This document shows, in pieces, positions 1 through 64,000 of a DNA stretch of 64,000 bases. This DNA comes from Rikenellaceae bacterium. GTDB lineage: Bacteria > Bacteroidota > Bacteroidia > Bacteroidales > Rikenellaceae. Both the position numbers and the translations under genes were made by a program. Under the pieces are notes generated by a model that saw nothing but the letters and a program-made list of their open reading frames with translations, made no database searches and was not told the origin of the DNA. The stretch is from contig JAFRZW010000002.1 of the NCBI GenBank assembly GCA_017442365.1, forward strand, positions 124,001 through 188,000, read 5' to 3'. Numbering within the stretch: position 1 is the first letter of the stretch; the number at the start of each line of letters is the position of its first letter.

Positions 1-174
1 CAGGTCGCGGGTCAGCTGCACGCTACGTGCAACGCACACGCCGAGCATCACGGCATAGATCACGATCCACAACCAACGCAACTCCTCGGCCTGCAACTCG
101 TCGATAAGGGTCATCACGCAGTAGATCGCCATCACGATGAACAATCCTGCAAAAATTATGATTCGTGCCTTCAT
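1..174 (-). CDS. Small membrane protein, partial (C-terminus beyond window)
   Basis: The reverse strand reads an open frame from the ATG at 172-174 to the window edge, giving 58 residues with no stop. The first 20 residues form a hydrophobic helix (MKARIIIFAGLFIVMAIYCV). A short polar stretch with DELQAEELRW follows, then a second hydrophobic segment. It lies 21 bp upstream of the stop-side of dUTPase on the same strand and may be co-transcribed with it. I do not recognise the family and nothing supports a function beyond membrane location. Confidence 0.55.
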   Translation of the reverse strand, partial: MKARIIIFAGLFIVMAIYCVMTLIDELQAEELRWLWIVIYAVMLGVCVARSVQLTRDL

Positions 175-195
175 ATCTTCGTCGTTTTCAGTTGT

Positions 196-630
196 TTATT
201 TCTTTCCCGTCGAGCCAAAGCCGCCCTCACCGCGCTCGCTTTCGGCAAGCTCCTCGGCGAGCTCCCACTCGACCTGTTCGTGGCGTGCAACGACCATCTG
301 TGCAATGCGCTCGCCCGCCTCGATGCGGAACTCCTCGTTGCTCAGATTGACCAAAATCACACGAATCTCGCCACGATAATCGGCGTCGATCGTGCCGGGC
401 GAATTGAGCACCGTGATACCGTGCTTTGCCGCCAAGCCGCTACGCGGACGGATTTGCATTTCGTAACCCTCGGGCAGCTCGATCGAGAGTCCCGTGGGGA
501 TCATTGCGCGCTCCAATGGGCGCAAAACCACCGCCTCGTCGATGTTTGCACGCACGTCCATACCCGCCGAGAGGGGTGTTGCATAGCGCGGCAAATCGAA
601 GCGCGAACGGTTAATAACTTTCACTTTCAT
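196..630 (-). CDS. dut: Deoxyuridine 5'-triphosphate nucleotidohydrolase (dUTPase)
   Basis: Hydrolyses dUTP to dUMP and pyrophosphate. This keeps uracil out of DNA and supplies dUMP for thymidylate synthesis. All five motifs of trimeric dUTPases are present in order: AGMDVRA (residues 22-28), RPRSGLA (61-67), the uracil-binding hairpin around [14 protein letters not shown] (76-89) with the catalytic Asp, GERIAQMVV (106-114) and the P-loop-like tail GEGGFGSTG (134-142). Its 144 residues are the usual length. It starts at ATG 628-630, only 6 bp after the stop of the small membrane protein gene upstream, so the two are probably one transcript. Confidence 0.97.
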
Positions 631-636
631 AGTCGT

Positions 637-828
637 TTATCTCTTTTTGTTCTTTCTCAAAATCTTTACGGTCTGGATCACCGCCAACGCTCCCAATCCC
701 GCGAAACTCACCACGAGTCCCACCTCACGCTCATTGCCCGACCACTTAAAAACTGCCAGCACTCCGATCACAAAAAAGATCAGAGCCAGAGTATAAACCT
801 TCAATTTTTCTTTCGAACTCTCTTTCAT
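637..828 (-). CDS. Two-helix small membrane protein, function unknown
   Basis: A 63-residue protein with a charged N-terminus (MKESSKEKLK), two hydrophobic segments near residues 11-27 and 37-53, and a basic tail (KILRKNKKR). This predicts a helical hairpin with both ends in the cytoplasm. It sits 17 bp after the flippase gene and 6 bp before dut, all on the same strand, which supports a real gene in an operon. No family is recognised. It could be an accessory of the flippase, but that rests only on position. Confidence 0.6.
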   Translation of the reverse strand: MKESSKEKLKVYTLALIFFVIGVLAVFKWSGNEREVGLVVSFAGLGALAVIQTVKILRKNKKR

Positions 829-845
829 CGTTTTCGCAAAATTTT

Positions 846-2315
846 CTATCCACGTCTTAAAATCGAGCGCACCATTGCTGCCACATCGATCTTCTCACGA
901 CGCACCACATAGAGCGCATACGCCACCACCAGCACCACATTCAGCACATAGTGCACCGCCACCTGCGCTATCGCACGTTCGCCCGCTACACTCGCACCGT
1001 AAACCACCAGAGCCACAGCTACATACTCCACAATTCGCGCCATCGGATAGGGCGTCGGGTAATACTTGCGATTGAGCCAATAGCTCACCGCAACCATCGC
1101 CGCCTCGCTCACCAAACGGGCCCACGCCGCACCGTAGTAACCATATTTCGGCACCAGCGCCACATTGCATAACACCGTGAAAATCAGACCAACAAACGTA
1201 ACCGCAATGGCCAGCCACGTGCGCTCCTCGCGTTTGTACCAGAACGAGAGGTTGAGCCACACTCCACTAAGCACATTTGCGCCGAGCACCACGGGCAGAA
1301 TGAAGATTCCCTGACGGAAATCGCGCCCCACGATTAACGCAAAGAGATCCTTGAATAGTGCGATCCCCAAGAAGATCAACATCGAGGCGATGATGTAATA
1401 TTTCAGCGCGGCGGCGTTCATCGCCTTGAAGTCGTCCTTGCGATAATTTGCCAAGAAGAATGGCTCGGCCGCCAAGCGATACATCTGTGTGAAGAGCATC
1501 ATCACCACCGCGATTTTGGTGATTGCGCCATAGATACCAAGCTGAGCCATAGCGTTTTCGGGCACCAGATACTTGATCATCTGGCGGTCGATAAACTCAT
1601 TCGCTGTGCCCGCCACGCCACTCACCAACAGTGGCAGCGAGTAGCTGAATACGGTCGCCAGCAGCAACCAATCGATCTTGGATACGGTGCGATTAGTGGT
1701 GGGCAGAATCGAGGCGAAAGTGATCACGCTCGCCGCCAAATTGGCCACAAATGCCCAACCCACACCGAACTCGGTTGCGAACAATCCCATCGCGCCAAAT
1801 GCAAACGCTAATCCCGTCTGTAACACGATGTTAAGCATTTTGAGCGTAACGAAACGACCCGCACGTCCCTGTTCTCTCAGGCGCGAGAAGGGGATACAAC
1901 TCGCCACGTCGAACATCACGATCGCACCGACCAGCACCACATATTCGGGGTGAGCGACGTATGCCTCGCCCATCGCGCGGGCGATTGGCTCGCGCAGAGC
2001 CGCCACCGCCACGAAAAATGCCACCGCTGCCAACGAAGTGATGCCCCAAACGGTTGAGAATAAGCGTTTTTTGGCCGCCTCGACGTCGCCACCTGCGGCG
2101 TCGGCTTTGGCTGCAAAACGGAAGTAACCCGACTCCATTCCCATCGTCAGCACGACCAATGCGAAGGGTATAAGTGCGTAAATATCAGTGATTATGCCAT
2201 ACTCCGCCTGCCCGAAAACGCGGGTATAGTAGGGCGTCAGCAGGTAGCTCAGGAAGCGACCGATGATTGTGCTGATGCCGTAGATGGCGGTTTGTTTGGC
2301 AAGTTTTTCGAGCAT
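846..2315 (-). CDS. Oligosaccharide/lipid flippase of the MOP (Wzx/MVF) superfamily
   Basis: This 489-residue polytopic inner-membrane protein starts MLEKLAKQTAIYG and continues with the flippase signature of an amphipathic first helix followed by SYLLTPYYTRVFGQAEYGI. About 12-14 hydrophobic segments cover the whole length. Family members move undecaprenyl-linked sugars or other lipid-linked oligosaccharides from the inner to the outer leaflet. No glycosyltransferase genes lie beside it, so the cargo is unknown. It is the first gene of a minus-strand group ending with dut, behind a good promoter at 2337-2367. A peptidoglycan lipid II flippase role cannot be excluded but lacks specific support. 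Confidence 0.85.
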   Translation of the reverse strand: MLEKLAKQTAIYGISTIIGRFLSYLLTPYYTRVFGQAEYGIITDIYALIPFALVVLTMGMESGYFRFAAKADAAGGDVEAAKKRLFSTVWGITSLAAVAFFVAVAALREPIARAMGEAYVAHPEYVVLVGAIVMFDVASCIPFSRLREQGRAGRFVTLKMLNIVLQTGLAFAFGAMGLFATEFGVGWAFVANLAASVITFASILPTTNRTVSKIDWLLLATVFSYSLPLLVSGVAGTANEFIDRQMIKYLVPENAMAQLGIYGAITKIAVVMMLFTQMYRLAAEPFFLANYRKDDFKAMNAAALKYYIIASMLIFLGIALFKDLFALIVGRDFRQGIFILPVVLGANVLSGVWLNLSFWYKREERTWLAIAVTFVGLIFTVLCNVALVPKYGYYGAAWARLVSEAAMVAVSYWLNRKYYPTPYPMARIVEYVAVALVVYGASVAGERAIAQVAVHYVLNVVLVVAYALYVVRREKIDVAAMVRSILRRG

Positions 2316-2336
2316 TGCAATGTTGTTTATAACTTA

Positions 2337-2367
2337 CAAAGTTATAAAAATAATTTGCTCTACCAAA
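2337..2367 (-). promoter_or_regulatory. Bacteroidetes-type promoter of the flippase-dut group
   Basis: On the minus strand a TTTG -33 box (2364-2367) is followed after 19 bp by the -7 element TAACTTTG (2337-2344), matching TAnnTTTG. The predicted transcription start lies about 15 nt upstream of the flippase ATG at 2315. Confidence 0.7.
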
Positions 2368-2456
2368 ACATAATTCGCCCTTCTCGCGCGCGACCCCATT
2401 TGGCTACGCCCGAAAATACAAATAATAAATTGTAATGATTACAATGCAAAATTGAA

Positions 2457-3098
2457 TTATTCCGCACCCTTATCTGCCGAGCGGCACCACTCCCTCAGAC
2501 CACACTCTGCACACTTTGGCTTGCGTGCCGTGCAGACATAACGACCGTGCAGAATCAGCCAATGGTGCGCCTTCGGGAGCAATTCGGCGGGAATATGAGC
2601 CGTCAGTTGTTGCTCGGTTTGGAGCGGTGTGCGGGCGCGCCACGAAAGACCGATTCGCGCCGCAACGCGAAACACGTGGGTATCGACCGGCATTACAAAT
2701 TTGTTGTAAATGACTGCACCAACGACATTTGCAGTCTTACGACCCACTCCCGGCAGTCGTTGCAGTTCGTCAATATCGTCGGGCACAACGCCCCCAAATT
2801 CGCCCACCAACATACGCGCCATAGCGGCCAGATTTTTGGCCTTATTGTTGGGATACGAGATGCTGCGAATGTACGAGTAGATCTCCTCAGCCGTCGCCTC
2901 AGCCATCGCCTGCGGAGTCGGAAAACGGTCGAACAGTGCGGGCGTAGTCAGATTGACACGCTTGTCGGTGCACTGCGCCGAAAGAATCACCGCCACCAGC
3001 AATTGGTACGGATTTTCGTAGTGCAGTTCGGTTTCAACTTCGGGCATATTCTCCGCAAACCAACCGAGAACTCCCGCATATCGCTCTTTGATGGTCAT
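2457..3098 (-). CDS. nth: Endonuclease III (DNA glycosylase/AP lyase)
   Basis: Removes oxidised pyrimidines and nicks at abasic sites in base excision repair. The helix-hairpin-helix LPGVGRKTANVVGAVIYN carries the catalytic Lys, and the catalytic Asp follows in the segment MPVDTHVFRVAARIGL. The C-terminus holds the [4Fe-4S] ligands as C-x6-C-x2-C-x5-C (CTARKPKCAECGLREWC). I chose the ATG at 3096-3098 (MTIKERYAGVLGW, 213 residues). An in-frame TTG at 3110 would add four residues. It starts 20 bp after the stop of the helicase gene on the same strand, suggesting a small DNA-repair operon. Confidence 0.96.
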   Translation of the reverse strand: MTIKERYAGVLGWFAENMPEVETELHYENPYQLLVAVILSAQCTDKRVNLTTPALFDRFPTPQAMAEATAEEIYSYIRSISYPNNKAKNLAAMARMLVGEFGGVVPDDIDELQRLPGVGRKTANVVGAVIYNKFVMPVDTHVFRVAARIGLSWRARTPLQTEQQLTAHIPAELLPKAHHWLILHGRYVCTARKPKCAECGLREWCRSADKGAE

Positions 3099-3118
3099 TG
3101 TTTTGAACAATTTTTTGG

Positions 3119-5566
3119 TTATGCTAACACTTTGAGTTTGGCGAACTTAGCCAGCAGGCTCTTCTTTCCGATCTGCGGATCGTCGAAGCGCACAATAACC
3201 TTCGTGTCTATTGACGAAGGCTCGACCCCGAGCACCACACCCGTACCGAATTTCGAGTGTTCGACGCGCATTCCGGCGCAGAGATTTGCCACATTCGACG
3301 CCGTTGCACCTCCCGAGGGTGCGCTTTGTGCCGATGGGATTCGACGCAGGTTGCTCGGACGTACCGGCTCGACAACCATCGACGGACGCGGGCGTTGCTC
3401 ACCGCGCTCACCGCCATAATTTGCTCGCTCGCCACGCTCCGAACGCTGTTCATACCCGCCACGCTGGGGTTGCGCTCCGTTCTTATATCGGTAGTCAAAA
3501 CGCTGTCGAAGTTGCTCAATAGCAGAGGGTTGCTCGCTGCGATCGACGTGGCGCTCCTCCTCCAAATCGAACGCAACGTCGAGATATCGGAGGTCGATTT
3601 CGCCCAAGAAACGGCTCGGGCGGCAGAACTCCATCGAGCCCCACTTGAATCGTGTTTCGGAGAACGACAGCACCGCTCGACGCTTGGCGCGCGTCAGTGC
3701 CACGTAGAACAGACGACGCTCCTCCTCGATGCCCTCCATCGACTCGACGGCGCGTTGCGACGGAAAGAGGTCGTCCTCCATTCCGACGATATATACATAT
3801 TTGAATTCCAATCCCTTAGCCGCGTGAACGGTCATCAACGTAACCTTATTTCGGTCATCGGGATCGTCCTTATCCATATCGGTCAGCAACATCACATTTT
3901 GCAACCATTCGTCGATCGTTGCCTCGCCTTCGCCCTCCTCCAATTCACCGTTACGAAGTTGTGCATCGCGCTGTTCCTTAAATAGTTGCATTGTATTCAG
4001 CAACTCCTCGATGTTATCCAGCGCGCTGGTCGATTCGGGCGATGGCGACATTCGATAGACGCCGATAATGCCCGAACGGGTCGCAATCTCCAAACCCAAC
4101 TCATAGAGATTTTTCTCGGTACGTGCCAACGACAGCTCGCGGATCAACTGCACAAATTCGCCCACCTTCTTGGCAATCTGACGGTTAGCAGGATCAATTT
4201 CGGGTTGCGCGAGCAACGTATCGACCGCTTCCCACATACTTCGACCCTCGGCAGCGGCCAGCGCAGCGATCTTCGTTACGGTCGCCTCGCCAATTCCTCG
4301 CGCGGGATAGTTCACAATGCGTCGGAACGCCTCGTCATCTAACGGATTGACAACCAGACGAATATACGCCAACAGGTCTTTGATCTCCTTGTGATCGTAG
4401 AACGAGTTGCCTTTATAGATACGATACGGGATTCCGCGACGTCGCATCGCCTCCTCGACCACAAGCGACTGAGCGTTAGTACGATACAGCACCGCCGCCT
4501 CGCTCCATTCGTCGCCCTCGTCCAAGACCGTGCGACGCAGATCATCGGCCATCAGTTCGGCCTCTTCGCGGTCGGTATAGGACTTGACGACGCGGATTTT
4601 TTCACCCACATCGCCTGCCGAAAAACACTCCTTATCCAATCGATTCGAGTTGCGGGCGATGACGCTATTTGCCGCATTTACAATGGTTTGCGTCGAGCGA
4701 TAGTTCTGTTCCAACTTGAAAACCTGAGCCATCGGGAAGTCGCGCTTGAAGTTGAGAATATTCTCGACATTTGCACCGCGGAACGAGTAGATACTCTGCG
4801 CATCGTCGCCCACCACGCACACATTCGGATTGTACTGCGCCAAGCGACGAATGATGATGTACTGAGCGTAGTTAGTGTCCTGATACTCATCGACTAAGAT
4901 ATACTTGAAACGCTCCTGATAGCGTGCCAGCACGTCGGGGCAATCGCGGAACAGAATGTTGATTTGCAGCAGCAGATCGTCGAAATCCATCGCGCCATTT
5001 TGCTTGCAACGACGGCAATAGATGTCGTAGATTTCGGCAAATTGTGGTTGCTTGCGCTGGCGATCTTCGGCAGCAAAGGCGGCATTGGCTGCGTATGCTG
5101 CGGGAGTGATTAACTTGTTCTTAGCTAACGAGATACGCGAGCAAACCTGCTGTGGTTTGTAGCTTTCGTCGCTCAGACCGAGCTCTTTGAGTATCGTTTT
5201 GACGAGGTTGCGGCAGTCCGACGGTTCGTAGATTGTGAAGGTCTGCGGGAAACCAATTCGCTCGGCCTCAGTGTGCAGAATGCGCGAGAAGACAGAGTGA
5301 AACGTACCCATACAGATGTAGCGGCTCTTGCCTCCTGCGACCATCTGTTCGATACGTTCGCGCATCTCGGCGGCAGCTTTATTGGTAAATGTGAGGGCGA
5401 GGATCGAATGGGGTGCCACGCCCTGTTCGATCATATATGCGATGCGCGATGTAAGCACGCGCGTTTTACCCGAGCCTGCACCCGCTATGATGAGCGAGGG
5501 CGAGGTATAGTTGATGACGGCTGCCTTCTGAGCGGGATTCAGCCCTGCGAGTATCTTCGATTCCAT
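3119..5566 (-). CDS. ATP-dependent DNA helicase, UvrD/PcrA family
   Basis: An 815-residue SF1A 3'-5' helicase that unwinds DNA in excision and mismatch repair and displaces recombinase or RNA polymerase. Visible motifs in order are Q-motif region LNPAQKAAV, Walker A AGAGSGKT (28-35), motif II VDEYQDTNYAQY, motif III GDDAQSIYSFRGA, motif IV QNYRST, motif V TVHAAKGLEFKYV and motif VI FYVALTRAK. The C-terminus (KFGTGVVLGVEPSS followed by VRFDDPQIGKKSLLAKFAKL) matches the Tudor-like RNA-polymerase-binding domain of PcrA/UvrD. The linker before it is low-complexity, rich in Arg, Gly and Gln. Whether to call it PcrA or UvrD cannot be decided from sequence. Confidence 0.95.
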   Translation of the reverse strand: MESKILAGLNPAQKAAVINYTSPSLIIAGAGSGKTRVLTSRIAYMIEQGVAPHSILALTFTNKAAAEMRERIEQMVAGGKSRYICMGTFHSVFSRILHTEAERIGFPQTFTIYEPSDCRNLVKTILKELGLSDESYKPQQVCSRISLAKNKLITPAAYAANAAFAAEDRQRKQPQFAEIYDIYCRRCKQNGAMDFDDLLLQINILFRDCPDVLARYQERFKYILVDEYQDTNYAQYIIIRRLAQYNPNVCVVGDDAQSIYSFRGANVENILNFKRDFPMAQVFKLEQNYRSTQTIVNAANSVIARNSNRLDKECFSAGDVGEKIRVVKSYTDREEAELMADDLRRTVLDEGDEWSEAAVLYRTNAQSLVVEEAMRRRGIPYRIYKGNSFYDHKEIKDLLAYIRLVVNPLDDEAFRRIVNYPARGIGEATVTKIAALAAAEGRSMWEAVDTLLAQPEIDPANRQIAKKVGEFVQLIRELSLARTEKNLYELGLEIATRSGIIGVYRMSPSPESTSALDNIEELLNTMQLFKEQRDAQLRNGELEEGEGEATIDEWLQNVMLLTDMDKDDPDDRNKVTLMTVHAAKGLEFKYVYIVGMEDDLFPSQRAVESMEGIEEERRLFYVALTRAKRRAVLSFSETRFKWGSMEFCRPSRFLGEIDLRYLDVAFDLEEERHVDRSEQPSAIEQLRQRFDYRYKNGAQPQRGGYEQRSERGERANYGGERGEQRPRPSMVVEPVRPSNLRRIPSAQSAPSGGATASNVANLCAGMRVEHSKFGTGVVLGVEPSSIDTKVIVRFDDPQIGKKSLLAKFAKLKVLA

Positions 5567-5573
5567 AACAGCA

Positions 5574-5581
5574 CAAAGGTA
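5574..5581 (-). promoter_or_regulatory. Promoter -7 element upstream of the uvrD/pcrA-nth operon
   Basis: The minus strand reads TACCTTTG, a perfect TAnnTTTG match, 8 bp upstream of the helicase ATG. A TTTG lies about 22 bp further upstream (5604-5607), slightly beyond usual spacing. The short leader it implies is a caution. Confidence 0.5.
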
Positions 5582-5627
5582 CGCATAAAAAGTTCACTTT
5601 TTGCAAAACTCGGCAGCCAATTTTAAT

Positions 5628-6089
5628 TCAAAATATCGCCGCGATGCCTTCGAAAAGTCCCAATATTGCGGCATAGCGGAGAGCCTTACCGACGGTCATC
5701 GACGCGAAGGTCAGCAACATATTGCTGCGCATCAATCCCAGAACCACCGCAATAGCCTCGCCCACGTATGGCAGAAATGCAAAGAATCCCATCACTGCAC
5801 CGCGACCTGCCAAAAAGCGTTCGGCACGCGCCAACTTCTCGTCGCTCACTCGCAGATAGCGCGTAATCCACTCGCGCCGACCCGCCATTCCGATCCAATA
5901 GCAGGTCATACCTCCGAGGGTATTTCCGGCCGTTGCCGCCGCTAAGCAACCCCACTCACTCAGCCCCATCTCGATAAGCACGACCATCACCGCCTCCGAG
6001 CTGAACGGCACGATGCTGCCCGCCACGAAGGCCGACAGAAATAGCCCCACGTAGCCCCACTCGACAAAAAATTCGATCAGTGCGTCCAA
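5628..6089 (-). CDS. YqaA/DedA-family (SNARE-associated, VTT-domain) membrane protein
   Basis: A 153-residue inner-membrane protein with the fold signature of the DedA/VTT family: SAFVAGSIVPFSSEAVMVVL near the N-terminus, the GNTLGGMTCYWIG segment, and a second reentrant-like stretch FLPYVGEAIAVVLGLMRSN. The size matches the short YqaA branch. Family members are linked to undecaprenyl-phosphate or phospholipid translocation and membrane homeostasis, but the exact substrate here is unknown. The start appears to be TTG at 6087-6089, since no in-frame ATG lies nearby before an upstream stop. It follows batB by 39 bp on the same strand and may be the last gene of the Bat operon transcript. Confidence 0.88.
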   Translation of the reverse strand: MDALIEFFVEWGYVGLFLSAFVAGSIVPFSSEAVMVVLIEMGLSEWGCLAAATAGNTLGGMTCYWIGMAGRREWITRYLRVSDEKLARAERFLAGRGAVMGFFAFLPYVGEAIAVVLGLMRSNMLLTFASMTVGKALRYAAILGLFEGIAAIF

Positions 6090-6128
6090 TGGTGTAAATG
6101 TTTCGATTTCAATAGATTGAGAGTGCAG

Positions 6129-7154
6129 TTACTCCTCTTGTCGCCCGAAGATATTGAAACGTGCCAGCAACGGATTGCGACGATCGAGAATCAGCCACTC
6201 GATGAGCAGCAACAGCAACGCAACCACCAGCGGATATTGGAATTGCTCGTCGAAAGCCTCGAAACGTGTGGTGGCCAGATCGCTCTCGTCCAGCTCCTTC
6301 AAGCGATCGACAATCTCCTTCAAGCCAATCGACTGCTTCGTCGCACGAACGTATGCTCCGCCCGTCGTCGAGGCGATCTCCTGCAACATCTTCTCGTCGA
6401 GCTTCGACACGACCATATCGCCATTTTCGTCGGTCAGGTACTCGCCACCGATCATCACGGGCGCACCCTCGGGCGTGCCGATACCGATTGTATATATAGC
6501 GATACCCTTCTCGGCAGCCGCCTGAGCAGCCTCCAAAGCGTCCGACTCGTGGTTCTCGCCATCGGTGATGAGGATCATCACGCGGCTGCCCTCGCTCTGC
6601 GACGAGAACGACATCGTTGCCAACTTAATCGCCGCGCCGAGGTCGGTGCCCTGCGTGCGAACCATCTGCGGCGAGAGTTTGCGTGCAAAGGCGCGCGCCA
6701 TTCGGTAGTCTGAGGTGATGGGCAGCTGTACCTGTGCCTCGCCCGCAAATGCCACAACACCAATACGATCCTGCTTCATACTCTCGACTACGCGGTCGAT
6801 TGCAAACTTGGTACGATCCAAGCGGTTAGGCTCGAAATCCTCGGCCAACATCGAGTTTGAAACATCGACCACCAACATCATTTCGATACCCTTCTGGTGC
6901 TCCTCGCGCAGTTTCGAGCCGACCTGCGGACGTGCAGCCGCTAAGATCAGAAACGCAAGCGCCAACGAGTAGAGCACAAATTTTGTTCGCAGACGAGCTG
7001 GTGATGCGCTCGGGGAGAGCTGAGCGAGCAGCGACGACGAGGCAAAACGCTCCAAGCGACGACGGCGACGCATCTGCGCAAAGATGAACAGCGCGATGGC
7101 TGCCGGAATGATCAACAGCAGGTAGAGTATATATGGATTTGCAAATCTAAACAT
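6129..7154 (-). CDS. batB: BatB, von Willebrand factor A domain membrane protein
   Basis: This 341-residue protein begins with two membrane helices (near residues 8-25 and 59-75), then an ARPQ motif. A VWA domain with an intact MIDAS follows (DVSNS near 97-101, later TD in ILITDGENH), then a C-terminal helix (VVALLLLLIEWLIL). The pattern is that of BatB in the Bacteroides aerotolerance operon. Bat proteins are thought to form a periplasmic complex that helps cells cope with oxidative or envelope stress, possibly together with MoxR and the DUF58 protein. It follows batA by 41 bp and ends close to the DedA-like gene. Confidence 0.94.
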   Translation of the reverse strand: MFRFANPYILYLLLIIPAAIALFIFAQMRRRRRLERFASSSLLAQLSPSASPARLRTKFVLYSLALAFLILAAARPQVGSKLREEHQKGIEMMLVVDVSNSMLAEDFEPNRLDRTKFAIDRVVESMKQDRIGVVAFAGEAQVQLPITSDYRMARAFARKLSPQMVRTQGTDLGAAIKLATMSFSSQSEGSRVMILITDGENHESDALEAAQAAAEKGIAIYTIGIGTPEGAPVMIGGEYLTDENGDMVVSKLDEKMLQEIASTTGGAYVRATKQSIGLKEIVDRLKELDESDLATTRFEAFDEQFQYPLVVALLLLLIEWLILDRRNPLLARFNIFGRQEE

Positions 7155-7195
7155 AACAGTTTCAATCTTTTATGCGGCTGCCGAGCAACTCGCGT

Positions 7196-8185
7196 TTAGG
7201 GTATTCGTTTGAGCCACAGCTGACCAATCACAAATTCGAGCACCAAAGCCGCCAAAGCCGCCAGCAGATAGACGAGGAAACGCTCGTCGTAGGTGGTAAA
7301 TTCGGTAACCTCGACCTCGCTCTTTTCCAGCTGGTTGATACGTTCATAGACCTCGGCCAGCGTGCCTTTGTCCGTTGCGCGGAAGTATTCGCCACCGGTC
7401 ATCTCGGCGATCTGGCGTAGTGTCTGCTCGTCGATCTCGACCGGCATCTGCTGGTAAGAGATGTTGCCCCACATATCCTGAACGGGGTAGGGAGCTGTTC
7501 CTCGCGTACCGATACCGATCGTATAGACCTTGACGCCTAACTTCTTGGCAATCTCGGCAGCAGTCAGCGGAGCGATCGTCGTGCGGTTATTCACGCCATC
7601 GGTCAGCAGAATCACCACCTTACTCTTGGCCTCGCTCTCGCGCAGGCGGTTCAATGCCGTTGCCAGACCTGTGCCGATTGCCGTACCGTCCTCGATCAGA
7701 CCACTTTCGACCTGTCCGAGCATAGTGAGCAGCGTGGTTTGGTCGGTTGTGAGGGGACTCTGCGTGTAGGCCTCGCCCGCAAAGACAACGATTCCGATTC
7801 GGTCGCCACGACGATCGACGATGAAGTTACCTGCGGCCTCGCGCGCAACGGTGATTCGATCGGGTTTCAGGTCGCGGGCGAGCATCGTACCCGACACGTC
7901 GATTGCCAGCACGATGTCGATACCTTCGGAGGTTGTCTGGCTATGGTGTTCGACGTCCTGCGGGCGCGCCAAAGCGATGATAATCAACGCCACAGCCACC
8001 GTTCGTAGAGCGAAGGGCAGGTGTCGCAACCAATAGCGCACGGTGCGTGGAGCCTCGCTCATCGCACCGATGGTCGAAATGCGGATTGTGGCGCCGCCGC
8101 GACGCTGACGATAGATGTAGCCACCCACCATCGGCACCAACGCAAGCAGTAGCCACAAGATATGAGGTGATGCAAAATGTGTCAT
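7196..8185 (-). CDS. batA: BatA, von Willebrand factor A domain membrane protein
   Basis: A 329-residue paralogue of BatB: N-terminal helix, a second helix near residues 55-72 ending ALARPQ, and a VWA domain with MIDAS residues DVSGT (near 95-99) and LLTDGVNN. A C-terminal helix (VYLLAALAALVLEFVIGQLW) anchors it again. The N-terminal architecture and RPQ junction separate it from generic VWA proteins and fit BatA. Its start lies 6 bp after the stop of batC, so translation is probably coupled. In the commonly described operon batC comes after batB. Here it precedes batA. Confidence 0.94.
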   Translation of the reverse strand: MTHFASPHILWLLLALVPMVGGYIYRQRRGGATIRISTIGAMSEAPRTVRYWLRHLPFALRTVAVALIIIALARPQDVEHHSQTTSEGIDIVLAIDVSGTMLARDLKPDRITVAREAAGNFIVDRRGDRIGIVVFAGEAYTQSPLTTDQTTLLTMLGQVESGLIEDGTAIGTGLATALNRLRESEAKSKVVILLTDGVNNRTTIAPLTAAEIAKKLGVKVYTIGIGTRGTAPYPVQDMWGNISYQQMPVEIDEQTLRQIAEMTGGEYFRATDKGTLAEVYERINQLEKSEVEVTEFTTYDERFLVYLLAALAALVLEFVIGQLWLKRIP

Positions 8186-8191
8186 ACGTTT

Positions 8192-9145
8192 TTACCAATT
8201 CTTACCCGATCGAACCACACCCTGACCGACCTTGGCATTCACCTTGTCGCGGGTCTTATCCTCCTCGCCCTGAATAGCGTCCAACATTCGCTCGGCATCG
8301 TTCTGCGACAAGCCCGAAGGTTGAGGCTCATTCTGACCACCGCCCTGCTCGTTCGGATCTTGGTTGCCCTCATTGGGGTCGTTGTTGCCCTGCTGGTCGC
8401 GGTCATTGTCGCCCTGTTGGTCATCATTCTCGCCATCGCCATCACGATCCTGATCGTTCTGGGTCTGGTCGGACTGATTCTCGTTATTGTCGGAATTTTG
8501 GTTCTTCTGATCGTTATTATTTTTGTTGTCTTGGTTTTGATCCTTGTTCTGATCGTCGTTGCCCTGCTGGTTTTGGTCCTGATCCTGATCATTCTGCTGA
8601 TCGTTTTGACCGTCCCCCTGCTGGTTCTGATCCTGATTTTGGTTGTCTTGGTTTTGATTGTTGTCGCCACCGCCGCCACCACCTTGCTGATTATCTTCGA
8701 TATACTTCTTGGTGTAGGCGTAGTTGTACTTGGTTTCCAGATCGGCAGGATTCAGTCGCAGCGAACGCTTGAAGGCCGACAGTGCCTCCTGATACTTCTT
8801 CTGCTGGAAGAGCGAGTTGCCCAAGTTGTAGAACGAGTGGGCACGATCCAGATCCGAGCGGGTCGAGTCGGCCGCCAAAGCCGTGAAGATCTTCTCGGCC
8901 TCGTCGTAACGTTGCTGCTTGTAGAGCGCATCGCCCAAGTTGAACTTCGCCTCGAAGCACGTGTCGCTCAACTCCAATGCCTGCTGATAGCGCTCCTCGG
9001 CACGACCGTAGTCCAGACGCTCGTAGGCGCGATTGCCACGACGCACGCGACTACGCTCGGGCCATTTCTGGGCCTGCGCAGGGATCGCCAACGCCAGCGC
9101 CGCGATGAGCATAACCATCAGATATATAGTTCGTTTCATCTTCAT
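8192..9145 (-). CDS. batC: BatC, TPR protein with an Asn/Gln/Asp-rich segment
   Basis: The 317-residue protein starts with a signal peptide (MKMKRTIYLMVMLIAALALAIPAQAQ). At least three tetratricopeptide repeats follow across residues 35-145 (YGRAEERYQQALEL, YDEAEKIFTALA, YQEALSAFKRSLRLNPAD). Residues 150-275 are almost only N, Q, D and G. The last 40 residues regain order, with DAERMLDAIQGEEDKTRDKV and a KNW end typical of BatC. TPRs likely bind the VWA partners in the periplasm. The low-complexity region is encoded by degenerate AAC/CAG/GAC runs that are prone to length change. Its place upstream of batA, not after batB, is unusual. Confidence 0.9.
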   Translation of the reverse strand: MKMKRTIYLMVMLIAALALAIPAQAQKWPERSRVRRGNRAYERLDYGRAEERYQQALELSDTCFEAKFNLGDALYKQQRYDEAEKIFTALAADSTRSDLDRAHSFYNLGNSLFQQKKYQEALSAFKRSLRLNPADLETKYNYAYTKKYIEDNQQGGGGGGDNNQNQDNQNQDQNQQGDGQNDQQNDQDQDQNQQGNDDQNKDQNQDNKNNNDQKNQNSDNNENQSDQTQNDQDRDGDGENDDQQGDNDRDQQGNNDPNEGNQDPNEQGGGQNEPQPSGLSQNDAERMLDAIQGEEDKTRDKVNAKVGQGVVRSGKNW

Positions 9146-9151
9146 CTGCGT

Positions 9152-10141
9152 TTAATCGTCAATCTCTTTTCGGGTTTCGTCGCTCTCGGCCTCGATCACC
9201 TCGACAGCCTTGGTCTCCTCGACGAAATAGTAGGCGTCCAAGTATGCCTGCTCGTTGTACAGCTCGTCGGGAACAGCCTTTGCGAACTTCACCAAGTCGG
9301 CCGTGCGAAGAATCTCAACTAGGTTGCGACGCGACTTGTCGGGCAGTTCCTGCTCGCGCAATGCAGCCACAATCTCATCGGAGGTCATCTCCATCGCACC
9401 AAACTCATAACGGTCGGCAAGATAGCGACGCAGGATATCGGTCAGAGCCGAGTAGTAATCCTTGTGGCGGTTGTTTTGCCACAATTTTTGGTGGTGCAGC
9501 GCTTCGAGAGCCTTGATTGCCACCACGTGGGGAGGCACCACCTCCTTGGGTCGGAAGGGGTTGGGCATCTTGACGTTATACTTGTGTATGAGCCAAATGA
9601 TCAACGCCACAAGCGCAACCAACAACAGCACCACAACCGCACCGCGCCACAGGTAGCCCGAAAACTCGCCCCAACGCAACGGCATCTCGCGAGGACGCTT
9701 TACGTCGTTGATAGTCATCGTGGTAGTGTCGATCTCGATCGGCTCAATGTAGAGCACCAGCGAGTCGGCACTATAAATCGTGTCGTTGATATTCTTGTCG
9801 AGGTAGAGCAGCGGCGTGCGACCCAACGCCAACGTACCCTCGCCGTATGCCGCCAAGCGGTAGCGTTTGCGCAGGTGCTGACGGCGACCATCGCGCTCGA
9901 TGGTATCCAGCGGCAGCTCCTCGATCAGCTCCAACTCACCATTCTCGCCCGTGTCGAACGTCGGGAAACCGATGACCTGCACCTGATCCTTGCGCACGTC
10001 GATCGTCAGCAACACCTCATCGCCTAACAGCACGCTGTCGGGGGTCAATGTCGCACGCACCTCGGGTCGTTCGCTCTGTGCCGACGCTGCCACCGCAAAC
10101 GACAACGCAAGGAGCAGTAATATATTACGTAATCTATTCAT
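9152..10141 (-). CDS. BatD-like exported membrane protein of the Bat operon
   Basis: This 329-residue protein has a signal peptide (cleavage near ASAQ, residue 22) and a beta-rich exported region whose start (RATLTPDSVLLGDEVLLTIDV) resembles the first domain of BatD/oxygen-tolerance proteins. One membrane helix lies at about 170-190 (AVVVLLLVALVALIIWLIH), followed by a cytoplasmic domain with a conserved-looking segment YYSALTDILRRYLADRYEFGAMEMTSDE. It starts 10 bp downstream of the DUF58 gene's stop and stops 6 bp before batC. It is shorter than full BatD (about 500-600 residues), and no separate full-length batD is visible nearby. Family assignment is tentative; operon membership is firm. 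Confidence 0.75.
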   Translation of the reverse strand: MNRLRNILLLLALSFAVAASAQSERPEVRATLTPDSVLLGDEVLLTIDVRKDQVQVIGFPTFDTGENGELELIEELPLDTIERDGRRQHLRKRYRLAAYGEGTLALGRTPLLYLDKNINDTIYSADSLVLYIEPIEIDTTTMTINDVKRPREMPLRWGEFSGYLWRGAVVVLLLVALVALIIWLIHKYNVKMPNPFRPKEVVPPHVVAIKALEALHHQKLWQNNRHKDYYSALTDILRRYLADRYEFGAMEMTSDEIVAALREQELPDKSRRNLVEILRTADLVKFAKAVPDELYNEQAYLDAYYFVEETKAVEVIEAESDETRKEIDD

Positions 10142-10151
10142 CTTCGGTCGA

Positions 10152-11033
10152 TTATCTCTGTTTGAAAAGTTTGATCAACGCCTTGACGTAGTCCTCGTCC
10201 GTAGCCACCGTAGCCGTATCTATGCGATTCTGTTTGAGCACCGTTTCGATACGTTGGTTGCGACGTGCCCAATCGTTGGCATACGCCTCGCGCACACGAC
10301 GCGACGACGAGTCGATCCACACCTTTTTGCCCGTCTCGGCGTCCTCCAACTCCAAAATTCCGACGTCGGGCAGCTCCTGCTCGCGCTGGTCATAGACGCG
10401 GATTCCCACCAGATCGTGGCGACCACTCGTGATCTTCAACGCCTCCTCGAACGCCACAGCATCGGCCTCGGAATCCATAAAATCCGACAGCAGGAAGGCC
10501 GTCGTGCGCTTCTTGCTCACCGCCGCGAGGAAACGCAACGGCTCCGAGAGCGACGTACCGCGTCCCTCGGGCTTGAAACCTACCAACTCGCGGATAATCA
10601 TCAGGATATGCTGGCGACCCTTCTTTGGTGGAATGAACTTCTCGACGCGATCGCTGAAAAAGATACAACCCACCTTGTCGTTGTTCTGTGCCGCCGAGAA
10701 GGCCAGCACAGCCGCAATCTCGGTGATCACATTCTTCTTCAACAACTCGTTCGAACCGAACATACGCGACCCGCTCACATCGACCACGAGCATCATCGTC
10801 AGCTCGCGCTCCTCCTCATAGACCTTGATGTGGGGCTTGCGCGAACGTGCCGTAACGTTCCAATCGATATCGCGCACATCGTCGCCCGCGCGGTACTCAC
10901 GCACCTCGCTGAACGACATACCGCGACCGCGAAATGCCGTGTGATACTTGCCCGCAAAGATCTCGTTACTCAGACCGCGCGTCTTGATCTCGATCTTGCG
11001 GACGCGTTTCAAAATGTCGTTTTCGACGCTCAT
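10152..11033 (-). CDS. DUF58 domain protein of the MoxR-Bat operon
   Basis: A 293-residue soluble protein carrying the DUF58 signature GRGMSFSEVREYRAGDDVRD followed by IDWNVTARSRKPHIKVYEEE. This leads into a degenerate VWA-like fold with DVSGSRMFG. DUF58 proteins are regular partners of MoxR AAA+ ATPases and are probably remodelled or loaded by them. Here the gene follows moxR by 5 bp and precedes the BatD-like gene, as in other Bacteroidetes aerotolerance operons. The molecular role is unproven; the family call is secure. Confidence 0.93.
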   Translation of the reverse strand: MSVENDILKRVRKIEIKTRGLSNEIFAGKYHTAFRGRGMSFSEVREYRAGDDVRDIDWNVTARSRKPHIKVYEEERELTMMLVVDVSGSRMFGSNELLKKNVITEIAAVLAFSAAQNNDKVGCIFFSDRVEKFIPPKKGRQHILMIIRELVGFKPEGRGTSLSEPLRFLAAVSKKRTTAFLLSDFMDSEADAVAFEEALKITSGRHDLVGIRVYDQREQELPDVGILELEDAETGKKVWIDSSSRRVREAYANDWARRNQRIETVLKQNRIDTATVATDEDYVKALIKLFKQR

Positions 11034-11038
11034 CTCGA

Positions 11039-12037
11039 TTAGGGTACTACGACGTTATTCAGGATATCGGTGATGATCTCTTCGGTAGTAACATTCTCGG
11101 CCTCAGCTTCGTAGGTCAGACCGATACGGTGGCGCAGCACATCGTGGCACACTGCACGCACGTCCTCCGGAATAACATATCCGCGACGCTTGATGAATGC
11201 GTAGCTACGTGCAGCCTTAGCCAACGAGATGCTCGCACGCGGCGAGGCACCGTAGCCGATCATCGACTGCAACTTCTGCAAATTGTACTCCTGCGGCTCG
11301 CGCGTTGCGAAGATGATGTCGATGATATACTTCTCGATCTTCTCGTCCATATAGACGTCCTCAACCACGCGGCGCGCCTTGACGATATCCTCGGGCGTGA
11401 TCACCTTCTGCGGCTCGGGCATACCCGCGCCCGACAGATTCATACGCACGATGTCGCGCTCCTCCTGCTTGTTGGGATACGAAATCTTCGCTTTGAGCAT
11501 AAAACGATCGACCTGCGCCTCGGGCAGAGGATAGGTACCCTCCTGTTCCAGCGGGTTCTGCGTCGCCATCACCAAGAAGGGCTGGGGCAGTGCGTAGGTC
11601 TCGTCGCCGATGGTAACCTGACGCTCCTGCATCGCTTCGAGCAGTGCCGACTGCACCTTTGCCGGCGAACGGTTGATCTCATCGGCCAGCACGAAGTTGG
11701 CGAAGATCGGACCGCGACGAACGGTGAAATCCTCATTCTTCTGCGAGTAGATCAGCGTACCTATCAGGTCGGCAGGCAGCAGGTCGGGCGTAAATTGAAT
11801 ACGGCTGAAACGTGCATCAACCGCCTTAGCCAGCGTGGTGATAGCCAACGTCTTAGCCAAGCCGGGGACACCCTCCAACAGAATATGACCGTTCGACAGC
11901 AGACCGATCATCAGTGTATCGATCAGATGTTTTTGACCGACGATGACCTTGCTCATTTCGGCATTCAGCGTATCGACAAAGAGGCTTTCGCGCTCGATAC
12001 GCTCGTTAAGTTCCTTGATGTTAATTACTTCGCTCAT
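11039..12037 (-). CDS. MoxR-family AAA+ ATPase
   Basis: This 332-residue ATPase has Walker A GVPGLAKT, Walker B VLADEINRSPAKVQSALLEAMQE, sensor 1 VMATQNP and the LPEAQVDRFM arginine-finger region, followed by the lid domain. MoxR proteins act as chaperone-like ATPases that mature or assemble VWA-containing complexes, here most likely BatA and BatB. It is the first gene of the six-gene minus-strand Bat operon, with spacings of 5-41 bp after it. A -7 element sits at 12137-12144, implying a leader of about 90 nt. Confidence 0.95.
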   Translation of the reverse strand: MSEVINIKELNERIERESLFVDTLNAEMSKVIVGQKHLIDTLMIGLLSNGHILLEGVPGLAKTLAITTLAKAVDARFSRIQFTPDLLPADLIGTLIYSQKNEDFTVRRGPIFANFVLADEINRSPAKVQSALLEAMQERQVTIGDETYALPQPFLVMATQNPLEQEGTYPLPEAQVDRFMLKAKISYPNKQEERDIVRMNLSGAGMPEPQKVITPEDIVKARRVVEDVYMDEKIEKYIIDIIFATREPQEYNLQKLQSMIGYGASPRASISLAKAARSYAFIKRRGYVIPEDVRAVCHDVLRHRIGLTYEAEAENVTTEEIITDILNNVVVP

Positions 12038-12113
12038 AGGTTTTTTATCTCAATTTTTATCGTTTTTTCACAAATTTTGTTTGGCAACCACTGCGCCACC
12101 TAAGTAAGATAAA

Positions 12114-12144
12114 CGCGCGCGACCCCAAAATTATTGCAAAGATA
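12114..12144 (-). promoter_or_regulatory. Promoter -7 element and GC-rich 14-mer before the Bat operon
   Basis: The minus strand reads TATCTTTG at 12137-12144, a match to TAnnTTTG. The predicted leader contains the GC-rich 14-mer CGCGCGCGACCCCA (plus-strand reading, 12114-12127), which also occurs at 2385-2398. No convincing -33 box is seen. Confidence 0.5.
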
Positions 12145-12171
12145 TGCAAATAACTTTTTCGCTATATAAAT

Positions 12172-13239
12172 TTATCTTGCAATCGCGGCAAATATTTTCG
12201 ACGTTTTCATCTTCGCCCACTCCACACACCTCTGCCATACAATCACAAAAATCAATGTTGCGACGAATACGGTCGGAGCGTTATATAATGCAAGACACTC
12301 TATGCCTGTAATTTTATAAATAATAGCCCCGATAAAACCTACCAAAAAATTACCACCAAACATATGATAGATATAGATATCTGTCGAGTATTTGCGACCG
12401 ATGGTCGAAAAATATGAGCCTGCACCAAAACTTGGATATTGCAAGCATAAAAGTACCAAGCAGACTGTTAACGGAATGGTAAAGAAAGAGATATCGCCAG
12501 TATTCTCTCTGCCATATTGGACTTCGAGGAAGGCAAACTCAATAATAGCCAACATTAGAAAAACGACTGTTGCAATCCATATCTTCTGCGCAGTGAACCG
12601 TTGTTGGATCAGCGTAATATTCTTTCGCAAAAATAGGCCAACCGCAAAGGCGGGAATGCCAATCGTGATGAAATTACGCGCAGCAATATATTTCGGAAGT
12701 CCAACAACCGAAAAATCAATCGGGGGTAAAATAAAACTATATTTACCTATCAAAAGATTGAGAATCAACCCTATCGGAAACAACCACCATAAGACCTTGA
12801 TTGTGTTGGTTCTGGCACATATTAATGCGATAATCAGGGTTTCAATGTAGGCTATTAAATACCATAAATGGCTACTACCACCAATTGATGGTCCAGCAAC
12901 AATGTAATATAGTAAAGTGTGAGAGGGGATATCTAACGTGCTATTCCTGAATATCAAAAACAAAAACAACTCCACAAGAAAATAGAAAAAATACGCCCAA
13001 ATGGTAACTTGAAGTGTCTTACGGAGAGCTCGTTTGAGATTAGAGATCAATTTTTCGCGGTTATCGCTATATAGAAAATAGCCCGAAATCATAAAAAAAC
13101 AGGGAACCGCAATGCGCACAATCGGATAGAAATAATATCCATATTTCATCGGGAAATGAATGATAACTACCAAAAACGCACAAATCGCTTTCAAAACATA
13201 TAGCGACGAGATCGATTTTCTCTGCTCCACGATATTCAT
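12172..13239 (-). CDS. Acyltransferase 3 family membrane protein (OafA/NodX-like)
   Basis: This polytopic membrane protein of about 355 residues has the acyltransferase-3 signature: SSLYVLKAICAFLVVIIHFP with the catalytic-type His, FFMISGYFLY, about ten hydrophobic helices, and SSHLWYLIAYI in the middle. Such enzymes transfer acetyl or other acyl groups onto surface sugars or glycolipids. I chose the ATG at 13237-13239 (MNIVEQRKSIS). A longer frame to 13290 would start upstream of the -7 element at 13258-13265. The gene is clearly more AT-rich than its neighbours and uses AAA/ATA-type codons, suggesting recent acquisition. The acceptor is unknown. Confidence 0.88.
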   Translation of the reverse strand: MNIVEQRKSISSLYVLKAICAFLVVIIHFPMKYGYYFYPIVRIAVPCFFMISGYFLYSDNREKLISNLKRALRKTLQVTIWAYFFYFLVELFLFLIFRNSTLDIPSHTLLYYIVAGPSIGGSSHLWYLIAYIETLIIALICARTNTIKVLWWLFPIGLILNLLIGKYSFILPPIDFSVVGLPKYIAARNFITIGIPAFAVGLFLRKNITLIQQRFTAQKIWIATVVFLMLAIIEFAFLEVQYGRENTGDISFFTIPLTVCLVLLCLQYPSFGAGSYFSTIGRKYSTDIYIYHMFGGNFLVGFIGAIIYKITGIECLALYNAPTVFVATLIFVIVWQRCVEWAKMKTSKIFAAIAR

Positions 13240-13257
13240 AAACAACGTTTTAATTTG

Positions 13258-13265
13258 CAAAGATA
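13258..13265 (-). promoter_or_regulatory. Promoter -7 element of the acyltransferase gene
   Basis: The minus strand reads TATCTTTG 18 bp upstream of the ATG at 13239. Its position decides the start codon, because the longer open frame (to 13290) would begin before transcription. Confidence 0.55.
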
Positions 13266-13400
13266 TGCAAAAATATAATTCGAAAATCACGATTGACGGA
13301 TCAAAATTGATTTCTTCACTCTTCTTTGTCCTCCAATGGGGTGTATAATCTGTTGCCGAGCAAAATTTTTGAATTGGCAGGTTGGGCTATCTGTAAATAA

Positions 13401-13436
13401 AAACCGCGCCCCAACAAGGAGCGCGGTTTTGTATTT
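13401..13436 (-). terminator. Rho-independent terminator after the sugar transporter
   Basis: A perfect 9-bp stem (AAACCGCGC at 13401-13409, GCGCGGTTT at 13421-13429) with an 11-nt loop and T-rich flanks on both sides. It lies 18 bp past the stop of the minus-strand transporter gene, and its sequence would work in either direction. Confidence 0.8.
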
Positions 13437-13453
13437 TAGCGAAGAGCAGTGTC

Positions 13454-14713
13454 TTACTCGGTCTTGATGTCCTTATTGACGTTCTTCGAGCCGATCAGCG
13501 CGTAGAACAACATATAAGCCAGACCTGCGATGATCACCCAGTAGCTTGCCAGGTAGTTACCCGTTGCATCGACGATAGCGTTCTGCACGAGAGGCAGGAT
13601 ACCGCCACCGCAAACCAGCGCCATAAAGATACCCGAAGCCTTCTCGGTGTACTTACCCAGACCCTCAACTGCGAGGTTGAAGATACCGCCCCACATTACC
13701 GAGGTGCAAAGACCTACCAGCACCAACAGAGCAGCATTCACGGGTACGTTAGCCATTGCGAAGCCCTTAGCACCGTCGAATACGGGCAGATTGACCATCG
13801 TTTCGGGCGAGAGGATCATTGCACCGGCAACGAGCACCAGACCCACGATCGACGCGGTCGAGAGCATAGCCTTAGCCGAAACCTTGCTACCTACGGCAGC
13901 ACCTACCAGACGACCGATCAACATCAGGAACCAGTAAGTACCTGCAACGGTACCTGCGATAGCGGTTGTCGAAACCTCGTTCAGCCACTTCTGCAATACG
14001 TTGGGAATACCCACCTCGACACCTACATAAATGAAGATAGCAACTGCGCCCAGCACAAAGTGGCGGAACGACATCGGGCCTATCTTCGAGTTCTCCTCCT
14101 TAGCCGTTGCTGCGGGAGCGTTCTCGGGAATTGCGGTGCACGAAACCACGATGAATGCCAGCGCGAAGATAGCCAATGCGGTGTACATCAGACCATTGAC
14201 GTCGCTAATCTGAGCCGCAGCGATGTTGGGGATCAGCAGACCGGTCAGAATGATCACAGCGGTACCCATCAACGAGTTGAACGAGCCACCGATCTGAATC
14301 AGCTGGTTACCCTTGTTACCGCCGCCGCCGAGTTTGTTCAGCATCGGATTAACGACGATGTTGAGCATACACATCGAGAAACCTGCAACGAAGGCGCCGA
14401 GCAGATATACGCCGAAGCTCTCAGCGAAGCCCGAGATGGTCTGAATACCAACGCCAATGAAGCCGACCGAGATAGCGATCAGAGCGGTCTTCTTGTAGCC
14501 ATACTTCGAGAGCATATTACCTGCGGGGATACCCATCACGGCGTATGCGATGAAGTTAGCGAATACGCCGAGCGTACCCATCCAGTTAGCCACACCGAAT
14601 TGGTGTTTCAAAACGTCGCCCATAGGCGAAGCGAGGTTGGTAACGAACGAGATCATACCGAAAAGCAGGATCATCACGATGATTGCCAACACGTTACTTT
14701 TCTGTTTTTCCAT
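13454..14713 (-). CDS. Sugar:H+ symporter, FHS family of the MFS (glucose/galactose/fucose type)
   Basis: A 419-residue, 12-helix major facilitator transporter. Characteristic FHS segments include FGMISFVTNLASPMGDVLK at the start of helix 1, the GYKKTALI loop, the helix 4-5 stretch GFSMCMLNIVVNPMLNKLG, the loop before QLIQIGGSFNSLMGT, and a C-terminal half with WGGIFNLAVEGLGKYTEKAS and the GGGILPLVQNAI motif. The family imports hexoses such as glucose, galactose or L-fucose with protons. The substrate cannot be set from sequence. It is a single-gene unit with a TAATTTTG -7 element upstream and a strong terminator downstream. Confidence 0.9.
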   Translation of the reverse strand: MEKQKSNVLAIIVMILLFGMISFVTNLASPMGDVLKHQFGVANWMGTLGVFANFIAYAVMGIPAGNMLSKYGYKKTALIAISVGFIGVGIQTISGFAESFGVYLLGAFVAGFSMCMLNIVVNPMLNKLGGGGNKGNQLIQIGGSFNSLMGTAVIILTGLLIPNIAAAQISDVNGLMYTALAIFALAFIVVSCTAIPENAPAATAKEENSKIGPMSFRHFVLGAVAIFIYVGVEVGIPNVLQKWLNEVSTTAIAGTVAGTYWFLMLIGRLVGAAVGSKVSAKAMLSTASIVGLVLVAGAMILSPETMVNLPVFDGAKGFAMANVPVNAALLVLVGLCTSVMWGGIFNLAVEGLGKYTEKASGIFMALVCGGGILPLVQNAIVDATGNYLASYWVIIAGLAYMLFYALIGSKNVNKDIKTE

Positions 14714-14769
14714 AAGAAATTAGTTATTGTTTAGATTGTTAATTTAGTCGTTGTGCGGACTAAGTCCTA

Positions 14770-14777
14770 CAAAATTA
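14770..14777 (-). promoter_or_regulatory. Promoter -7 element of the sugar transporter
   Basis: The minus strand reads TAATTTTG, matching TAnnTTTG, 56 bp upstream of the transporter ATG at 14713. No clear -33 box was found. Confidence 0.4.
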
Positions 14778-14849
14778 GCGCAAATTTTCGGAAATGGCTC
14801 TCGAATCAGAACAAAATTATTCAATTCACGCAGATTTTTTTGTCTGTGC

Positions 14850-15836
14850 CTATCTGTTTCTCTCGCCGATATAGGCGCAGAGGGTCATCAGCGAGTCGCG
14901 ATATTCCGAGGGCGGGTAGTGCGACAATATGCGCGTTGCGCTCTCGATATATTGACGCATCGTGCGCTCGGCTGCCTCGATTCCGCCACGCGAGGCGACC
15001 ATCTCCTGCAACGCAACGCTCTGATCCTCAGTCGTGCAGTTGCGAATCTGATTGATGATCTCGGCGCGCTCCTCGTCCGAACACTCCTCCAACACGCAGA
15101 GCATCGGCAGCGTGATTTTGTGTTCGAGCAGATCGTTGCCCGAAGGTTTGCCCGTCTCGGCGTCGGGCGTATAGTCCAAAATATCGTCCTTGATCTGGAA
15201 AGCCATACCGATACAATCGCCAAAGCGACGCATTTCGGCCACCTGCTGCGAGGTCGCACCGACGGTCAGTGCACCCACCGACGAGCTGATACCGAGCAAC
15301 GTGGCGGTCTTTTTGTAGATCACGTCGAGGTAGGCCTCGCGCGTCATATCGAGTGCGCGGCTGTGGGCGCTCTGCATAAGTTCGCCCTCGCACAGCTCGC
15401 CAATCGCTCCAACTACGTGAGTAACAATATCATACTGTCCGCTGTGCATACCGTTTGCGAAGGTCTTTGCCAGAATGTAGTCGCCCACCAGAACGGCATT
15501 GCGCGACTGCCACATTGCATTGACCGAAGGTTTTCCGCGGCGCATATTCGACTCGTCGATCACGTCGTCGTGAATGAGCGAAGCGGTATGCAACATCTCG
15601 ACTATCGAGGCTGCGAGCAGTGTGCGGTGCGACGCTCCCGCCTGAGGGTTGCGGGCGAACATACCCGCCGCCAGCAACACGAGCATTGGGCGCACGCCCT
15701 TGCCACGATTTGAGATTACATATTCGAGAATTGAGCGCAGGGGTTCGGTGTCGGCCTGAAAGAATCGGCGCACGAACTCTTCGTATTGTGCCAAATCCGA
15801 CTCGATCGGGCGACGAATTGCTGCGAGTGTATCCAT
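14850..15836 (-). CDS. Polyprenyl diphosphate synthase, long-chain type
   Basis: This 328-residue trans-prenyltransferase has both aspartate-rich motifs: DDVID at residues 90-94 in LIHDDVIDESNMRRGKPSVN, and DDILD at 217-221. The residues 4-5 places before the first motif are small (Ala85, Ser86), which in this family permits long products. It probably makes the octaprenyl-like side chain of menaquinone. A second, distinct polyprenyl synthase lies at 29804-30784. The gene is divergent from yfhO with a 114-bp gap. Confidence 0.92.
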   Translation of the reverse strand: MDTLAAIRRPIESDLAQYEEFVRRFFQADTEPLRSILEYVISNRGKGVRPMLVLLAAGMFARNPQAGASHRTLLAASIVEMLHTASLIHDDVIDESNMRRGKPSVNAMWQSRNAVLVGDYILAKTFANGMHSGQYDIVTHVVGAIGELCEGELMQSAHSRALDMTREAYLDVIYKKTATLLGISSSVGALTVGATSQQVAEMRRFGDCIGMAFQIKDDILDYTPDAETGKPSGNDLLEHKITLPMLCVLEECSDEERAEIINQIRNCTTEDQSVALQEMVASRGGIEAAERTMRQYIESATRILSHYPPSEYRDSLMTLCAYIGERNR

Positions 15837-15950
15837 ATTGAAGGGGCTCTAAAATGTTTTTATGTGCAAATATACAGTTATTTTTCGGTATCAAGGCACG
15901 CTTGTCCAACTATTTTTCGTTACTTTGCAGTTTGATATTAAATGTTTCGA

Positions 15951-18479
15951 ATGATGAATAGCTCGAAAATAGCCTCTTGGGTGCTGCGTTGGGTGGCTCC
16001 CGTGGCACTCTTCTTTGTGGTTGCGGCCGCCTATTTCGCCCCTCAGTTCGAGGGTCGCGTGCTGGCGCAACACGATGTGCAACAGTATCAGGGTATGACC
16101 AGCGATATCCTCGACTCGCGCGAGCGATATGGCGAGGATCCGCAGTGGACGGGTCGAATGTTCGGCGGTATGCCCTCGTATCTGATCAACACCTACTACC
16201 CGTCGGAGTGGATCAAGCACTCGGTGGGGCAGGTGGTTAAGGTGATCGACCAGCCGGCGTCGTTTGTCTTCTTTGCGATGGTGGCGTTTTGGGTAATGTT
16301 GCTGATGATGAAGGTGCGTCGCTGGCCGGCGGTTGTGGGCGCATTGGGATATGGGCTTTCGACCTATTTCTTCCTGATTATCAGCGCAGGACACATCACC
16401 AAGATGTGGGCGCTGGTCTATGCTCCGCTGATGGTCGGAGCGGTGTGGTACGCCTTCAAGCGCAACCGTTGGGCGGGAGCGGCATTGACGGCTCTTTTCA
16501 CAGCATTGCAGGTGGGCGCGGGACACCCGCAGATAACCTACTACTTCGTGCTGGTGATGGGTGCGATGTGGATTGCGCTGCTGGTTGAGGCGGTGCGCGA
16601 GGGGACGTTGCGCAAGTTTGCGTTGACCACGGTGGCGGTTGCATTGGCGGGTGTGCTGGGTGTGGGAGCGAACTTCTCGCCCCTGTGGTACACGATGCAA
16701 CATCAGCCCGAAACGATACGTGGCGGTTCGGAGTTGGCCGTAGCCGAAGATGGTGCCGAGGGGCTTGATCTGCAATATGCTACGGCGTGGAGCTATGGTC
16801 GCACCGAGAGCCTTAACCTGCTCGTTCCGAACTTGATGGGCGGTGCGTCGAACGAAACTTTTGCGGCCGATGGTGCGGTGGCTGAGGCGCTGCGACCCTA
16901 CGGCTTGCAGCAGGTGGCGCAGCAGTTGCCACGCTATTGGGGCGACCAGCCCTATACGGCAGGTCCGACCTACTTAGGTGCGGCGGCGGTGTTGCTGGCG
17001 GTGCTGGCGTGCTTCGTGTTGCGAGGACGTGCTAAGTGGTGGATCGTGGCTGTGTCGGCGGTGGCGTTGCTGCTGTCGTGGGGCAAGAATCTGATGTGGC
17101 TTACGGAGTTGTGTTTCAACTATTTGCCCGCTTATGATAAGTTCCGCACCGTGTCGATGATTCAGGTCATCGTGCAGTGGAGCGTGCCGTTGCTGGCGGC
17201 GTTGGCTCTCTCGCGTCTGAGCGACGAGGAGTACGACCGTGCGAAGGCCGAACGAGGTCTGTATTGGGCAACGGGAATCGTGGGCGGTGCCTGTCTGGTG
17301 ATCGCTCTGTTTGCGGGTTCGATCTTCGATTTCGGAGCGTCGGAGGCCGAGGTGATGATGACCGAGCAATATCGTCAAATGCTTGAATACCAGCAGGGTG
17401 GTTCGCAATACATTGCGCAGGGACTGCACGAGGAGTTGGGTCTGCGTACGGCCGAGGCGATGGCCGCAGAGCGTGCCGAGGTAGCTTCGGCTGACGCTTG
17501 GCGATCGTTGGCATTTGTGCTGGTTGTGGCGGCGATGTTGTGGCTCTATCTGCGTGGCAAGGTGAAGTACGTGGTGGCGATGGCGACCGTGGCGGCGGCA
17601 GTGCTGATCGATCTGGTGGCGGTCAATCTGCGCTATCTGCCTCAGGAGGCATTTGTGAGCGCACGTCGTACGGAGGTACAACCCAACGAGGTCGATAAAT
17701 ATATAATGGCGGACGAGGAACTCGGTTTCCGCGTGCTGAATCTGACGGTTTCGCCCTTCAACGACGCAACGACATCGTACTTCCACCGCTCGGTGGGTGG
17801 CTACCACGGTGCAAAGTTGAGCCGCTATCAGGATATTATCGACAACTACCTGAGCGGGGTCAATTACGGTATCGACTCGACGGCTCAGAAGGTGCTCGAT
17901 ATGCTCAATACCAAGTACTTGATCGTTCCTTCGGAGCAGGGTTACGTGTCGCTCGCGCCCAATTCGACGCAGTGCGGTGCGGCGTGGTTTGTCGATCGAA
18001 TCTACCTGACCGATAGCCCCCGCGACGAGATTGACGCGCTGGCTGAGATCGATCCCCACACCGAGGCGGTCGTTGATTCGCGTTGGGCTGAGGAGGTTGC
18101 CGAGATCGACCTCAGCGACGACTTTACGGCCGAGATCGCCCTCACGGAGTACCGTCCCAACTACCTGCGCTACGAGTATGAGGCGAGTGGTACGGGCGTG
18201 GCGGTCTTCTCGGAGATCTACTACAACAAGGGTTGGAAGGCCTACCTCGATGGCGAGGAGGTGCCCTATTACAGAGCCAATTACATTCTGCGAGCGATGA
18301 CTTTGCCCGCAGGCAAGCACACCGTTGAGTGGCGATTCCGCGCCCCGGCATTTGGTCGGGTTGAGGCGGTAACGCTCTGCTCGTCGATCGCAATTTTGGC
18401 GGGTGTGGTAGCGGTCATTGTGGCTGCGGTGCTGCGCCGTCGTAACAAAAAAGAAAATTCAGATTCAGATGAAAGATAA
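15951..18479 (+). CDS. YfhO-family multi-pass membrane protein
   Basis: A large membrane protein (about 842 residues) with some 12 hydrophobic helices. An extracytoplasmic loop follows helix 1 (YFAPQFEGRVLAQHDVQQYQ), and the C-terminal exported domain ends in GTGVAVFSEIYYNKGWKAYL, PAGKHTVEWRFRAP and a final helix. This matches the YfhO/GT-C-like family, whose members support glycosylation of lipoteichoic acid or other surface polymers in Firmicutes; the function in Bacteroidetes is not established. The ATG at 15942 is possible but leaves an 8-nt leader after the -7-like TTACTTTG, so 15951 or 15954 seems better. Its end overlaps the ftsX start by 11 bp. Confidence 0.85.
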   Translation: MMNSSKIASWVLRWVAPVALFFVVAAAYFAPQFEGRVLAQHDVQQYQGMTSDILDSRERYGEDPQWTGRMFGGMPSYLINTYYPSEWIKHSVGQVVKVIDQPASFVFFAMVAFWVMLLMMKVRRWPAVVGALGYGLSTYFFLIISAGHITKMWALVYAPLMVGAVWYAFKRNRWAGAALTALFTALQVGAGHPQITYYFVLVMGAMWIALLVEAVREGTLRKFALTTVAVALAGVLGVGANFSPLWYTMQHQPETIRGGSELAVAEDGAEGLDLQYATAWSYGRTESLNLLVPNLMGGASNETFAADGAVAEALRPYGLQQVAQQLPRYWGDQPYTAGPTYLGAAAVLLAVLACFVLRGRAKWWIVAVSAVALLLSWGKNLMWLTELCFNYLPAYDKFRTVSMIQVIVQWSVPLLAALALSRLSDEEYDRAKAERGLYWATGIVGGACLVIALFAGSIFDFGASEAEVMMTEQYRQMLEYQQGGSQYIAQGLHEELGLRTAEAMAAERAEVASADAWRSLAFVLVVAAMLWLYLRGKVKYVVAMATVAAAVLIDLVAVNLRYLPQEAFVSARRTEVQPNEVDKYIMADEELGFRVLNLTVSPFNDATTSYFHRSVGGYHGAKLSRYQDIIDNYLSGVNYGIDSTAQKVLDMLNTKYLIVPSEQGYVSLAPNSTQCGAAWFVDRIYLTDSPRDEIDALAEIDPHTEAVVDSRWAEEVAEIDLSDDFTAEIALTEYRPNYLRYEYEASGTGVAVFSEIYYNKGWKAYLDGEEVPYYRANYILRAMTLPAGKHTVEWRFRAPAFGRVEAVTLCSSIAILAGVVAVIVAAVLRRRNKKENSDSDER

Positions 18480-19350
18480 TCGCAAACTCAAACGTCGCGT
18501 ACGCAATTCGTACGCCATTTCGACCGTCAGCATTGCGCTGGTAATCTTCCTGTTAGGCTCGGTCGGCTATCTGTTGTCGGTTGCGGTCAATTCGTCGCGT
18601 GCGTTGCAGAATCGCGCGATGCTGACCGTCGAATTGGCCCGCACGGCCGAACCCGAACAACGCGAGAGTATCGAGCGCCAACTGTCGGCAAAAGAGTACA
18701 TTACGAGTGTCGAATTTTCGAGCAAGGAGTCGAAGGCCGAGGACGAGGCTTTCCGCGAGATGTTTGGCGAGGATTTCGAGAAGGTGCTGGGCGAGAACCC
18801 TCTGCTCGACACCTACGAGGTGCTGCTGGACGGTGCGGTGGTCGAGGCCGAACAGATCGACGAGCTGGTCAGCGAACTGCGCAAAATGAAGGGCGTGAGC
18901 GATGTGATCGTGCCGCTCGGCGTGGTCGAGAAGATCAATTCGACCATCAGCCGTATCCGTACGGTGCTGTGGGTTTTCGGTGGCGTGCTGCTGCTGATTT
19001 CGCTCATACTGCTGAACAATACGATCCGCATTTCGATCTACTCGAAACGATATATCATTAATACTCAGAAACTTGTCGGCGCAACCAAGTGGTTCATTAT
19101 GCGACCCTTCTTGGCGAGTGCATTGTGGCAGGGCGTCTTGGCGGGCGTGGTTGCGGCGGCGCTGTTTGCCCTTGTTTGCTGGCGTTTGGGCGAGGCTATG
19201 CCCGAATTTGGAACGCTCACCGCACCCTCGACGGCGGCGGTGATTATGGCGGCGATGGTGGTCGGAGGCGTTGTGATCTCGCTTTTGTTCACTACCTTTG
19301 CGGTCAATAAGTTTGTCAATATGAAAACGAATAAAATACACCTCTACTAA
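18469..19350 (+). CDS. ftsX: Cell division protein FtsX (permease-like)
   Basis: This 293-residue protein has four membrane helices (near 18-40, 160-182, 215-238 and 260-282), with the periplasmic FtsX extracellular domain between the first two (SVEFSSKESKAEDEAF, LLDTYEVLLDG). The cytoplasmic ends carry RRVRNSYAISTVSIA and YSKRYIINTQKLVGATKWFI, typical of FtsX. With FtsE, encoded elsewhere, it forms an ABC-type complex that activates septal peptidoglycan hydrolases. The true start is the ATG at 18469 inside the end of yfhO; upstream codons in this frame belong to yfhO sequence. The last base of its stop is the first of the next gene's ATG. Confidence 0.93.
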   Translation: MKDNRKLKRRVRNSYAISTVSIALVIFLLGSVGYLLSVAVNSSRALQNRAMLTVELARTAEPEQRESIERQLSAKEYITSVEFSSKESKAEDEAFREMFGEDFEKVLGENPLLDTYEVLLDGAVVEAEQIDELVSELRKMKGVSDVIVPLGVVEKINSTISRIRTVLWVFGGVLLLISLILLNNTIRISIYSKRYIINTQKLVGATKWFIMRPFLASALWQGVLAGVVAAALFALVCWRLGEAMPEFGTLTAPSTAAVIMAAMVVGGVVISLLFTTFAVNKFVNMKTNKIHLY

Positions 19351-19622
19351 TGAAAAAGGAGCAAAATAATCAGCCCTCGACCGATAGTCGTATGGCTCTG
19401 ACCACGAAGAACTATGTGCTGATGCTCGTCGGTTTTGCGGTGATCGTGTTGGGTTTTGTGCTGATGTCGGGTGGTGGCAGTTCGTCGCCCGAAGAGTTTA
19501 ACTACGAGATGTTCAATTTCCGTCGCATTACGTTGGCACCGATTCTGGTGATTGGCGGTTTCGCATTCGAGATCTACGCCATTATGAAGCGTTTCGACGG
19601 CGGCAAATCGAAGGAGGAGTAA
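19350..19622 (+). CDS. DUF3098 small membrane protein
   Basis: A 90-residue protein with a polar N-terminus, a first helix (NYVLMLVGFAVIVLGFVLMS), a short exported loop with GGGSSSPEEFN and FNFRRITLAPILV leading into the second helix. This is the standard DUF3098 layout, a family seen mainly in Bacteroidetes next to ftsX and uppP, as here. Translation start overlaps the ftsX stop by one base. Function is unknown; the constant neighbourhood suggests a role with FtsX or in recycling undecaprenyl carriers. Confidence 0.9.
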   Translation: MKKEQNNQPSTDSRMALTTKNYVLMLVGFAVIVLGFVLMSGGGSSSPEEFNYEMFNFRRITLAPILVIGGFAFEIYAIMKRFDGGKSKEE

Positions 19623-19625
19623 AGC

Positions 19626-20426
19626 GTGAACTATTTGGAGTCGATATTGCTCGGTGTGGTTCAGGGACTTACGGAGTTTCTGCCCGTGTCGAGCAGCGGT
19701 CATCTGCAAATTGCAAAGGAGTTGCTCGGGGTCGAGATCGCCGAGAATCTGACCTTCGACGTTACGCTCCACGCCGCAACGGTGCTGAGCACGATCGTGG
19801 TGTTGCGCAAGCAGATTTGGGATCTGTTGCGCGGATTGTTCCGTTTCGAGCGTAACTCGCAGACCGAATATGTGGGCAAGATTCTGCTGTCGATGATCCC
19901 GATCGGTATCGTCGGCTTTGCGTTCAAGGATCATCTCAACGAAATGCTCTCGTCGCCCGCTATTATGCTGATTGTGGGCGCAATGCTACTGCTGACGGCG
20001 GCTCTGCTGACCTTCGCCGCTCACGCCAAGGAGCGCAACAAGGAGCAGATTTCGTGGCGCGACGCGCTGATCATCGGCTGCGCACAGGCGGTGGCGGCTA
20101 TGCCCGGTCTGTCGCGTTCGGGTACCACGATCGCAACGGGTCTGCTGCTCGGCAACCGCCGTGATACGATCGCCCAATTCTCGTTCCTGATGGTTCTGCC
20201 CCCGATTTTGGGCGAGGCGCTGCTCGACCTCATCAAGAGCGCGGGCGAAACGGCAGCGACGGGAATCTCGGCAGGCGTAATGGCGGCAGGCTTCGTGTCG
20301 GCATTCGTTACGGGTTGCCTGGCTTGTAAGTTTATGCTCGGCATTGTGCGCCGCGGTAAACTGACCTGGTTTGCGGTTTATTGCGCGGTAGCAGGTGTGG
20401 TGGCTATTCTGAGCTATATAATATAG
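19626..20426 (+). CDS. uppP: Undecaprenyl-diphosphatase (BacA/UppP)
   Basis: Dephosphorylates undecaprenyl diphosphate after peptidoglycan and other polymer synthesis, recycling the carrier; overproduction gives bacitracin resistance. The 266-residue polytopic protein holds the two inverted-repeat active-site motifs: [14 protein letters not shown] (residues 13-26) and [17 protein letters not shown]. The start is GTG at 19626, 3 bp after the DUF3098 stop; no ATG is available before the conserved N-terminus. It is followed by a structured repeat, not directly by truB. Confidence 0.96.
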
Positions 20427-20485
20427 TATATAGTAACAAGTCAAAATATAATATAAGGAGTAATAAACCTTTACGGTTTTCTTCG

Positions 20486-20603
20486 CGCGACCTGCGGTCG
20501 CGTAGGCAAATATGACCCACCCCCAAACCCCCGCCTCAGGCAGGGGCTTAGCCACGCTGAGCGTGGCGGGTGCAAGTGGGGCGCAGATGGCGTCGGGGTG
20601 GGT
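20486..20603 (+). repeat. Structured intergenic repeat, family 1, copy A
   Basis: Between uppP and truB. A 5' hairpin CGCGACC-TGC-GGTCGCG (20486-20502) is followed after 12 nt by a 35-nt core (20515-20549). The core itself can fold through the CCCCGCCT/AGGCAGGGG region. One nucleotide later comes a 3' hairpin with a 7-bp stem (20551-20567). The element is closed by ACCCACCCC (20515-20523) pairing with GGGGTGGGT (20595-20603). Copy B (32251-32328, minus) has the same core at 34 of 35 positions and the same spacings. It looks like a REP-type element or structured RNA, not a simple terminator, because no T-run follows. Confidence 0.75.
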
Positions 20604-20630
20604 GCAAAACGGATATTTATTTAGGAATAA

Positions 20631-21326
20631 ATGGAGAATACAATCAACTATAACGAGGGTCATATCATTGTGGTCGATAAGCCCTACGAATGGACCTCGA
20701 CCGACGTGGTGCGCAAAATCAAATACAACCTGCGCCACAAGGGTTACAAAAATATCAAGGTGGGGCACGCCGGAACGCTCGATCCGTTGGCTACGGGCGT
20801 GCTGATTGTCTGCGTGGGTAAGGCTACGAAGATGGTCGAGCAGCTGCAAGCCGAAGAGAAAGAGTACGTTACCGAGATGGAGTTGGGCGCAACGACGCCG
20901 AGCTACGATATGGAGCACCCGATCGACGCCACCTATCCCACCGACCACATCACGCGCGAGCGAGTGGAGGCGGCATTGGCGGAGCTGTGTGGCGAGCGAA
21001 TGCAGACCCCGCCCGTCTATTCGGCCAAGAAGATCGATGGTCGCCGTGCTTACGAGTACGCCCGCGAGGGTGCCGTAGCCGAGACCGAGACCAAGATGCG
21101 TCAGGCGCTGATCAATATCTACGAGATGGAGCTGTTGGAGTACGATATGCCCCGAATCAAAATCCGAGTGCGTTGCAGCAAGGGTACCTATATCCGCTCG
21201 ATTGCGATGGAGTTGGGCGAAAAACTCGAAAGTGGAGCCTATCTGCGCTCGTTGTGCCGCACCCGAAGTGGCGGTTTCACGTTGGCTCTGGCCGAAAATC
21301 TCGATAAAATATTGGAAAATCTCTAA
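20631..21326 (+). CDS. truB: tRNA pseudouridine(55) synthase
   Basis: Converts U55 to pseudouridine in the T-loop of tRNAs. The 231-residue protein has the N-terminal VVDKPYEWTSTDVVRKIK motif, the catalytic loop VGHAGTLDPLATGVL with Asp51, TPPVYSAKKIDGRRAYEYAR, and the C-terminal CSKGTYIRSIAMELG and LCRTRSGGF segments. It is a compact TruB without a PUA domain, as is common outside Proteobacteria. It begins 204 bp after uppP, with the structured repeat in between, and is followed 83 bp later by queA. Confidence 0.97.
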   Translation: MENTINYNEGHIIVVDKPYEWTSTDVVRKIKYNLRHKGYKNIKVGHAGTLDPLATGVLIVCVGKATKMVEQLQAEEKEYVTEMELGATTPSYDMEHPIDATYPTDHITRERVEAALAELCGERMQTPPVYSAKKIDGRRAYEYAREGAVAETETKMRQALINIYEMELLEYDMPRIKIRVRCSKGTYIRSIAMELGEKLESGAYLRSLCRTRSGGFTLALAENLDKILENL

Positions 21327-21409
21327 TCGAGTGAAACAAAATCGAATCGATTACGTATTGTATATATTAATGCGCTGTCTTTTACAGTAAATAAAATACG
21401 AAATACGAT

Positions 21410-22459
21410 ATGAAACTTTCGCAGTACGGCTATTCGTTTTCGCCCGAAATGTTGGCAAAGTACCCGACCGACAACCGCGACGACTCGCGTCTGATGGTCA
21501 TCAACCGTGCCAAAGGTACGATCGAGCACAAAACGTTCAAAGATGTAATCGACTATTTCTCAGCGGACGACATCTTCATTTTCAACAATACCAAAGTATT
21601 CCCTGCACGCCTCTATGGCAATAAGGAGAAGACCGGCGCCGAGATCGAGATCTTCCTTCTGCGCGAATTGAACCGCGAGCAGCGTCTGTGGGACGTGCTG
21701 GTCGATCCCGCGCGTAAGATCCGTATCGGCAACAAACTCTATTTCGGTGATGACGATCTGCTGGTGGCTGAGGTGATCGACAACACCACCTCGCGCGGTC
21801 GCACGTTGCGTTTCTTGTTCGATGGCGACTACGACGAGTTCAAGAAGGCTCTCTATGAGCTGGGCGAAACGCCTCTGCCGCGTTGGGTGCGCGAGAAGGT
21901 CGAGGAGATTGACGATGAGCGCTATCAGACCATCTTCGCTAAGCACGAGGGCGCAGTGGCAGCTCCGACGGCAGGTCTGCACTTCTCGAAACACCTTCTG
22001 AAACGTATGGAGATCAAGGGTATCAACTCGACCGAGATCACGCTGCACGTGGGTTTAGGTAACTTCCGCACGGTCGATGTTGAGGACCTGACCAAGCATA
22101 AGATGGACTCGGAGCAGATCATCGTAACGCCCGAATCGGCCGAGGCGGTCAATCGTACCAAGCAGAATGGCCACCGCGTGGTTGCAGTGGGTACGACCGT
22201 AATGCGCACGATCGAGAGCACGGTCTCGACCAACGGAATGTTGAAGCCCTACGACGGCTGGACCAACAAGTTCATCTTCGCGCCCTACGAATTTACGGTT
22301 GCCGACGCAATGATCTCGAACTTCCACCTGCCCTATTCGACGCAGTTGATGATGGTGGCAGCGTTCGGAGGCTACGATCTGGTGATGGAGGCCTATCGCG
22401 TGGCGAAGGAAGAGGGGTACAGATTTGGTACTTACGGCGATGCGATGCTGATTCTTTAA
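21410..22459 (+). CDS. queA: S-adenosylmethionine:tRNA ribosyltransferase-isomerase
   Basis: Transfers the ribosyl moiety of SAM to preQ1 at tRNA position 34 to form epoxyqueuosine. The 349-residue protein has [19 protein letters not shown], the [20 protein letters not shown] signature (near 180-199), the [13 protein letters not shown] stretch and the C-terminal [19 protein letters not shown] motif. Length is normal for QueA. It follows truB, so two tRNA-modification genes sit together in the envelope gene cluster. The promoter of the next gene lies just after its stop. Confidence 0.97.
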
Positions 22460-22470
22460 GAAATTTTTCG

Positions 22471-22478
22471 TAACTTTG
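22471..22478 (+). promoter_or_regulatory. Promoter -7 element before the GT5-like gene
   Basis: TAACTTTG, a perfect TAnnTTTG match, 23 bp upstream of the ATG at 22502 and only 12 bp after the queA stop. No good -33 box is seen at the expected distance. Confidence 0.55.
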
Positions 22479-22501
22479 CAGAATGAGAAAAAAGTAGAAT
22501 A

Positions 22502-23311
22502 ATGGCTAAACACAGAATTCTATACGTTTGTCAGCAGATTGTGCCCTATCTGCCCGAGTCGGATATGGCGACGCTCTGCCGCACGTTGGTGCAGGCGATG
22601 CAGGAACGAGGTAATGAGATCCGTACCTTTATGCCTCGTTATGGTTGCATTAACGAATATCGTAACCAATTGCACGAGGTGATCCGTCTGTCGGGTATGA
22701 ACCTCATTATCAATGATAACGACCACCAGCTGATCATCAAGGTTGCCTCGATTCCGTCGGCTCGTGTGCAGATCTACTTTATCGATAACGACGACTGCTT
22801 CTCGCGTAAGGCGGTGATGACCGACGAGGCGGGCAAGCTCTTCGAGGATAATGACGAGCGTGCGATTTTCTTCGCTCGCGGTGTGTTGGAGACGGTCAAG
22901 AAGTTGCGCTGGGAGCCTACGATCGTGCATTGCCACGGTTGGTTTTCGAGCATCGTGCCGATCTATCTGCGCGAGGTCTTCTCGGACGACCCGATCTTCA
23001 AAGATGTCAAGATCGTAGCGTCGATCTATGACGAGGGCTTCGAGGGCGAACTGAGCAGCGAAATGGTGAATAAGATCGTCAATGAGGGTGTCGATGCGAA
23101 AAAAATGAAAAATATTGAGCAGCCCTCATACCAAAACCTGATGAAGCTCGTTATTGATTATGCCGACGGTATTATCGTCGAGACCCCGACGCTCGATGCC
23201 GAGTTGGCCGATTATCTGGCTGCAAGTGGCAAGAAAGTGCTTGGATATCAGGACAAAACAACGACTGAGTATTTGGACAACTATCAGAAATTCTATGATG
23301 AATTGCAATAA
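22502..23311 (+). CDS. Short glycogen/starch synthase-like protein (GT5 N-terminal domain only)
   Basis: This 269-residue protein resembles the N-terminal catalytic domain of GT5 glycogen/starch synthases: RILYVCQQIVPYLPESDMA at the start, RTFMPRYGCINEYRNQ, and IVHCHGWFSSIVPIYL near 140. The C-terminal GT-B domain with the ADP-glucose-binding motifs is absent. The loop that normally carries KxGGL near the N-terminus is changed to PESDM, so the usual ADP-glucose site looks lost. Similar short proteins occur in Bacteroidales next to DUF4270 genes, as here. It may be regulatory or structural rather than an active synthase. Confidence 0.8.
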   Translation: MAKHRILYVCQQIVPYLPESDMATLCRTLVQAMQERGNEIRTFMPRYGCINEYRNQLHEVIRLSGMNLIINDNDHQLIIKVASIPSARVQIYFIDNDDCFSRKAVMTDEAGKLFEDNDERAIFFARGVLETVKKLRWEPTIVHCHGWFSSIVPIYLREVFSDDPIFKDVKIVASIYDEGFEGELSSEMVNKIVNEGVDAKKMKNIEQPSYQNLMKLVIDYADGIIVETPTLDAELADYLAASGKKVLGYQDKTTTEYLDNYQKFYDELQ

Positions 23312-23312
23312 A

Positions 23313-24761
23313 ATGAGTTTGCGCCGAGCGATTTCGGCTCTCGTGGCTCTCTGTGCTGCGGTGGTTATGCTGGGTGCCTGCACCGAAGTCGATGACGCAT
23401 TGGGTAGCGATCTGATTCCCGAAAATCAGCGAATGACAATTCGTATCGATACGCTCCGTAATCTCGAAACCTACATCGCACAGAGCGACTCGGTGAAGTC
23501 GCGTATCAAGGGTAGCGGTTATGCCTATATCGGTCAATTGCGTAACGATACGTTTGGTCTGCGTCGTTGCTCGTTCATCTCGCAGATACTGCCTACGCAG
23601 TTGCCATATCGAGCAGGTTTCGGTATTGATCCGATCTTCGACTCGGTGATATTCACCTACTCGATTTCGGACTACAAGGGCGACACTATGGCGGCGCAGA
23701 AATTCTATGTCTATGAGGTCAATCGCAAGTTTGTTCCTGAGGATTCGACCTTCTATGTCAATTTCGACGCTGAGGGTTATGTCAATCCCGAGCCTCTGTT
23801 CGAGTTCGAGATCACTTCGCCGACCAAGACCTCATCGCGTGCCTATCCCACCGAGGCGGGTCTTGACTATATCAAGCGATTGATGCAGACCGATACCGTT
23901 ACGTACTATAACGATACGCTGTGGGTCAATAAGTTCCACGGTCTGTATGTTGTGCCTGAGCAGACCGACAGCGAGTCGAAGGTGATCTATCGCACCGAGA
24001 CCTCGTACACCGGTCTGGAATTGTGGTTGCGCGACCACGACTCGATTGATAACAACCTGATCCTCGATACGATTGTGGCATCGTATGCCTGCTATGCCAA
24101 GGACGCTAAGATGGGTAACATTGCTGCCAATATGGTCGAGCACGACTACGAAGGTTCGATCGTGGGCGCCTTGGGCGTGAACGATACGCTCGCAAGCGAT
24201 CCGATTCAGCGCACGATCTATGTCGAGGGTATGGGTGGCGTTATGGGCTACGTGAAGGTAACCGATCAGTTCGTCGAGAAGCTGGCAGAGCTGGGCGACG
24301 AGGCAAAGAATGGTGGCTACTCGACTGTGTCGATCAACCAAGCTATGGTCTATTTCCCGCTGACGGTCAATGTTAAGGATCCGGCGGAGCGTCCCGTGGC
24401 AATTCCTTTCCTCGATGCAGCTCCCACGCGCTTGGGTATGTACACCGCCTTCGCGTCGCTGACGGGTATTCCCGACTACGATCACGAGTATGAGGAGTCG
24501 CTTTCGAACTATGGCGAGAGCTACAAACTGCCCTACGGTGGTGAGTTGAACCGTTCGCGTGGTTGCTACACGATGGATGTTACCGCGTATGTCCAGCGAA
24601 TGTGGAGCGAGTACCAGCGTGCCGATGGCAATCTCGACGAGGTTAAATATCGTTCGATTTTTGTAGCTCCGGCGGCGGACGATATGTTCACGCTTGGTCA
24701 GGTTGCGCTGCAAGGCAACGATGCCATAGAGATCGTGCTGACCTATACGCTAATGAGGTAG
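23313..24761 (+). CDS. DUF4270 lipoprotein
   Basis: A 482-residue lipoprotein: MSLRRAISALVALCAAVVMLGAC gives a signal peptide with lipobox LGAC and Cys23. The mature part starts TEVDDALGSDLIPENQRMTI, typical of DUF4270, and is rich in short beta-strands with Asp, Thr and Tyr. The true start is the ATG at 23313, 1 bp after the preceding stop, since upstream codons in this frame overlap that gene and lack a signal sequence. DUF4270 proteins are outer-surface or periplasmic lipoproteins of unknown role in Bacteroidetes. The tight coupling to the GT5-like gene is notable. Confidence 0.87.
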   Translation: MSLRRAISALVALCAAVVMLGACTEVDDALGSDLIPENQRMTIRIDTLRNLETYIAQSDSVKSRIKGSGYAYIGQLRNDTFGLRRCSFISQILPTQLPYRAGFGIDPIFDSVIFTYSISDYKGDTMAAQKFYVYEVNRKFVPEDSTFYVNFDAEGYVNPEPLFEFEITSPTKTSSRAYPTEAGLDYIKRLMQTDTVTYYNDTLWVNKFHGLYVVPEQTDSESKVIYRTETSYTGLELWLRDHDSIDNNLILDTIVASYACYAKDAKMGNIAANMVEHDYEGSIVGALGVNDTLASDPIQRTIYVEGMGGVMGYVKVTDQFVEKLAELGDEAKNGGYSTVSINQAMVYFPLTVNVKDPAERPVAIPFLDAAPTRLGMYTAFASLTGIPDYDHEYEESLSNYGESYKLPYGGELNRSRGCYTMDVTAYVQRMWSEYQRADGNLDEVKYRSIFVAPAADDMFTLGQVALQGNDAIEIVLTYTLMR

Positions 24762-24780
24762 GCAAAACTGCTGAAACACA

Positions 24781-24826
24781 ACGAGAAAACAACCTAAGTG
24801 CGTACGCGACTTAGGTTTTCTCGTTT
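24781..24826 (+). terminator. Terminator after the DUF4270 gene
   Basis: A long hairpin: ACGAGAAAAC then AACCTAAGT (24791-24799) pairs with ACTTAGGTT (24809-24817) and TTCTCGT (24818-24824), around a GC-rich loop, then T residues. It begins 19 bp past the stop of the lipoprotein gene. Confidence 0.75.
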
Positions 24827-24901
24827 ATAGAGAACAAACCGTAAAAATGGAATTGGGATCGCCCGCGCGCGATCCGATATATAATATAGCAACTAAGAGC
24901 A

Positions 24902-27193
24902 ATGCAGGAAAATCTGGTAATCGTCGAGTCGCCTGCCAAGGCCAAGACGATCGAGAAATTTTTGGGTAAGGACTATGTCGTAAAGTCGAGCTTCGGCCAT
25001 ATTCGCGATTTGGCGAAGAAGGATCTGGGTATCGACCTCGACGGCGGTTTCAGCCCGATCTACGAAATCCCCGATGATAAGAAAAAGGTGGTGGCCGAAT
25101 TGAGTAAGCTGGCACATAGCGTCAAAACCGTCTGGTTGGCTTCCGATGAGGACCGCGAGGGAGAGGCTATCGCTTGGCACCTGACCGAGGTGTTGGGTCT
25201 GCCCGTAGCGACGACCAAACGAATTGTGTTCCACGAGATTACAAAGAAGGCTATCCTCAGTGCAATCGAGGAGCCGCGTACGGTCAATATGGATCTGGTC
25301 AATGCGCAGCAGGCTCGCCGCGTGTTGGATCGCTTGGTCGGTTTCGAGCTGTCGCCCGTACTCTGGAAGAAGGTCAAGCCGAGTCTGTCGGCGGGTCGCG
25401 TGCAGAGCGTTGCAGTGCGTCTGTTGGTTGAGCGCGAGAGAGAGATCATCGATTTCAAGACGACGGAGTACTATCGCGTAGTGGCGCAGTTCACGACCGA
25501 GGATAAGACCACGTTCCGTGCCGAGCTGAGCCACCGTTTCGATAAGCGCGAGGAGGTGGTTGCATTCCTCGAAAGTTGCAAGGGGGCACGTTTTACGGTT
25601 GTGAAGAGCGAGGAGAAGCCTTCGCAGCGCGTTCCCGCAGCACCCTTTACCACATCGACCTTGCAGCAGGAGGCAGGTCGCAAGTTGGGAATGTCGGTGT
25701 CGCAGACGATGTCGATCGCACAGCGATTGTACGAGCAGGGTTTGATTACCTATATGCGTACCGACTCGGTCAATCTGTCGGGTCAGGCGCTGGCTCAGAC
25801 CAAGGAAGAGGTCATCAAGCTCTTTGGCGAGAAGTATCATCAGATTCGTAACTATAAGACCAAGACTAAGGGCGCGCAGGAGGCACACGAGGCTATCCGT
25901 CCGTCGTATCTGGATCGCACCACGATCGAGGGTAATGCAGCCGAGAAGCGCCTCTATGAGTTGATCTGGAAGCGTACCGTAGCCTCGCAGATGGTGGCTG
26001 CCGAGATCGACCGCACGGTGGTTACGATTGATATGAACGATGGTGAGGCTCAGTTCATTGCAACGGGCGAGGTTGTTCGTTTCGACGGTTTCTTGAAGCT
26101 CTATTCGGAATCGACCGATGACGATCAGGCTGCCGATGCAACGCAGGGTATGCTGCCCGCATTGGCGGTCGGTCAGCAGTTGGCAGCGCAGTCGATCGTG
26201 GCTACGCAGCGATTCACTCAGGCTCCGACGCGCTACAACGAGGCACTGCTCGTGAAGCGTTTGGAGGAGCTGGGCATTGGCCGTCCTTCGACCTACGCAC
26301 CGACCATCACCACCATCATCAATCGTGGTTATGTCGTAAAGCAAAATAAAGAGGGCGTCAAGCGTGCATACGAGCAGCTGACCTTCGACGGTAAGAGCGT
26401 CAAGAGCAAGATGCTCTCGGAGAATATCGGCAAGGAGAAGAGCCGCTTGGCTCCCACCGACATCGGTATGGTTGTAAATGACTACTTGGAGAGTTCGTTC
26501 CCGACGATTATGGACTACAACTTCACGGCGAGCGTCGAGAAGCAGTTCGATGAGATTGCAGAGGGCGAGATGGAGTGGACGAAGATGATCGGAGAGTTCT
26601 ATTCGGATTTCCACCCGACGGTCGAGCAGGCACTCGAAACCCAATCGACCAAGACCAATCAGGTGCGTGTGTTGGGCGTCGATCCCAAGACGGGCAAGGA
26701 GGTTTCGGCACGTATCGGTCGCTATGGTCCGATGGTGCAGATCGAGGGTGCCGAGGGCGAAAAAGCACGTTTCGCAAGCCTCAAAGCGGGTCAGCTGATC
26801 GCCTCGATTACGTTGGAGGAGGCGTTGGAGTTGTTCTCACTGCCGCGCGATCTGGGCGAGCTTGATGGCGATCGTCTGGTTGTAGGTCTGGGTAAGTTCG
26901 GTCCCTACCTGCGCAATAATGGCAAGTTCACCTCGCTGCCTAAGAGCGAGGACCCCTATACGATTGGTTATGAGCGCGCTGTGGAGCTGGTCAAGGCTCA
27001 CGAGAAGGAGGTGGCAACGGCAAATCAGCCCGTTAAGACCTTCGTCGAGGACGCCGAAATGCTCATCAAGAATGGTCGCTATGGCGTCTATATCGCCTAC
27101 AAGGGCAAGAATTATCGTATTCCGAAGGGTCGCAAAGCTGAGGAGCTGACCTATGCGGATTGTCTGAAAATCGTCGAGAGCAGCAAAAAATAG
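24902..27193 (+). CDS. topA: DNA topoisomerase I
   Basis: A type IA topoisomerase that relaxes negative supercoils through a 5'-phosphotyrosine intermediate. The 763-residue protein has the TOPRIM start IVESPAKAKTIEKFLG, the acidic motif ASDEDREGEAIAWHL, the gate domain LSAGRVQSVAVRLLVERE, and the active-site Tyr284 in GLITYMRTDSVN. The C-terminus carries basic repeats instead of classical four-Cys zinc fingers (IGRYGPMVQIEG, LGKFGPYLRNNGKF, NGRYGVYIAYKGKNYRIPKG), as usual in Bacteroidetes. The upstream region has a small GC hairpin (24856-24875) and a TATATAATATA stretch. Confidence 0.97.
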   Translation: MQENLVIVESPAKAKTIEKFLGKDYVVKSSFGHIRDLAKKDLGIDLDGGFSPIYEIPDDKKKVVAELSKLAHSVKTVWLASDEDREGEAIAWHLTEVLGLPVATTKRIVFHEITKKAILSAIEEPRTVNMDLVNAQQARRVLDRLVGFELSPVLWKKVKPSLSAGRVQSVAVRLLVEREREIIDFKTTEYYRVVAQFTTEDKTTFRAELSHRFDKREEVVAFLESCKGARFTVVKSEEKPSQRVPAAPFTTSTLQQEAGRKLGMSVSQTMSIAQRLYEQGLITYMRTDSVNLSGQALAQTKEEVIKLFGEKYHQIRNYKTKTKGAQEAHEAIRPSYLDRTTIEGNAAEKRLYELIWKRTVASQMVAAEIDRTVVTIDMNDGEAQFIATGEVVRFDGFLKLYSESTDDDQAADATQGMLPALAVGQQLAAQSIVATQRFTQAPTRYNEALLVKRLEELGIGRPSTYAPTITTIINRGYVVKQNKEGVKRAYEQLTFDGKSVKSKMLSENIGKEKSRLAPTDIGMVVNDYLESSFPTIMDYNFTASVEKQFDEIAEGEMEWTKMIGEFYSDFHPTVEQALETQSTKTNQVRVLGVDPKTGKEVSARIGRYGPMVQIEGAEGEKARFASLKAGQLIASITLEEALELFSLPRDLGELDGDRLVVGLGKFGPYLRNNGKFTSLPKSEDPYTIGYERAVELVKAHEKEVATANQPVKTFVEDAEMLIKNGRYGVYIAYKGKNYRIPKGRKAEELTYADCLKIVESSKK

Positions 27194-27216
27194 TTGCGTT
27201 GATCGAAATTTTTCGT

Positions 27217-27268
27217 TATCTTGCGGAGCGTTTTCCACCTTTTCGAGGGTCGGACGACGCTCCGCAAG
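27217..27268 (+). promoter_or_regulatory. Leader with a perfect 11-bp stem before the C1 peptidase gene
   Basis: The 120-bp gap after topA holds a -7-like TATCTTG (27217-27223). It overlaps the left arm of an inverted repeat, CTTGCGGAGCG (27220-27230), which is exactly complementary to CGCTCCGCAAG (27258-27268) across a 27-nt loop. No T-run follows, so it is more likely an operator or mRNA leader structure than a terminator. Confidence 0.45.
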
Positions 27269-27313
27269 TGCTTATAGAACAATAGAATTATTAATATTAT
27301 AAAACAACTAACT

Positions 27314-28507
27314 ATGAAAAAACTTATTTTCAGCGTGCTGTTCGTGGCGTTGGCATTTGGCGCACAGGCACAGCGTAAGGGTGAGGCACAGAAGCCCGAG
27401 GGCTATCAGATCACCGATAAGGATTGCGTTGAGGTTACTCCGGTGAAGGATCAGAGCCGTAGTGGTACCTGTTGGAGTTTCTCGGGTACGGCATTCCTCG
27501 AAAGCGAGATCTTGAAGAATGGTGGCGAGGTTGTCGATCTGTCGGAGATGTGGATCGTGCGCCACTGCTACGAGCAGAAAGCAGAGAAGTTCGTTCGTCT
27601 GCACGGTATGTTGAACTTCGGTCAGGGTGGTGCTACTCACGACGTGATGAACGCAATCGCGGAGTTCGGTATCGTTCCCGAGGAGGTCTATCGCGGTCTG
27701 AACTACGGTAGTGAGAAGCACAACCACTATGAGGTTGATGCTCTGTTGCGTGGTTACTTGGAGGGCGTTGTGAAGCAGAAGACCCTCTCGCCTGCGTGGA
27801 AAGATGGTTTCAACGCAATTCTCGACGTCTATTTTGGCCCGAAGGTGGAGAAGTTCACCTACAACGGCAAGGAGTACACACCCAAGTCGTTCGCCGAGTC
27901 GCTGCCCGTCGATATGGCTGATTACGTGTCGTTTACGTCATTCACTCACCACCCCTTCTACACTCAGTTCGCAATCGCAGTTCCCGACAACTGGGCTTGG
28001 GGTCTGTCGTACAACGTTCCCATCGACGAGCTGATGCAGATTATGGACGCTTCGCTCGATGCAGGTCGCTCGATCTATTGGGCTACCGACGTGAGCGAGA
28101 AGGGTTTCAGCCGTCAGTTGGCTCTGGGTGTTGTTCCGACGGTCAAGTTGGAGAACTTGGAGGGCACCGAGGCTGAGCGCTGGGGCAAGATGACTCCGCA
28201 GGAGCGCGACGCTGCACTGTACAGCTTCTCGAAGCCGACCGCCGAGCTCGAAATCAACCAGCAGATGCGTCAGGAGGCATACGACAAGTATGAGACTACC
28301 GACGACCACGGTATGCAGATCGTAGGTCGCGCCGAGGATCAGATCGGTAACAAGTACTTCAAGGTTAAGAACTCGTGGGGTGAGGTAGGTCCTTACAAGG
28401 GTTACTACTACTTCTCGTATCCGTTCGCAGCCTACAAGACGATGAACATCGTTGTAAATAAGAACGTTATCCCCGCTAAGATCCGCAAGGCTTGCGGCAT
28501 CGAGTAA
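27314..28507 (+). CDS. Exported C1-family cysteine peptidase (bleomycin hydrolase-like)
   Basis: This 397-residue papain-fold peptidase has the triad spaced as in the bleomycin hydrolase/PepC group: Cys53 in DQSRSGTCWSFSGTAFLESE, His332 in DDHGMQIVG and Asn353 in KVKNSWGE. Unlike cytoplasmic bleomycin hydrolases it starts with a signal peptide (MKKLIFSVLFVALAFGAQAQ, cleavage near residue 20). It therefore probably works in the periplasm or at the surface, trimming peptides from the N-terminus. It is a single-gene unit with its own terminator. Confidence 0.93.
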   Translation: MKKLIFSVLFVALAFGAQAQRKGEAQKPEGYQITDKDCVEVTPVKDQSRSGTCWSFSGTAFLESEILKNGGEVVDLSEMWIVRHCYEQKAEKFVRLHGMLNFGQGGATHDVMNAIAEFGIVPEEVYRGLNYGSEKHNHYEVDALLRGYLEGVVKQKTLSPAWKDGFNAILDVYFGPKVEKFTYNGKEYTPKSFAESLPVDMADYVSFTSFTHHPFYTQFAIAVPDNWAWGLSYNVPIDELMQIMDASLDAGRSIYWATDVSEKGFSRQLALGVVPTVKLENLEGTEAERWGKMTPQERDAALYSFSKPTAELEINQQMRQEAYDKYETTDDHGMQIVGRAEDQIGNKYFKVKNSWGEVGPYKGYYYFSYPFAAYKTMNIVVNKNVIPAKIRKACGIE

Positions 28508-28530
28508 CGCGACTTTGGGATTCAAAATCC

Positions 28531-28565
28531 AAGCCGTATCCCCCAACGGGGGTACGGCTTTTTTC
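28531..28565 (+). terminator. Rho-independent terminator of the C1 peptidase gene
   Basis: AAGCCGTATCCCCC pairs with GGGGGTACGGCTT around a short AAC loop (28531-28560) and is followed by six T residues. It is 23 bp past the stop codon. Confidence 0.9.
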
Positions 28566-28620
28566 AATTCACGATGTTGCGTAATAAAATGACGGAAACG
28601 ACAAATCGTGGATCGGAAAC

Positions 28621-28654
28621 AAAAACGTCCGATCCGCGGTGTGCAGATCGGACG
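28621..28654 (-). terminator. Rho-independent terminator of the ROK kinase gene
   Basis: CGTCCGATC (28626-28634) and GATCGGACG (28646-28654) form a perfect 9-bp stem. On the minus strand the stem is followed by TTTTTG, and it lies 20 bp past the stop of the ROK gene. Confidence 0.8.
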
Positions 28655-28674
28655 AGTAAGAGATTGAGGTGTTT

Positions 28675-29673
28675 CTATGCGTTCTGCCAGATCAGAGCCG
28701 CAGCACCCATAATGGCTACGTTCTTATCCTGAATGCTCGACGGAACGATCTCGACCTTGTTCTTCCAGATCGACAGCATCGACTCCTCCATATAACGCTT
28801 GGTAGGCTCGAAGATCAGATTGCCGGCCTTGGCCAGACCACCGAACAGCACGATCAACTTCGGTGCGGTGAGAGCCACCACGTCAGCCAGCGCGCGACCC
28901 AACTTTTCGCCCGTATAGCGGAATGCCTCCAATGCGATGGGGTCGCCGTGCTTAGCGGCAGTCGAAACCATCACCGCCTCGAAATCCTTGAATGCGATAT
29001 CGCGCAACTCGCTGGGAGCGTTGCTCGTAGCCAGCAGTTCATAGACCGTGCGCTTGATACCCGTAGCCGATACGTAGGTCTCCAAACAGCCCTTGCGACC
29101 GCAACCGCACTCACGACCGTCGCGCTCGACGATGATATGACCCAACTCACCGGCAAAGCCGTCGTGGCCGTAGATCATCTCGCCATTGGCAACGAAACCG
29201 CTACCAAGACCTGTGCCGAGAGTTACCATCAAGAAATCCTTGACGCCCTTAGCGCTACCGAACACCATTTCGCCGATCGTAGCGGCGTTTGCATCGTTGG
29301 TTACAGCCACCTTCACACCGTCGAACTGAGCGGCGATATCCTCGGCGATGTGGAATACGCGGCGCTCCTCGCGCGGATCGCTTTCGTCGGGAGCGAATTT
29401 CCACAGGTTTGCGGGGGTTACGATCTCGCCCGTGTGGTAATTTGCATTGGGTGCGCCGATACCGATGCCGATCAGATCAAACTCGAACGAAACGCTGTTG
29501 CAGAGTGCGTGCATAGCCTCGCACAGAGCTGTGATGTACTGCGGGTAGTCCGAGAAGTACTTATATCTTTCGGTCGAGATGACCGATTCGGCGAAGATGT
29601 CGCCATTCTCATCAACCAAACCAAAGGCGGTATTTGTTCCGCCGATGTCGATACCGATTGCCAATTTTTTCAT
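28675..29673 (-). CDS. ROK-family sugar kinase (probable glucokinase)
   Basis: A 332-residue kinase of the ROK family. It has the ATP-binding GIDIGGTNTAFGLVDENG at residues 8-25, the sugar-binding loop VTNDANAATIGE, the nucleotide loop TLGTGLGSGFV, and the ROK signature HIIVERDGRECGCGRKGCLETYVS with the zinc-binding Cys cluster. Such enzymes phosphorylate glucose or related hexoses and feed glycolysis; a mannokinase or fructokinase activity is possible. There is no DNA-binding N-terminus, so it is an enzyme and not a ROK repressor. It is divergent from the polyprenyl synthase at 29804. Confidence 0.93.
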   Translation of the reverse strand: MKKLAIGIDIGGTNTAFGLVDENGDIFAESVISTERYKYFSDYPQYITALCEAMHALCNSVSFEFDLIGIGIGAPNANYHTGEIVTPANLWKFAPDESDPREERRVFHIAEDIAAQFDGVKVAVTNDANAATIGEMVFGSAKGVKDFLMVTLGTGLGSGFVANGEMIYGHDGFAGELGHIIVERDGRECGCGRKGCLETYVSATGIKRTVYELLATSNAPSELRDIAFKDFEAVMVSTAAKHGDPIALEAFRYTGEKLGRALADVVALTAPKLIVLFGGLAKAGNLIFEPTKRYMEESMLSIWKNKVEIVPSSIQDKNVAIMGAAALIWQNA

Positions 29674-29713
29674 AATGCTATATAATTTTGTTGTTTTTAA
29701 TTTTTTTACTCTT

Positions 29714-29744
29714 CAAATGTAGTACAAATTTTACGGTCTGCCAA
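29714..29744 (-). promoter_or_regulatory. Promoter of the ROK kinase gene
   Basis: On the minus strand the -7 element TACATTTG (29714-29721) has a TTGG at 29741-29744, 19 bp upstream. The predicted start is about 35-40 nt before the ATG at 29673. Confidence 0.5.
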
Positions 29745-29765
29745 TTATTTTTGGAAATTTGACGT

Positions 29766-29773
29766 TATCTTTG
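29766..29773 (+). promoter_or_regulatory. Promoter -7 element deciding the polyprenyl synthase start
   Basis: TATCTTTG matches TAnnTTTG 30 bp upstream of the ATG at 29804. An in-frame codon at 29759 precedes this element and so cannot be the start. Confidence 0.6.
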
Positions 29774-29803
29774 CATAAAATAACGAAAATAGCCGATCCA
29801 ACT

Positions 29804-30784
29804 ATGGAACATAAATCACTTTCGGCGCTGCTGCAAAGCGTCGAGAACTATCTCGCCCAATCGGAACTCAAAGGCGAACCCGCACAACTCTACGCCCCGA
29901 TCAGCTACTCGATGGAGCAGGGTGGCAAGCGCCTGCGTCCGATGCTGACATTGCTCTCGTGTGGAATCTTCTCGGACGCGATCGAGGGTGCTATGCCCTG
30001 CGCGGCAGCTGTCGAGTTTTTCCACAACTTCACGCTGCTCCACGACGATATTATGGACAATGCTCCGATACGTCGCGGCAAGCCCTCGGTGTTCCGCAAG
30101 TGGAACCAGAATATCGCAATTCTGTCGGGTGATGCGATGATCGTCTATGCCTATCAACTGCTCGAAAAGGCTCCGACGGAGTTGTTGCCGCGTCTGTTCA
30201 ATGTCTTCAATACGACGGCAATGAAGGTCTTTGAGGGTCAGCAATATGATATGGATTTCGAGTCGCGCGATGAGGTGTCGATCGAGGAGTATGTCCAGAT
30301 GATTGACCTCAAAACGGCAGTTCTGCTGTCGGGTGCGGCACGTATGGGAGCAATCGTGGGTGGTGCGTCGGACGAGGATCTCGACCACATCACCCGCTTT
30401 GCCGATGAGTTGGGTCTGGCGTTCCAGCTGCAAGATGATCTGCTGGATAGCTACGGCACTGAGGCTCAGTTGGGTAAGGCGATTGGTGGCGATATTCTCG
30501 AAGGCAAAAAGACCTTCCTGATGATCTCGGCTCTGAACTCGCTTGACGAGTGCGAGCGTCGTGAGTTGGCGTCGTTGCACCAGCGCGAGTCGTTGTTGCC
30601 CGAGCAGAAGATCACACGTGCGCGTGAGTTGTTCGACAAGGCGGACGTTCGCACCGCCACTGAGCAGCGAATTAAGTTCCATTTCGAGCGTGCATTGGAG
30701 GCGCTTGATGCTCTGAGCGTTCCGATGGAGCGCACGACGCAGATGCGTGAGTTTGCCCAGAGCTTGGTGGGACGAAAGAAGTAA
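29804..30784 (+). CDS. Polyprenyl diphosphate synthase, short-chain type
   Basis: This 326-residue trans-prenyltransferase starts MEHKSLSALLQ. It contains GGKRLRPMLTLLSCG, the first Asp motif in LLHDDIMDNAPIRRGKPSVF and the second in QLQDDLLDSYG. A bulky Phe stands five residues before the first motif, which in this family limits chain length, so farnesyl or geranylgeranyl diphosphate is the likely product. It would supply precursors for undecaprenyl carriers and for the long-chain synthase encoded at 14850-15836. The U32 peptidase gene follows after 11 bp. Confidence 0.92.
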   Translation: MEHKSLSALLQSVENYLAQSELKGEPAQLYAPISYSMEQGGKRLRPMLTLLSCGIFSDAIEGAMPCAAAVEFFHNFTLLHDDIMDNAPIRRGKPSVFRKWNQNIAILSGDAMIVYAYQLLEKAPTELLPRLFNVFNTTAMKVFEGQQYDMDFESRDEVSIEEYVQMIDLKTAVLLSGAARMGAIVGGASDEDLDHITRFADELGLAFQLQDDLLDSYGTEAQLGKAIGGDILEGKKTFLMISALNSLDECERRELASLHQRESLLPEQKITRARELFDKADVRTATEQRIKFHFERALEALDALSVPMERTTQMREFAQSLVGRKK

Positions 30785-30795
30785 GGAAGATTTTT

Positions 30796-32040
30796 ATGAT
30801 TAAACGTTCAGATATCGAAATAATGGCGCCGGCAGGCTCGTATGAGTCGTTGCTGGCAGCGATCGAGGCGGGTGCCGATTCGGTCTATTTTGGCGTTGGT
30901 GCGCTCAATATGCGCGCAGCGTCGGCTGCCAATTTCACCCTCGACGATCTGGATCAGATTGTCAAGATTGCCCACGAGGCGAGCGTAAAAGCCTATCTCA
31001 CAGTCAATACCATAATCTACGACAACGAGATCGAGCAGATGCACGCCGTGGTCGATCGCGCCGCAGCCGCAAAGGTCGATGCCATCATCGCAGCCGACCA
31101 ATCGGTGATCCTCTATGCCCGTTCGCGCGGGGTGGAGATCCACCTCTCGACCCAGCTCAATATCTCGAATAGCGAGGCGTTGGAGTTCTATGCGCAGTGG
31201 GCCGACGTGGCGGTGCTGGCGCGTGAACTGTCGCTCGATCAGGTGGCGTCGATCCACCGCGCTATCGACGAGCGAAATATCTGCGGTCCGTCGGGCGAGA
31301 AGATCCGTATCGAGATGTTCGCCCACGGTGCGCTGTGTATGGCCGTTTCGGGCAAGTGCTACCTGAGTCTGCACGAGACGGGTTGCTCGGCCAATCGCGG
31401 TGCGTGCCGCCAGATCTGCCGCCGCAGCTACACGCTGACCGACCGCGAAACGGGTGCTCAACTCGACACCGAAGGTCAATGGATTCTGTCGCCTAAGGAT
31501 TTGTGTACCATTGATTTCCTCGATAAGTTTATCAATGCCGGAGTGCGAGTTTTGAAGATTGAGGGTCGCGCACGTGGAGGCGAATATGTCAAGCGCGTTG
31601 TGGAGTGCTACGACCGCGCATTGCGAATGATCGAGGCGGGCGAATACACTGCTGAGGCGGCTGCGCAGTTACGCGAGCAGCTTGCCGAGGTCTTCAATCG
31701 CGGTTTCTGGGGCGGTTACTATTTGGGCAAGCCCGCCGCCGAGCATAGCGAGCGTTACGGCTCGTCGGCAACACGTCGTAAGGTCTTTGTAGGCAAGGTT
31801 ACCAACTTCTTCAAGCGTATCTCGGTGGCTGAGATTCTGGTCGAGGCTTCGCCGTTGGAACGTGGCAGCACGGTCTTCTTCCTGGGCGAAAAGACGGGCG
31901 TGGTCGAGCAACACGATGTCGTGCCCTACGTCGCTGAGCGTGAGACCGATGTGGCGGTGCAGGGAGTCTTCTGCTCGGTCAAAACCGAACGCGAAGTGCG
32001 CCGTGGCGACAAGATGTATAAGTTTGTCGAGGTGGAGTAA
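30796..32040 (+). CDS. U32-family peptidase/RNA-modification-type protein
   Basis: This 414-residue protein has the U32 layout. It begins with a TIM-barrel-like start MAPAGSYESLLAAIEAGADS and the VYFGVGALNMRA segment. The signature region follows (EMFAHGALCMAVSGKCYLS, then CSANRGACRQICRRSY) with the four cysteines that can hold an iron-sulfur cluster. KIEGRARGGEYVKRVVECYD comes after it. Characterised relatives include TrhP and RlhA, needed for tRNA or rRNA hydroxylation, and collagenase-like peptidases, so an RNA-modification role is more likely than proteolysis. It is co-oriented with, and 11 bp after, the polyprenyl synthase gene. Confidence 0.9.
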   Translation: MIKRSDIEIMAPAGSYESLLAAIEAGADSVYFGVGALNMRAASAANFTLDDLDQIVKIAHEASVKAYLTVNTIIYDNEIEQMHAVVDRAAAAKVDAIIAADQSVILYARSRGVEIHLSTQLNISNSEALEFYAQWADVAVLARELSLDQVASIHRAIDERNICGPSGEKIRIEMFAHGALCMAVSGKCYLSLHETGCSANRGACRQICRRSYTLTDRETGAQLDTEGQWILSPKDLCTIDFLDKFINAGVRVLKIEGRARGGEYVKRVVECYDRALRMIEAGEYTAEAAAQLREQLAEVFNRGFWGGYYLGKPAAEHSERYGSSATRRKVFVGKVTNFFKRISVAEILVEASPLERGSTVFFLGEKTGVVEQHDVVPYVAERETDVAVQGVFCSVKTEREVRRGDKMYKFVEVE

Positions 32041-32048
32041 AGGGTTGG

Positions 32049-32081
32049 AAATTCAAAATTCAAGATTCAAGATTCAAAATT
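32049..32081 (+). repeat. AT-rich tandem heptamers (ATTCAAA/ATTCAAG)
   Basis: Four to five tandem copies of ATTCAA(A/G) directly after the U32 gene. The same unit recurs at 41348-41380, 41462-41477, 41685-41708 (inverted) and 63185-63230, always between genes. Confidence 0.75.
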
Positions 32082-32114
32082 GGGTTTTGGCTTGAATTAA
32101 GAAGAATTAGATAA

Positions 32115-32190
32115 TCGAAATTCGTTGAATTTCGTCATTATCTGCGGCTCGCGCAAACGAAGTTGCGCGCCCCCCCCAGCCGCAGATAAT
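32115..32190 (+). repeat. Nested palindromic repeat, family 2, copy 1
   Basis: A small hairpin CGAAATT/AATTTCG (32115-32133) precedes a large element. Its 14-bp perfect outer stem has the left arm at 32135-32148 (ending GCGGCT) and the right arm at 32177-32190. Inside is a 7-bp inner hairpin CGCGCAA/TTGCGCG (32149-32168), then exactly eight C residues (32169-32176). The element at 41572-41618 has the same architecture with an unrelated stem sequence. Confidence 0.75.
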
Positions 32191-32250
32191 GAGATTAAGA
32201 TATAATAAAAACGAAAATTAAACGTATAACTTTTATAAAGAACCACACTC

Positions 32251-32328
32251 GCCGCATAGCGGCAAAGCCCCTGCCTAAGGCGGGGGTTTGGGGGTGGGTA
32301 AAACTTGCAACCGCGACGGCACGTCGCG
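32251..32328 (-). repeat. Structured intergenic repeat, family 1, copy B
   Basis: Reading the minus strand: 5' hairpin CGCGACG-TGC-CGTCGCG (32328-32312), a 12-nt spacer, the 35-nt core (32299-32265), one nucleotide, then a 3' hairpin GCCGC-TAT-GCGGC (32263-32251). The core differs from copy A at one position. The apical pair of the 5' hairpin is swapped from C-G to G-C, and the 3' stem has a different sequence yet pairs fully. It lies antisense to both flanking genes. Confidence 0.75.
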
Positions 32329-32388
32329 CGTCAAGGAGAGCAAAGAATAGTACGACATAACATATAAACAACGTAAAAACTTTACACT

Positions 32389-33783
32389 ATGTTCAGCGCA
32401 AACACATACGCGGCACGTCGCGCAGAGCTCTGCCGCCGAATCGGCAAGGGAGTGATTCTGCTCCCGGGTAATATGCCCTCGCCGAACAACTATCCCAACA
32501 ATGCTTACTATTTCCGTCAGGATTCGACGTTCCTCTACTTTTTCGGATTGAATATGCCCTCGATGGTGGGTGTCATCGATGCCGAGACGGGCGAGGCAAC
32601 GCTCTATGGCGATGATTTTACGGTCGAAGATATCATCTGGACAGGTCCGCAACCCGCTGTGGCTGAGCTTGCTGCGCAGGTGGGCGTAACCAAGACGGCT
32701 CCTCTCGCGGAGCTTGCGCCCGCGATGCGTAAGGCAGTTACGCTGAATCGACGTGTGCACTATCTGCCCCCCTATCGTGGCGAGTCGAAGATGTTGATCG
32801 CGTCGCTGCTCGGCTTGGGTGTCGATATGCTGCACGAGCATAAATCGATCGATCTGATGTTCGCCGTAGCTGAGATGCGCGAGGTGAAGAGCGACGAGGA
32901 GGTTGAGCAGTTGGAGAACGCTTTTCTGATTGGTTATGAGATGCATACGACCGCGATGAAGATGTGTCGTGAGGGTCTTGTCGAGCGCGAAATTGCGGGT
33001 CGTATCGAGGGCGTTGCCAAGTCGATGGGCTTGGGCGTGTCGTTCCCGTCGATCGTGTCGCAGCACGGTGAGACGTTGCACAATCTCAACTCGGAGGGTG
33101 TGCTCGAAAATGGTCGTCTGCTGTTGGTCGATTGCGGTGGCGAGAACCTGATGAACTACATCTCGGACCATACGCGCACCTACCCCGTGAGTGGCAAATT
33201 CACGCAGAAACAGCGCGAGATTTACGAGATCGTGCTGGCGGCTCACGACCACATCGCCAAGATCGTTCGCCCCGGAATGATGTATATGAATGAGGTCCAT
33301 CGTGCGGCTTATCTCTCGCTGGCTGAGGGACTTCGCTCGATCGGACTGATCAACGGCTCGGCTGAGGACGCTGTCGATGCAGGTGCGATGTATATGTTTA
33401 TGCCCCACGGTTTGGGACACGGTATCGGTCTTGATGTGCACGACTGCGAAAACATCGGCGAGCGTAGTTTCGACTACTCGCAACTCGCTGAGCGCGCCAC
33501 TCGGTCGGCAACGTGCGTTCATCGCGCGACGTGGCGTCTGCGCAAGGGCACGGTGCTGAGCGACGAGCCGGGTATCTATTTCATTCCCGCGCTGATCGAC
33601 AAGAGTCGTGCCGAGGGCTTGTATTCGGGCATCGTGAATTACGATCGCTTGGAGGACTACCGCGACTTCGGTGGTATCCGTATCGAGGACGATCTGCTTG
33701 TAACTGAGGAGGGTTGCCGCATTATCGGCAGCAAGAAGATCCCCGCAACGGTCGAGGAGGTCGAGGCATTTATGGCGCGCTAA
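32389..33783 (+). CDS. Xaa-Pro aminopeptidase (M24B, aminopeptidase P family)
   Basis: This 464-residue metallopeptidase has an N-terminal AMP_N domain (MFSANTYAARRAELCRRIGK, then FRQDSTFLYFFGLNMPSMV) and a pita-bread catalytic domain. The five metal ligands are visible: Asp248 and Asp260 in VDCGGENLMNYISDHTRTYP, His344 in HGLGHGIGLDVHD, Glu393 in SDEPGIYF and Glu433 in GGIRIEDD. It removes N-terminal residues from peptides with proline in second position, in the cytoplasm. The 348-bp gap before it is filled by repeats, and a terminator follows. Confidence 0.95.
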   Translation: MFSANTYAARRAELCRRIGKGVILLPGNMPSPNNYPNNAYYFRQDSTFLYFFGLNMPSMVGVIDAETGEATLYGDDFTVEDIIWTGPQPAVAELAAQVGVTKTAPLAELAPAMRKAVTLNRRVHYLPPYRGESKMLIASLLGLGVDMLHEHKSIDLMFAVAEMREVKSDEEVEQLENAFLIGYEMHTTAMKMCREGLVEREIAGRIEGVAKSMGLGVSFPSIVSQHGETLHNLNSEGVLENGRLLLVDCGGENLMNYISDHTRTYPVSGKFTQKQREIYEIVLAAHDHIAKIVRPGMMYMNEVHRAAYLSLAEGLRSIGLINGSAEDAVDAGAMYMFMPHGLGHGIGLDVHDCENIGERSFDYSQLAERATRSATCVHRATWRLRKGTVLSDEPGIYFIPALIDKSRAEGLYSGIVNYDRLEDYRDFGGIRIEDDLLVTEEGCRIIGSKKIPATVEEVEAFMAR

Positions 33784-33811
33784 TCGGTCGGCAAGACGTT
33801 AGCAAAACAAC

Positions 33812-33842
33812 GAGCCGCACTCCATTTGGGGTGCGGCTCACT
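33812..33842 (+). terminator. Hairpin terminator between aminopeptidase P and the facing gene
   Basis: GAGCCGCAC (33812-33820) and GTGCGGCTC (33831-33839) form a perfect 9-bp stem, followed by ACTGTTTG. It lies between convergent genes and could serve both. Confidence 0.75.
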
Positions 33843-33863
33843 GTTTGTATAATTTGCTGAGAT

Positions 33864-34292
33864 TTATGCTATTGCATTGATAATTTGTGCGATCTCGTAA
33901 CCGTACCACACCATCGAGCCAACGAACAACAGCACGCCAAACGCCACGAATGCGATCCACGGTTTGGGTGCTCGACGGGTTTCGCGGAAAATCTTGTAGA
34001 GGCTTCGCAGGATTATAAATCCGCCCACAACGCCCCACATCGGCACCCATACGCCCCACGTCTTGGCGAAGGCTCCGAAAGCCGATTTCGGTTCGGGCAA
34101 TACGTACCACACAATCGCGGTTGCCGCCAGGATCAACACCGTAACTGCCAACAACTTAGGCCAGCCCTTCTTGTATCCCTCCTTGATCGCAGCCCAATTC
34201 CACTCGTCGCCATACTTTCGAGTCCAATCAAAAAATTGAGTGGTTGCAGCGACAAACAAAACCGTCAATAATAAAACTACAATTGCTGTCAT
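33864..34292 (-). CDS. Four-helix membrane protein of unknown function
   Basis: A 142-residue protein with hydrophobic segments near residues 3-19, 45-64, 82-99 and 115-135. A polar loop DWTRKYGDEWNWAAIKEGYKK lies between the first two, and a basic loop KIFRETRRAPKPW between the last two. It is a single-gene unit convergent with aminopeptidase P, with -7 elements upstream. I recognise no family and the neighbours give no hint of function. Confidence 0.7.
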   Translation of the reverse strand: MTAIVVLLLTVLFVAATTQFFDWTRKYGDEWNWAAIKEGYKKGWPKLLAVTVLILAATAIVWYVLPEPKSAFGAFAKTWGVWVPMWGVVGGFIILRSLYKIFRETRRAPKPWIAFVAFGVLLFVGSMVWYGYEIAQIINAIA

Positions 34293-34319
34293 CTTCCTCA
34301 GAATTTAAGTTATTGGCCA

Positions 34320-34345
34320 CAAAGGTAACGAAAAGGGCAAAGATA
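34320..34345 (-). promoter_or_regulatory. Two -7 elements before the four-helix membrane protein
   Basis: The minus strand has TACCTTTG (34320-34327) and TATCTTTG (34338-34345), both matching TAnnTTTG, 28 and 46 bp upstream of the ATG at 34292. Confidence 0.45.
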
Positions 34346-34462
34346 TGCAAATTTTGTTTCAATAAGGACGATAATCAGGTAATGAAACGGGTAGGGCACG
34401 CGCCTTCAATGATGTGTCTTACAATAAAAAGAGCGCAAATCGTCCGCCCCCCCACACACAAC

Positions 34463-34490
34463 AAAAAAAAGGTTGGCCTTTCAGCCAACC
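34463..34490 (-). terminator. Terminator of the tRNA-Leu gene
   Basis: GGTTGGC (34471-34477) and GCCAACC (34484-34490) form a 7-bp stem. On the minus strand it is followed by eight T residues, immediately after the encoded CCA end of the tRNA. Confidence 0.9.
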
Positions 34491-34493
34491 TCT

Positions 34494-34578
34494 TGGTGCC
34501 CAGGACAGGAATCGAACCTGCACGCCTTTCGACACACGCACCTGAAACGTGCGCGTCTACCAGTTCCGCCACCTGGGC
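34494..34578 (-). tRNA. tRNA-Leu(CAG)
   Basis: On the minus strand an 85-nt class II tRNA: acceptor GCCCAGG pairs with CCTGGGC, a Leu-type D-arm (GCGGAACTGGTAGACGC), anticodon stem CACGT/GCGTG with loop TTCAGGT (anticodon CAG), a long variable arm, T-arm with GGTTCGATTCC, and an encoded CCA end. A TATCTTTG -7 element lies upstream and a terminator directly follows. Confidence 0.97.
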
Positions 34579-34612
34579 GTGAAACTTGGAACTTTCGTTC
34601 AGTTTGCGGGTG

Positions 34613-34620
34613 CAAAGATA
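34613..34620 (-). promoter_or_regulatory. Promoter -7 element of tRNA-Leu
   Basis: The minus strand reads TATCTTTG, 34 bp before the tRNA 5' end at 34578. Confidence 0.6.
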
Positions 34621-34653
34621 CGTAAAAAATTATGTAACCTCCAAATATTTTTT

Positions 34654-34661
34654 TATATTTG
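34654..34661 (+). promoter_or_regulatory. Promoter -7 element of the esterase gene
   Basis: TATATTTG matches TAnnTTTG 32 bp upstream of the ATG at 34694. Confidence 0.5.
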
Positions 34662-34693
34662 CTGAAAATTTATCCAAAAAAACGTAAAAACCT

Positions 34694-35545
34694 ATGCGTA
34701 AAACACTCTTTACTCTCATCGCGACGGCACTCTTCGCAACAGCAGCAACGGCTCAGAGCCGCATTGAGGAGCTGACCGTTCATAGCGAAATTCTGAACGC
34801 CGACAAAACCTATTCGGTCTATCTGCCAGATGGTTACGACACCGCTACGGAGCGTTTCCCGGTACTCTATCTGCTGCACGGTGCATTCGGTCAGGACAAT
34901 AATTGGCACAAAATGGGTAACCTCCAAGCACAGGCTGACGAGGCTATCAAAGAGGGTCGTGTTCGCCCGATGATCGTCGTGATGCCCGATGCTCGCGGTA
35001 AGGCCGAGAATCTTGCCGGTGAGAATATGGGCTACTTCAATGTCGAGGGCTGGAACTACGAGGATTTCTTCTTCGAGGAGTTCATTCCGCATATCGATGC
35101 AACGCTTAAAACGCTGAGCGACAAGGAGAATCGCGCGATCGCAGGTTTGTCGATGGGCGGTGGCGGCTCGGTGGTTTATGGTCAGCATCACCCCGAGATG
35201 TTTGGTGCGGTCTATTCGGTGAGCGGTCTGCTCGACAACTTCCCCAAGAGCAGCGTTTCGAAGTCGTATGCCGTTCCATTCCTTTGGTCGGTTGTCCGCA
35301 CTTCGCCCGTTGAGTTCTTGCAGACGGCCAAGCCTGCTCAGATCGAGGCTCTACGTACGGTGCGTTGGTTTGTCGATTGTGGCGACACGGACTTCCTGAT
35401 CCGCCCCAATCTGAACTTTTTCAGCGAAATGATGCGTCAGGGTATCCCGATGGAGTTCCGTGTGCGCGATGGTGCGCATTCGTGGAGCTATTGGACCTCG
35501 GCTGTTCCGATGATTCTCGAACACTCGTTCCCTGTGAAGAAGTAG
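34694..35545 (+). CDS. Exported alpha/beta-hydrolase, putative esterase family
   Basis: This 283-residue secreted protein has a signal peptide (MRKTLFTLIATALFATAATAQ) and the esterase-D/Fes fold. Supporting segments are SVYLPDGYDTATERFPVLYL, the oxyanion-type LLHGAFGQDNNW, the nucleophile Ser in IAGLSMGGGGSVVYG, an Asp in WFVDCGDTDF and the catalytic His in RDGAHSWSYW. Relatives deacetylate or deferuloylate plant polysaccharides or act on other esters. The exact substrate is unknown, and no polysaccharide utilisation locus surrounds it. Confidence 0.9.
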   Translation: MRKTLFTLIATALFATAATAQSRIEELTVHSEILNADKTYSVYLPDGYDTATERFPVLYLLHGAFGQDNNWHKMGNLQAQADEAIKEGRVRPMIVVMPDARGKAENLAGENMGYFNVEGWNYEDFFFEEFIPHIDATLKTLSDKENRAIAGLSMGGGGSVVYGQHHPEMFGAVYSVSGLLDNFPKSSVSKSYAVPFLWSVVRTSPVEFLQTAKPAQIEALRTVRWFVDCGDTDFLIRPNLNFFSEMMRQGIPMEFRVRDGAHSWSYWTSAVPMILEHSFPVKK

Positions 35546-35661
35546 TTTATTGAACACCAACGAGATATGATTGAGCCGCGCTTTTCGGAGTGCGGCGTGA
35601 GGTAGTGTCTGCAAGCGTCTTGTTTTATCAGCATCGAAGTTGAGGAATGCTCGTAAAAAAA

Positions 35662-35698
35662 AGTAGCGAAATCCATTTCGGATTTCGCTACTTTTTTG
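35662..35698. terminator. Bidirectional terminator between esterase and PD40 genes
   Basis: AGTAGCGAAATCC (35662-35674) and GGATTTCGCTACT (35680-35692) form a 13-bp perfect stem with A-run before and T-run after. It therefore fits both the plus-strand esterase and the convergent minus-strand gene. Confidence 0.9.
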
Positions 35699-35713
35699 TT
35701 TGGTGAGAGATAC

Positions 35714-36760
35714 TTACAGCGAGAAGTTCATTCTCCATACGTTGTAGTTACCCTGCTTCGAGCCACGTTGCGAGAGGAAGTAGATATACTTACCGTCGGG
35801 CGACCAAGTGGGGCTGCAATCGTTACCCTTGTGGTAGGTCAGCTGAGTGAGCTGTGAGCCATCGGTACGAACGACATAGATGTCGGTGTTCTGCTTGGTA
35901 TCAACGAACGAGAATACCTTCTCTTTCTTGTTGCCACCTGATACGTTCTTCGCATTCGACGAGCTGTTAGCAACCAATACGATCCACTTGCCATCGGGCG
36001 AAACCGAAGGAGTAGTGAAGTTCTTGCCGGGCATCGAGAGAATCAGCGATTCCGAACCACCCTCGCAATCAACCAGCCAAATCTCGCCATAACCCTTCTC
36101 GTTGATGCGCTCGCAGATAAAGCTGTTGCGGTTTTTGAGGGGCTGCGGGTTGTCGCCGGTCGAGTAGTTGGTCAGCAGACCATTGTTGCGGTTGTAGCTC
36201 CAAATCGAGCAGTTGGTAGCGTTGAGGGTCTTCTTGCTATTGAAAATCTTGTTGAAAATACCCGAGTTGCCCTCGTAGCGCGAGAAGAAAACGGTCTGAC
36301 CATCGCTCGAATACGAGGGGTTTGCGCCCTCAGCGATCTGATGGAGCAGGTTGCCGCCCTCGGCGCTGGTGATATTCACGATATCCTTGCCGTCGCGAGC
36401 CTCGCTGAATACGATTTCCTTACCATCGGGCGAGAAACAAGCCGAGTTCACGCCTGCGCGGAATGTACGCTGAACAGCTGCGCCAGCCGAGCTTGTGCTC
36501 TTGACATATACGTTACGAGTCTTGTTTTTGTAATCGATGTAGATGATCTTCTCGCCGTCGGGAGAAACATCAAGCATACGACCTGTGTACCAACCCGACA
36601 GACTAAATACGGGGCTACTTACGTCGCTACCATCGCGAGTAATCTGAACGAAACTGATACCGCCCTCTTCGGGAACGTTGATCATCGTCCACTTGAATTT
36701 CTTAGCCGAGGCGGTCGACGCCAATGCAATAAACAGCACGGCAAAGATGAGTCTTTTCAT
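35714..36760 (-). CDS. Exported PD40/TolB-like beta-propeller protein
   Basis: A 348-residue protein with signal peptide MKRLIFAVLFIALASTASAK and at least five PD40 (WD40-like) repeats: VSPDGEKIIYIDY, FSPDGKEIVFSEAR, YSSDGQTVFFSRYE, VSPDGKWIVLVAN and WSPDGKYIYFLSQRG. Such propellers bind proteins or sugars in the periplasm, as in TolB and in sensor domains of dipeptidyl peptidases. No catalytic domain follows, so it is likely a binding or scaffold protein. A TATTTTTG -7 element lies upstream, and a divergent promoter serves leuS. Confidence 0.87.
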   Translation of the reverse strand: MKRLIFAVLFIALASTASAKKFKWTMINVPEEGGISFVQITRDGSDVSSPVFSLSGWYTGRMLDVSPDGEKIIYIDYKNKTRNVYVKSTSSAGAAVQRTFRAGVNSACFSPDGKEIVFSEARDGKDIVNITSAEGGNLLHQIAEGANPSYSSDGQTVFFSRYEGNSGIFNKIFNSKKTLNATNCSIWSYNRNNGLLTNYSTGDNPQPLKNRNSFICERINEKGYGEIWLVDCEGGSESLILSMPGKNFTTPSVSPDGKWIVLVANSSSNAKNVSGGNKKEKVFSFVDTKQNTDIYVVRTDGSQLTQLTYHKGNDCSPTWSPDGKYIYFLSQRGSKQGNYNVWRMNFSL

Positions 36761-36797
36761 AGTGATAATTCGATTTTTGTGAGTTAGATTATTAATG

Positions 36798-36805
36798 CAA
36801 AAATA
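36798..36805 (-). promoter_or_regulatory. Promoter -7 element of the PD40 gene
   Basis: The minus strand reads TATTTTTG, 37 bp upstream of the ATG at 36760. Confidence 0.45.
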
Positions 36806-36931
36806 AATATATGTATATAATTTTCCAAATAATTGGCTTGATATTTTGCTCCAAATGTCCTATGCCGCTATTAATAAATGTGATGGATAAATAAAATTAG
36901 GTAAAACGGTCGATGATTCGCGAAAAAAGTT

Positions 36932-36939
36932 TATTTTTG
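36932..36939 (+). promoter_or_regulatory. Promoter -7 element of leuS
   Basis: TATTTTTG matches TAnnTTTG 52 bp upstream of the leuS ATG at 36992. Confidence 0.5.
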
Positions 36940-36991
36940 CAAGATGTATTGAACACATTCGACAAAAACAACAAAAAACATACAACAAGTT

Positions 36992-39748
36992 ATGGAATAC
37001 GATTTTAGAGCCATCGAAGCCAAATGGCAAAAAGAGTGGCGCGAGCGCGGTACCTACAAAGTGGAGGTCGATACGTCGCGCCCCAAATTCTATGTCCTCG
37101 ATATGTTCCCCTATCCGTCGGGTGCGGGTCTGCACGTAGGCCACCCGCTGGGTTACATCGCTTCGGATATCTATTCGCGTTACAAGCGTCTGTGCGGATT
37201 CAATGTCCTGCACCCGATGGGTTACGACGCCTTCGGTCTGCCCGCTGAGCAGTATGCGATTCAGACGGGTCAGCACCCTGCCGTAACCACCACGCAGAAT
37301 ATCAATCGCTACCGCGAGCAGCTGGACAAGATTGGTTTCTCGTTCGATTGGAGCCGCGAGGTACGCACCTGCGATCCGGAGTATTACAAATGGACGCAGT
37401 GGGCATTTGTGCAGATGTTCTCGCACTATTACGACAACGTTGAGCAGTGCGCTCGCCCCATCGAGGAGCTGATTGCCAAGTTCATTGCTAACGGCACCGA
37501 GGGTGTCGATGCGGCTTGCACTCAGGAGATGAAGTTCTCGGCTGAGGAGTGGGCAGCGATGAACGAGAAGGAGCGCGAGCAGGTGTTGCAGAACTACCGT
37601 TTGGCGTTCCGTGCCGATACGATGGTGAATTGGTGTCCTGCGTTGGGTACGGTGTTGGCGAACGACGAGGTGAAGGACGGTCTGTCGGAGCGCGGTGGCC
37701 ACCCCGTTGAGCAGAAGCGTATGAAGCAGTGGTTGCTGCGTGTTACGGCATACGCTCAGCGAATGTTGGACGGCTTGGAGAAATTGGAGTGGAGCGATTC
37801 GCTCAAAGAGATCCAGCGCAACTGGATCGGTCGCAGCACGGGTGCGCAGATGTTCTTCGACGTGAAGGGTATGGACGAGAAGTTGGAGATCTTCACCACA
37901 CGTCCCGATACCGTTTTTGGTGTAACGTTTATGGTTATTGCGCCTGAGCATCAGTGGATTGACCGCCTGACTACGGACGAGAACCGTGCGGCAGTCGAGG
38001 ATTATATCGCCCAGACCAAGAAGCGCTCGGAGCGTGAGCGTATCGCCGAGACCAAGCGTGTGAGCGGCGTTGCGACGGGCTCGTATGCGGTGAATCCCTT
38101 CACGGGCAAGGAGATTCCGATCTATGTTTCGGATTATGTGCTGGCGGGTTATGGTACGGGTGCCATTATGGCTGTTCCGGCGCACGACTCGCGCGACTAC
38201 GCTTTTGCACGCCACTTCGGTTTGGAGATTGTTCCCGTGGTTGAGGGTGGCGACATCAGTAAGGAGAGCTACGACGCTAAGTCGGGTGCAATGATCAACT
38301 CGGGTTTCATTACGGGTATGGACGTCAAGGAGGCTATCGAGGTGATGTTCGACGAGGTTGAGAAGCGCGGTATCGGTCGCAAGCGTGTGAACTATCGTCT
38401 GCGCGATGCGATCTTCTCGCGTCAGCGCTATTGGGGCGAGCCGTTCCCCGTTTACTATAAGGACGATGTGGCCTACACGTTGCCCATTGATCAGTTGCCG
38501 TTGGAGCTGCCGCCGATCAAGGATTTTGGACCGACGGAGGCGGGCGAGCCACCTCTGGCACGTGTTGAGGGTTGGTGCACCGAGGCGGACGACCCGTTCG
38601 AGCTCTCGACAATGCCCGGTTTTGCAGGTTCGAGTGCCTACTATCTGCGCTATATGGATCCCCACAACTCGGAGGCGTTGGTTAGCCGCGAGGCTGACGA
38701 GTATTGGCGCAATGTCGATCTCTATGTGGGTGGTATCGAGCACGCTACGGGCCACTTGATGTACTCGCGTTTCTGGAATATGTTCCTCTACGATTTGGGT
38801 TATGTCTGCGAGGACGAGCCCTTCAAGAAGTTAGTCAATCAGGGTATGATCCAGGGTCGTTCGAACTTCGTCTATCGCGTGGTTGGAACGAACAAATTTG
38901 TGTCGCTCGGTCTGCGTAGCCAGTACGAGACGCAGGAGATCCACGTCGATGTCAATATCGTGCGCAACGATGTGCTCGATTTGGAGGCCTTCCGCAAGTG
39001 GCGTCCTGAGTTTGCCGACGCTGAATTTATCTTGGAGGACGGCAAGTATGTCTGCGGCTGGGCTATCGAGAAGATGTCGAAGTCGATGTTCAACGTTGTT
39101 AATCCCGACTATATCGTCGAGGCGTATGGCGCTGATACTCTGCGTATGTACGAGATGTTCCTCGGTCCGTTGGAGCAGTCGAAGCCGTGGGATACCAACG
39201 GTATCGACGGTGTGCATAAGTTCCTGCGCCGTCTGTGGGGACTGTTCTACGACCGCTTTGGCAACTACAAACTGACCGACGAGAAGGCAACGCCTGCCGA
39301 GTTGAAGACCCTCCACAAGACCATCAAGAAGGTGCGCGAGGATATCGAGAACTTTTCATTTAATACCTCGGTGGCAGCATTTATGATCTGCCTCAATGAG
39401 TTGGGCGACTGCCCCAAGCGCGAGATTGTCGAGCCGCTCGTTGTGCTGATCGCGCCGTTTGCTCCGCACATTGCCGAGGAGTTGTGGTCGGTGCTGGGAC
39501 ACACGACGTCGGTTTGCGACGCGAAGTATCCTGAGGTTTGCGCCGAGTACCTCGTTGAGAATAGCCACGAGTATCCCGTTTCGATCAATGGTAAAATGCG
39601 TTTCAAGAAGGAGCTGCCGCTCGATATGTCGAACGAGGAGATCACCGCCATTGTGCTGGCCGATCCCGCAGCGCAGAGGTGGACCGAGGGTCGTGCGCCG
39701 AAGAAGGTGATCGTGGTCCAGGGCAAGATTATCAACATTGTAATTTAA
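36992..39748 (+). CDS. leuS: Leucine-tRNA ligase
   Basis: A class I synthetase charging tRNA-Leu. The 918-residue protein has the HIGH-type motif in [16 protein letters not shown] (near 34-49), [17 protein letters not shown], an editing domain with [19 protein letters not shown] and the [20 protein letters not shown] segment, and KMSKS at residues 694-698. The C-terminal anticodon-binding helical domain ends with the small UNE-L-like segment [13 protein letters not shown]. The length is normal for bacterial LeuRS. pyrF follows after 10 bp, probably in the same transcript. Confidence 0.98.
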
Positions 39749-39758
39749 CGACTAAAAT

Positions 39759-40583
39759 ATGAACTACAACCAACTTTTCGAGCAGATTCGCGCCAAGCAG
39801 AGTTTCCTTTGCGTGGGGCTTGATACGGACGTGCGCAAGTTGCCCGAGGCGGTGCGAGGCGAGGAGGATCCGATCTTCGCGTTCAATCGCGCAATTATCG
39901 ACGCCACAGCCGCTTACACGGTTAGCTATAAGCCCAATCTGGCATTCTACGAGGAGCACGGCGCAGCAGGTATGGAGAGCTTCGAGCGCACCTGCCGCTA
40001 TATCCGCGAGAACTACCCCGAAATCTTCATTATTGCCGACGCTAAGCGTGGCGATATCGGCAATACGTCGGCAATGTACGCCCGCGCATTCTTCGAGCAG
40101 GGGCTGGTCGATGCCGTAACGCTGTCGCCCTATATGGGTCGCGATACGGTGGCTCCGTTCCTCGAATATGAGGGTAAGTGGTCGGTGATCTTGGCTCTCA
40201 CATCGAATCCGTCGGCAGCTGATTTCGAGTTGCTTACGTTGGCTGATGGCCGCAAGGTCTATGAGCAGGTGTTGCTGACCGCGTCGCAGTGGGGCTCGAA
40301 GGAGAACACGATGTTTGTGGTCGGTGCAACGCAGGCAAAGATGCTTGGCGGTATCCGCGAGTTGGTGCCCGATCACTTCTTGTTGGTGCCCGGTGTGGGT
40401 GCGCAGGGAGGCTCGCTGAGCGAGGTTGCCGAGTACGGTATGAACTCGCATTGCGGTCTGCTTGTGAACTCGTCGCGCGGCATTATCTACGCCTCGAAGG
40501 AGGCCGATTTCGCTGAGGTCGCAGGGCAGAAAGCAGCCGAAATGCAAGCCGAAATGGCCGAGCTTTTGGAGAAGTATCTCTAA
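39759..40583 (+). CDS. pyrF: Orotidine 5'-phosphate decarboxylase (long, type 2)
   Basis: Catalyses the last step of UMP synthesis. The 274-residue protein is of the longer class. Phosphate- and substrate-binding [16 protein letters not shown] is near residue 17, and the catalytic tetrad region [18 protein letters not shown] (92-109) holds Lys96. The C-terminal [11 protein letters not shown] phosphate loop and [12 protein letters not shown] are also present. It lies directly after leuS. A GC-rich inverted repeat (TGCGCCGCC at 40612-40620 with GGCGGCGCA) follows, without a T-run. Confidence 0.97.
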
Positions 40584-40665
40584 TCCCGACCGAGGACCGA
40601 AAGTGCAAAATGTGCGCCGCCTTGCCTGATTCGGGGCGGGCGGCGCAAATTATATACGATTGATT

Positions 40666-41349
40666 ATGAGAAAGTTTTACACGCTTTTGGCGGTGGGTTG
40701 CGCTCTGCTGACAAGTTGCGCCGCACCGCGTATTTCAAGCCGAGCACCGCAGCTCGAAATCCCGCAGGGAACGATCACGGTCGATGGCTCGGCGGAGGAT
40801 TGGGGCGACTATCGTCAGCTCACGTCGCTGACCAGCGCACACGATCACACGACGCCCGACGGAACGCGCGTGGCACTCCGCTATGACAATACAAAATTGT
40901 ATTTTTTGTTCGAGGTTACCGACCCCGATATTGTGTCGGGAAAGGTCGAAAGCGAACGCGATTTATTCAACCACGACCGTGTTGAAATCTTCTTTTCCAG
41001 CGATCGAAAGATGAGCTTCTATTGTGGCGCTGAGATCTCCGAAACGGGCGTGTTGGATCACGGCAGAGATCAAAGTGGCAAGAGTAGTATGGATTGGAAT
41101 TTCAAGACGTTACGCCATACGACCAAGCGCACCGCGGAGGGCTATGTTACCGAGGGATCGTTCGATATGGAGGAGTTGCGCGAGCTGGGTTTGATCGGTC
41201 GAAACGGTCGTGTCTATATCGGCATTTTCCGTGGCGACAACCCCAACGATGGCACTAAATATCGCTGGCTTTCGTGGGTGGTTGCCGATAAATTACAACG
41301 CCCGAATTTTCACCACCCCTACTCGCAAGGAGTCGCTTATTTGAGATAA
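40666..41349 (+). CDS. Lipoprotein with a CBM9/DOMON-like domain
   Basis: A 227-residue lipoprotein: MRKFYTLLAVGCALLTSC is a signal peptide with lipobox LTSC and Cys18. The mature protein is a single beta-sandwich with ITVDGSAEDWGDY, then VALRYDNTKLYFLFEVTD, DRVEIFFSSD and GYVTEGSFDMEEL. This is the pattern of the carbohydrate-binding module 9 family that binds sugars or heme-like ligands. The ATG at 40666 is preferred; a TTG two codons earlier is not needed. It has no enzymatic partner domain, and its ligand is unknown. Confidence 0.82.
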   Translation: MRKFYTLLAVGCALLTSCAAPRISSRAPQLEIPQGTITVDGSAEDWGDYRQLTSLTSAHDHTTPDGTRVALRYDNTKLYFLFEVTDPDIVSGKVESERDLFNHDRVEIFFSSDRKMSFYCGAEISETGVLDHGRDQSGKSSMDWNFKTLRHTTKRTAEGYVTEGSFDMEELRELGLIGRNGRVYIGIFRGDNPNDGTKYRWLSWVVADKLQRPNFHHPYSQGVAYLR

Positions 41350-41380
41350 TTCAAAATTCAAAATTCAAGATTCAAAATTA
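41348..41380 (+). repeat. AT-rich tandem heptamers
   Basis: ATTCAAA/ATTCAAG units directly after the CBM9-like lipoprotein stop. A short second block occurs at 41462-41477. Same unit as at 32049-32081. Confidence 0.7.
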
Positions 41381-41415
41381 ATCCTGCTGTGCAGGCTTTT
41401 TCTCCTTCGCGCCTC

Positions 41416-41452
41416 AGCCGAGTTTGAGCAAGCTCAACCTCCACATTCGGCT
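41416..41452 (+). repeat. Possible degenerate family-2 palindrome
   Basis: Outer arms AGCCGAG (41416-41422) and TTCGGCT (41446-41452) pair over seven positions including one G-T. Inside is hairpin TTGAGCAAGCTCAA (41424-41437) followed by eight C-rich nucleotides. This resembles the family-2 elements but with a shorter, reversed-looking outer stem. Confidence 0.4.
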
Positions 41453-41479
41453 TGGTGTCGGTTCAAAATTCAAAATTAT

Positions 41480-41510
41480 GCCACGCCCTTCGGGACGTGG
41501 CTTTTTGTTT
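41480..41510 (+). terminator. Rho-independent terminator downstream of the CBM9-like lipoprotein
   Basis: GCCACG (41480-41485) pairs with CGTGGC (41496-41501) around CCCTTCGGGA, followed by TTTTTGTTT. Confidence 0.8.
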
Positions 41511-41571
41511 GTTCTCGGAAGATCTCATTAGTGTTGCGAATTAAAAGTTGGCAAAATCTATGATTTTGACA

Positions 41572-41618
41572 CACCTTCGGGGGCTCGCCTTCGGCGACCG
41601 CCCCAGCCCCCGAAGGTG
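41572..41618 (+). repeat. Nested palindromic repeat, family 2, copy 2
   Basis: A 14-bp perfect outer stem (CACCTTCGGGGGCT at 41572-41585, AGCCCCCGAAGGTG at 41605-41618), inner hairpin CGCCTTCGGCG (41586-41596), then the eight nucleotides ACCGCCCC (41597-41604). Layout equals copy 1 at 32135-32190. An inverted run of the AT heptamers (41685-41708) follows. The remainder of the 41350-42075 gap is AT-rich with no gene seen. Confidence 0.75.
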
Positions 41619-41684
41619 CGTGTTGTCATCGGGCGAGTTCTGCTTTTCCGGTTTAGCAAACAAAATCTGTAAAAGCAAAGGTTA

Positions 41685-41708
41685 ATTTTGAATTTTGAAT
41701 TTTGAATT
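41685..41708 (-). repeat. AT-rich tandem heptamers, inverted
   Basis: TTTTGAA units, the reverse complement of the TTCAAAA heptamer seen at 32049 and 41348, about 370 bp upstream of rpsL. Confidence 0.65.
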
Positions 41709-41979
41709 GCGCATCCCTCTCGCACGCGCGTATTATGTGCGACCGCTAACGTGCATATACACAAAAATATAGCCCTCGCATTCAACCTCTCTGCTGCTCG
41801 CATAATTAATTCAATCACAAAACTCAGAAAATCAGAGTGTTAAAGTCTATTACGCTCGAAATCAATAAACGAAACTTATTTCGCGCAAGATTTGATAAGA
41901 AAATACAATCGCAAAATCGACCGAAAACCGCTAAAACGCTGAAAAATCGGCCCGAAAAAGGTGAAAAAAGTTGGGCAAA

Positions 41980-42011
41980 ATTGGTAGAAATAAAAAAAAT
42001 GCGTACCTTTG
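41980..42011 (+). promoter_or_regulatory. Promoter of the str (rpsL) operon
   Basis: TACCTTTG (42004-42011) is a perfect -7 element, with ATTG (41980-41983) 20 bp upstream as a weak -33 box. The leader to the rpsL ATG is about 60 nt. Confidence 0.65.
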
Positions 42012-42075
42012 CAGTCCCATTTTGAGATGGGAATGACGAAATATTAACAAAAATAAAGGACAAAACAGTAAGAAA

Positions 42076-42480
<405 letters not shown>

Positions 42481-42514
42481 TCAACAGAGGAAATTTTAAC
42501 AAAGAGAAACAACA

Positions 42515-42991
42515 ATGAGAAAAGCAAAGCCTAAGAAGCGAATTCTACTTCCGGATCCCAAGTTCTCGGACGTACTTGTTACAAGGTTTGTGAACAACCT
42601 TATGTTGGACGGAAAGAAGAGTATTGCCTATTCGATTTTCTACGATGCGTTGGATATCGTTGGCGAGAAGATGAAGGATGCTGACAAATCTCCCCTCGAA
42701 ATTTGGAAGCAGGCACTTGAAAACATCACCCCGCAGGTCGAGGTTAAGTCGAAGCGTATCGGTGGTGCTACCTTCCAGGTTCCCACCGAGGTGAGAGCGG
42801 AGCGCAAGATTTCGATTTCGATGAAAAACCTTGTCCTTTATTCTCGTAAGCGCGCCGGTAAGTCGATGGCAGAGAAACTCTCAGGAGAGATAATGGCAGC
42901 ATACAACCAGGAGGGTGCTGCATTCAAGCGTAAGGAGGAGATGCACCGTATGGCTGAGGCCAACAAGGCATTCGCACACTTCAGATTTTAA
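42515..42991 (+). CDS. rpsG: 30S ribosomal protein S7
   Basis: A 158-residue primary 16S rRNA-binding protein of the 30S head. The S7 signature is at the N-terminus ([40 protein letters not shown]), with the beta-hairpin region [16 protein letters not shown] near the E-site. The C-terminus [15 protein letters not shown] is standard. fusA follows by 16 bp. Confidence 0.98.
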
Positions 42992-43007
42992 TTAGAGGAT
43001 TACGAAG

Positions 43008-45122
43008 ATGGCAGCAAGAGATTTAACATACACTCGTAATATCGGTATTATGGCTCACATCGATGCCGGTAAGACTACTACTTCGGAGCGTATCCTCTTC
43101 TACACTGGTAAGACCCATAAGATCGGCGAGACCCACGAGGGTGCAGCTACTATGGACTGGATGGCACAGGAGCAGGAGCGTGGTATTACCATCACCTCGG
43201 CAGCTACTACCGCTTTCTGGAACTACAAGGGTCATCAGTATCAGATCAACCTGATCGACACCCCGGGACACGTTGACTTTACCGTTGAGGTAGAGCGTTC
43301 GTTGCGCGTTCTGGACGGTGCCGTTGCTACGTTCTGCGCAGTAGGTGGCGTTGAGCCCCAGTCGGAGACCGTATGGCGTCAGGCTGATAAGTATAACGTT
43401 CCCCGTATCGGTTACGTTAACAAGATGGACCGTACCGGTGCAGACTTCTATGCAGTTTGCGCTCAGATCAAGGAGCACTTCGGTACGACCGCTCTGCCCG
43501 TAGTTTTGCCTATCGGTGTAGAGGATAAGTTCGAGGGTCTGATTGACCTTATATATAATAAGGCAGTCTATTACTTCGACGACAAGACCGTTCGCGACAA
43601 CTTTGAGTTGCGCGAGATCCCCGAAAATATGAAGGCTGAGGCTGAGGAGTGGCGCAACAAGTTGATCGAGGAGGTTGCTTCGGTTGACGACGCTCTGATG
43701 GAGAAGTTCTTCGAGGATCCCGATTCGATCACTCCCGAGGAGTTGATCGCGGCAATCCGCAAGGCAACGATGCAGATGCAGGTTGTTCCTATGTTGTGCG
43801 GCTCGTCGTTCCACAACAAGGGCGTACAGCACCTGCTCGACGCAGTTATGGCTTACCTGCCCTCGCCGCTGGACGTTCCCGCAATCGAGGGTGTGAACCC
43901 CAAGACCGAGGAGCCCGAGGTGCGTAATGCAACTGAGGCTGATCCTTTCTGCGGTTTGGCATTTAAGATCGCTACCGACCCCTTCGTAGGTCGCTTGGCA
44001 TTCGTTCGCGTATATTCGGGTAAGCTCGATGCAGGTTCGTATGTTTACAATGCACGTAGCGGCAAGCGTGAGCGTATCAGCCGTATCTACCAGATGCACG
44101 CTAACAAGCAGAATCCTCTCGAAACCGTAGGTGCAGGTGATATCTGCGCAGCAGTAGGTTTCAAGGAGATCCGCACCGGTGATACTCTGTGCGCTGAGGG
44201 TTCGCCCATCGTATTGGAGCAGATGACCTTCCCCGAGCCGGTTATCGGTTTGGCAGTTGAGCCTAAGACTCAGAAGGACCTCGATAAGCTGGGTATCGCT
44301 CTGGGTAAGCTGGCTGAGGAGGATCCCACCTTCACCGTTAAGACCGACGAGGATAGCGGTCAGACTATCATCAGCGGTATGGGTGAGCTCCACTTGGATA
44401 TCATCGTTGACCGTTTGAAACGTGAGTTCGGCGTAGAGATCAACCAGGGTGCACCCCAGGTTAACTACAAGGAGGCTCTTACTCAGACCGTTCAGCACCG
44501 TGAGGTATTCAAGAAGCAGACCGGTGGTCGTGGTAAGTTCGCAGATATTATCTTCGAGATCGGTCCCGCATCGGAGGGTAAGATCGGTCTGGAATTCGTT
44601 GACGAGGTTAAGGGTGGTAACATTCCTAAGGAGTTTATCCCCGCAGTTCAGAAGGGCTTCGAGTCGGCTATGGCTAACGGTGCTTTGGCAGGTTACACTA
44701 TGGATTCGATGAAGATTACCTTGAAGGACGGTTCGTTCCACCCCGTTGACTCGGATCAGTTGTCGTTTGAGATCGCTGCACGTAACGGTTTCCGTGTTGC
44801 AGCACCCAAGGCAGGTTCGGTGATTATGGAGCCCATTATGTCGGTTGAGGTTGTAACCCCCGAGGAGAATATGGGTGATATCATCGGCGACTTGAACAAG
44901 CGTCGTGGTCAGATTCAGGGTATGGAGCAGAAGGGTACTGCACGTGTGGTTAAGGCTAAGGTTCCCCTGTCGGAGATGTTTGGTTATGTAACCGTACTGC
45001 GTACTATCTCGTCGGGTCGTGCAACTTCGTCGATGGAGTTCTCGCACTTCGAGGAGGTACCCGCTAACCTCGCAAAGGATATTATCGAGAAAGCAAGTGG
45101 CAAACGTAAGGATTTAGAATAA
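43008..45122 (+). CDS. fusA: Translation elongation factor G
   Basis: GTPase that drives translocation and, with RRF, ribosome recycling. The 704-residue protein has G1 AHIDAGKTT (16-24), the switch-2 [18 protein letters not shown] and SSFHNKGVQ motifs. Domains II-V are present, with domain [25 protein letters not shown] and the conserved FAD-type loop replaced by KFADIIFEI. It sits in the normal rpsL-rpsG-fusA order and is followed 9 bp later by rpsJ, joining the str and S10 operons. Confidence 0.98.
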
Positions 45123-45131
45123 GAATTAGAT

Positions 45132-45437
45132 ATGAGCCAGAAAATTAGAATCAAATTGAAGTCGTTCGACCATAACTTGGTTGATAAGTCGGCTGAGAAG
45201 ATCGTAAAGACGGTAAAGAGCACCGGCGCAGTAGTTAGCGGTCCTATTCCCCTGCCTACTCACAAGAAGATCTTCACCGTAAACCGCTCGACCTTCGTAA
45301 ATAAGAAGGCACGTGAGCAGTTCCAGCTCTCGACCTTCAAGCGCATCTTGGACATTTATAGCTCGACTCCCAAGACTATCGATGCACTGATGAAGCTTGA
45401 ATTGCCTTCGGGTGTAGAGGTTGAGATCAAGGTCTGA
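45132..45437 (+). CDS. rpsJ: 30S ribosomal protein S10
   Basis: This 101-residue protein carries the S10 signature [20 protein letters not shown] and the loop that reaches into the 30S head. S10 is also the NusE partner in antitermination. It is close-coupled to fusA (9 bp), but a 437-bp non-coding spacer separates it from rplC, which is atypical for an S10 operon. Confidence 0.98.
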
Positions 45438-45874
45438 TCGACACTCAAATAACGTGAGGCAAAAATGTGCCGAGCAGGTGGACAACCACCGTCAAAGGTG
45501 GTTGTCCAACACTCGACACGCGCCAAAACAACAGGGTGCGGAGCTTATTTGAGAGGTCCCAAAACAGAGGGGGCGGCGAGAGTAAGTAAGTACCAACAGG
45601 GTGCGGAGCTTAGGGGTGGCGGCGAATAGAGTAAGTCGGAACACTTGAAAGAGTAACCACCGCGAAAGTCGAAACAGAATAGGGCAAATGTGAATAAGGG
45701 CAGGCGCCGAAATGGAGTAGGGCTTATATGTAGCGAAGTTCGAATGAAAAGAATGGAACTGATATAGAAAGCAGAGATCGAAAGAGAATGCATATATATA
45801 ATATATAGGTATCGCGCACCAAACAAAAACGAAAAACAAACACACTTATACAAAACAAACGTAATTAGACAAAA
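45438..45874 (+). other. Long structured spacer between rpsJ and rplC
   Basis: No plausible gene. It holds a perfect 12-bp hairpin (45479-45490 with 45497-45508, 6-nt loop) without a T-run. There are two tandem copies of a unit starting CAACAGGGTGCGGAGCTTA (45529-45547 and 45594-45612) that continue to a shared GGCGGCGA...AGTAAGT end. The AT-rich motif CATATATATAATATATAGGT follows at 45791-45810. The last 60 bp are A/C-rich and lead to rplC. No TAnnTTTG element was found. Confidence 0.6.
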
Positions 45875-46489
45875 ATGTCAGGACTTATTGGAAAAAAAAT
45901 CGGAATGACTTCCGTTTTCAGTGCCGAGGGTAAGAACATACCATGCACTGTTATCGAGGCTGGTCCGTGTGTAGTTACGCAAATCAAGACTGTCGAGAGC
46001 GATGGCTATGAGGCAGTTCAGGTTGCCTATGACGACAAGAGTGAAAAGCACACCAGCAGCAGTTTGTTAGGACACTTCAAGAAGGCCGGTGTAACTCCCA
46101 AGCGTAAGCTTGTTGAGTTCAAGGGTCTTGGTGAGGTGAATCTGGGCGATACTCTGACCGTTGAGAAGTTCGCTGAGGGCGACTGGGTAGACGTAACGGG
46201 TATCTCGAAAGGTAAGGGCTTCCAGGGCGTTGTTAAGCGCCACGGTTTCGCCGGTGTAGGTGGCCAGACTCACGGTCAGCACAACCGTCAGCGTAAGCCG
46301 GGTTCGCTGGGTGCATCGTCGTATCCCTCGCGCGTCTTCAAGGGCAAGCGTCTGCCGGGCCGCACAGGTGGTGATCAGGTTAAGGTTACCAACCTGAAAG
46401 TATTCAAGGTAATTCCCGAGAGCAATCTGATCCTCGTTAAGGGTTCGGTTCCGGGTGCAAAGGGTTCGTACTTAGTAATTGAGAATTAA
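45875..46489 (+). CDS. rplC: 50S ribosomal protein L3
   Basis: A 204-residue protein that starts [20 protein letters not shown] and carries the extended loop [19 protein letters not shown] near the peptidyl-transferase centre, including the Gln that is methylated by PrmB in other bacteria. [19 protein letters not shown] follows. It leads the rplC-rplD-rplW-rplB run after the long spacer, with only 2 bp before rplD. Confidence 0.98.
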
Positions 46490-46491
46490 AG

Positions 46492-47118
46492 ATGGAATTA
46501 GCGGTATATAACACCTTAGGTAAGGAAACAGGTAAGAAAGTAGTTCTTTCGGACGCTGTATTCGGTGTGGAGGCTAACGACCACGCTATTTATCTCGACG
46601 TAAAGCAGTACTTGGCTAACCAGCGCCAGGGTACTCACAAGTCGAAGCAGAAGAACGAAGTTGCAGGCTCGACCAAGAAGTTGAAGCGACAGAAGGGTAC
46701 CGGTGGCGCACGTGCAGGTAGCATCAAGTCGCCTCTGTTCCCGGGTGGTGGTCGCGTATTTGGTCCCGTACCTCGCGATTACAGCTTCAAGCTGAACAAG
46801 AAGCTCAAGCAGTTGGCTCGCCGTAGCGCACTGACCTACAAGGCTCAGGACAACGCTATCACCGTAGTCGAGGACTTCGTAATGGAGGCACCCAAGACTA
46901 AGAAGGCAATCGAGCTGACCAAGAACCTGAACGTAGCAGAGAAGAAGGTATTGTTGGTAGTAACCGAGTCGAACCTGAACGTTTCGCTCTCGTGCCGCAA
47001 CCTTCCCAACGTAAAGGTTATCAACGCAGCAAGCCTGAACACCTACGACGTGATGAACGCATCGGCCGTAGTAATGTTCGAGGGCGCAGTAAACGCAATC
47101 AATGAAATGTTAGCTTAA
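46492..47118 (+). CDS. rplD: 50S ribosomal protein L4
   Basis: This 208-residue protein lines the exit tunnel. Its long loop [20 protein letters not shown] and [20 protein letters not shown] match L4. In E. coli L4 autoregulates the S10 operon through the leader; here the long spacer before rplC would be the place to look for such control, but no homologous leader is visible. rplW starts 12 bp later. Confidence 0.98.
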
Positions 47119-47130
47119 AACATTGAGGAA

Positions 47131-47421
47131 ATGGAAGTAATTATTAAGCCTATTTTGACCGAGAAGATGACGATTCAGGGCGAGAAGCTGAATCGCTACG
47201 GTTTTATCGTCGATACGAGAGCTAACAAGCTGCAGATCCGTAACGCCGTAGAGCAGATGTACAACGTAGTTGTAACTGACGTAAACACGATCAACGTAAT
47301 GGGTAAGGCAAAGAGCCGCTACACCAAGGCTGGTCTGTTGGAAGGTCGTACAAACAATTTCAAGAAGGCTATCGTCACCTTGAAAGATGGAGATAAGATA
47401 GATTTTTACAGTAATATCTAA
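47131..47421 (+). CDS. rplW: 50S ribosomal protein L23
   Basis: A 96-residue exit-port protein and docking site for trigger factor and SRP. It shows [15 protein letters not shown] at the start and [20 protein letters not shown], the usual L23 core, with a C-terminal strand [13 protein letters not shown]. Spaced 5 bp from rplB. Confidence 0.97.
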
Positions 47422-47426
47422 GAGAG

Positions 47427-48248
47427 ATGGCAGTAAGAAAGTTTAAGCCGGTAACTCCCGGTACAAGACATAAGATTATCGGTACGTTCGATGAGATTAC
47501 TACATCGACACCGGAGAAGTCGTTGCTTCGTGCCAAGAAATCGACTGGCGGTCGTAACAACGAAGGTAAGATGACTATGCGCTATATGGGCGGTGGTCAT
47601 AAGCAGATGTATCGACTGGTTGATTTCAAGCGCGCAAAGGACGGTGTAGCTGCCGTAGTGAAGACTATCGAGTACGATCCTAACCGTACGGCACGTATCG
47701 CACTGATCTGCTACGCAGACGGTGAGAAGAGCTATATCTTGGCACCCAACGGCCTGAAAGTAGGTCAGACCGTGATGAGCGGCGCAGGCGTAGCTCCTGA
47801 GGTTGGTAACACCCTGTTCCTGTCGGAGATTCCGCTGGGTACGGTGATCCACAATATTGAACTCTACCCCGGTCAGGGTGCCGCAATGGCACGTAGCGCC
47901 GGTGCCTATGCACAGCTTCTGGCTCGTGAGGGCAAATTCGCGATTATCAAGTTGCCTTCGGGCGAAACTCGTATGGTACTCGTTACCTGCCGTGCAACCG
48001 TAGGTGTTGTATCGAACGTCGATCACAACCTGGAAAGCCACGGTAAGGCAGGTCGCAAGCGTTGGTTGGGCCGCCGCCCGCACAACCGTGGTGTTGTAAT
48101 GAACCCCGTTGATCACCCGATGGGTGGTGGCGAAGGTCGTGCCTCGGGAGGTCATCCTCGTTCGCGTAAGGGTCTGTTGGCTAAGGGTTACAAGACACGC
48201 AACCCCAAGAAGACGACCTCGAAGTTTATTATTTCAAAGAAAAAATAA
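47427..48248 (+). CDS. rplB: 50S ribosomal protein L2
   Basis: A 273-residue 23S rRNA-binding protein near the peptidyl-transferase centre and inter-subunit bridge. It contains [39 protein letters not shown] and the functional loop [18 protein letters not shown] with the conserved His. The C-terminus is Lys-rich. Confidence 0.98.
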
Positions 48249-48264
48249 TTAAAAGAGTAACATA

Positions 48265-48534
48265 ATGAGCCGTTCATTAAAAAAAGGACCATTCATTGAC
48301 CCGAAGCTTGAAGCAAAGGTAATTGCACAGGCAGAGAGCAATAATAAGTCTGTTATCAAGACTTGGTCGCGCGCAAGTATGATTTCGCCTGACTTCGTAG
48401 GTCAGACGATCGCTGTCCACAACGGAAATAAGTTTATTCCGGTCTATGTAACTGAAAATATGGTGGGTCATAAGCTGGGCGAGTTCGCAGCAACCCGTAA
48501 TTTCCGTGGTCACGGTGGTAACAAGAAAAAATAA
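48265..48534 (+). CDS. rpsS: 30S ribosomal protein S19
   Basis: An 89-residue 30S-head protein. Its core [20 protein letters not shown] and [20 protein letters not shown] are diagnostic, with a basic tail HGGNKKK. rplV starts 7 bp later. Confidence 0.97.
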
Positions 48535-48541
48535 GTAGAAT

Positions 48542-48949
48542 ATGGGTGCAAGAAAAAATTTAATGGCCGAGAAGTATAAGGCCGAGAAGAAGCAGAAAGC
48601 TATCGCTATTATGCGTGATTGCCCTACCTCGCCCCGCAAGATGCGTCTGGTAGCAGACATCGTTCGTGGCGTTGAGATCAATAAGGCTCTGGGTATCCTC
48701 CGCTACTCGAAGAAAGAGGCATCGATCCGTATGGAGAAGCTCTTGAAGTCGGCCATCGCAAACTGGGAGGCAAAGAACCCCAACGAGCGTTTGGAGGACA
48801 ACACCCTCTGCGTTAAGGAGGTATTCGTTGACTGCGGTCGTATGTTGAAGCGCGTTCAGCCCGCACCTCAGGGTCGTGCTCACCGCATTCGTAAGCGTTC
48901 GAACCACGTAACGCTGGTTGTTGATAAAATGGTAACTGAAAATAAGTAA
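48542..48949 (+). CDS. rplV: 50S ribosomal protein L22
   Basis: A 135-residue protein whose hairpin reaches the exit tunnel. RDCPTSPRKMRLVADIVRG and the C-terminal AHRIRKRSNHVTLVV are typical. The N-terminus is about 20 residues longer and more basic (MGARKNLMAEKYKAEKKQKA) than in E. coli. rpsC follows by 6 bp. Confidence 0.97.
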   Translation: MGARKNLMAEKYKAEKKQKAIAIMRDCPTSPRKMRLVADIVRGVEINKALGILRYSKKEASIRMEKLLKSAIANWEAKNPNERLEDNTLCVKEVFVDCGRMLKRVQPAPQGRAHRIRKRSNHVTLVVDKMVTENK

Positions 48950-48955
48950 AAGCAA

Positions 48956-49693
48956 ATGGGACAGAAAGTTAATCCGATAGCTAACCGCCTGGGTATCGTT
49001 CGCGGTTGGGATTCAAACTGGTTCGGCGGCAAGGACTTCTCGTCGCGTCTGGTTGAAGATGAGAAGATCCGTAAGTACTTGAACGCCCGTTTGGCTAAGG
49101 CAAGTATCTCGAAGATCATCATCGAGCGTACACTCAAACTCGTTACTGTAACCATCTCGACCGCTCGCCCCGGTATCATCATCGGTAAGGGTGGCCAAGA
49201 GGTTGATAAATTGAAGGAAGAGCTGAAGAAGCTCACCGGTAAGGACGTACAGATCAACATCTTCGAGATCAAGCGTCCCGAGGTTGATGCAGTGATCGTT
49301 GCAAACAACATCGCTCGTCAGTTGGAGGGCCGTATCTCGCACCGTCGCGCCGTTAAGACCGCAATCGCTTCGACGATGCGTATGGGCGCTGAGGGTATCA
49401 AGATCCAGATCTCGGGCCGTGTTGGTGGCGCCGAAATGGCTCGTAGCGAAACCTACAAGGAGGGCCGTATTCCTCTGCATACCTTCCGCGCTGACGTAGA
49501 CTACTGCCTGGCTGAGGCACTGACCAAGGTTGGTATCCTCGGTATCAAGGTATGGATCTGCACCGGCGAGGTATACAAGAAGCGTGATCTGTTCGAGATC
49601 GCAGGCGCAAGCGCTAATGCACCTCAGGGCGGTCAGTCGCAGCAGGGTCGCGGTAAGGGCGCTCCCCGCAAGAGAAGAAACAACAATAAGTAG
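48956..49693 (+). CDS. rpsC: 30S ribosomal protein S3
   Basis: A 245-residue protein with the N-terminal [20 protein letters not shown], a KH domain with [18 protein letters not shown], and the C-terminal S3 domain [20 protein letters not shown] at the mRNA entry tunnel. The tail is Gly/Gln/Arg-rich. rplP starts 28 bp later. Confidence 0.98.
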
Positions 49694-49721
49694 TATGGAC
49701 CTTTTAATGCGATAATAGAAA

Positions 49722-50150
49722 ATGTTACAGCCAAAAAAGACCAAATTTAGAAGAATGCAGAAAGGCCGTATGAAGGGCTTCGCACACCGCGGAAACCAGT
49801 TGGCATACGGATCGTTCGGCATCAAAGCACTGGAATCGACTTGGATCACCGGTCGCCAGATTGAAGCAGCCCGTCAGGCTATTGTACGTTATATGAAGCG
49901 TGAAGGTCAGGTGTGGATTCGTATCTTCCCCGATAAGCCGATCACCAAGAAACCCGCTGAGGTTCGAATGGGTAAAGGTAAGGGTTCGCCCGAAGGATTC
50001 GTGGCACCCGTTACTCCGGGCCGTATTCTCTTCGAGGCAGAGGGTGTACCCCTGGAAGTTGCACAGGAGGCACTTCGTTTGGGCGCACAGAAACTGCCTA
50101 TTACGGTTAAGTTTATTGTAAGACGTGATTACACCGAAAATTCAATCTAA
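49722..50150 (+). CDS. rplP: 50S ribosomal protein L16
   Basis: A 142-residue protein at the A-site tRNA elbow. [40 protein letters not shown] and [20 protein letters not shown] (with the Arg that is hydroxylated in E. coli L16) are present. rpmC is 3 bp downstream. Confidence 0.98.
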
Positions 50151-50153
50151 GAA

Positions 50154-50348
50154 ATGAAAAGTGCTGAAATAAAGGAGCTCACGGTACAGGAACTGACCGA
50201 GCGCATCGAATCGGAGAAGGCTAACCTCGCTCAGATGAAGGTGCAGCACGCAGTGTCGCCCGTAGAGAACTCGTCGTTAATCAAAAAATCTCGCAGAGAT
50301 ATCGCGCGTATGCTGACAATTCTCGGCCAGAAGAACTCTAAATGTTAA
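50154..50348 (+). CDS. rpmC: 50S ribosomal protein L29
   Basis: A 64-residue two-helix protein near the tunnel exit: [20 protein letters not shown], then [19 protein letters not shown]. The rpsQ start codon follows its stop by 8 bp. Confidence 0.96.
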
Positions 50349-50356
50349 TTACCACT

Positions 50357-50611
50357 ATGGAAAGAAATCTTAGAAAAGAGCGTATTGGCTTGGTTGTCAG
50401 CAACAAGATGGAGAAGACCATCGTGGTTGCCGTTGAGCGTAAGGTCAAGCATCCGATCTACGGTAAGTTTATGAACAAGACTACCAAGTTCGTAGCTGAG
50501 TGCTTGGACGAGACCGTAAAAGAGGGCGATACCGTTCGTATTATGGAGACTCGCCCCCTGAGCAAAACCAAGCGTTGGAGATTAGTACAAATCATTGAAA
50601 GAGCTAAGTAG
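50357..50611 (+). CDS. rpsQ: 30S ribosomal protein S17
   Basis: An 84-residue OB-fold protein: [40 protein letters not shown] and [21 protein letters not shown] used the ATG at 50357 ([11 protein letters not shown]). A longer frame to 50342 would overlap the end of rpmC and adds residues not seen in S17. Confidence 0.97.
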
Positions 50612-50613
50612 TT

Positions 50614-50979
50614 ATGATACAACAAGAAAGTAGACTTGTCGTAGCCGATAACAGCGGTGCAAAAGAGGTTCTCTGCATTCGCGTGCTTGGCGGCACCAAG
50701 CGTCGCTACGCATCGATCGGCGATAAAATCGTTGTAACCGTAAAGAGCGCTACCCCCTCGGGCGATGTCAAGAAGGGTACCGTATCGAAGGCGGTTGTCG
50801 TAAGAACTAAGAAGGAGATCAGACGTGCAAACGGTTCGTACATTCGTTTCGACGATAACGCCGTAGTGCTTCTGAACAACCAGGGCGAAATGAGAGGTAC
50901 TCGTATCTTCGGTCCCGTAGCACGTGAGTTGCGCGACCAGTATATGAAGATCATCTCGCTGGCTCCCGAAGTATTGTAA
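50614..50979 (+). CDS. rplN: 50S ribosomal protein L14
   Basis: A 121-residue five-stranded barrel at the subunit interface: [20 protein letters not shown], the [20 protein letters not shown] strand and the C-terminal [20 protein letters not shown]. It starts 2 bp after rpsQ. Confidence 0.98.
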
Positions 50980-51000
50980 TCGTTAAAAACACAGAAGACT

Positions 51001-51324
51001 ATGTCAACCAAATTGCATATTAAGAAAGGGGATATGGTTTACGTGAATGCCGGCAATAGCAAAGGGCAGTCAGGTAAAGTGTTGGAGGTGAACGTAGCGA
51101 AGCAGCGCGCCGTAGTAGAGGGCCTGAACATCGTGAAGAAGCACACTAAGCCCAACTCGCAGAATCCTCAGGGTGGTATCGTCGAGCAGGAGGCCGGCAT
51201 CCACATCTCGAACTTGCAGCCGATCGACGCAAAGACCGGTAAGGCTACCAAGGTAGGTCGCAAGCTCAACGAGAAAGGTAAATTAGTACGTTACGCTAAA
51301 AAGTCAGGGGAGGAGATCAAATAA
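51001..51324 (+). CDS. rplX: 50S ribosomal protein L24
   Basis: A 107-residue KOW-domain protein that initiates 50S assembly. [20 protein letters not shown] and the [20 protein letters not shown] segment are typical. Its TAA stop shares an A with the rplE ATG (TAATG), so translation is coupled. Confidence 0.97.
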
Positions 51325-51887
51325 TGGCAAATTACATTCCTACACTCAAGACTACCTATAAGGAGCAGATCAAGCCTGCTCTGATGAAGGAGTTCGGCTA
51401 CAAGAGCATTATGCAGGTACCCAAGTTGGAGAAGATCGTTATCAACCAGGGTATGGGCCAGGCAGTAGCTGATAAGAAGCTGATCGAGGTAGCTCAGGCC
51501 GAGCTGACCCAGATCACTGGCCAGAAGGCTGTTCAGACTCGTTCGCGTAAGGATATCTCGAACTTCAAACTGCGTAAGGGTATGCCCATCGGCGTTCGCG
51601 TAACGTTGCGCGCAGATCGTATGTACGAGTTCTTGGAGCGTCTGATCGCAGTTGCACTTCCCCGTATCCGCGATTTCAAGGGTATCAACGAGAAGTTCGA
51701 CGGCAAGGGTAACTACACCCTCGGCGTAACTGAGCAGATCATCTTCCCTGAGATCGATATCGACAAGATCACCAAGATCTTCGGTATGGAGATTACCTTC
51801 GTAACTTCGGCAAAGACCGACGAGGAGGCATACGCACTTCTCCGCGAGTTCGGCCTGCCGTTCAAAAACGCTAAAAAGAATCAATAA
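51324..51887 (+). CDS. rplE: 50S ribosomal protein L5
   Basis: A 187-residue 5S rRNA-binding protein: [40 protein letters not shown] and the C-terminal [20 protein letters not shown]. It begins by overlapping the rplX stop, and rpsN follows by 3 bp. Confidence 0.98.
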
Positions 51888-51890
51888 GCT

Positions 51891-52187
51891 ATGGCAAAGG
51901 AATCGATGAAAGCACGCGAGGTAAAGCGTGCGAAACTCGCAAAAAGATACCAGCACAAGCGCGATGAGGTAGCTGCACGTGTTAAGAGCGGCGAGATCAG
52001 CGAGATGGAGGCTTGGCAGGAGTTGGCTAAGTTGCCCCGCAACGCTAACCCCATTCGTCAGCACAACCGTTGCCAGCTGACCGGTCGTCCTAAGGGCTAT
52101 ATGCGTCAGTTCGGTATCAGCCGTATCCAGTTCCGTGAGATGGCCTCGCAGGGTCTGATCCCGGGCGTGAAGAAGGCAAGCTGGTAG
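51891..52187 (+). CDS. rpsN: 30S ribosomal protein S14 (zinc-independent type)
   Basis: A 98-residue S14 with a central linker and a single Cys in [20 protein letters not shown], not the four-Cys zinc knuckle, so it is the C-minus form that works without zinc. It ends the first block of the spc region; a 300-bp spacer with strong secondary structure follows before rpsH. Confidence 0.97.
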
Positions 52188-52487
52188 CAGTAACTTCAAA
52201 CTGATTTTCGGGCCTCGACATCTTCATCTCACCCGCGATTTGGGCGTTCATTTGGGTGGAAATTGCCACTCGGACGGACGGACCGAGTCGGGGAGAGATG
52301 AAGAATGTTGGTCTGAAAATCACTTTTTTTGTAAAAAAGTTGCTGATTATTCGCAAGTTTTGATTAACTTTACGCGATTTTTTCGAGGATTACCGTCGCA
52401 AACACCACTTTCGAGGGGTGTTGGTGGCGGAAATTACTCGTGTAAATAACTAATTATCAACCAATTAATTTTTAATTTTTAATCGTT
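52188..52487 (+). other. Structured spacer between rpsN and rpsH
   Basis: No gene is visible. A long imperfect inverted repeat pairs 52203-52230 with 52295-52321, enclosing a hairpin ACTCGG...CCGAGT, and is followed at once by a run of T (52324-52330), like a large intrinsic terminator. About 35 bp later TAACTTTA (52365-52372) resembles a -7 element. A second imperfect hairpin spans 52384-52440. An AT-rich tract leads to rpsH. Together this suggests transcription stops and restarts here. Confidence 0.55.
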
Positions 52488-52886
52488 ATGACAGATCCTA
52501 TTGCGGATTTTCTCACGCGAATTAGAAACGCGGTGAAAGCCAACCACAAGGTGGTTGAAGCTCCCGGCTCAAAAATTAAGCAGGAGATCACTAAGATTCT
52601 CTATGAACAGGGCTACATCTTGGCTTACAAGTTCGACACTGACGAGCGTGGTTTCTCGACCATCAAGATCGCTTTGAAGTACAACGCGCAGACCAAGACC
52701 AACGCCATCAAAGATCTCAAACGTGTTAGCCGTCCCGGTCTGCGTCAGTACGCTTCGGTAGCAGAGATGCCCCGAGTATTGAACGGCTTGGGTATCGCTA
52801 TCCTCTCGACTTCGAAGGGCATTATGACCGACAAGAAGGCTCGTCAGGAGAACGTAGGCGGCGAAGTCCTCTGCTACATCTATTAA
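52488..52886 (+). CDS. rpsH: 30S ribosomal protein S8
   Basis: A 132-residue 16S rRNA central-domain binder: [40 protein letters not shown] and the C-terminal [24 protein letters not shown] region. In E. coli S8 represses the spc operon. Here S8 is isolated by spacers of 300 and 302 bp, upstream and downstream, which is unusual. Confidence 0.98.
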
Positions 52887-53188
52887 CGGGAAACGGGGCC
52901 AACGCTTTTTAGTCGAGGGGCGCTTGTTGAGATTGAGCCATTTAGGCGGTCGAGAGAGGGTCGAACCTTTGATTGGAGAGTTGGGACGTTAAATTCGAGT
53001 TGTACCGATGCCTTGTGCTATGAGAAAGTGTAGCGAAGGCGTATGCGAAGGAAAGGCGCATATATAATATATATAGGTATAACGGCGAAGAGTGCAAACA
53101 GACAATCGGTTTCCATTGTGCCGAGCAAACAGAACGCACAAAGCGTGCCACCCCGAGAGTAACAAACAAAACAAAAACTTTTTAAGAA
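52887..53188 (+). other. Spacer between rpsH and rplF with a shared AT-rich motif
   Basis: No gene is visible. It contains the motif CATATATAATATATATAGGT (53059-53078), nearly the same as in the rpsJ-rplC spacer, again about 110 bp before the next ATG. It ends in an A/C-rich tract (ACAAACAAAACAAAAAC) before rplF, similar to the tract before rplC. No clear terminator or TAnnTTTG element was found. Confidence 0.5.
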
Positions 53189-53746
53189 ATGTCAAGAATT
53201 GGTAAATTACCTGTAAACTTGCCCGCAGGTGTCGAGATCAAGATCTCGGACGACAACGTGGTAAGCGTGAAAGGGCCTCTTGGTACACTGAGTCAGAAGG
53301 TTGACTCGGATATTACCGTTAAGGTAGAGGATGGTGTACTCACCGTATCGCGCCCCACAAATCAGCCGCGTCACCGTTCGATGCACGGTTTGTATCGCGC
53401 GCTGATCAACAATATGGTAGTAGGCGTAACCCAGGGTTACGAGATCAAGCAGGAGCTCGTTGGTGTCGGCTTTAAGGCTGAGGCTAAGGGTCAGATCTTG
53501 GAGCTGAGCTTGGGTTATTCGCACGATATCCATATGATGGTACCCGCTGAGGTTACTGTAACCGCAGTTACCGAGAAGAAGGGTAACCCCATCGTTACAT
53601 TTAAGAGCATTGACAAGCAGCTCGTAGGTCAGGTAGCTGCAAAGTTGCGCTCGTTGCGTAAGCCTGAGCCTTACAAGGGTAAGGGTATTAAGTTCGTAGG
53701 CGAAACTCTGCGTCGTAAGGCAGGTAAGTCTGCAGGTGCTAAATAG
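53189..53746 (+). CDS. rplF: 50S ribosomal protein L6
   Basis: A 185-residue protein at the base of the stalk: MSRIGKLPVNLPAGVEIKIS, GLYRALINNMVVGVTQGYEI, and the C-terminal KLRSLRKPEPYKGKGIKFVG. It opens the rplF-rplR-rpsE-rpmD-rplO-secY run, spaced 15 bp from rplR. Confidence 0.98.
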   Translation: MSRIGKLPVNLPAGVEIKISDDNVVSVKGPLGTLSQKVDSDITVKVEDGVLTVSRPTNQPRHRSMHGLYRALINNMVVGVTQGYEIKQELVGVGFKAEAKGQILELSLGYSHDIHMMVPAEVTVTAVTEKKGNPIVTFKSIDKQLVGQVAAKLRSLRKPEPYKGKGIKFVGETLRRKAGKSAGAK

Positions 53747-53761
53747 TAAAAACGTAAGACT

Positions 53762-54115
53762 ATGTCATTGAATAAGATTGAAAGAAGAGAGCGCATCAAG
53801 ATGCGTATCCGTAAGATCGTTAGCGGTACTGCAGAGCAGCCTCGTATGACTGTATTCCGCAGCAACAAGCAGATCTATGTACAGTTCATTGATGACGTTT
53901 GCGGCGTTACTTTGGCAGCAGCATCGTCGAAGGAGATCGCAGACGTAGCAGGTAAGAACAAGTCGGAGGTAGCCGCTCTGGTAGGTAAGCTCGCAGCAGA
54001 GCGCGCCATTGCTAAGGGTATCTCGGCAGTATCGTTCGACCGTAACGGTTACCTGTATCACGGTAGAGTAAAAATGTTGGCCGACGCAGCGCGCGAAGGT
54101 GGTCTTAAATTCTAA
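53762..54115 (+). CDS. rplR: 50S ribosomal protein L18
   Basis: A 117-residue 5S rRNA-binding protein: [39 protein letters not shown] and the C-terminal [20 protein letters not shown]. rpsE follows by 6 bp. Confidence 0.98.
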
Positions 54116-54121
54116 GCGAAT

Positions 54122-54640
54122 ATGGCAAATACTAATGTAAAGAAAGTAAGAACCAGCGATTTGGAGTTGAAGGATCGTTTGGTAAGCATTCAGCGCGTAA
54201 CCAAGGTTACCAAGGGTGGTCGTACGTTCAGCTTCTCGGCTATCGTAGTGGTAGGTAACGAGAACGGCGTAGTAGGCTACGGTTTGGGTAAGGCAAGCGA
54301 GGTTCAGGCAGCTATCGCAAAGGGCGTTGAAGATGCAAAGAAGAATCTGGTAAATGTACCCATCATCAACGGTACGATTCCTCACAAGCAGGAGATGCGT
54401 TTCGGTGGTTCGGAGGTTATGATCCGTCCGGCAGCTCCCGGTACCGGTATCATCGCTGGTGGTGCAATGCGTGCAGTGTTGGAGTCGGTAGGCGTTAAGA
54501 ACGTGTTGGCAAAGAGCAAGGGTTCGTCGAACCCCCACAACTTGGTTAAGGCTACTGTGAACGCACTGTTGGAGTTGCGCGACGCATACAGCGTAGCACA
54601 GGTTCGCGGTATCTCGATGAAAAAGGTGTTTAACGGTTAA
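54122..54640 (+). CDS. rpsE: 30S ribosomal protein S5
   Basis: A 172-residue protein of the decoding and helicase region: [40 protein letters not shown] and [20 protein letters not shown]. Residues at the spectinomycin loop (KGGR) appear wild-type. rpmD starts 15 bp later. Confidence 0.98.
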
Positions 54641-54655
54641 TCTGACTGAGAAACT

Positions 54656-54838
54656 ATGGCAAAATTGAAGATCACTCAGGTTCGCAGCCAGATCGGTTGT
54701 TCGGACATTCAGCGCAAGAACCTTGCAGCACTTGGTCTGCGCAAAATCAATCAGACCGTAGAGCACGACGACTCGGCAATCATTAAGGGTATGTTGGAGC
54801 GCGTTAAGCACTTGGTCAAGGTGGAAGAAGTTAAGTAA
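54656..54838 (+). CDS. rpmD: 50S ribosomal protein L30
   Basis: A 60-residue protein with the compact L30 pattern KITQVRSQIGCSDIQRKNLA and LGLRKINQTVEHDDSAIIKG. rplO follows by 23 bp. Confidence 0.96.
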   Translation: MAKLKITQVRSQIGCSDIQRKNLAALGLRKINQTVEHDDSAIIKGMLERVKHLVKVEEVK

Positions 54839-54861
54839 GAACTAAAAAAGATTTTACGAAT

Positions 54862-55308
54862 ATGAATCTTAATGAATTGAAACCCGCAAAGGGAGCAACA
54901 CATCACCAGAAGCGTATCGGTCGTGGTCAGGGTTCGGGCCACGGTGGCACCTCGACTCGTGGTCATAAGGGAGCTCAGTCGCGTTCGGGTTACTCGCGTA
55001 AGTTGGGCTTCGAGGGCGGTCAGATGCCTTTGCAGCGTCGTTTGCCTAAGTTCGGTTTCACGAACTTGAAGCGCGTTGAGTTCAAGGCAATCAATCTGTC
55101 GGTAATCGAGGAGCTGGCTGAGAAGAAGAACCTCACCGAGATCAGCGTAGCAACTCTGATCGAGGCAGGTTTCGTATCGGCTAACGATAAAGTGAAGATT
55201 TTGGGTAACGGTACCGTAACCAAGGCACTGGCAGTAAGCGCACACGCTTTCTCGAAGAGCGCAGTTGCAGCTATCGAGGCTCAGGGTGGTTCGGTTGCTA
55301 AACTCTAA
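54862..55308 (+). CDS. rplO: 50S ribosomal protein L15
   Basis: A 148-residue protein with the Gly/Arg-rich N-terminal extension KRIGRGQGSGHGGTSTRGHK and the folded core GFEGGQMPLQRRLPKFGFTN. The secY frame begins 28 bp later. Confidence 0.97.
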   Translation: MNLNELKPAKGATHHQKRIGRGQGSGHGGTSTRGHKGAQSRSGYSRKLGFEGGQMPLQRRLPKFGFTNLKRVEFKAINLSVIEELAEKKNLTEISVATLIEAGFVSANDKVKILGNGTVTKALAVSAHAFSKSAVAAIEAQGGSVAKL

Positions 55309-55336
55309 TTTCAAATAGACTTAAACTCGCACCGTT

Positions 55337-56716
55337 ATGAAAGAATTACTCATATTTCTTGGGATCATCGCTCTGGTAGCAGCCGGATTGATGTTCAACA
55401 AGAAGTTTGTCGAGACTATCAAGAACATCTGGAAGATCGAGGATCTGCGCAAGCGTATCATCTATACGTTGGGCCTTCTGCTGATCTACCGTCTTGGTAG
55501 CTTCGTGGTGATCCCCGGTATCAACCCCAACGCGTTGGGTGCTGGTTCGGGTATTGCTGACCAGGTGGAGGGCAACGGCCTGCTGGGTCTGTTGAACATC
55601 TTCACCGGTGGTGCATTCAGCAATGCTTCGGTACTCGCACTTGGTGTAATGCCTTACATCACCGCATCGATTGTCATTCAGTTGATGGGTATGGTCGTAC
55701 CCTACTTCCAGAAGATGCAGAAGGAGGGTGAAAGCGGCCGCCGTAAGCTCAATCAGTGGACTCGTCTTTTGACGATCGCTGTGTTGCTGTTGCAGGGTCC
55801 CACCTACGTTGCCAATCTCTATCGACAGGTACCCGAATCGTTCGTATACGGTAACACCTTCCAATTCGTAGCATTTGCAACTCTGGTTCTGATCGCTGGA
55901 ACAATGTTCATTATGTGGCTTGGCGAGAAGATCACCGACCGCGGTATCGGTAACGGTATCTCGTTGATCATTATGGTCGGTATCGTGGCACGTCTGCCGC
56001 ACGCGCTGATCGCAGAGTTCAATACCCGTTTCACGGAGGCTACGGGTGGTATGATTATGTTGATTGTGGAGTTGGTACTGCTCTACCTGGTATTTATGGG
56101 CACCATTGCACTGGTTCAGGCAACCCGCCGTATCCCCGTGCAGTATGCTAAGCGTATCGTAGGTAACAAGCAGTATGGCGGTGTACGTCAGTACATTCCG
56201 TTGAAGATTAACGCAGCAAACGTAATGCCTATCATCTTCGCTCAGGCGTTGATGTTCATTCCGATGCTGTTCGTTAAGGTCGCTCCGGGCTTCGCAGCAG
56301 CATTCGCATACCAAGGATTCTGGTACAACTTCACTTTTGCAGTTCTGGTAATCGCATTTACCTACTTCTACACTGCAATCGTAGTTAATCCCGCAATGAT
56401 GGCAGAAGATATGAAGCGCAACGGTGGCTTCATTCCCGGCGTTAAGCCCGGTAAGAAGACCGTTGAGTATATCGACACCATTATGACGAGAATCACCCTT
56501 CCCGGTTCGTTCTTCTTGGCATTGGTGGCAATTATGCCCGCCTTGGCAATGAAGTTCTTGAACATCAACCAGGAGTTCGCATACTTCTATGGCGGTACTT
56601 CGCTGTTGATTATGGTAGGTGTGATCCTCGACACTCTCAAGCAGATCGAGAGCCAGTTGCTGATGCGTCGTTACGACGGTCTGATGAAGACCGGCCGAAT
56701 CCAGGGTCGCAACTAA
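55337..56716 (+). CDS. secY: Preprotein translocase subunit SecY
   Basis: Channel subunit of the Sec translocon, 459 residues with the ten core helices. Visible landmarks are IEDLRKRIIYTLGLLLIYRL (helix 1), GGAFSNASVLALGVMPYITA, GEKITDRGIGNGISLIIMVG and the cytoplasmic loops near QYAKRIVGNKQYGG. The open frame starts with an extra hydrophobic stretch, KELLIFLGIIALVAAGLM, before the usual NKKFVETIKNIWKIED. An internal ATG at 55391 gives a conventional N-terminus. The longer form would add a membrane helix, so the true start needs proof. Confidence 0.95.
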   Translation: MKELLIFLGIIALVAAGLMFNKKFVETIKNIWKIEDLRKRIIYTLGLLLIYRLGSFVVIPGINPNALGAGSGIADQVEGNGLLGLLNIFTGGAFSNASVLALGVMPYITASIVIQLMGMVVPYFQKMQKEGESGRRKLNQWTRLLTIAVLLLQGPTYVANLYRQVPESFVYGNTFQFVAFATLVLIAGTMFIMWLGEKITDRGIGNGISLIIMVGIVARLPHALIAEFNTRFTEATGGMIMLIVELVLLYLVFMGTIALVQATRRIPVQYAKRIVGNKQYGGVRQYIPLKINAANVMPIIFAQALMFIPMLFVKVAPGFAAAFAYQGFWYNFTFAVLVIAFTYFYTAIVVNPAMMAEDMKRNGGFIPGVKPGKKTVEYIDTIMTRITLPGSFFLALVAIMPALAMKFLNINQEFAYFYGGTSLLIMVGVILDTLKQIESQLLMRRYDGLMKTGRIQGRN

Positions 56717-56750
56717 TCTCAGACAAAGAGTTCTTGAAAGTAAGGAAAAG

Positions 56751-57524
56751 ATGATTTACCTTAAATCAGAGGAAGAGATAGAGCTGCTCCGCGAGAATAA
56801 CCTTCTTGTGAGTGCAACACTGGCCGAAGTGGGTCGCCACATCGCTCCCGGTGTTACTACGAAGGAACTTGATCGCATCGCCGAGGAGTTTATCCGTTCT
56901 CACGGAGCAGTTCCTGCTTTCCTCGGGTACAACGGCTATCCCGCATCACTTTGTGTGTCGGTGAACGAGCAGGTTGTACACGGTATTCCGTCGGATTATG
57001 CCCTCCGAGAGGGCGATGTCGTATCGGTAGATTGCGGTACGTTTATGAAGGGGTTTGTTGGTGATTCCGCATATACGTTTGCGGTGGGAGAGATCACTCC
57101 CGAAGTCCAAAGATTGCTGGACACAACCAAAGAAGCTCTTTATAAGGGTACCGAGCAGGCCCGCCCGGGCAATCGCGTAGGCGATATCTCGGCAGCCGTG
57201 CAGTACTGCGCCGAAACAGCCGGTTACTCGGTAGTGCGCGAGCTGGTTGGCCACGGACTCGGTCGAAAAATGCACGAAGACCCCGAAGTCCCCAACTATG
57301 GCGCACGTGGCAGAGGCCCCCTGCTCAAAGCAGGAATGGTGATCTGCATCGAACCGATGATCAATATGGGAGTTAAGCAGGTCGTATTCGAACGCGACGG
57401 TTGGACCGTCCGCACCCGCGACCGCAAGCCATCGGCACACTACGAGTTTGCTGTGGCAATAACCAAAAACGGCCCCGACGTACTTACCGATTTTAGCGTA
57501 ATCGAGCAAGCACTTAAAAAGTAA
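56751..57524 (+). CDS. map: Methionine aminopeptidase, type I
   Basis: Removes the initiator Met from nascent proteins. The 257-residue enzyme has the pita-bread metal ligands: two Asp in VSVDCGTFMKGFVGDSAYTF, His in GHGLGRKMHEDPEVPNYG, Glu in VICIEPMINMG and Glu in SAHYEFAVAITKNG. It lies in its usual place between secY and infA in the spc-alpha region, 34 bp after secY. Confidence 0.97.
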   Translation: MIYLKSEEEIELLRENNLLVSATLAEVGRHIAPGVTTKELDRIAEEFIRSHGAVPAFLGYNGYPASLCVSVNEQVVHGIPSDYALREGDVVSVDCGTFMKGFVGDSAYTFAVGEITPEVQRLLDTTKEALYKGTEQARPGNRVGDISAAVQYCAETAGYSVVRELVGHGLGRKMHEDPEVPNYGARGRGPLLKAGMVICIEPMINMGVKQVVFERDGWTVRTRDRKPSAHYEFAVAITKNGPDVLTDFSVIEQALKK

Positions 57525-57533
57525 AAAGACTCT

Positions 57534-57752
57534 ATGGCAAAACAGACTGCTATTGAAAGGGACGGCTCGGTGATCGAGGCATTGTCGAATGCAATGTTCC
57601 GCGTCGAGTTGGATAACGGCCACGTTATCACCGCCCATATCTCAGGCAAGATGCGACAGCATTATATCAAAATCCTGCCGGGAGATAAAGTTAAAGTGGA
57701 AATGACCCCGTACGATTTGAGTAAGGGTCGTATATCCTTTAGGTACAAATAA
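57534..57752 (+). CDS. infA: Translation initiation factor IF-1
   Basis: A 72-residue OB-fold factor that binds the ribosomal A site: [40 protein letters not shown] and [20 protein letters not shown]. It is between map (9 bp upstream) and rpmJ (17 bp downstream), the standard order. Confidence 0.98.
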
Positions 57753-57769
57753 TCAAAGATTGCTGAAAA

Positions 57770-57886
57770 ATGAAAGTCAAGGCATCAATCAAAAAGAGAA
57801 GCGAGGATTGCAAGATCGTTAAGCGTAAGGGCAAGCTCTACGTGATCTGCAAGAAGAATCCTAAATTCAAAATGCGCCAAGGGTAA
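57770..57886 (+). CDS. rpmJ: 50S ribosomal protein L36 (zinc-ligand-poor type)
   Basis: A 38-residue protein reading [20 protein letters not shown] and ending NPKFKMRQG. Of the four zinc ligands in classical L36 (three Cys and one His) only two Cys remain, at positions 14 and 27; Ser11 and Phe33 replace the others. It is too short for usual ORF thresholds but lies exactly between infA and rpsM. Confidence 0.95.
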
Positions 57887-57920
57887 TGTTTCAACCAATT
57901 AAAAACGAAAAAAGAAATTT

Positions 57921-58301
57921 ATGGCACGTATAGTCGGTGTAGATTTACCAAAAAATAAGAGAGGCGAGATCGGTCTGACCTATATCTACGGTATCGGTCG
58001 CAGCACCGCTCGCAAGATTCTCGACGAGGCAGGCATTAGCTACGACCTCAAAGTACAGGATTGGACAGACGAGCAGGTCGGTGCAATCCGTAACATCATC
58101 GCAACGAGCGGTATTAAGGTCGAGGGCGAGTGCCGCTCGATCGTCCAGCTCAACATCAAACGACTGATGGATATCGGTTGCTACCGTGGTATCCGTCATC
58201 GTCTGGGTCTGCCTGTTCGCGGTCAGAGCACCAAGAACAACGCACGTACCCGTAAGGGCAAGAAGAAGACTGTCGCTAACAAGAAAAAGGCAACTAAGTA
58301 A
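57921..58301 (+). CDS. rpsM: 30S ribosomal protein S13
   Basis: A 126-residue head protein bridging to the 50[41 protein letters not shown] and [20 protein letters not shown]. It starts the alpha region; rpsK follows by 12 bp. Confidence 0.98.
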
Positions 58302-58313
58302 TTTTAGAGAGTT

Positions 58314-58703
58314 ATGGCAAAAAAGACTGGAACAGTTAAGAAGAAGGTCGTTAAGGTTGGCGCATTGGGCGCAGCTTACGTTCACTCGACTTTCAATAAC
58401 GTGATTGTAACCCTCACCAACGAAGTAGGCGAAGTTATCAGCTGGTCGTCGGCAGGTAAGATGGGTTTCCGCGGTTCGAAAAAGAATACTCCCTATGCAG
58501 CTCAGACAGCCGCTGCGGATTGCGCAAAGGTTGCTTATGACTTGGGTCTGCGTAAAGTTAAGGTTTATGTAAAGGGTCCCGGTGCAGGTCGTGAGTCGGC
58601 TATCCGTACTATCCACGGCGCAGGTATCGAGGTAATGGAGATCATCGACGTTACTCCGCTGCCGCACAACGGCTGCCGCCCGCCCAACCGTCGTCGCGTC
58701 TAA
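58314..58703 (+). CDS. rpsK: 30S ribosomal protein S11
   Basis: A 129-residue platform protein: [40 protein letters not shown] and [17 protein letters not shown] at the C-terminus. rpsD follows after a 77-bp gap. Confidence 0.98.
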
Positions 58704-58780
58704 TCATTAGCGCACACGAAGTAAGCGAAAAGCATAAACCAAACAACAGACAAAATTCAACTAAAAAAGTAAAAAAAACA

Positions 58781-59389
58781 ATGGCAAGATATATTGGCCC
58801 TAAAAGCAAAATCGCCCGTAAATTCGGCGAAGCTATTTACGGAACGGATAGAGTCCTCGAAAAGAAGAACTATCCTCCCGGACAGCACGGTCTTGCTCGC
58901 AAGCGTAAGAAGACCTCGGAGTACGGTATTCAGCTGAGCGAAAAGCAGAAGGCAAAGTGCACCTATGGCGTATTGGAGAAGCAGTTCGTACGTACCTACC
59001 AGAACGCAGCACGTTTGGAGGGTATCACCGGTGAGAACCTGCTGAAATTGTTGGAGTGCCGCCTCGATAACGTAGTTTACCGTTTGGGTATCGCTCCCAC
59101 TCGTGCAGCAGCACGCCAGCTGGTGAGCCACCGCCACATCTGTGTAAATGGTAACGTGGTGAACATTCCGTCGTACAGCCTGCGCGCAGGTGATGTAGTT
59201 GCTGTTCGAGAGAAGTCGAAGAGTTTGGAGGTAATCACCGACTCTTTGGCAGGTGGTCGCAAGAGCCGCTACTCTTGGTTGGAGTGGAATGACGAGACGA
59301 TGTCGGGTAAGTTCCTTCAGAAGCCCGAGCGTGAGGAGATTCCCGAGAACATCAAGGAGCAGCTGATCGTCGATCTGTACTCGAAATAG
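58781..59389 (+). CDS. rpsD: 30S ribosomal protein S4
   Basis: A 202-residue primary rRNA binder with [20 protein letters not shown], the S4 RNA-binding domain [20 protein letters not shown] followed by [20 protein letters not shown], and no Cys zinc site at the N-terminus. rpoA follows by 24 bp. Confidence 0.98.
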
Positions 59390-59413
59390 TAACTAAATAA
59401 CCGAATAAAAATT

Positions 59414-60406
59414 ATGGCAATATTAGCATTCCAAAAGCCTGAAAAGGTGATTATGCTCGAATCTACCTCTAACTTCGGAAAGTTTGAGTTCCGTCCGTTG
59501 GAGCCCGGATTCGGTATGACCATCGGTAATGCCTTGCGTCGTATTCTGCTCTCGTCGTTGGAGGGTTACGCAATCACGACCGTAAAGGTTGCCGGTGTCG
59601 ATCACGAGTTTGCCGCTATCCCCGGTGTGATGGAGGGAATGATTGATGTGATCTTGAACTTGAAGCAGGTTCGCTTCGTACGTACGGTCGATAATACCGA
59701 CTTCGAGAAGGTATCGATCAACGTAGCCGGCGTAACCGAGCTGACGGCAGGTTACATCTCGAACTTCCTTTCGTTCTTCAAAGTGTTGAATCCCGATCTG
59801 GTGATCTGCCGTCTGTCGCCCGGAACGAAGATGCAGATCGATCTGACGATCGGTAAAGGCCGCGGTTATGTTCCCGCCGACGAGAACCGTCCTGAGGACG
59901 CCGAGTTCGGATTGTTGCCTATCGATTCGATCCACACACCGATCAAAAACGTCAAGTATTCTATCGAGAACTACCGTGTCGAGCAGAAGACTGACTACGA
60001 AAAACTGAATTTGGAGATCACAACCGACGGTTCGATCCACCCGAAAGATGCTCTGAAAGAGGCAGCAAAGATTCTGATTCAGCACTTTATGCTGTTCTCG
60101 GACGAGAAGATTACCCTCAATATGGAGGAGAACGGTGGCGCCGAGGAGTTCGACGAAGATGTACTGCATATGCGTCAGCTCTTGAAGACCAAGCTGCTCG
60201 ATTTGGATCTGAGCGTTCGCGCTCTGAACTGCTTGAAGGCAGCTGAGGTTGATACCGTAGGTGATCTGGTTCGTTACAATCGCAACGATCTGCTCAAATT
60301 CCGTAACTTCGGTAAGAAGTCGCTGACTGAGTTGGACGACCTGCTGGCATCGCTCAATCTCCACTTCGGAATGGACGTATCTATCTACAAACTTGATAAA
60401 GATTAA
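59414..60406 (+). CDS. rpoA: RNA polymerase alpha subunit
   Basis: A 330-residue subunit with the dimerisation domain ([40 protein letters not shown]) and a C-terminal DNA/activator-binding domain ([40 protein letters not shown]). This is the normal place between rpsD and rplQ. rplQ starts 4 bp later. Confidence 0.98.
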
Positions 60407-60410
60407 TTAA

Positions 60411-60971
60411 ATGAGACACAATAAGAATTTCAATCACCTTGGCAGACAGAGCAGCCACCGTAAGGCTTTGATGTCGAATATGGCATCGTCGCTGATTCTG
60501 CACAAGCGTATCGAGACAACTGTTGCAAAGGCTAAGGCACTGCGTCAGTTCGTTGAGCCTCTGGTAACTCGCGCAAAGGAGGATACCACCCACTCGCGTC
60601 GTGTAGTATTCAGCTACTTGAAGCAGAAAGAGGCTGTTACGGAGTTGTTCCGTACTATCGCCCCCAAGATCGCTGATCGTCCGGGCGGTTACACCCGTAT
60701 TTTGAAGACCGGTTTCCGTTTGGGTGATGCTGCTGATATGTGCATCATCGAGTTCGTTGATTTCAACGAGGCTTACACTACCGGTGTTGTTTCGACCGAG
60801 GCTAAGCCCAAGACTCGTCGTTCGCGCAAGCCCGCAGCTAAGAAGACCGACGCTGTTGAGGACGCTAACGTAGTTAAGGCTCCCAAGGCTAAGCCCGCTG
60901 CTGCTAAGGCTGCAAAGAATACCGGTGCAAAGGTTGCTGCAACCAAGACCAACGTAGGTAAGAAGATGTAA
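60411..60971 (+). CDS. rplQ: 50S ribosomal protein L17 with basic C-terminal extension
   Basis: A 186-residue L17. Residues 1-120 are the usual core ([40 protein letters not shown]). About 60 residues of Lys, Ala and Thr follow ([20 protein letters not shown] and [20 protein letters not shown]). Similar tails exist in Bacteroidetes L17 and resemble histone-like tails. It is the last gene of the ribosomal cluster and is followed by a terminator. Confidence 0.97.
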
Positions 60972-60995
60972 TTTTACGCATAATTTACCGATTGA

Positions 60996-61028
60996 GGGTG
61001 CTTCCTGAGGGAGGCACCCTTATTTTTT
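60996..61028 (+). terminator. Terminator of the ribosomal protein cluster
   Basis: GGGTGCTTCC (60996-61005) pairs with GGAGGCACCC (61010-61019, including a T-G pair) around a TGAG loop, and is followed by TTATTTTTTT. It closes the rplF-rplQ transcript. Confidence 0.88.
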
Positions 61029-61048
61029 TGAGGTCGGGGGCAGTAGTT

Positions 61049-62251
61049 TCATAACTCTAAAACCGCCATCGGCCAGTGGGAGTAGCGGGGCATTGGTTGT
61101 CCGACGGGAGCATCGACATACGACGGGTCGCAGATGACGTAGCGATGCCCGTTGTAGGTAATGAAAGTGCCCGCTGTGCGTTGCGTGAACTCGACGCCAC
61201 AAGCCACGTGCCCGACGCTTTCGATCTTCGGATCGACCTGATAATCAATCAAAACCGTTGATAGCCCGAGTAATTCTTCGATCAGCCACGCGAAGATCAG
61301 CGTGCGATCTTTGCAGTTGTTGCGTCCGTAGAAGAGCGACTCCTCGATGGTCATCTGTTTGTGGCGTCCGAACAGATCGCTGTCGCTCGTAAATTCGAAA
61401 CCGCGTTGCACCAATCCGAGCAGATACTCCGCCGCGTCGAGTTGCGACATAGTGGCGATTTGCTGTGCGAGCATTGGCAGGAGGGCGTCGCAGATCGCGT
61501 CGGGGACCTCAGCGCGATGGAACGGTACCTTCTCGGTTGTTGGATATTGGCGCATCAGCTCAATCCGCGCGCTCGAAATGGGAACTGTAACCGCCCTGCC
61601 GAGATAGTCGCTCCAAAGCGGCAGGCTGATCGGGGTCGCGTGGGGCGAATCGATGCCTGCACCGATCTCGATCGAGAGGGGACGGCGATGGGTGGTGTCT
61701 AAACGCAAGATCGGGCGGTAACCTTCTGGCGCAGAGCCATATTCGAAGATGTAGAAACGCTGGTTGTCGATGGTGATGTAACCTCGTTCGTAGATCGTGC
61801 CGTCGAATGGCAACAACATAACGAGCCGTTCGCCCTGCTGGGCAGCGCGTGCGTCGAAACCCATCTGTTCGAGCAGAAAGATTTGCAAGGCGATCCGTTC
61901 GTTACACTGCGTGTCGGGCAGGGCAGCCTCGCTCACCGCCCGCACAAGCATATAGCGACACCAATCGCACGCTCGTCGCTCCGTGCAGTAGCGATCGAGG
62001 TAGTCGATTGTGGGCTTGTAATTTGAGCGTAACATCTTGTTGTGCAGCCTGTTGTAGTGTTCTGAATTGATCTCGTCAAGCTGACCGAACAGTGCCGATG
62101 GCAGACGTGGCGAGAGCGTATCGCCCAAGAAGACGATGGTCAGGTGGCGTGTTCGAGATTGGCGCGAGGAGTGCTCCGACGTGCCGACCAGCGCCCACGC
62201 CGTAGCTATCGCTGTGAGAAAAATCAGGTGGATAATGATATGTCGTTTCAT
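61049..62251 (-). CDS. Exported transglutaminase-like protein
   Basis: A 400-residue protein with N-terminal hydrophobic helix MKRHIIIHLIFLTAIATAWA (signal or anchor). Its C-terminal domain carries a transglutaminase/protease-like triad: Cys313 in GRNNCKDRTLIFAWLIEELL, His348 in ESVGHVACGVEF and Asp375 in VICDPSYVDAPVG. The first 200 residues have no recognised fold but include a Cys pair region RACDWCRYMLVRA. The ATG at 62251 is chosen; a frame running to 62410 extends through GC-rich spacer without features. Such enzymes can cleave or crosslink proteins; substrate unknown. Confidence 0.8.
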   Translation of the reverse strand: MKRHIIIHLIFLTAIATAWALVGTSEHSSRQSRTRHLTIVFLGDTLSPRLPSALFGQLDEINSEHYNRLHNKMLRSNYKPTIDYLDRYCTERRACDWCRYMLVRAVSEAALPDTQCNERIALQIFLLEQMGFDARAAQQGERLVMLLPFDGTIYERGYITIDNQRFYIFEYGSAPEGYRPILRLDTTHRRPLSIEIGAGIDSPHATPISLPLWSDYLGRAVTVPISSARIELMRQYPTTEKVPFHRAEVPDAICDALLPMLAQQIATMSQLDAAEYLLGLVQRGFEFTSDSDLFGRHKQMTIEESLFYGRNNCKDRTLIFAWLIEELLGLSTVLIDYQVDPKIESVGHVACGVEFTQRTAGTFITYNGHRYVICDPSYVDAPVGQPMPRYSHWPMAVLEL

Positions 62252-62430
62252 AGTGGTTGTTCTTGAAATTTCGATCGTGTGAATGCAAATTCCGCACCGC
62301 ACAATGACGCGAATGGGTTGCGCCGATAGTAAAAAACGGCGTGCGGGTTTGGAGCGAATTTTGCTACGTGGGAGGCAGGCGCGCTGTCGTGCCGCGAAAC
62401 AAGACATCAAATTATTAAACCTTATTGCTT

Positions 62431-63132
62431 ATGAAAAAGTTTTTGCAGATTTTATCAATTTTTGTGTTGGTAGTTGCCTCGGTCGGCTGTTCGAATAGCG
62501 ACGATGGGCTCGACTATTTGCAGGGCTCGTCGCGCCTGTGGTTGGGGGCGGTCGATTCGATCAATATGGCGAATTTTGGCTCGCAACTTGCGGTGCAGCA
62601 GGGCAATACCAACATTGTGAAGGCGTCGGTCGATAGTACGGTGCTGGTGCTCGAAGGCGTCAATACGGGAATGACCACGCTGTTCGTTACGACCGATCGC
62701 GTCTTTATCGAGATGTTGGTGCGTGTGCGCGGTCTTGTGGGCTTTTGGGGCGTTACGACCAACCAAAAGTATGGTATCGACGTGGCACTCGAAACCGACG
62801 GAGTGGCCTCAGCCGAACGTGTTGCACTGATCAAGGAGGCTCTGATCGAGCAGTATAGTGCCCAGCTGGCGGGATCGAGTTTCGAATTTGGTAACAATGT
62901 CTTTGTGTGGAGCAATGGCGCAACCAATGGCAACGGTACGTGGCAGTTGTCGGGCAATACGTTGGTACTCACCGAGAACGGTACAGCTCGCACACTCGGT
63001 TTCGAGGTATATGATGTCGATCGCGTGCGTCTTTCGGCCGATGTGCTCACCAATGCCCAAACACTCTATCCCGACGATGGTTTGACGGCAGCTACGCTCA
63101 CCTTCTTCCTCGACCGTCGTATTGCGATGTAA
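62431..63132 (+). CDS. Lipoprotein of unknown function
   Basis: A 233-residue lipoprotein: MKKFLQILSIFVLVVASVGC gives a signal peptide and lipobox with Cys20. The next residues SNSDDG would favour surface export in Bacteroidetes. The remainder is beta-rich with repeats of Val, Thr and Asn (LVLTENGTARTLGFEVYDVD), possibly a lipocalin- or Ig-like barrel, but no family is recognised. The ATG at 62431 is used; a TTG two codons before is not needed. It is divergent from the transglutaminase-like gene and followed by a terminator. Confidence 0.75.
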   Translation: MKKFLQILSIFVLVVASVGCSNSDDGLDYLQGSSRLWLGAVDSINMANFGSQLAVQQGNTNIVKASVDSTVLVLEGVNTGMTTLFVTTDRVFIEMLVRVRGLVGFWGVTTNQKYGIDVALETDGVASAERVALIKEALIEQYSAQLAGSSFEFGNNVFVWSNGATNGNGTWQLSGNTLVLTENGTARTLGFEVYDVDRVRLSADVLTNAQTLYPDDGLTAATLTFFLDRRIAM

Positions 63133-63153
63133 TGCGCACTATTATATATAAGT

Positions 63154-63188
63154 ATGGGCTGTGCCTTCGGGCGCAGCCTTTTTTTAAT
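63154..63188 (+). terminator. Rho-independent terminator of the lipoprotein gene
   Basis: GGCTGTGCC pairs with GGCGCAGCC (one T-G) around TTCG, followed by seven T residues, about 22 bp past the stop. Confidence 0.88.
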
Positions 63189-63230
63189 TCAAAATTCAAA
63201 ATTTAGGATTCGAGATTCAAAACTTAGGAT
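63185..63230 (+). repeat. AT-rich tandem heptamers
   Basis: AATTCAAAATTCAAAATTTA and a decayed copy ATTCGAGATTCAAAACTTA, the same unit as at 32049 and 41348. The remaining part of the 396-bp gap to the tRNAs holds two promoter-like elements and no gene. Confidence 0.6.
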
Positions 63231-63390
63231 AAAAAGTCGGGCCTCAAAAATGATTTTGCTCGCCAACTGAGTATCTCGTCGGAGAGCGGTAGAAGATGCG
63301 AAAACCGTTAAGAGATAGCCCACAACAAGAAAAATTCACTAAAAAATGCAAAAAAACGCTCAATGTGTTTTTTTATTTGCAAAACTATTC

Positions 63391-63398
63391 TACCTTTG
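63391..63398 (+). promoter_or_regulatory. Promoter -7 element upstream of the tRNA cluster
   Basis: TACCTTTG, a perfect TAnnTTTG match, about 130 bp upstream of the tRNA cluster. A small transcript or alternative start is possible; no good -33 box is seen. Confidence 0.4.
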
Positions 63399-63478
63399 TG
63401 CCCGATTTCGCTCATTATCGAGTGAGATGTAGTTCTTTGAGAAGATTTAGTCGCGGAACAAAAAAATATTACCGAAAA

Positions 63479-63510
63479 TTTGGTGGATTAAAAAATTGTT
63501 CCTACTTTTG
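63479..63510 (+). promoter_or_regulatory. Main promoter of the tRNA cluster
   Basis: TTTG (63479-63482) and TACTTTTG (63503-63510) are separated by exactly 20 bp, the best -33/-7 pair in the window. Transcription would begin about 10-15 nt before tRNA-Thr. Confidence 0.8.
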
Positions 63511-63528
63511 CAACCCGAAACGAGCTCT

Positions 63529-63602
63529 GCCGATGTAGCTCAGTTGGCCAGAGCAGCTGATTTGTAATCAGCTGGTCGGGGGTTCGAATCCCTCCATCGG
63601 CT
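63529..63602 (+). tRNA. tRNA-Thr(TGT)
   Basis: A 74-nt cloverleaf: acceptor GCCGATG/CATCGGC, D-arm GCTCAGTTGGCCAGAGC, anticodon stem CTGAT/ATCAG with loop TTGTA region giving TGT, T-arm with GGTTCGAATCC. The CCA end is not encoded. Confidence 0.96.
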
Positions 63603-63665
63603 CAAAACGAGCCCTGCGGATTTGAGTCCAAGGGCGCGAAGTTGCAAAAGCGACTAATACATATT

Positions 63666-63748
63666 GGGAGAATACCAGAGTGGCCAAATGGGGCAGACTG
63701 TAAATCTGCTGACGTACGTCTTCGGTGGTTCGAATCCATCTTCTCCCA
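63666..63748 (+). tRNA. tRNA-Tyr(GTA)
   Basis: An 83-nt class II tRNA: acceptor GGGAGAA/TTCTCCC, anticodon stem CAGA/TCTG with loop CTGTAAA (GTA), long variable arm ACGTACGTC, T-arm GGTTCGAATCC. It lies 63 bp after tRNA-Thr. Confidence 0.95.
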
Positions 63749-63897
63749 CTCAATCCGAATCCGGTTCGCTATGGCGAATTGGATTTTCGGGTTAGAAAAC
63801 CGGTCGTTAAGACTTTCCGGTTGTCGGTCTATGGCCGTCAATCGGATTTTGTGGGCTTAATAACGACCAAAACAACGGATCCTTGGATTCGTTCATT

Positions 63898-63970
63898 GCG
63901 GAAGTAGCTCAGTTGATAGAGCATTAGCCTTCCAAGCTAAGGGTCGCGAGTTTGAGCCTCGTCTTCCGCT
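63898..63970 (+). tRNA. tRNA-Gly(TCC)
   Basis: A 73-nt cloverleaf: acceptor GCGGAAG/CTTCCGC, D-arm GCTCAGTTGATAGAGC, anticodon stem TTAGC/GCTAA with loop CTTCCAA (TCC), T-arm with GAGTTTGAGCCTC. The last 30 bp of the window after it hold nothing identifiable. Confidence 0.95.
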
Positions 63971-64000
63971 CTAAGGGGCCGAGTTGAAAAGCGCGGACCG

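Follow-up and report, generated by a model that had tools for sequence, protein, structure and literature searches.

The window, a 64-kb stretch of a Rikenellaceae genome, contains two copies of a structured repeat: copy A, which lies between uppP (BacA) and truB, and copy B, which lies upstream of an aminopeptidase P gene (Table 1). Direct reading of the sequence gave the arrangement that the original prediction had described, with core identity, spacers, stem lengths and loops all as claimed. On the plus strand, copy A consists of the hairpin CGCGACC-TGC-GGTCGCG, a 12-nt spacer, a 35-nt core (20515-20549), a single nucleotide and the hairpin GCCACGC-TGA-GCGTGGC. Copy B follows the same layout on the minus strand, with CGCGACG-TGC-CGTCGCG, a 12-nt spacer, the core (32299-32265), a single nucleotide and GCCGC-TAT-GCGGC. 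The two cores are identical at 34 of 35 positions, with a single difference between them. When the window was searched for the core as a pattern with up to 3 mismatches, copies A and B were the only 2 matches, against a shuffled expectation of 0.00.

The 35-nt core is a hairpin itself, bringing the number of hairpins to three in each copy. Its 11 bp pair fully only on the complementary, G-rich strand, where the two C/A mismatches seen on the strand first considered become two G-U pairs, and where the core reads AAGCCCCTGCC-loop-GGCGGGGGTTT followed by TGGGGGTGGGT. Folding z-scores were also better on the G-rich strand in all 7 of the 7 copies folded (for copy B, -4.6 as compared with -1.4). 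Because of the full pairing and the better folding scores, we describe the element on this strand, in the order variable hairpin 1, conserved hairpin 2, GGGGTGGGT tail, short CAGAYTTGYAAA-like spacer, variable hairpin 3 and a roughly 58-nt right arm. Copy A ends in a further GGGGTGGGT, which is an inverted copy of the start of its core. The right arm of copy B resembles another copy, located upstream of a thioredoxin-reductase-like gene (L022).

Table 1. Features of element copies A and B in the window, with bit scores for models R1 and R2.
Feature	Position	Strand	Context or basis
Copy A, three-hairpin cassette	20484..20575	-	antisense to truB; R1 97.3 bits, R2 88.4 bits
Copy A, hairpin 1 (7 bp, 3-nt loop)	20551..20567	-	direct reading and folds
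Copy A, hairpin 2 (within the 35-nt core; 11 bp including two G-U)	20525..20549	-	direct reading and folds
Copy A, GGGGTGGGT tail of hairpin 2	20515..20523	-	inverted partner ACCCACCCC read 20603 to 20595 on the same strand
Copy A, GGGGTGGGT, inverted partner of the hairpin 2 tail	20595..20603	+	direct reading; core start reads ACCCACCCC
Copy A, hairpin 3 (7 bp, 3-nt loop)	20486..20502	-	direct reading and folds
Copy B, three-hairpin cassette	32243..32330	+	sense to the aminopeptidase P gene (start codon 32389); R1 103.6 bits, R2 92.3 bits
Copy B, hairpin 1 (5 bp, 3-nt loop)	32251..32263	+	direct reading and folds
Copy B, hairpin 2	32265..32289	+	GGGGTGGGT tail follows, to 32299
Copy B, hairpin 3 (7 bp, 3-nt loop)	32312..32328	+	direct reading and folds
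Copy B, right arm, hairpin 3 to start codon	32329..32388	+	

Two other repeats were observed in the neighborhood of copy B. A second palindromic repeat at 32135-32192 has 15-bp perfect arms (TCATTATCTGCGGCT/AGCCGCAGATAATGA) around CGCGCAAACGAAGTTGCGCGCCCCCCCC; 46 of its bases occur exactly at G000:C16:63337-63382, and similar palindromes adjoin element copies at two further loci (L005 and L008). An AT-rich run at 32049-32081 (AATTCAAAATTCAAGATTCAAGATTCAAAATT) occurs dozens of times in the window genome and in related genomes.

The original prediction had proposed a covariance search of the genome and its relatives, and model searches of both recovered further copies. The window genome, which comes from an Alistipes-type member of the Rikenellaceae and measures 1.9 Mb at 96% completeness, holds 8 strong copies, and model R1 matched in 37 of the 61 genomes of the genus, with listed counts per genome from 0 to at least 72. 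The richest genome, G048, contained 118 copies in the 1.95 Mb read. Exact matches to the core in a collection of named genomes came from metagenome-assembled genomes (MAGs) labelled Alistipes or Rikenellaceae, one of which (L011) carries copy A at the same place. Among the 294 genomes of the order that were searched, matches beyond the genus were weak only and occurred in 11 others. In most of these weak matches hairpin 2 recurs together with its tail, as in TTATCCCCTCCTTGGAGGGGGTAGGGGGTGGGT; in the other Bacteroidales families this unit is repeated within each genome, has flanks of its own and sometimes forms inverted pairs. Rfam 15 yielded no match at gathering score in the window; in nine loci, none covered the element even when E was relaxed to 1. 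Phages and plasmids were considered as carriers and rejected, as no match to either was found.

We then asked how pairing behaves across copies. In an alignment of 71 distinct copies, 94.7% of pair cells were standard, as compared with 82% after shuffling and 43-51% after sliding of the 3' partners, and 176 cells had changed on both sides as compared with 45 in shuffles; relatedness among the rows inflates such covariation counts but leaves the direction of strand bias unaffected. Two-sided changes were present at all 7 pairs of hairpin 3 and at all 5 of hairpin 1. Since the 71-copy alignment had been fitted to the structure, the test was repeated on a many-genome set of 30 copies with MAFFT and RNAalifold. 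This independently predicted hairpin 3, each of whose 6 pairs had changed on both sides in 3 to 14 sequences. Structure is maintained by compensatory change across copies. More than two copies exist and pairing-preserving changes recur in relatives, and the covariation proposed from the two window copies is thereby upheld.

The hairpins differ in their strand preference. The pair cells of hairpin 2 included 99 G-U and 0 A-C, indicating that the G-rich strand is the constrained one, while hairpin 3 is built almost only of perfect pairs and has no strand bias (3 G-U and 3 A-C cells). The suggestion that the repeat is an RNA whose core is fixed and whose stems vary is accordingly borne out as to shape, with constraint on the G-rich strand; the RNA itself is putative. 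Paired changes might also accumulate without selection, if template switching during replication corrected imperfect hairpins in otherwise inert repeats. Hairpin 3 has the composition that such correction would yield. However, correction would remove the two G-U pairs that hairpin 2 holds throughout the genus, and the pairing and the tail both persist in other families of the order, so that we consider this explanation unlikely. DNA-level correction may add to the paired changes of hairpin 3, but it leaves hairpin 2 unexplained.

The ends of the element were recognizable in at least three related genomes (G048, G014 and G055), whose full-length copies measure 187-272 bp and are bounded by terminal inverted repeats (TIRs) and 8-bp target duplications. 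The TIR consensus is GG(T/C)(A/G)ATTATATAC. Many copies in G048 start with GGCGATTATATAC and end with GTATATAGTTACC or GTATATAATCGC, and the TIR motif had 49 matches in this genome as compared with 2 for a reversed control; in G014 and G055 the element ends are GGTAATTATATAC...GTATGTAAGCACC. When the 8-mers flanking 20 full-length copies were compared, mean agreement was 6.55 of 8 positions, versus 3.45 for permuted pairs, and 7 of the 20 had exact duplications (for example CCTATTTT, TATTACAA, TAAATAAT and TCTGTTTA). A previous test of 21 copies from G048 gave a concordant result (z of about 7 over permuted pairs). The duplicated targets are A/T-rich. Together, the TIRs and the 8-bp duplications are what a transposase of the 8-bp-duplicating kind leaves on insertion. 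Copies in the window genome have no recognizable terminal repeats and no significant target duplication. The right arm of the G014 elements is nevertheless 58 nt long, comparable to the 55-62 nt that separate hairpin 3 from the ATG in six copies of the window genome.

Some variation in length and flanks was also noted. A subfamily of 265-272 bp (G048:C1:59911-60181 and similar) has additional conserved sequence, GGATTTGCGGAACAAGTTCCGC...CGGCCGCAGTTGG, inserted at the central hairpin, and this insert occurs in two different element backgrounds. At a folB-side locus of RGIG973 (L012, 366-456), the element is flanked by the direct repeat TACTCAACCGTGATAAG, longer than the 8-bp duplications at other loci, one copy of which is the 3' end of the adjoining gene. 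Target duplications of about 20 bp were considered for this locus and for copies A and B; as they were not significant over permuted pairs, long target duplications are not claimed.

The original prediction had named a RAYT-type transposase as the possible mover and had pointed to a linked Y1/RAYT gene as something to look for. Neither expectation was borne out. PF01797 (Y1/HUH transposase) was found neither in the window genome nor in any of the 61 genus genomes, copy-rich ones included, nor in 3 genomes of another genus of the same family; the control genomes were positive. PF01797 is common in other Bacteroidales. Of 30 Y1 loci fetched outside the genus, one (L211, about 1046-2140, on G088:C9, from another Bacteroidales family) has on both sides of the Y1 gene a tandem array of hairpins, AGCCCCAGCCTGAAGGCTGGGGTTRGGAGTAG, with a period of about 43 bp; these hairpins resemble hairpin 2, and the layout is REPtron-like. 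The remaining loci lacked the element core at their flanks. Given this one array and the frequency of PF01797 in other Bacteroidales, an ancient link of the core to REP systems is possible. Movement of a REP/BIME as single-stranded DNA by a RAYT (Y1 HUH), whether still active or confined to the recent ancestry of the genus, would fit palindromic, intergenic repeats in many copies, the inverted core pairs of other Bacteroidales, the inverted GGGGTGGGT pair in copy A, the Y1 gene with its resembling array, and the atypical repeated structures that flank RAYT subclass 2.6 of Bacteroidetes (PMC6006769). However, the lack of PF01797 from the genus, together with the TIRs and 8-bp duplications of full-length copies, leaves a RAYT unsupported as the present mover, and we regard this account as quite improbable. 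IS1595 and ISL3 transposases were likewise rejected as movers, being present in few genomes and having different ends. An autonomous partner sharing the ends was sought in 1.95 Mb of G048, where no long stretch was found to combine flanking TIRs with a matching target duplication.

Copies are placed between genes. In G048, 45 of 46 were intergenic, in all gene orientations, as judged from gene calls by a simple coding-potential script rather than curated annotation; the sole exception overlaps a 162-nt open reading frame called on the element itself. Fifty copies from other genomes were, by the same kind of gene calls, also intergenic and mixed in orientation, and over the whole family the right-hand gene is sense or antisense about equally often. 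The window genome is more regular, with 6 of its 8 copies in sense to a gene, hairpin 3 ending 55-62 nt before the ATG. The genes that follow encode aminopeptidase P, a protein with an FeS-assembly domain, LpxB, triosephosphate isomerase, a pyridine nucleotide-disulphide oxidoreductase and FKBP. Comparison with G018, a close relative whose TruB is 95% identical, revealed no element at either window locus: truB lies almost directly after its upstream gene, and the aminopeptidase P leader is continuous across the insertion point of copy B, with cassette and right arm both missing. Among the orthologous genus loci fetched, only the window genome had a copy at the window places; another genome, G016 (L186), has one copy on the far side of truB. 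With both sites filled in the window genome and empty in G018, the element shows insertion polymorphism, though absence in the relative could partly be due to loss. These lineage-specific insertions, the many copies and the covariation across relatives support the earlier description of a scattered, mobile, REP/BIME-like repeat whose structure persists as its sequence changes. That the element is a cis-acting leader RNA regulating the downstream gene, as the sense copies 55-62 nt before housekeeping genes and the constraint on the G-rich strand might suggest, is highly improbable, since orientation is mixed over the family, the genes are unrelated, copies are missing at orthologous genes of relatives and copy A is antisense to truB. 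Orientation and absence at orthologues contradict such a role for the family as a whole; single copies could have been co-opted as leaders.

Prokaryotic MITEs are short, non-coding and intergenic, with TIRs, direct repeats of 7-9 bp and transcripts predicted to fold stably (PMC10969869). The element resembles Correia/NEMIS, ERIC, QMITE2 of Coxiella burnetii and BrickBuilt of Porphyromonas gingivalis in being short, non-coding and intergenic and in having TIRs and direct repeats. Unlike these, it has a different sequence, a separate three-hairpin cassette with covarying stems inside the terminal repeats, no matched mobilizing IS and, in the window genome, copies without recognizable ends. With REP/BIME/REPIN sequences and their RAYT (TnpA_REP) it shares palindromic extragenic repeats, covarying stems, a G-T-rich foot beside a hairpin and, in other Bacteroidales, inverted pairs. 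It differs from them in the lack of a Y1 transposase in the genus, in its multi-hairpin unit and in the 8-bp duplications and TIRs of full-length copies. The REP definition in PMC6006769 places a GT[AG]G foot 5' of the hairpin, whereas the GTGG of the element lies, on the constrained strand, 3' to hairpin 2. CGTC-tagged REPs (PMC3733652) are likewise palindromic repeats with no linked or dedicated transposase, but the Alistipes element is a multi-hairpin cassette with TIRs and target duplications in several genomes. Our literature search found no paper on a MITE or REP of Alistipes, or on the sequence of this element in Bacteroidetes; palindromic Bacteroidetes sequences are among the candidate RNAs that a human-microbiome survey (PMC8040213) lists. 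The family appears to be a new one within the known MITE-like kind. What sets it apart most is the genus-wide covariation, together with a core common to other families of the order.

Taken together, copies A and B probably belong to a non-coding, MITE-like mobile repeat family of Alistipes-type bacteria. The family is dispersed and polymorphic in its insertions, and it bears terminal repeats and target duplications in the three genomes. As to mechanism, a transposase of an 8-bp-duplicating type, acting in trans, would insert copies into A-rich spacers, often just before start codons. The window copies would descend from full-length elements, their ends since lost or replaced; we infer this descent because they share the cassette, their insertions are polymorphic and their right arms have a similar length of about 58 nt. 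The hairpins may persist through a benefit of the folded G-rich strand, which, in RNA or single-stranded DNA form, would aid spread of the element or limit harm to the host. Contrary to this MITE-like explanation, the window-genome copies lack recognizable ends, the searches gave no mobilizing transposase whose ends match, and spacing to the start codon in the window genome is more regular than random insertion predicts. A more tentative extension is that the hairpin and its GGGGTGGGT tail form a Bacteroidales-wide module, adopted by different mobile repeats with different flanks, whose folded G-rich strand would be recognized by a host or element factor; the Alistipes MITE would then be a DNA transposon whose spread needs an internal RNA or single-stranded DNA structure.

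The family provides a clear case, in gut bacteria, of a MITE in which compensatory change preserves the internal hairpins; its copy numbers range from zero to more than 100 among species of one genus. It also cautions that compensatory changes between repeats of one genome are, alone, no proof of a host regulatory RNA. Finally, it allows a direct question to be put: is the spread of a MITE affected by a structured RNA or single strand within it?
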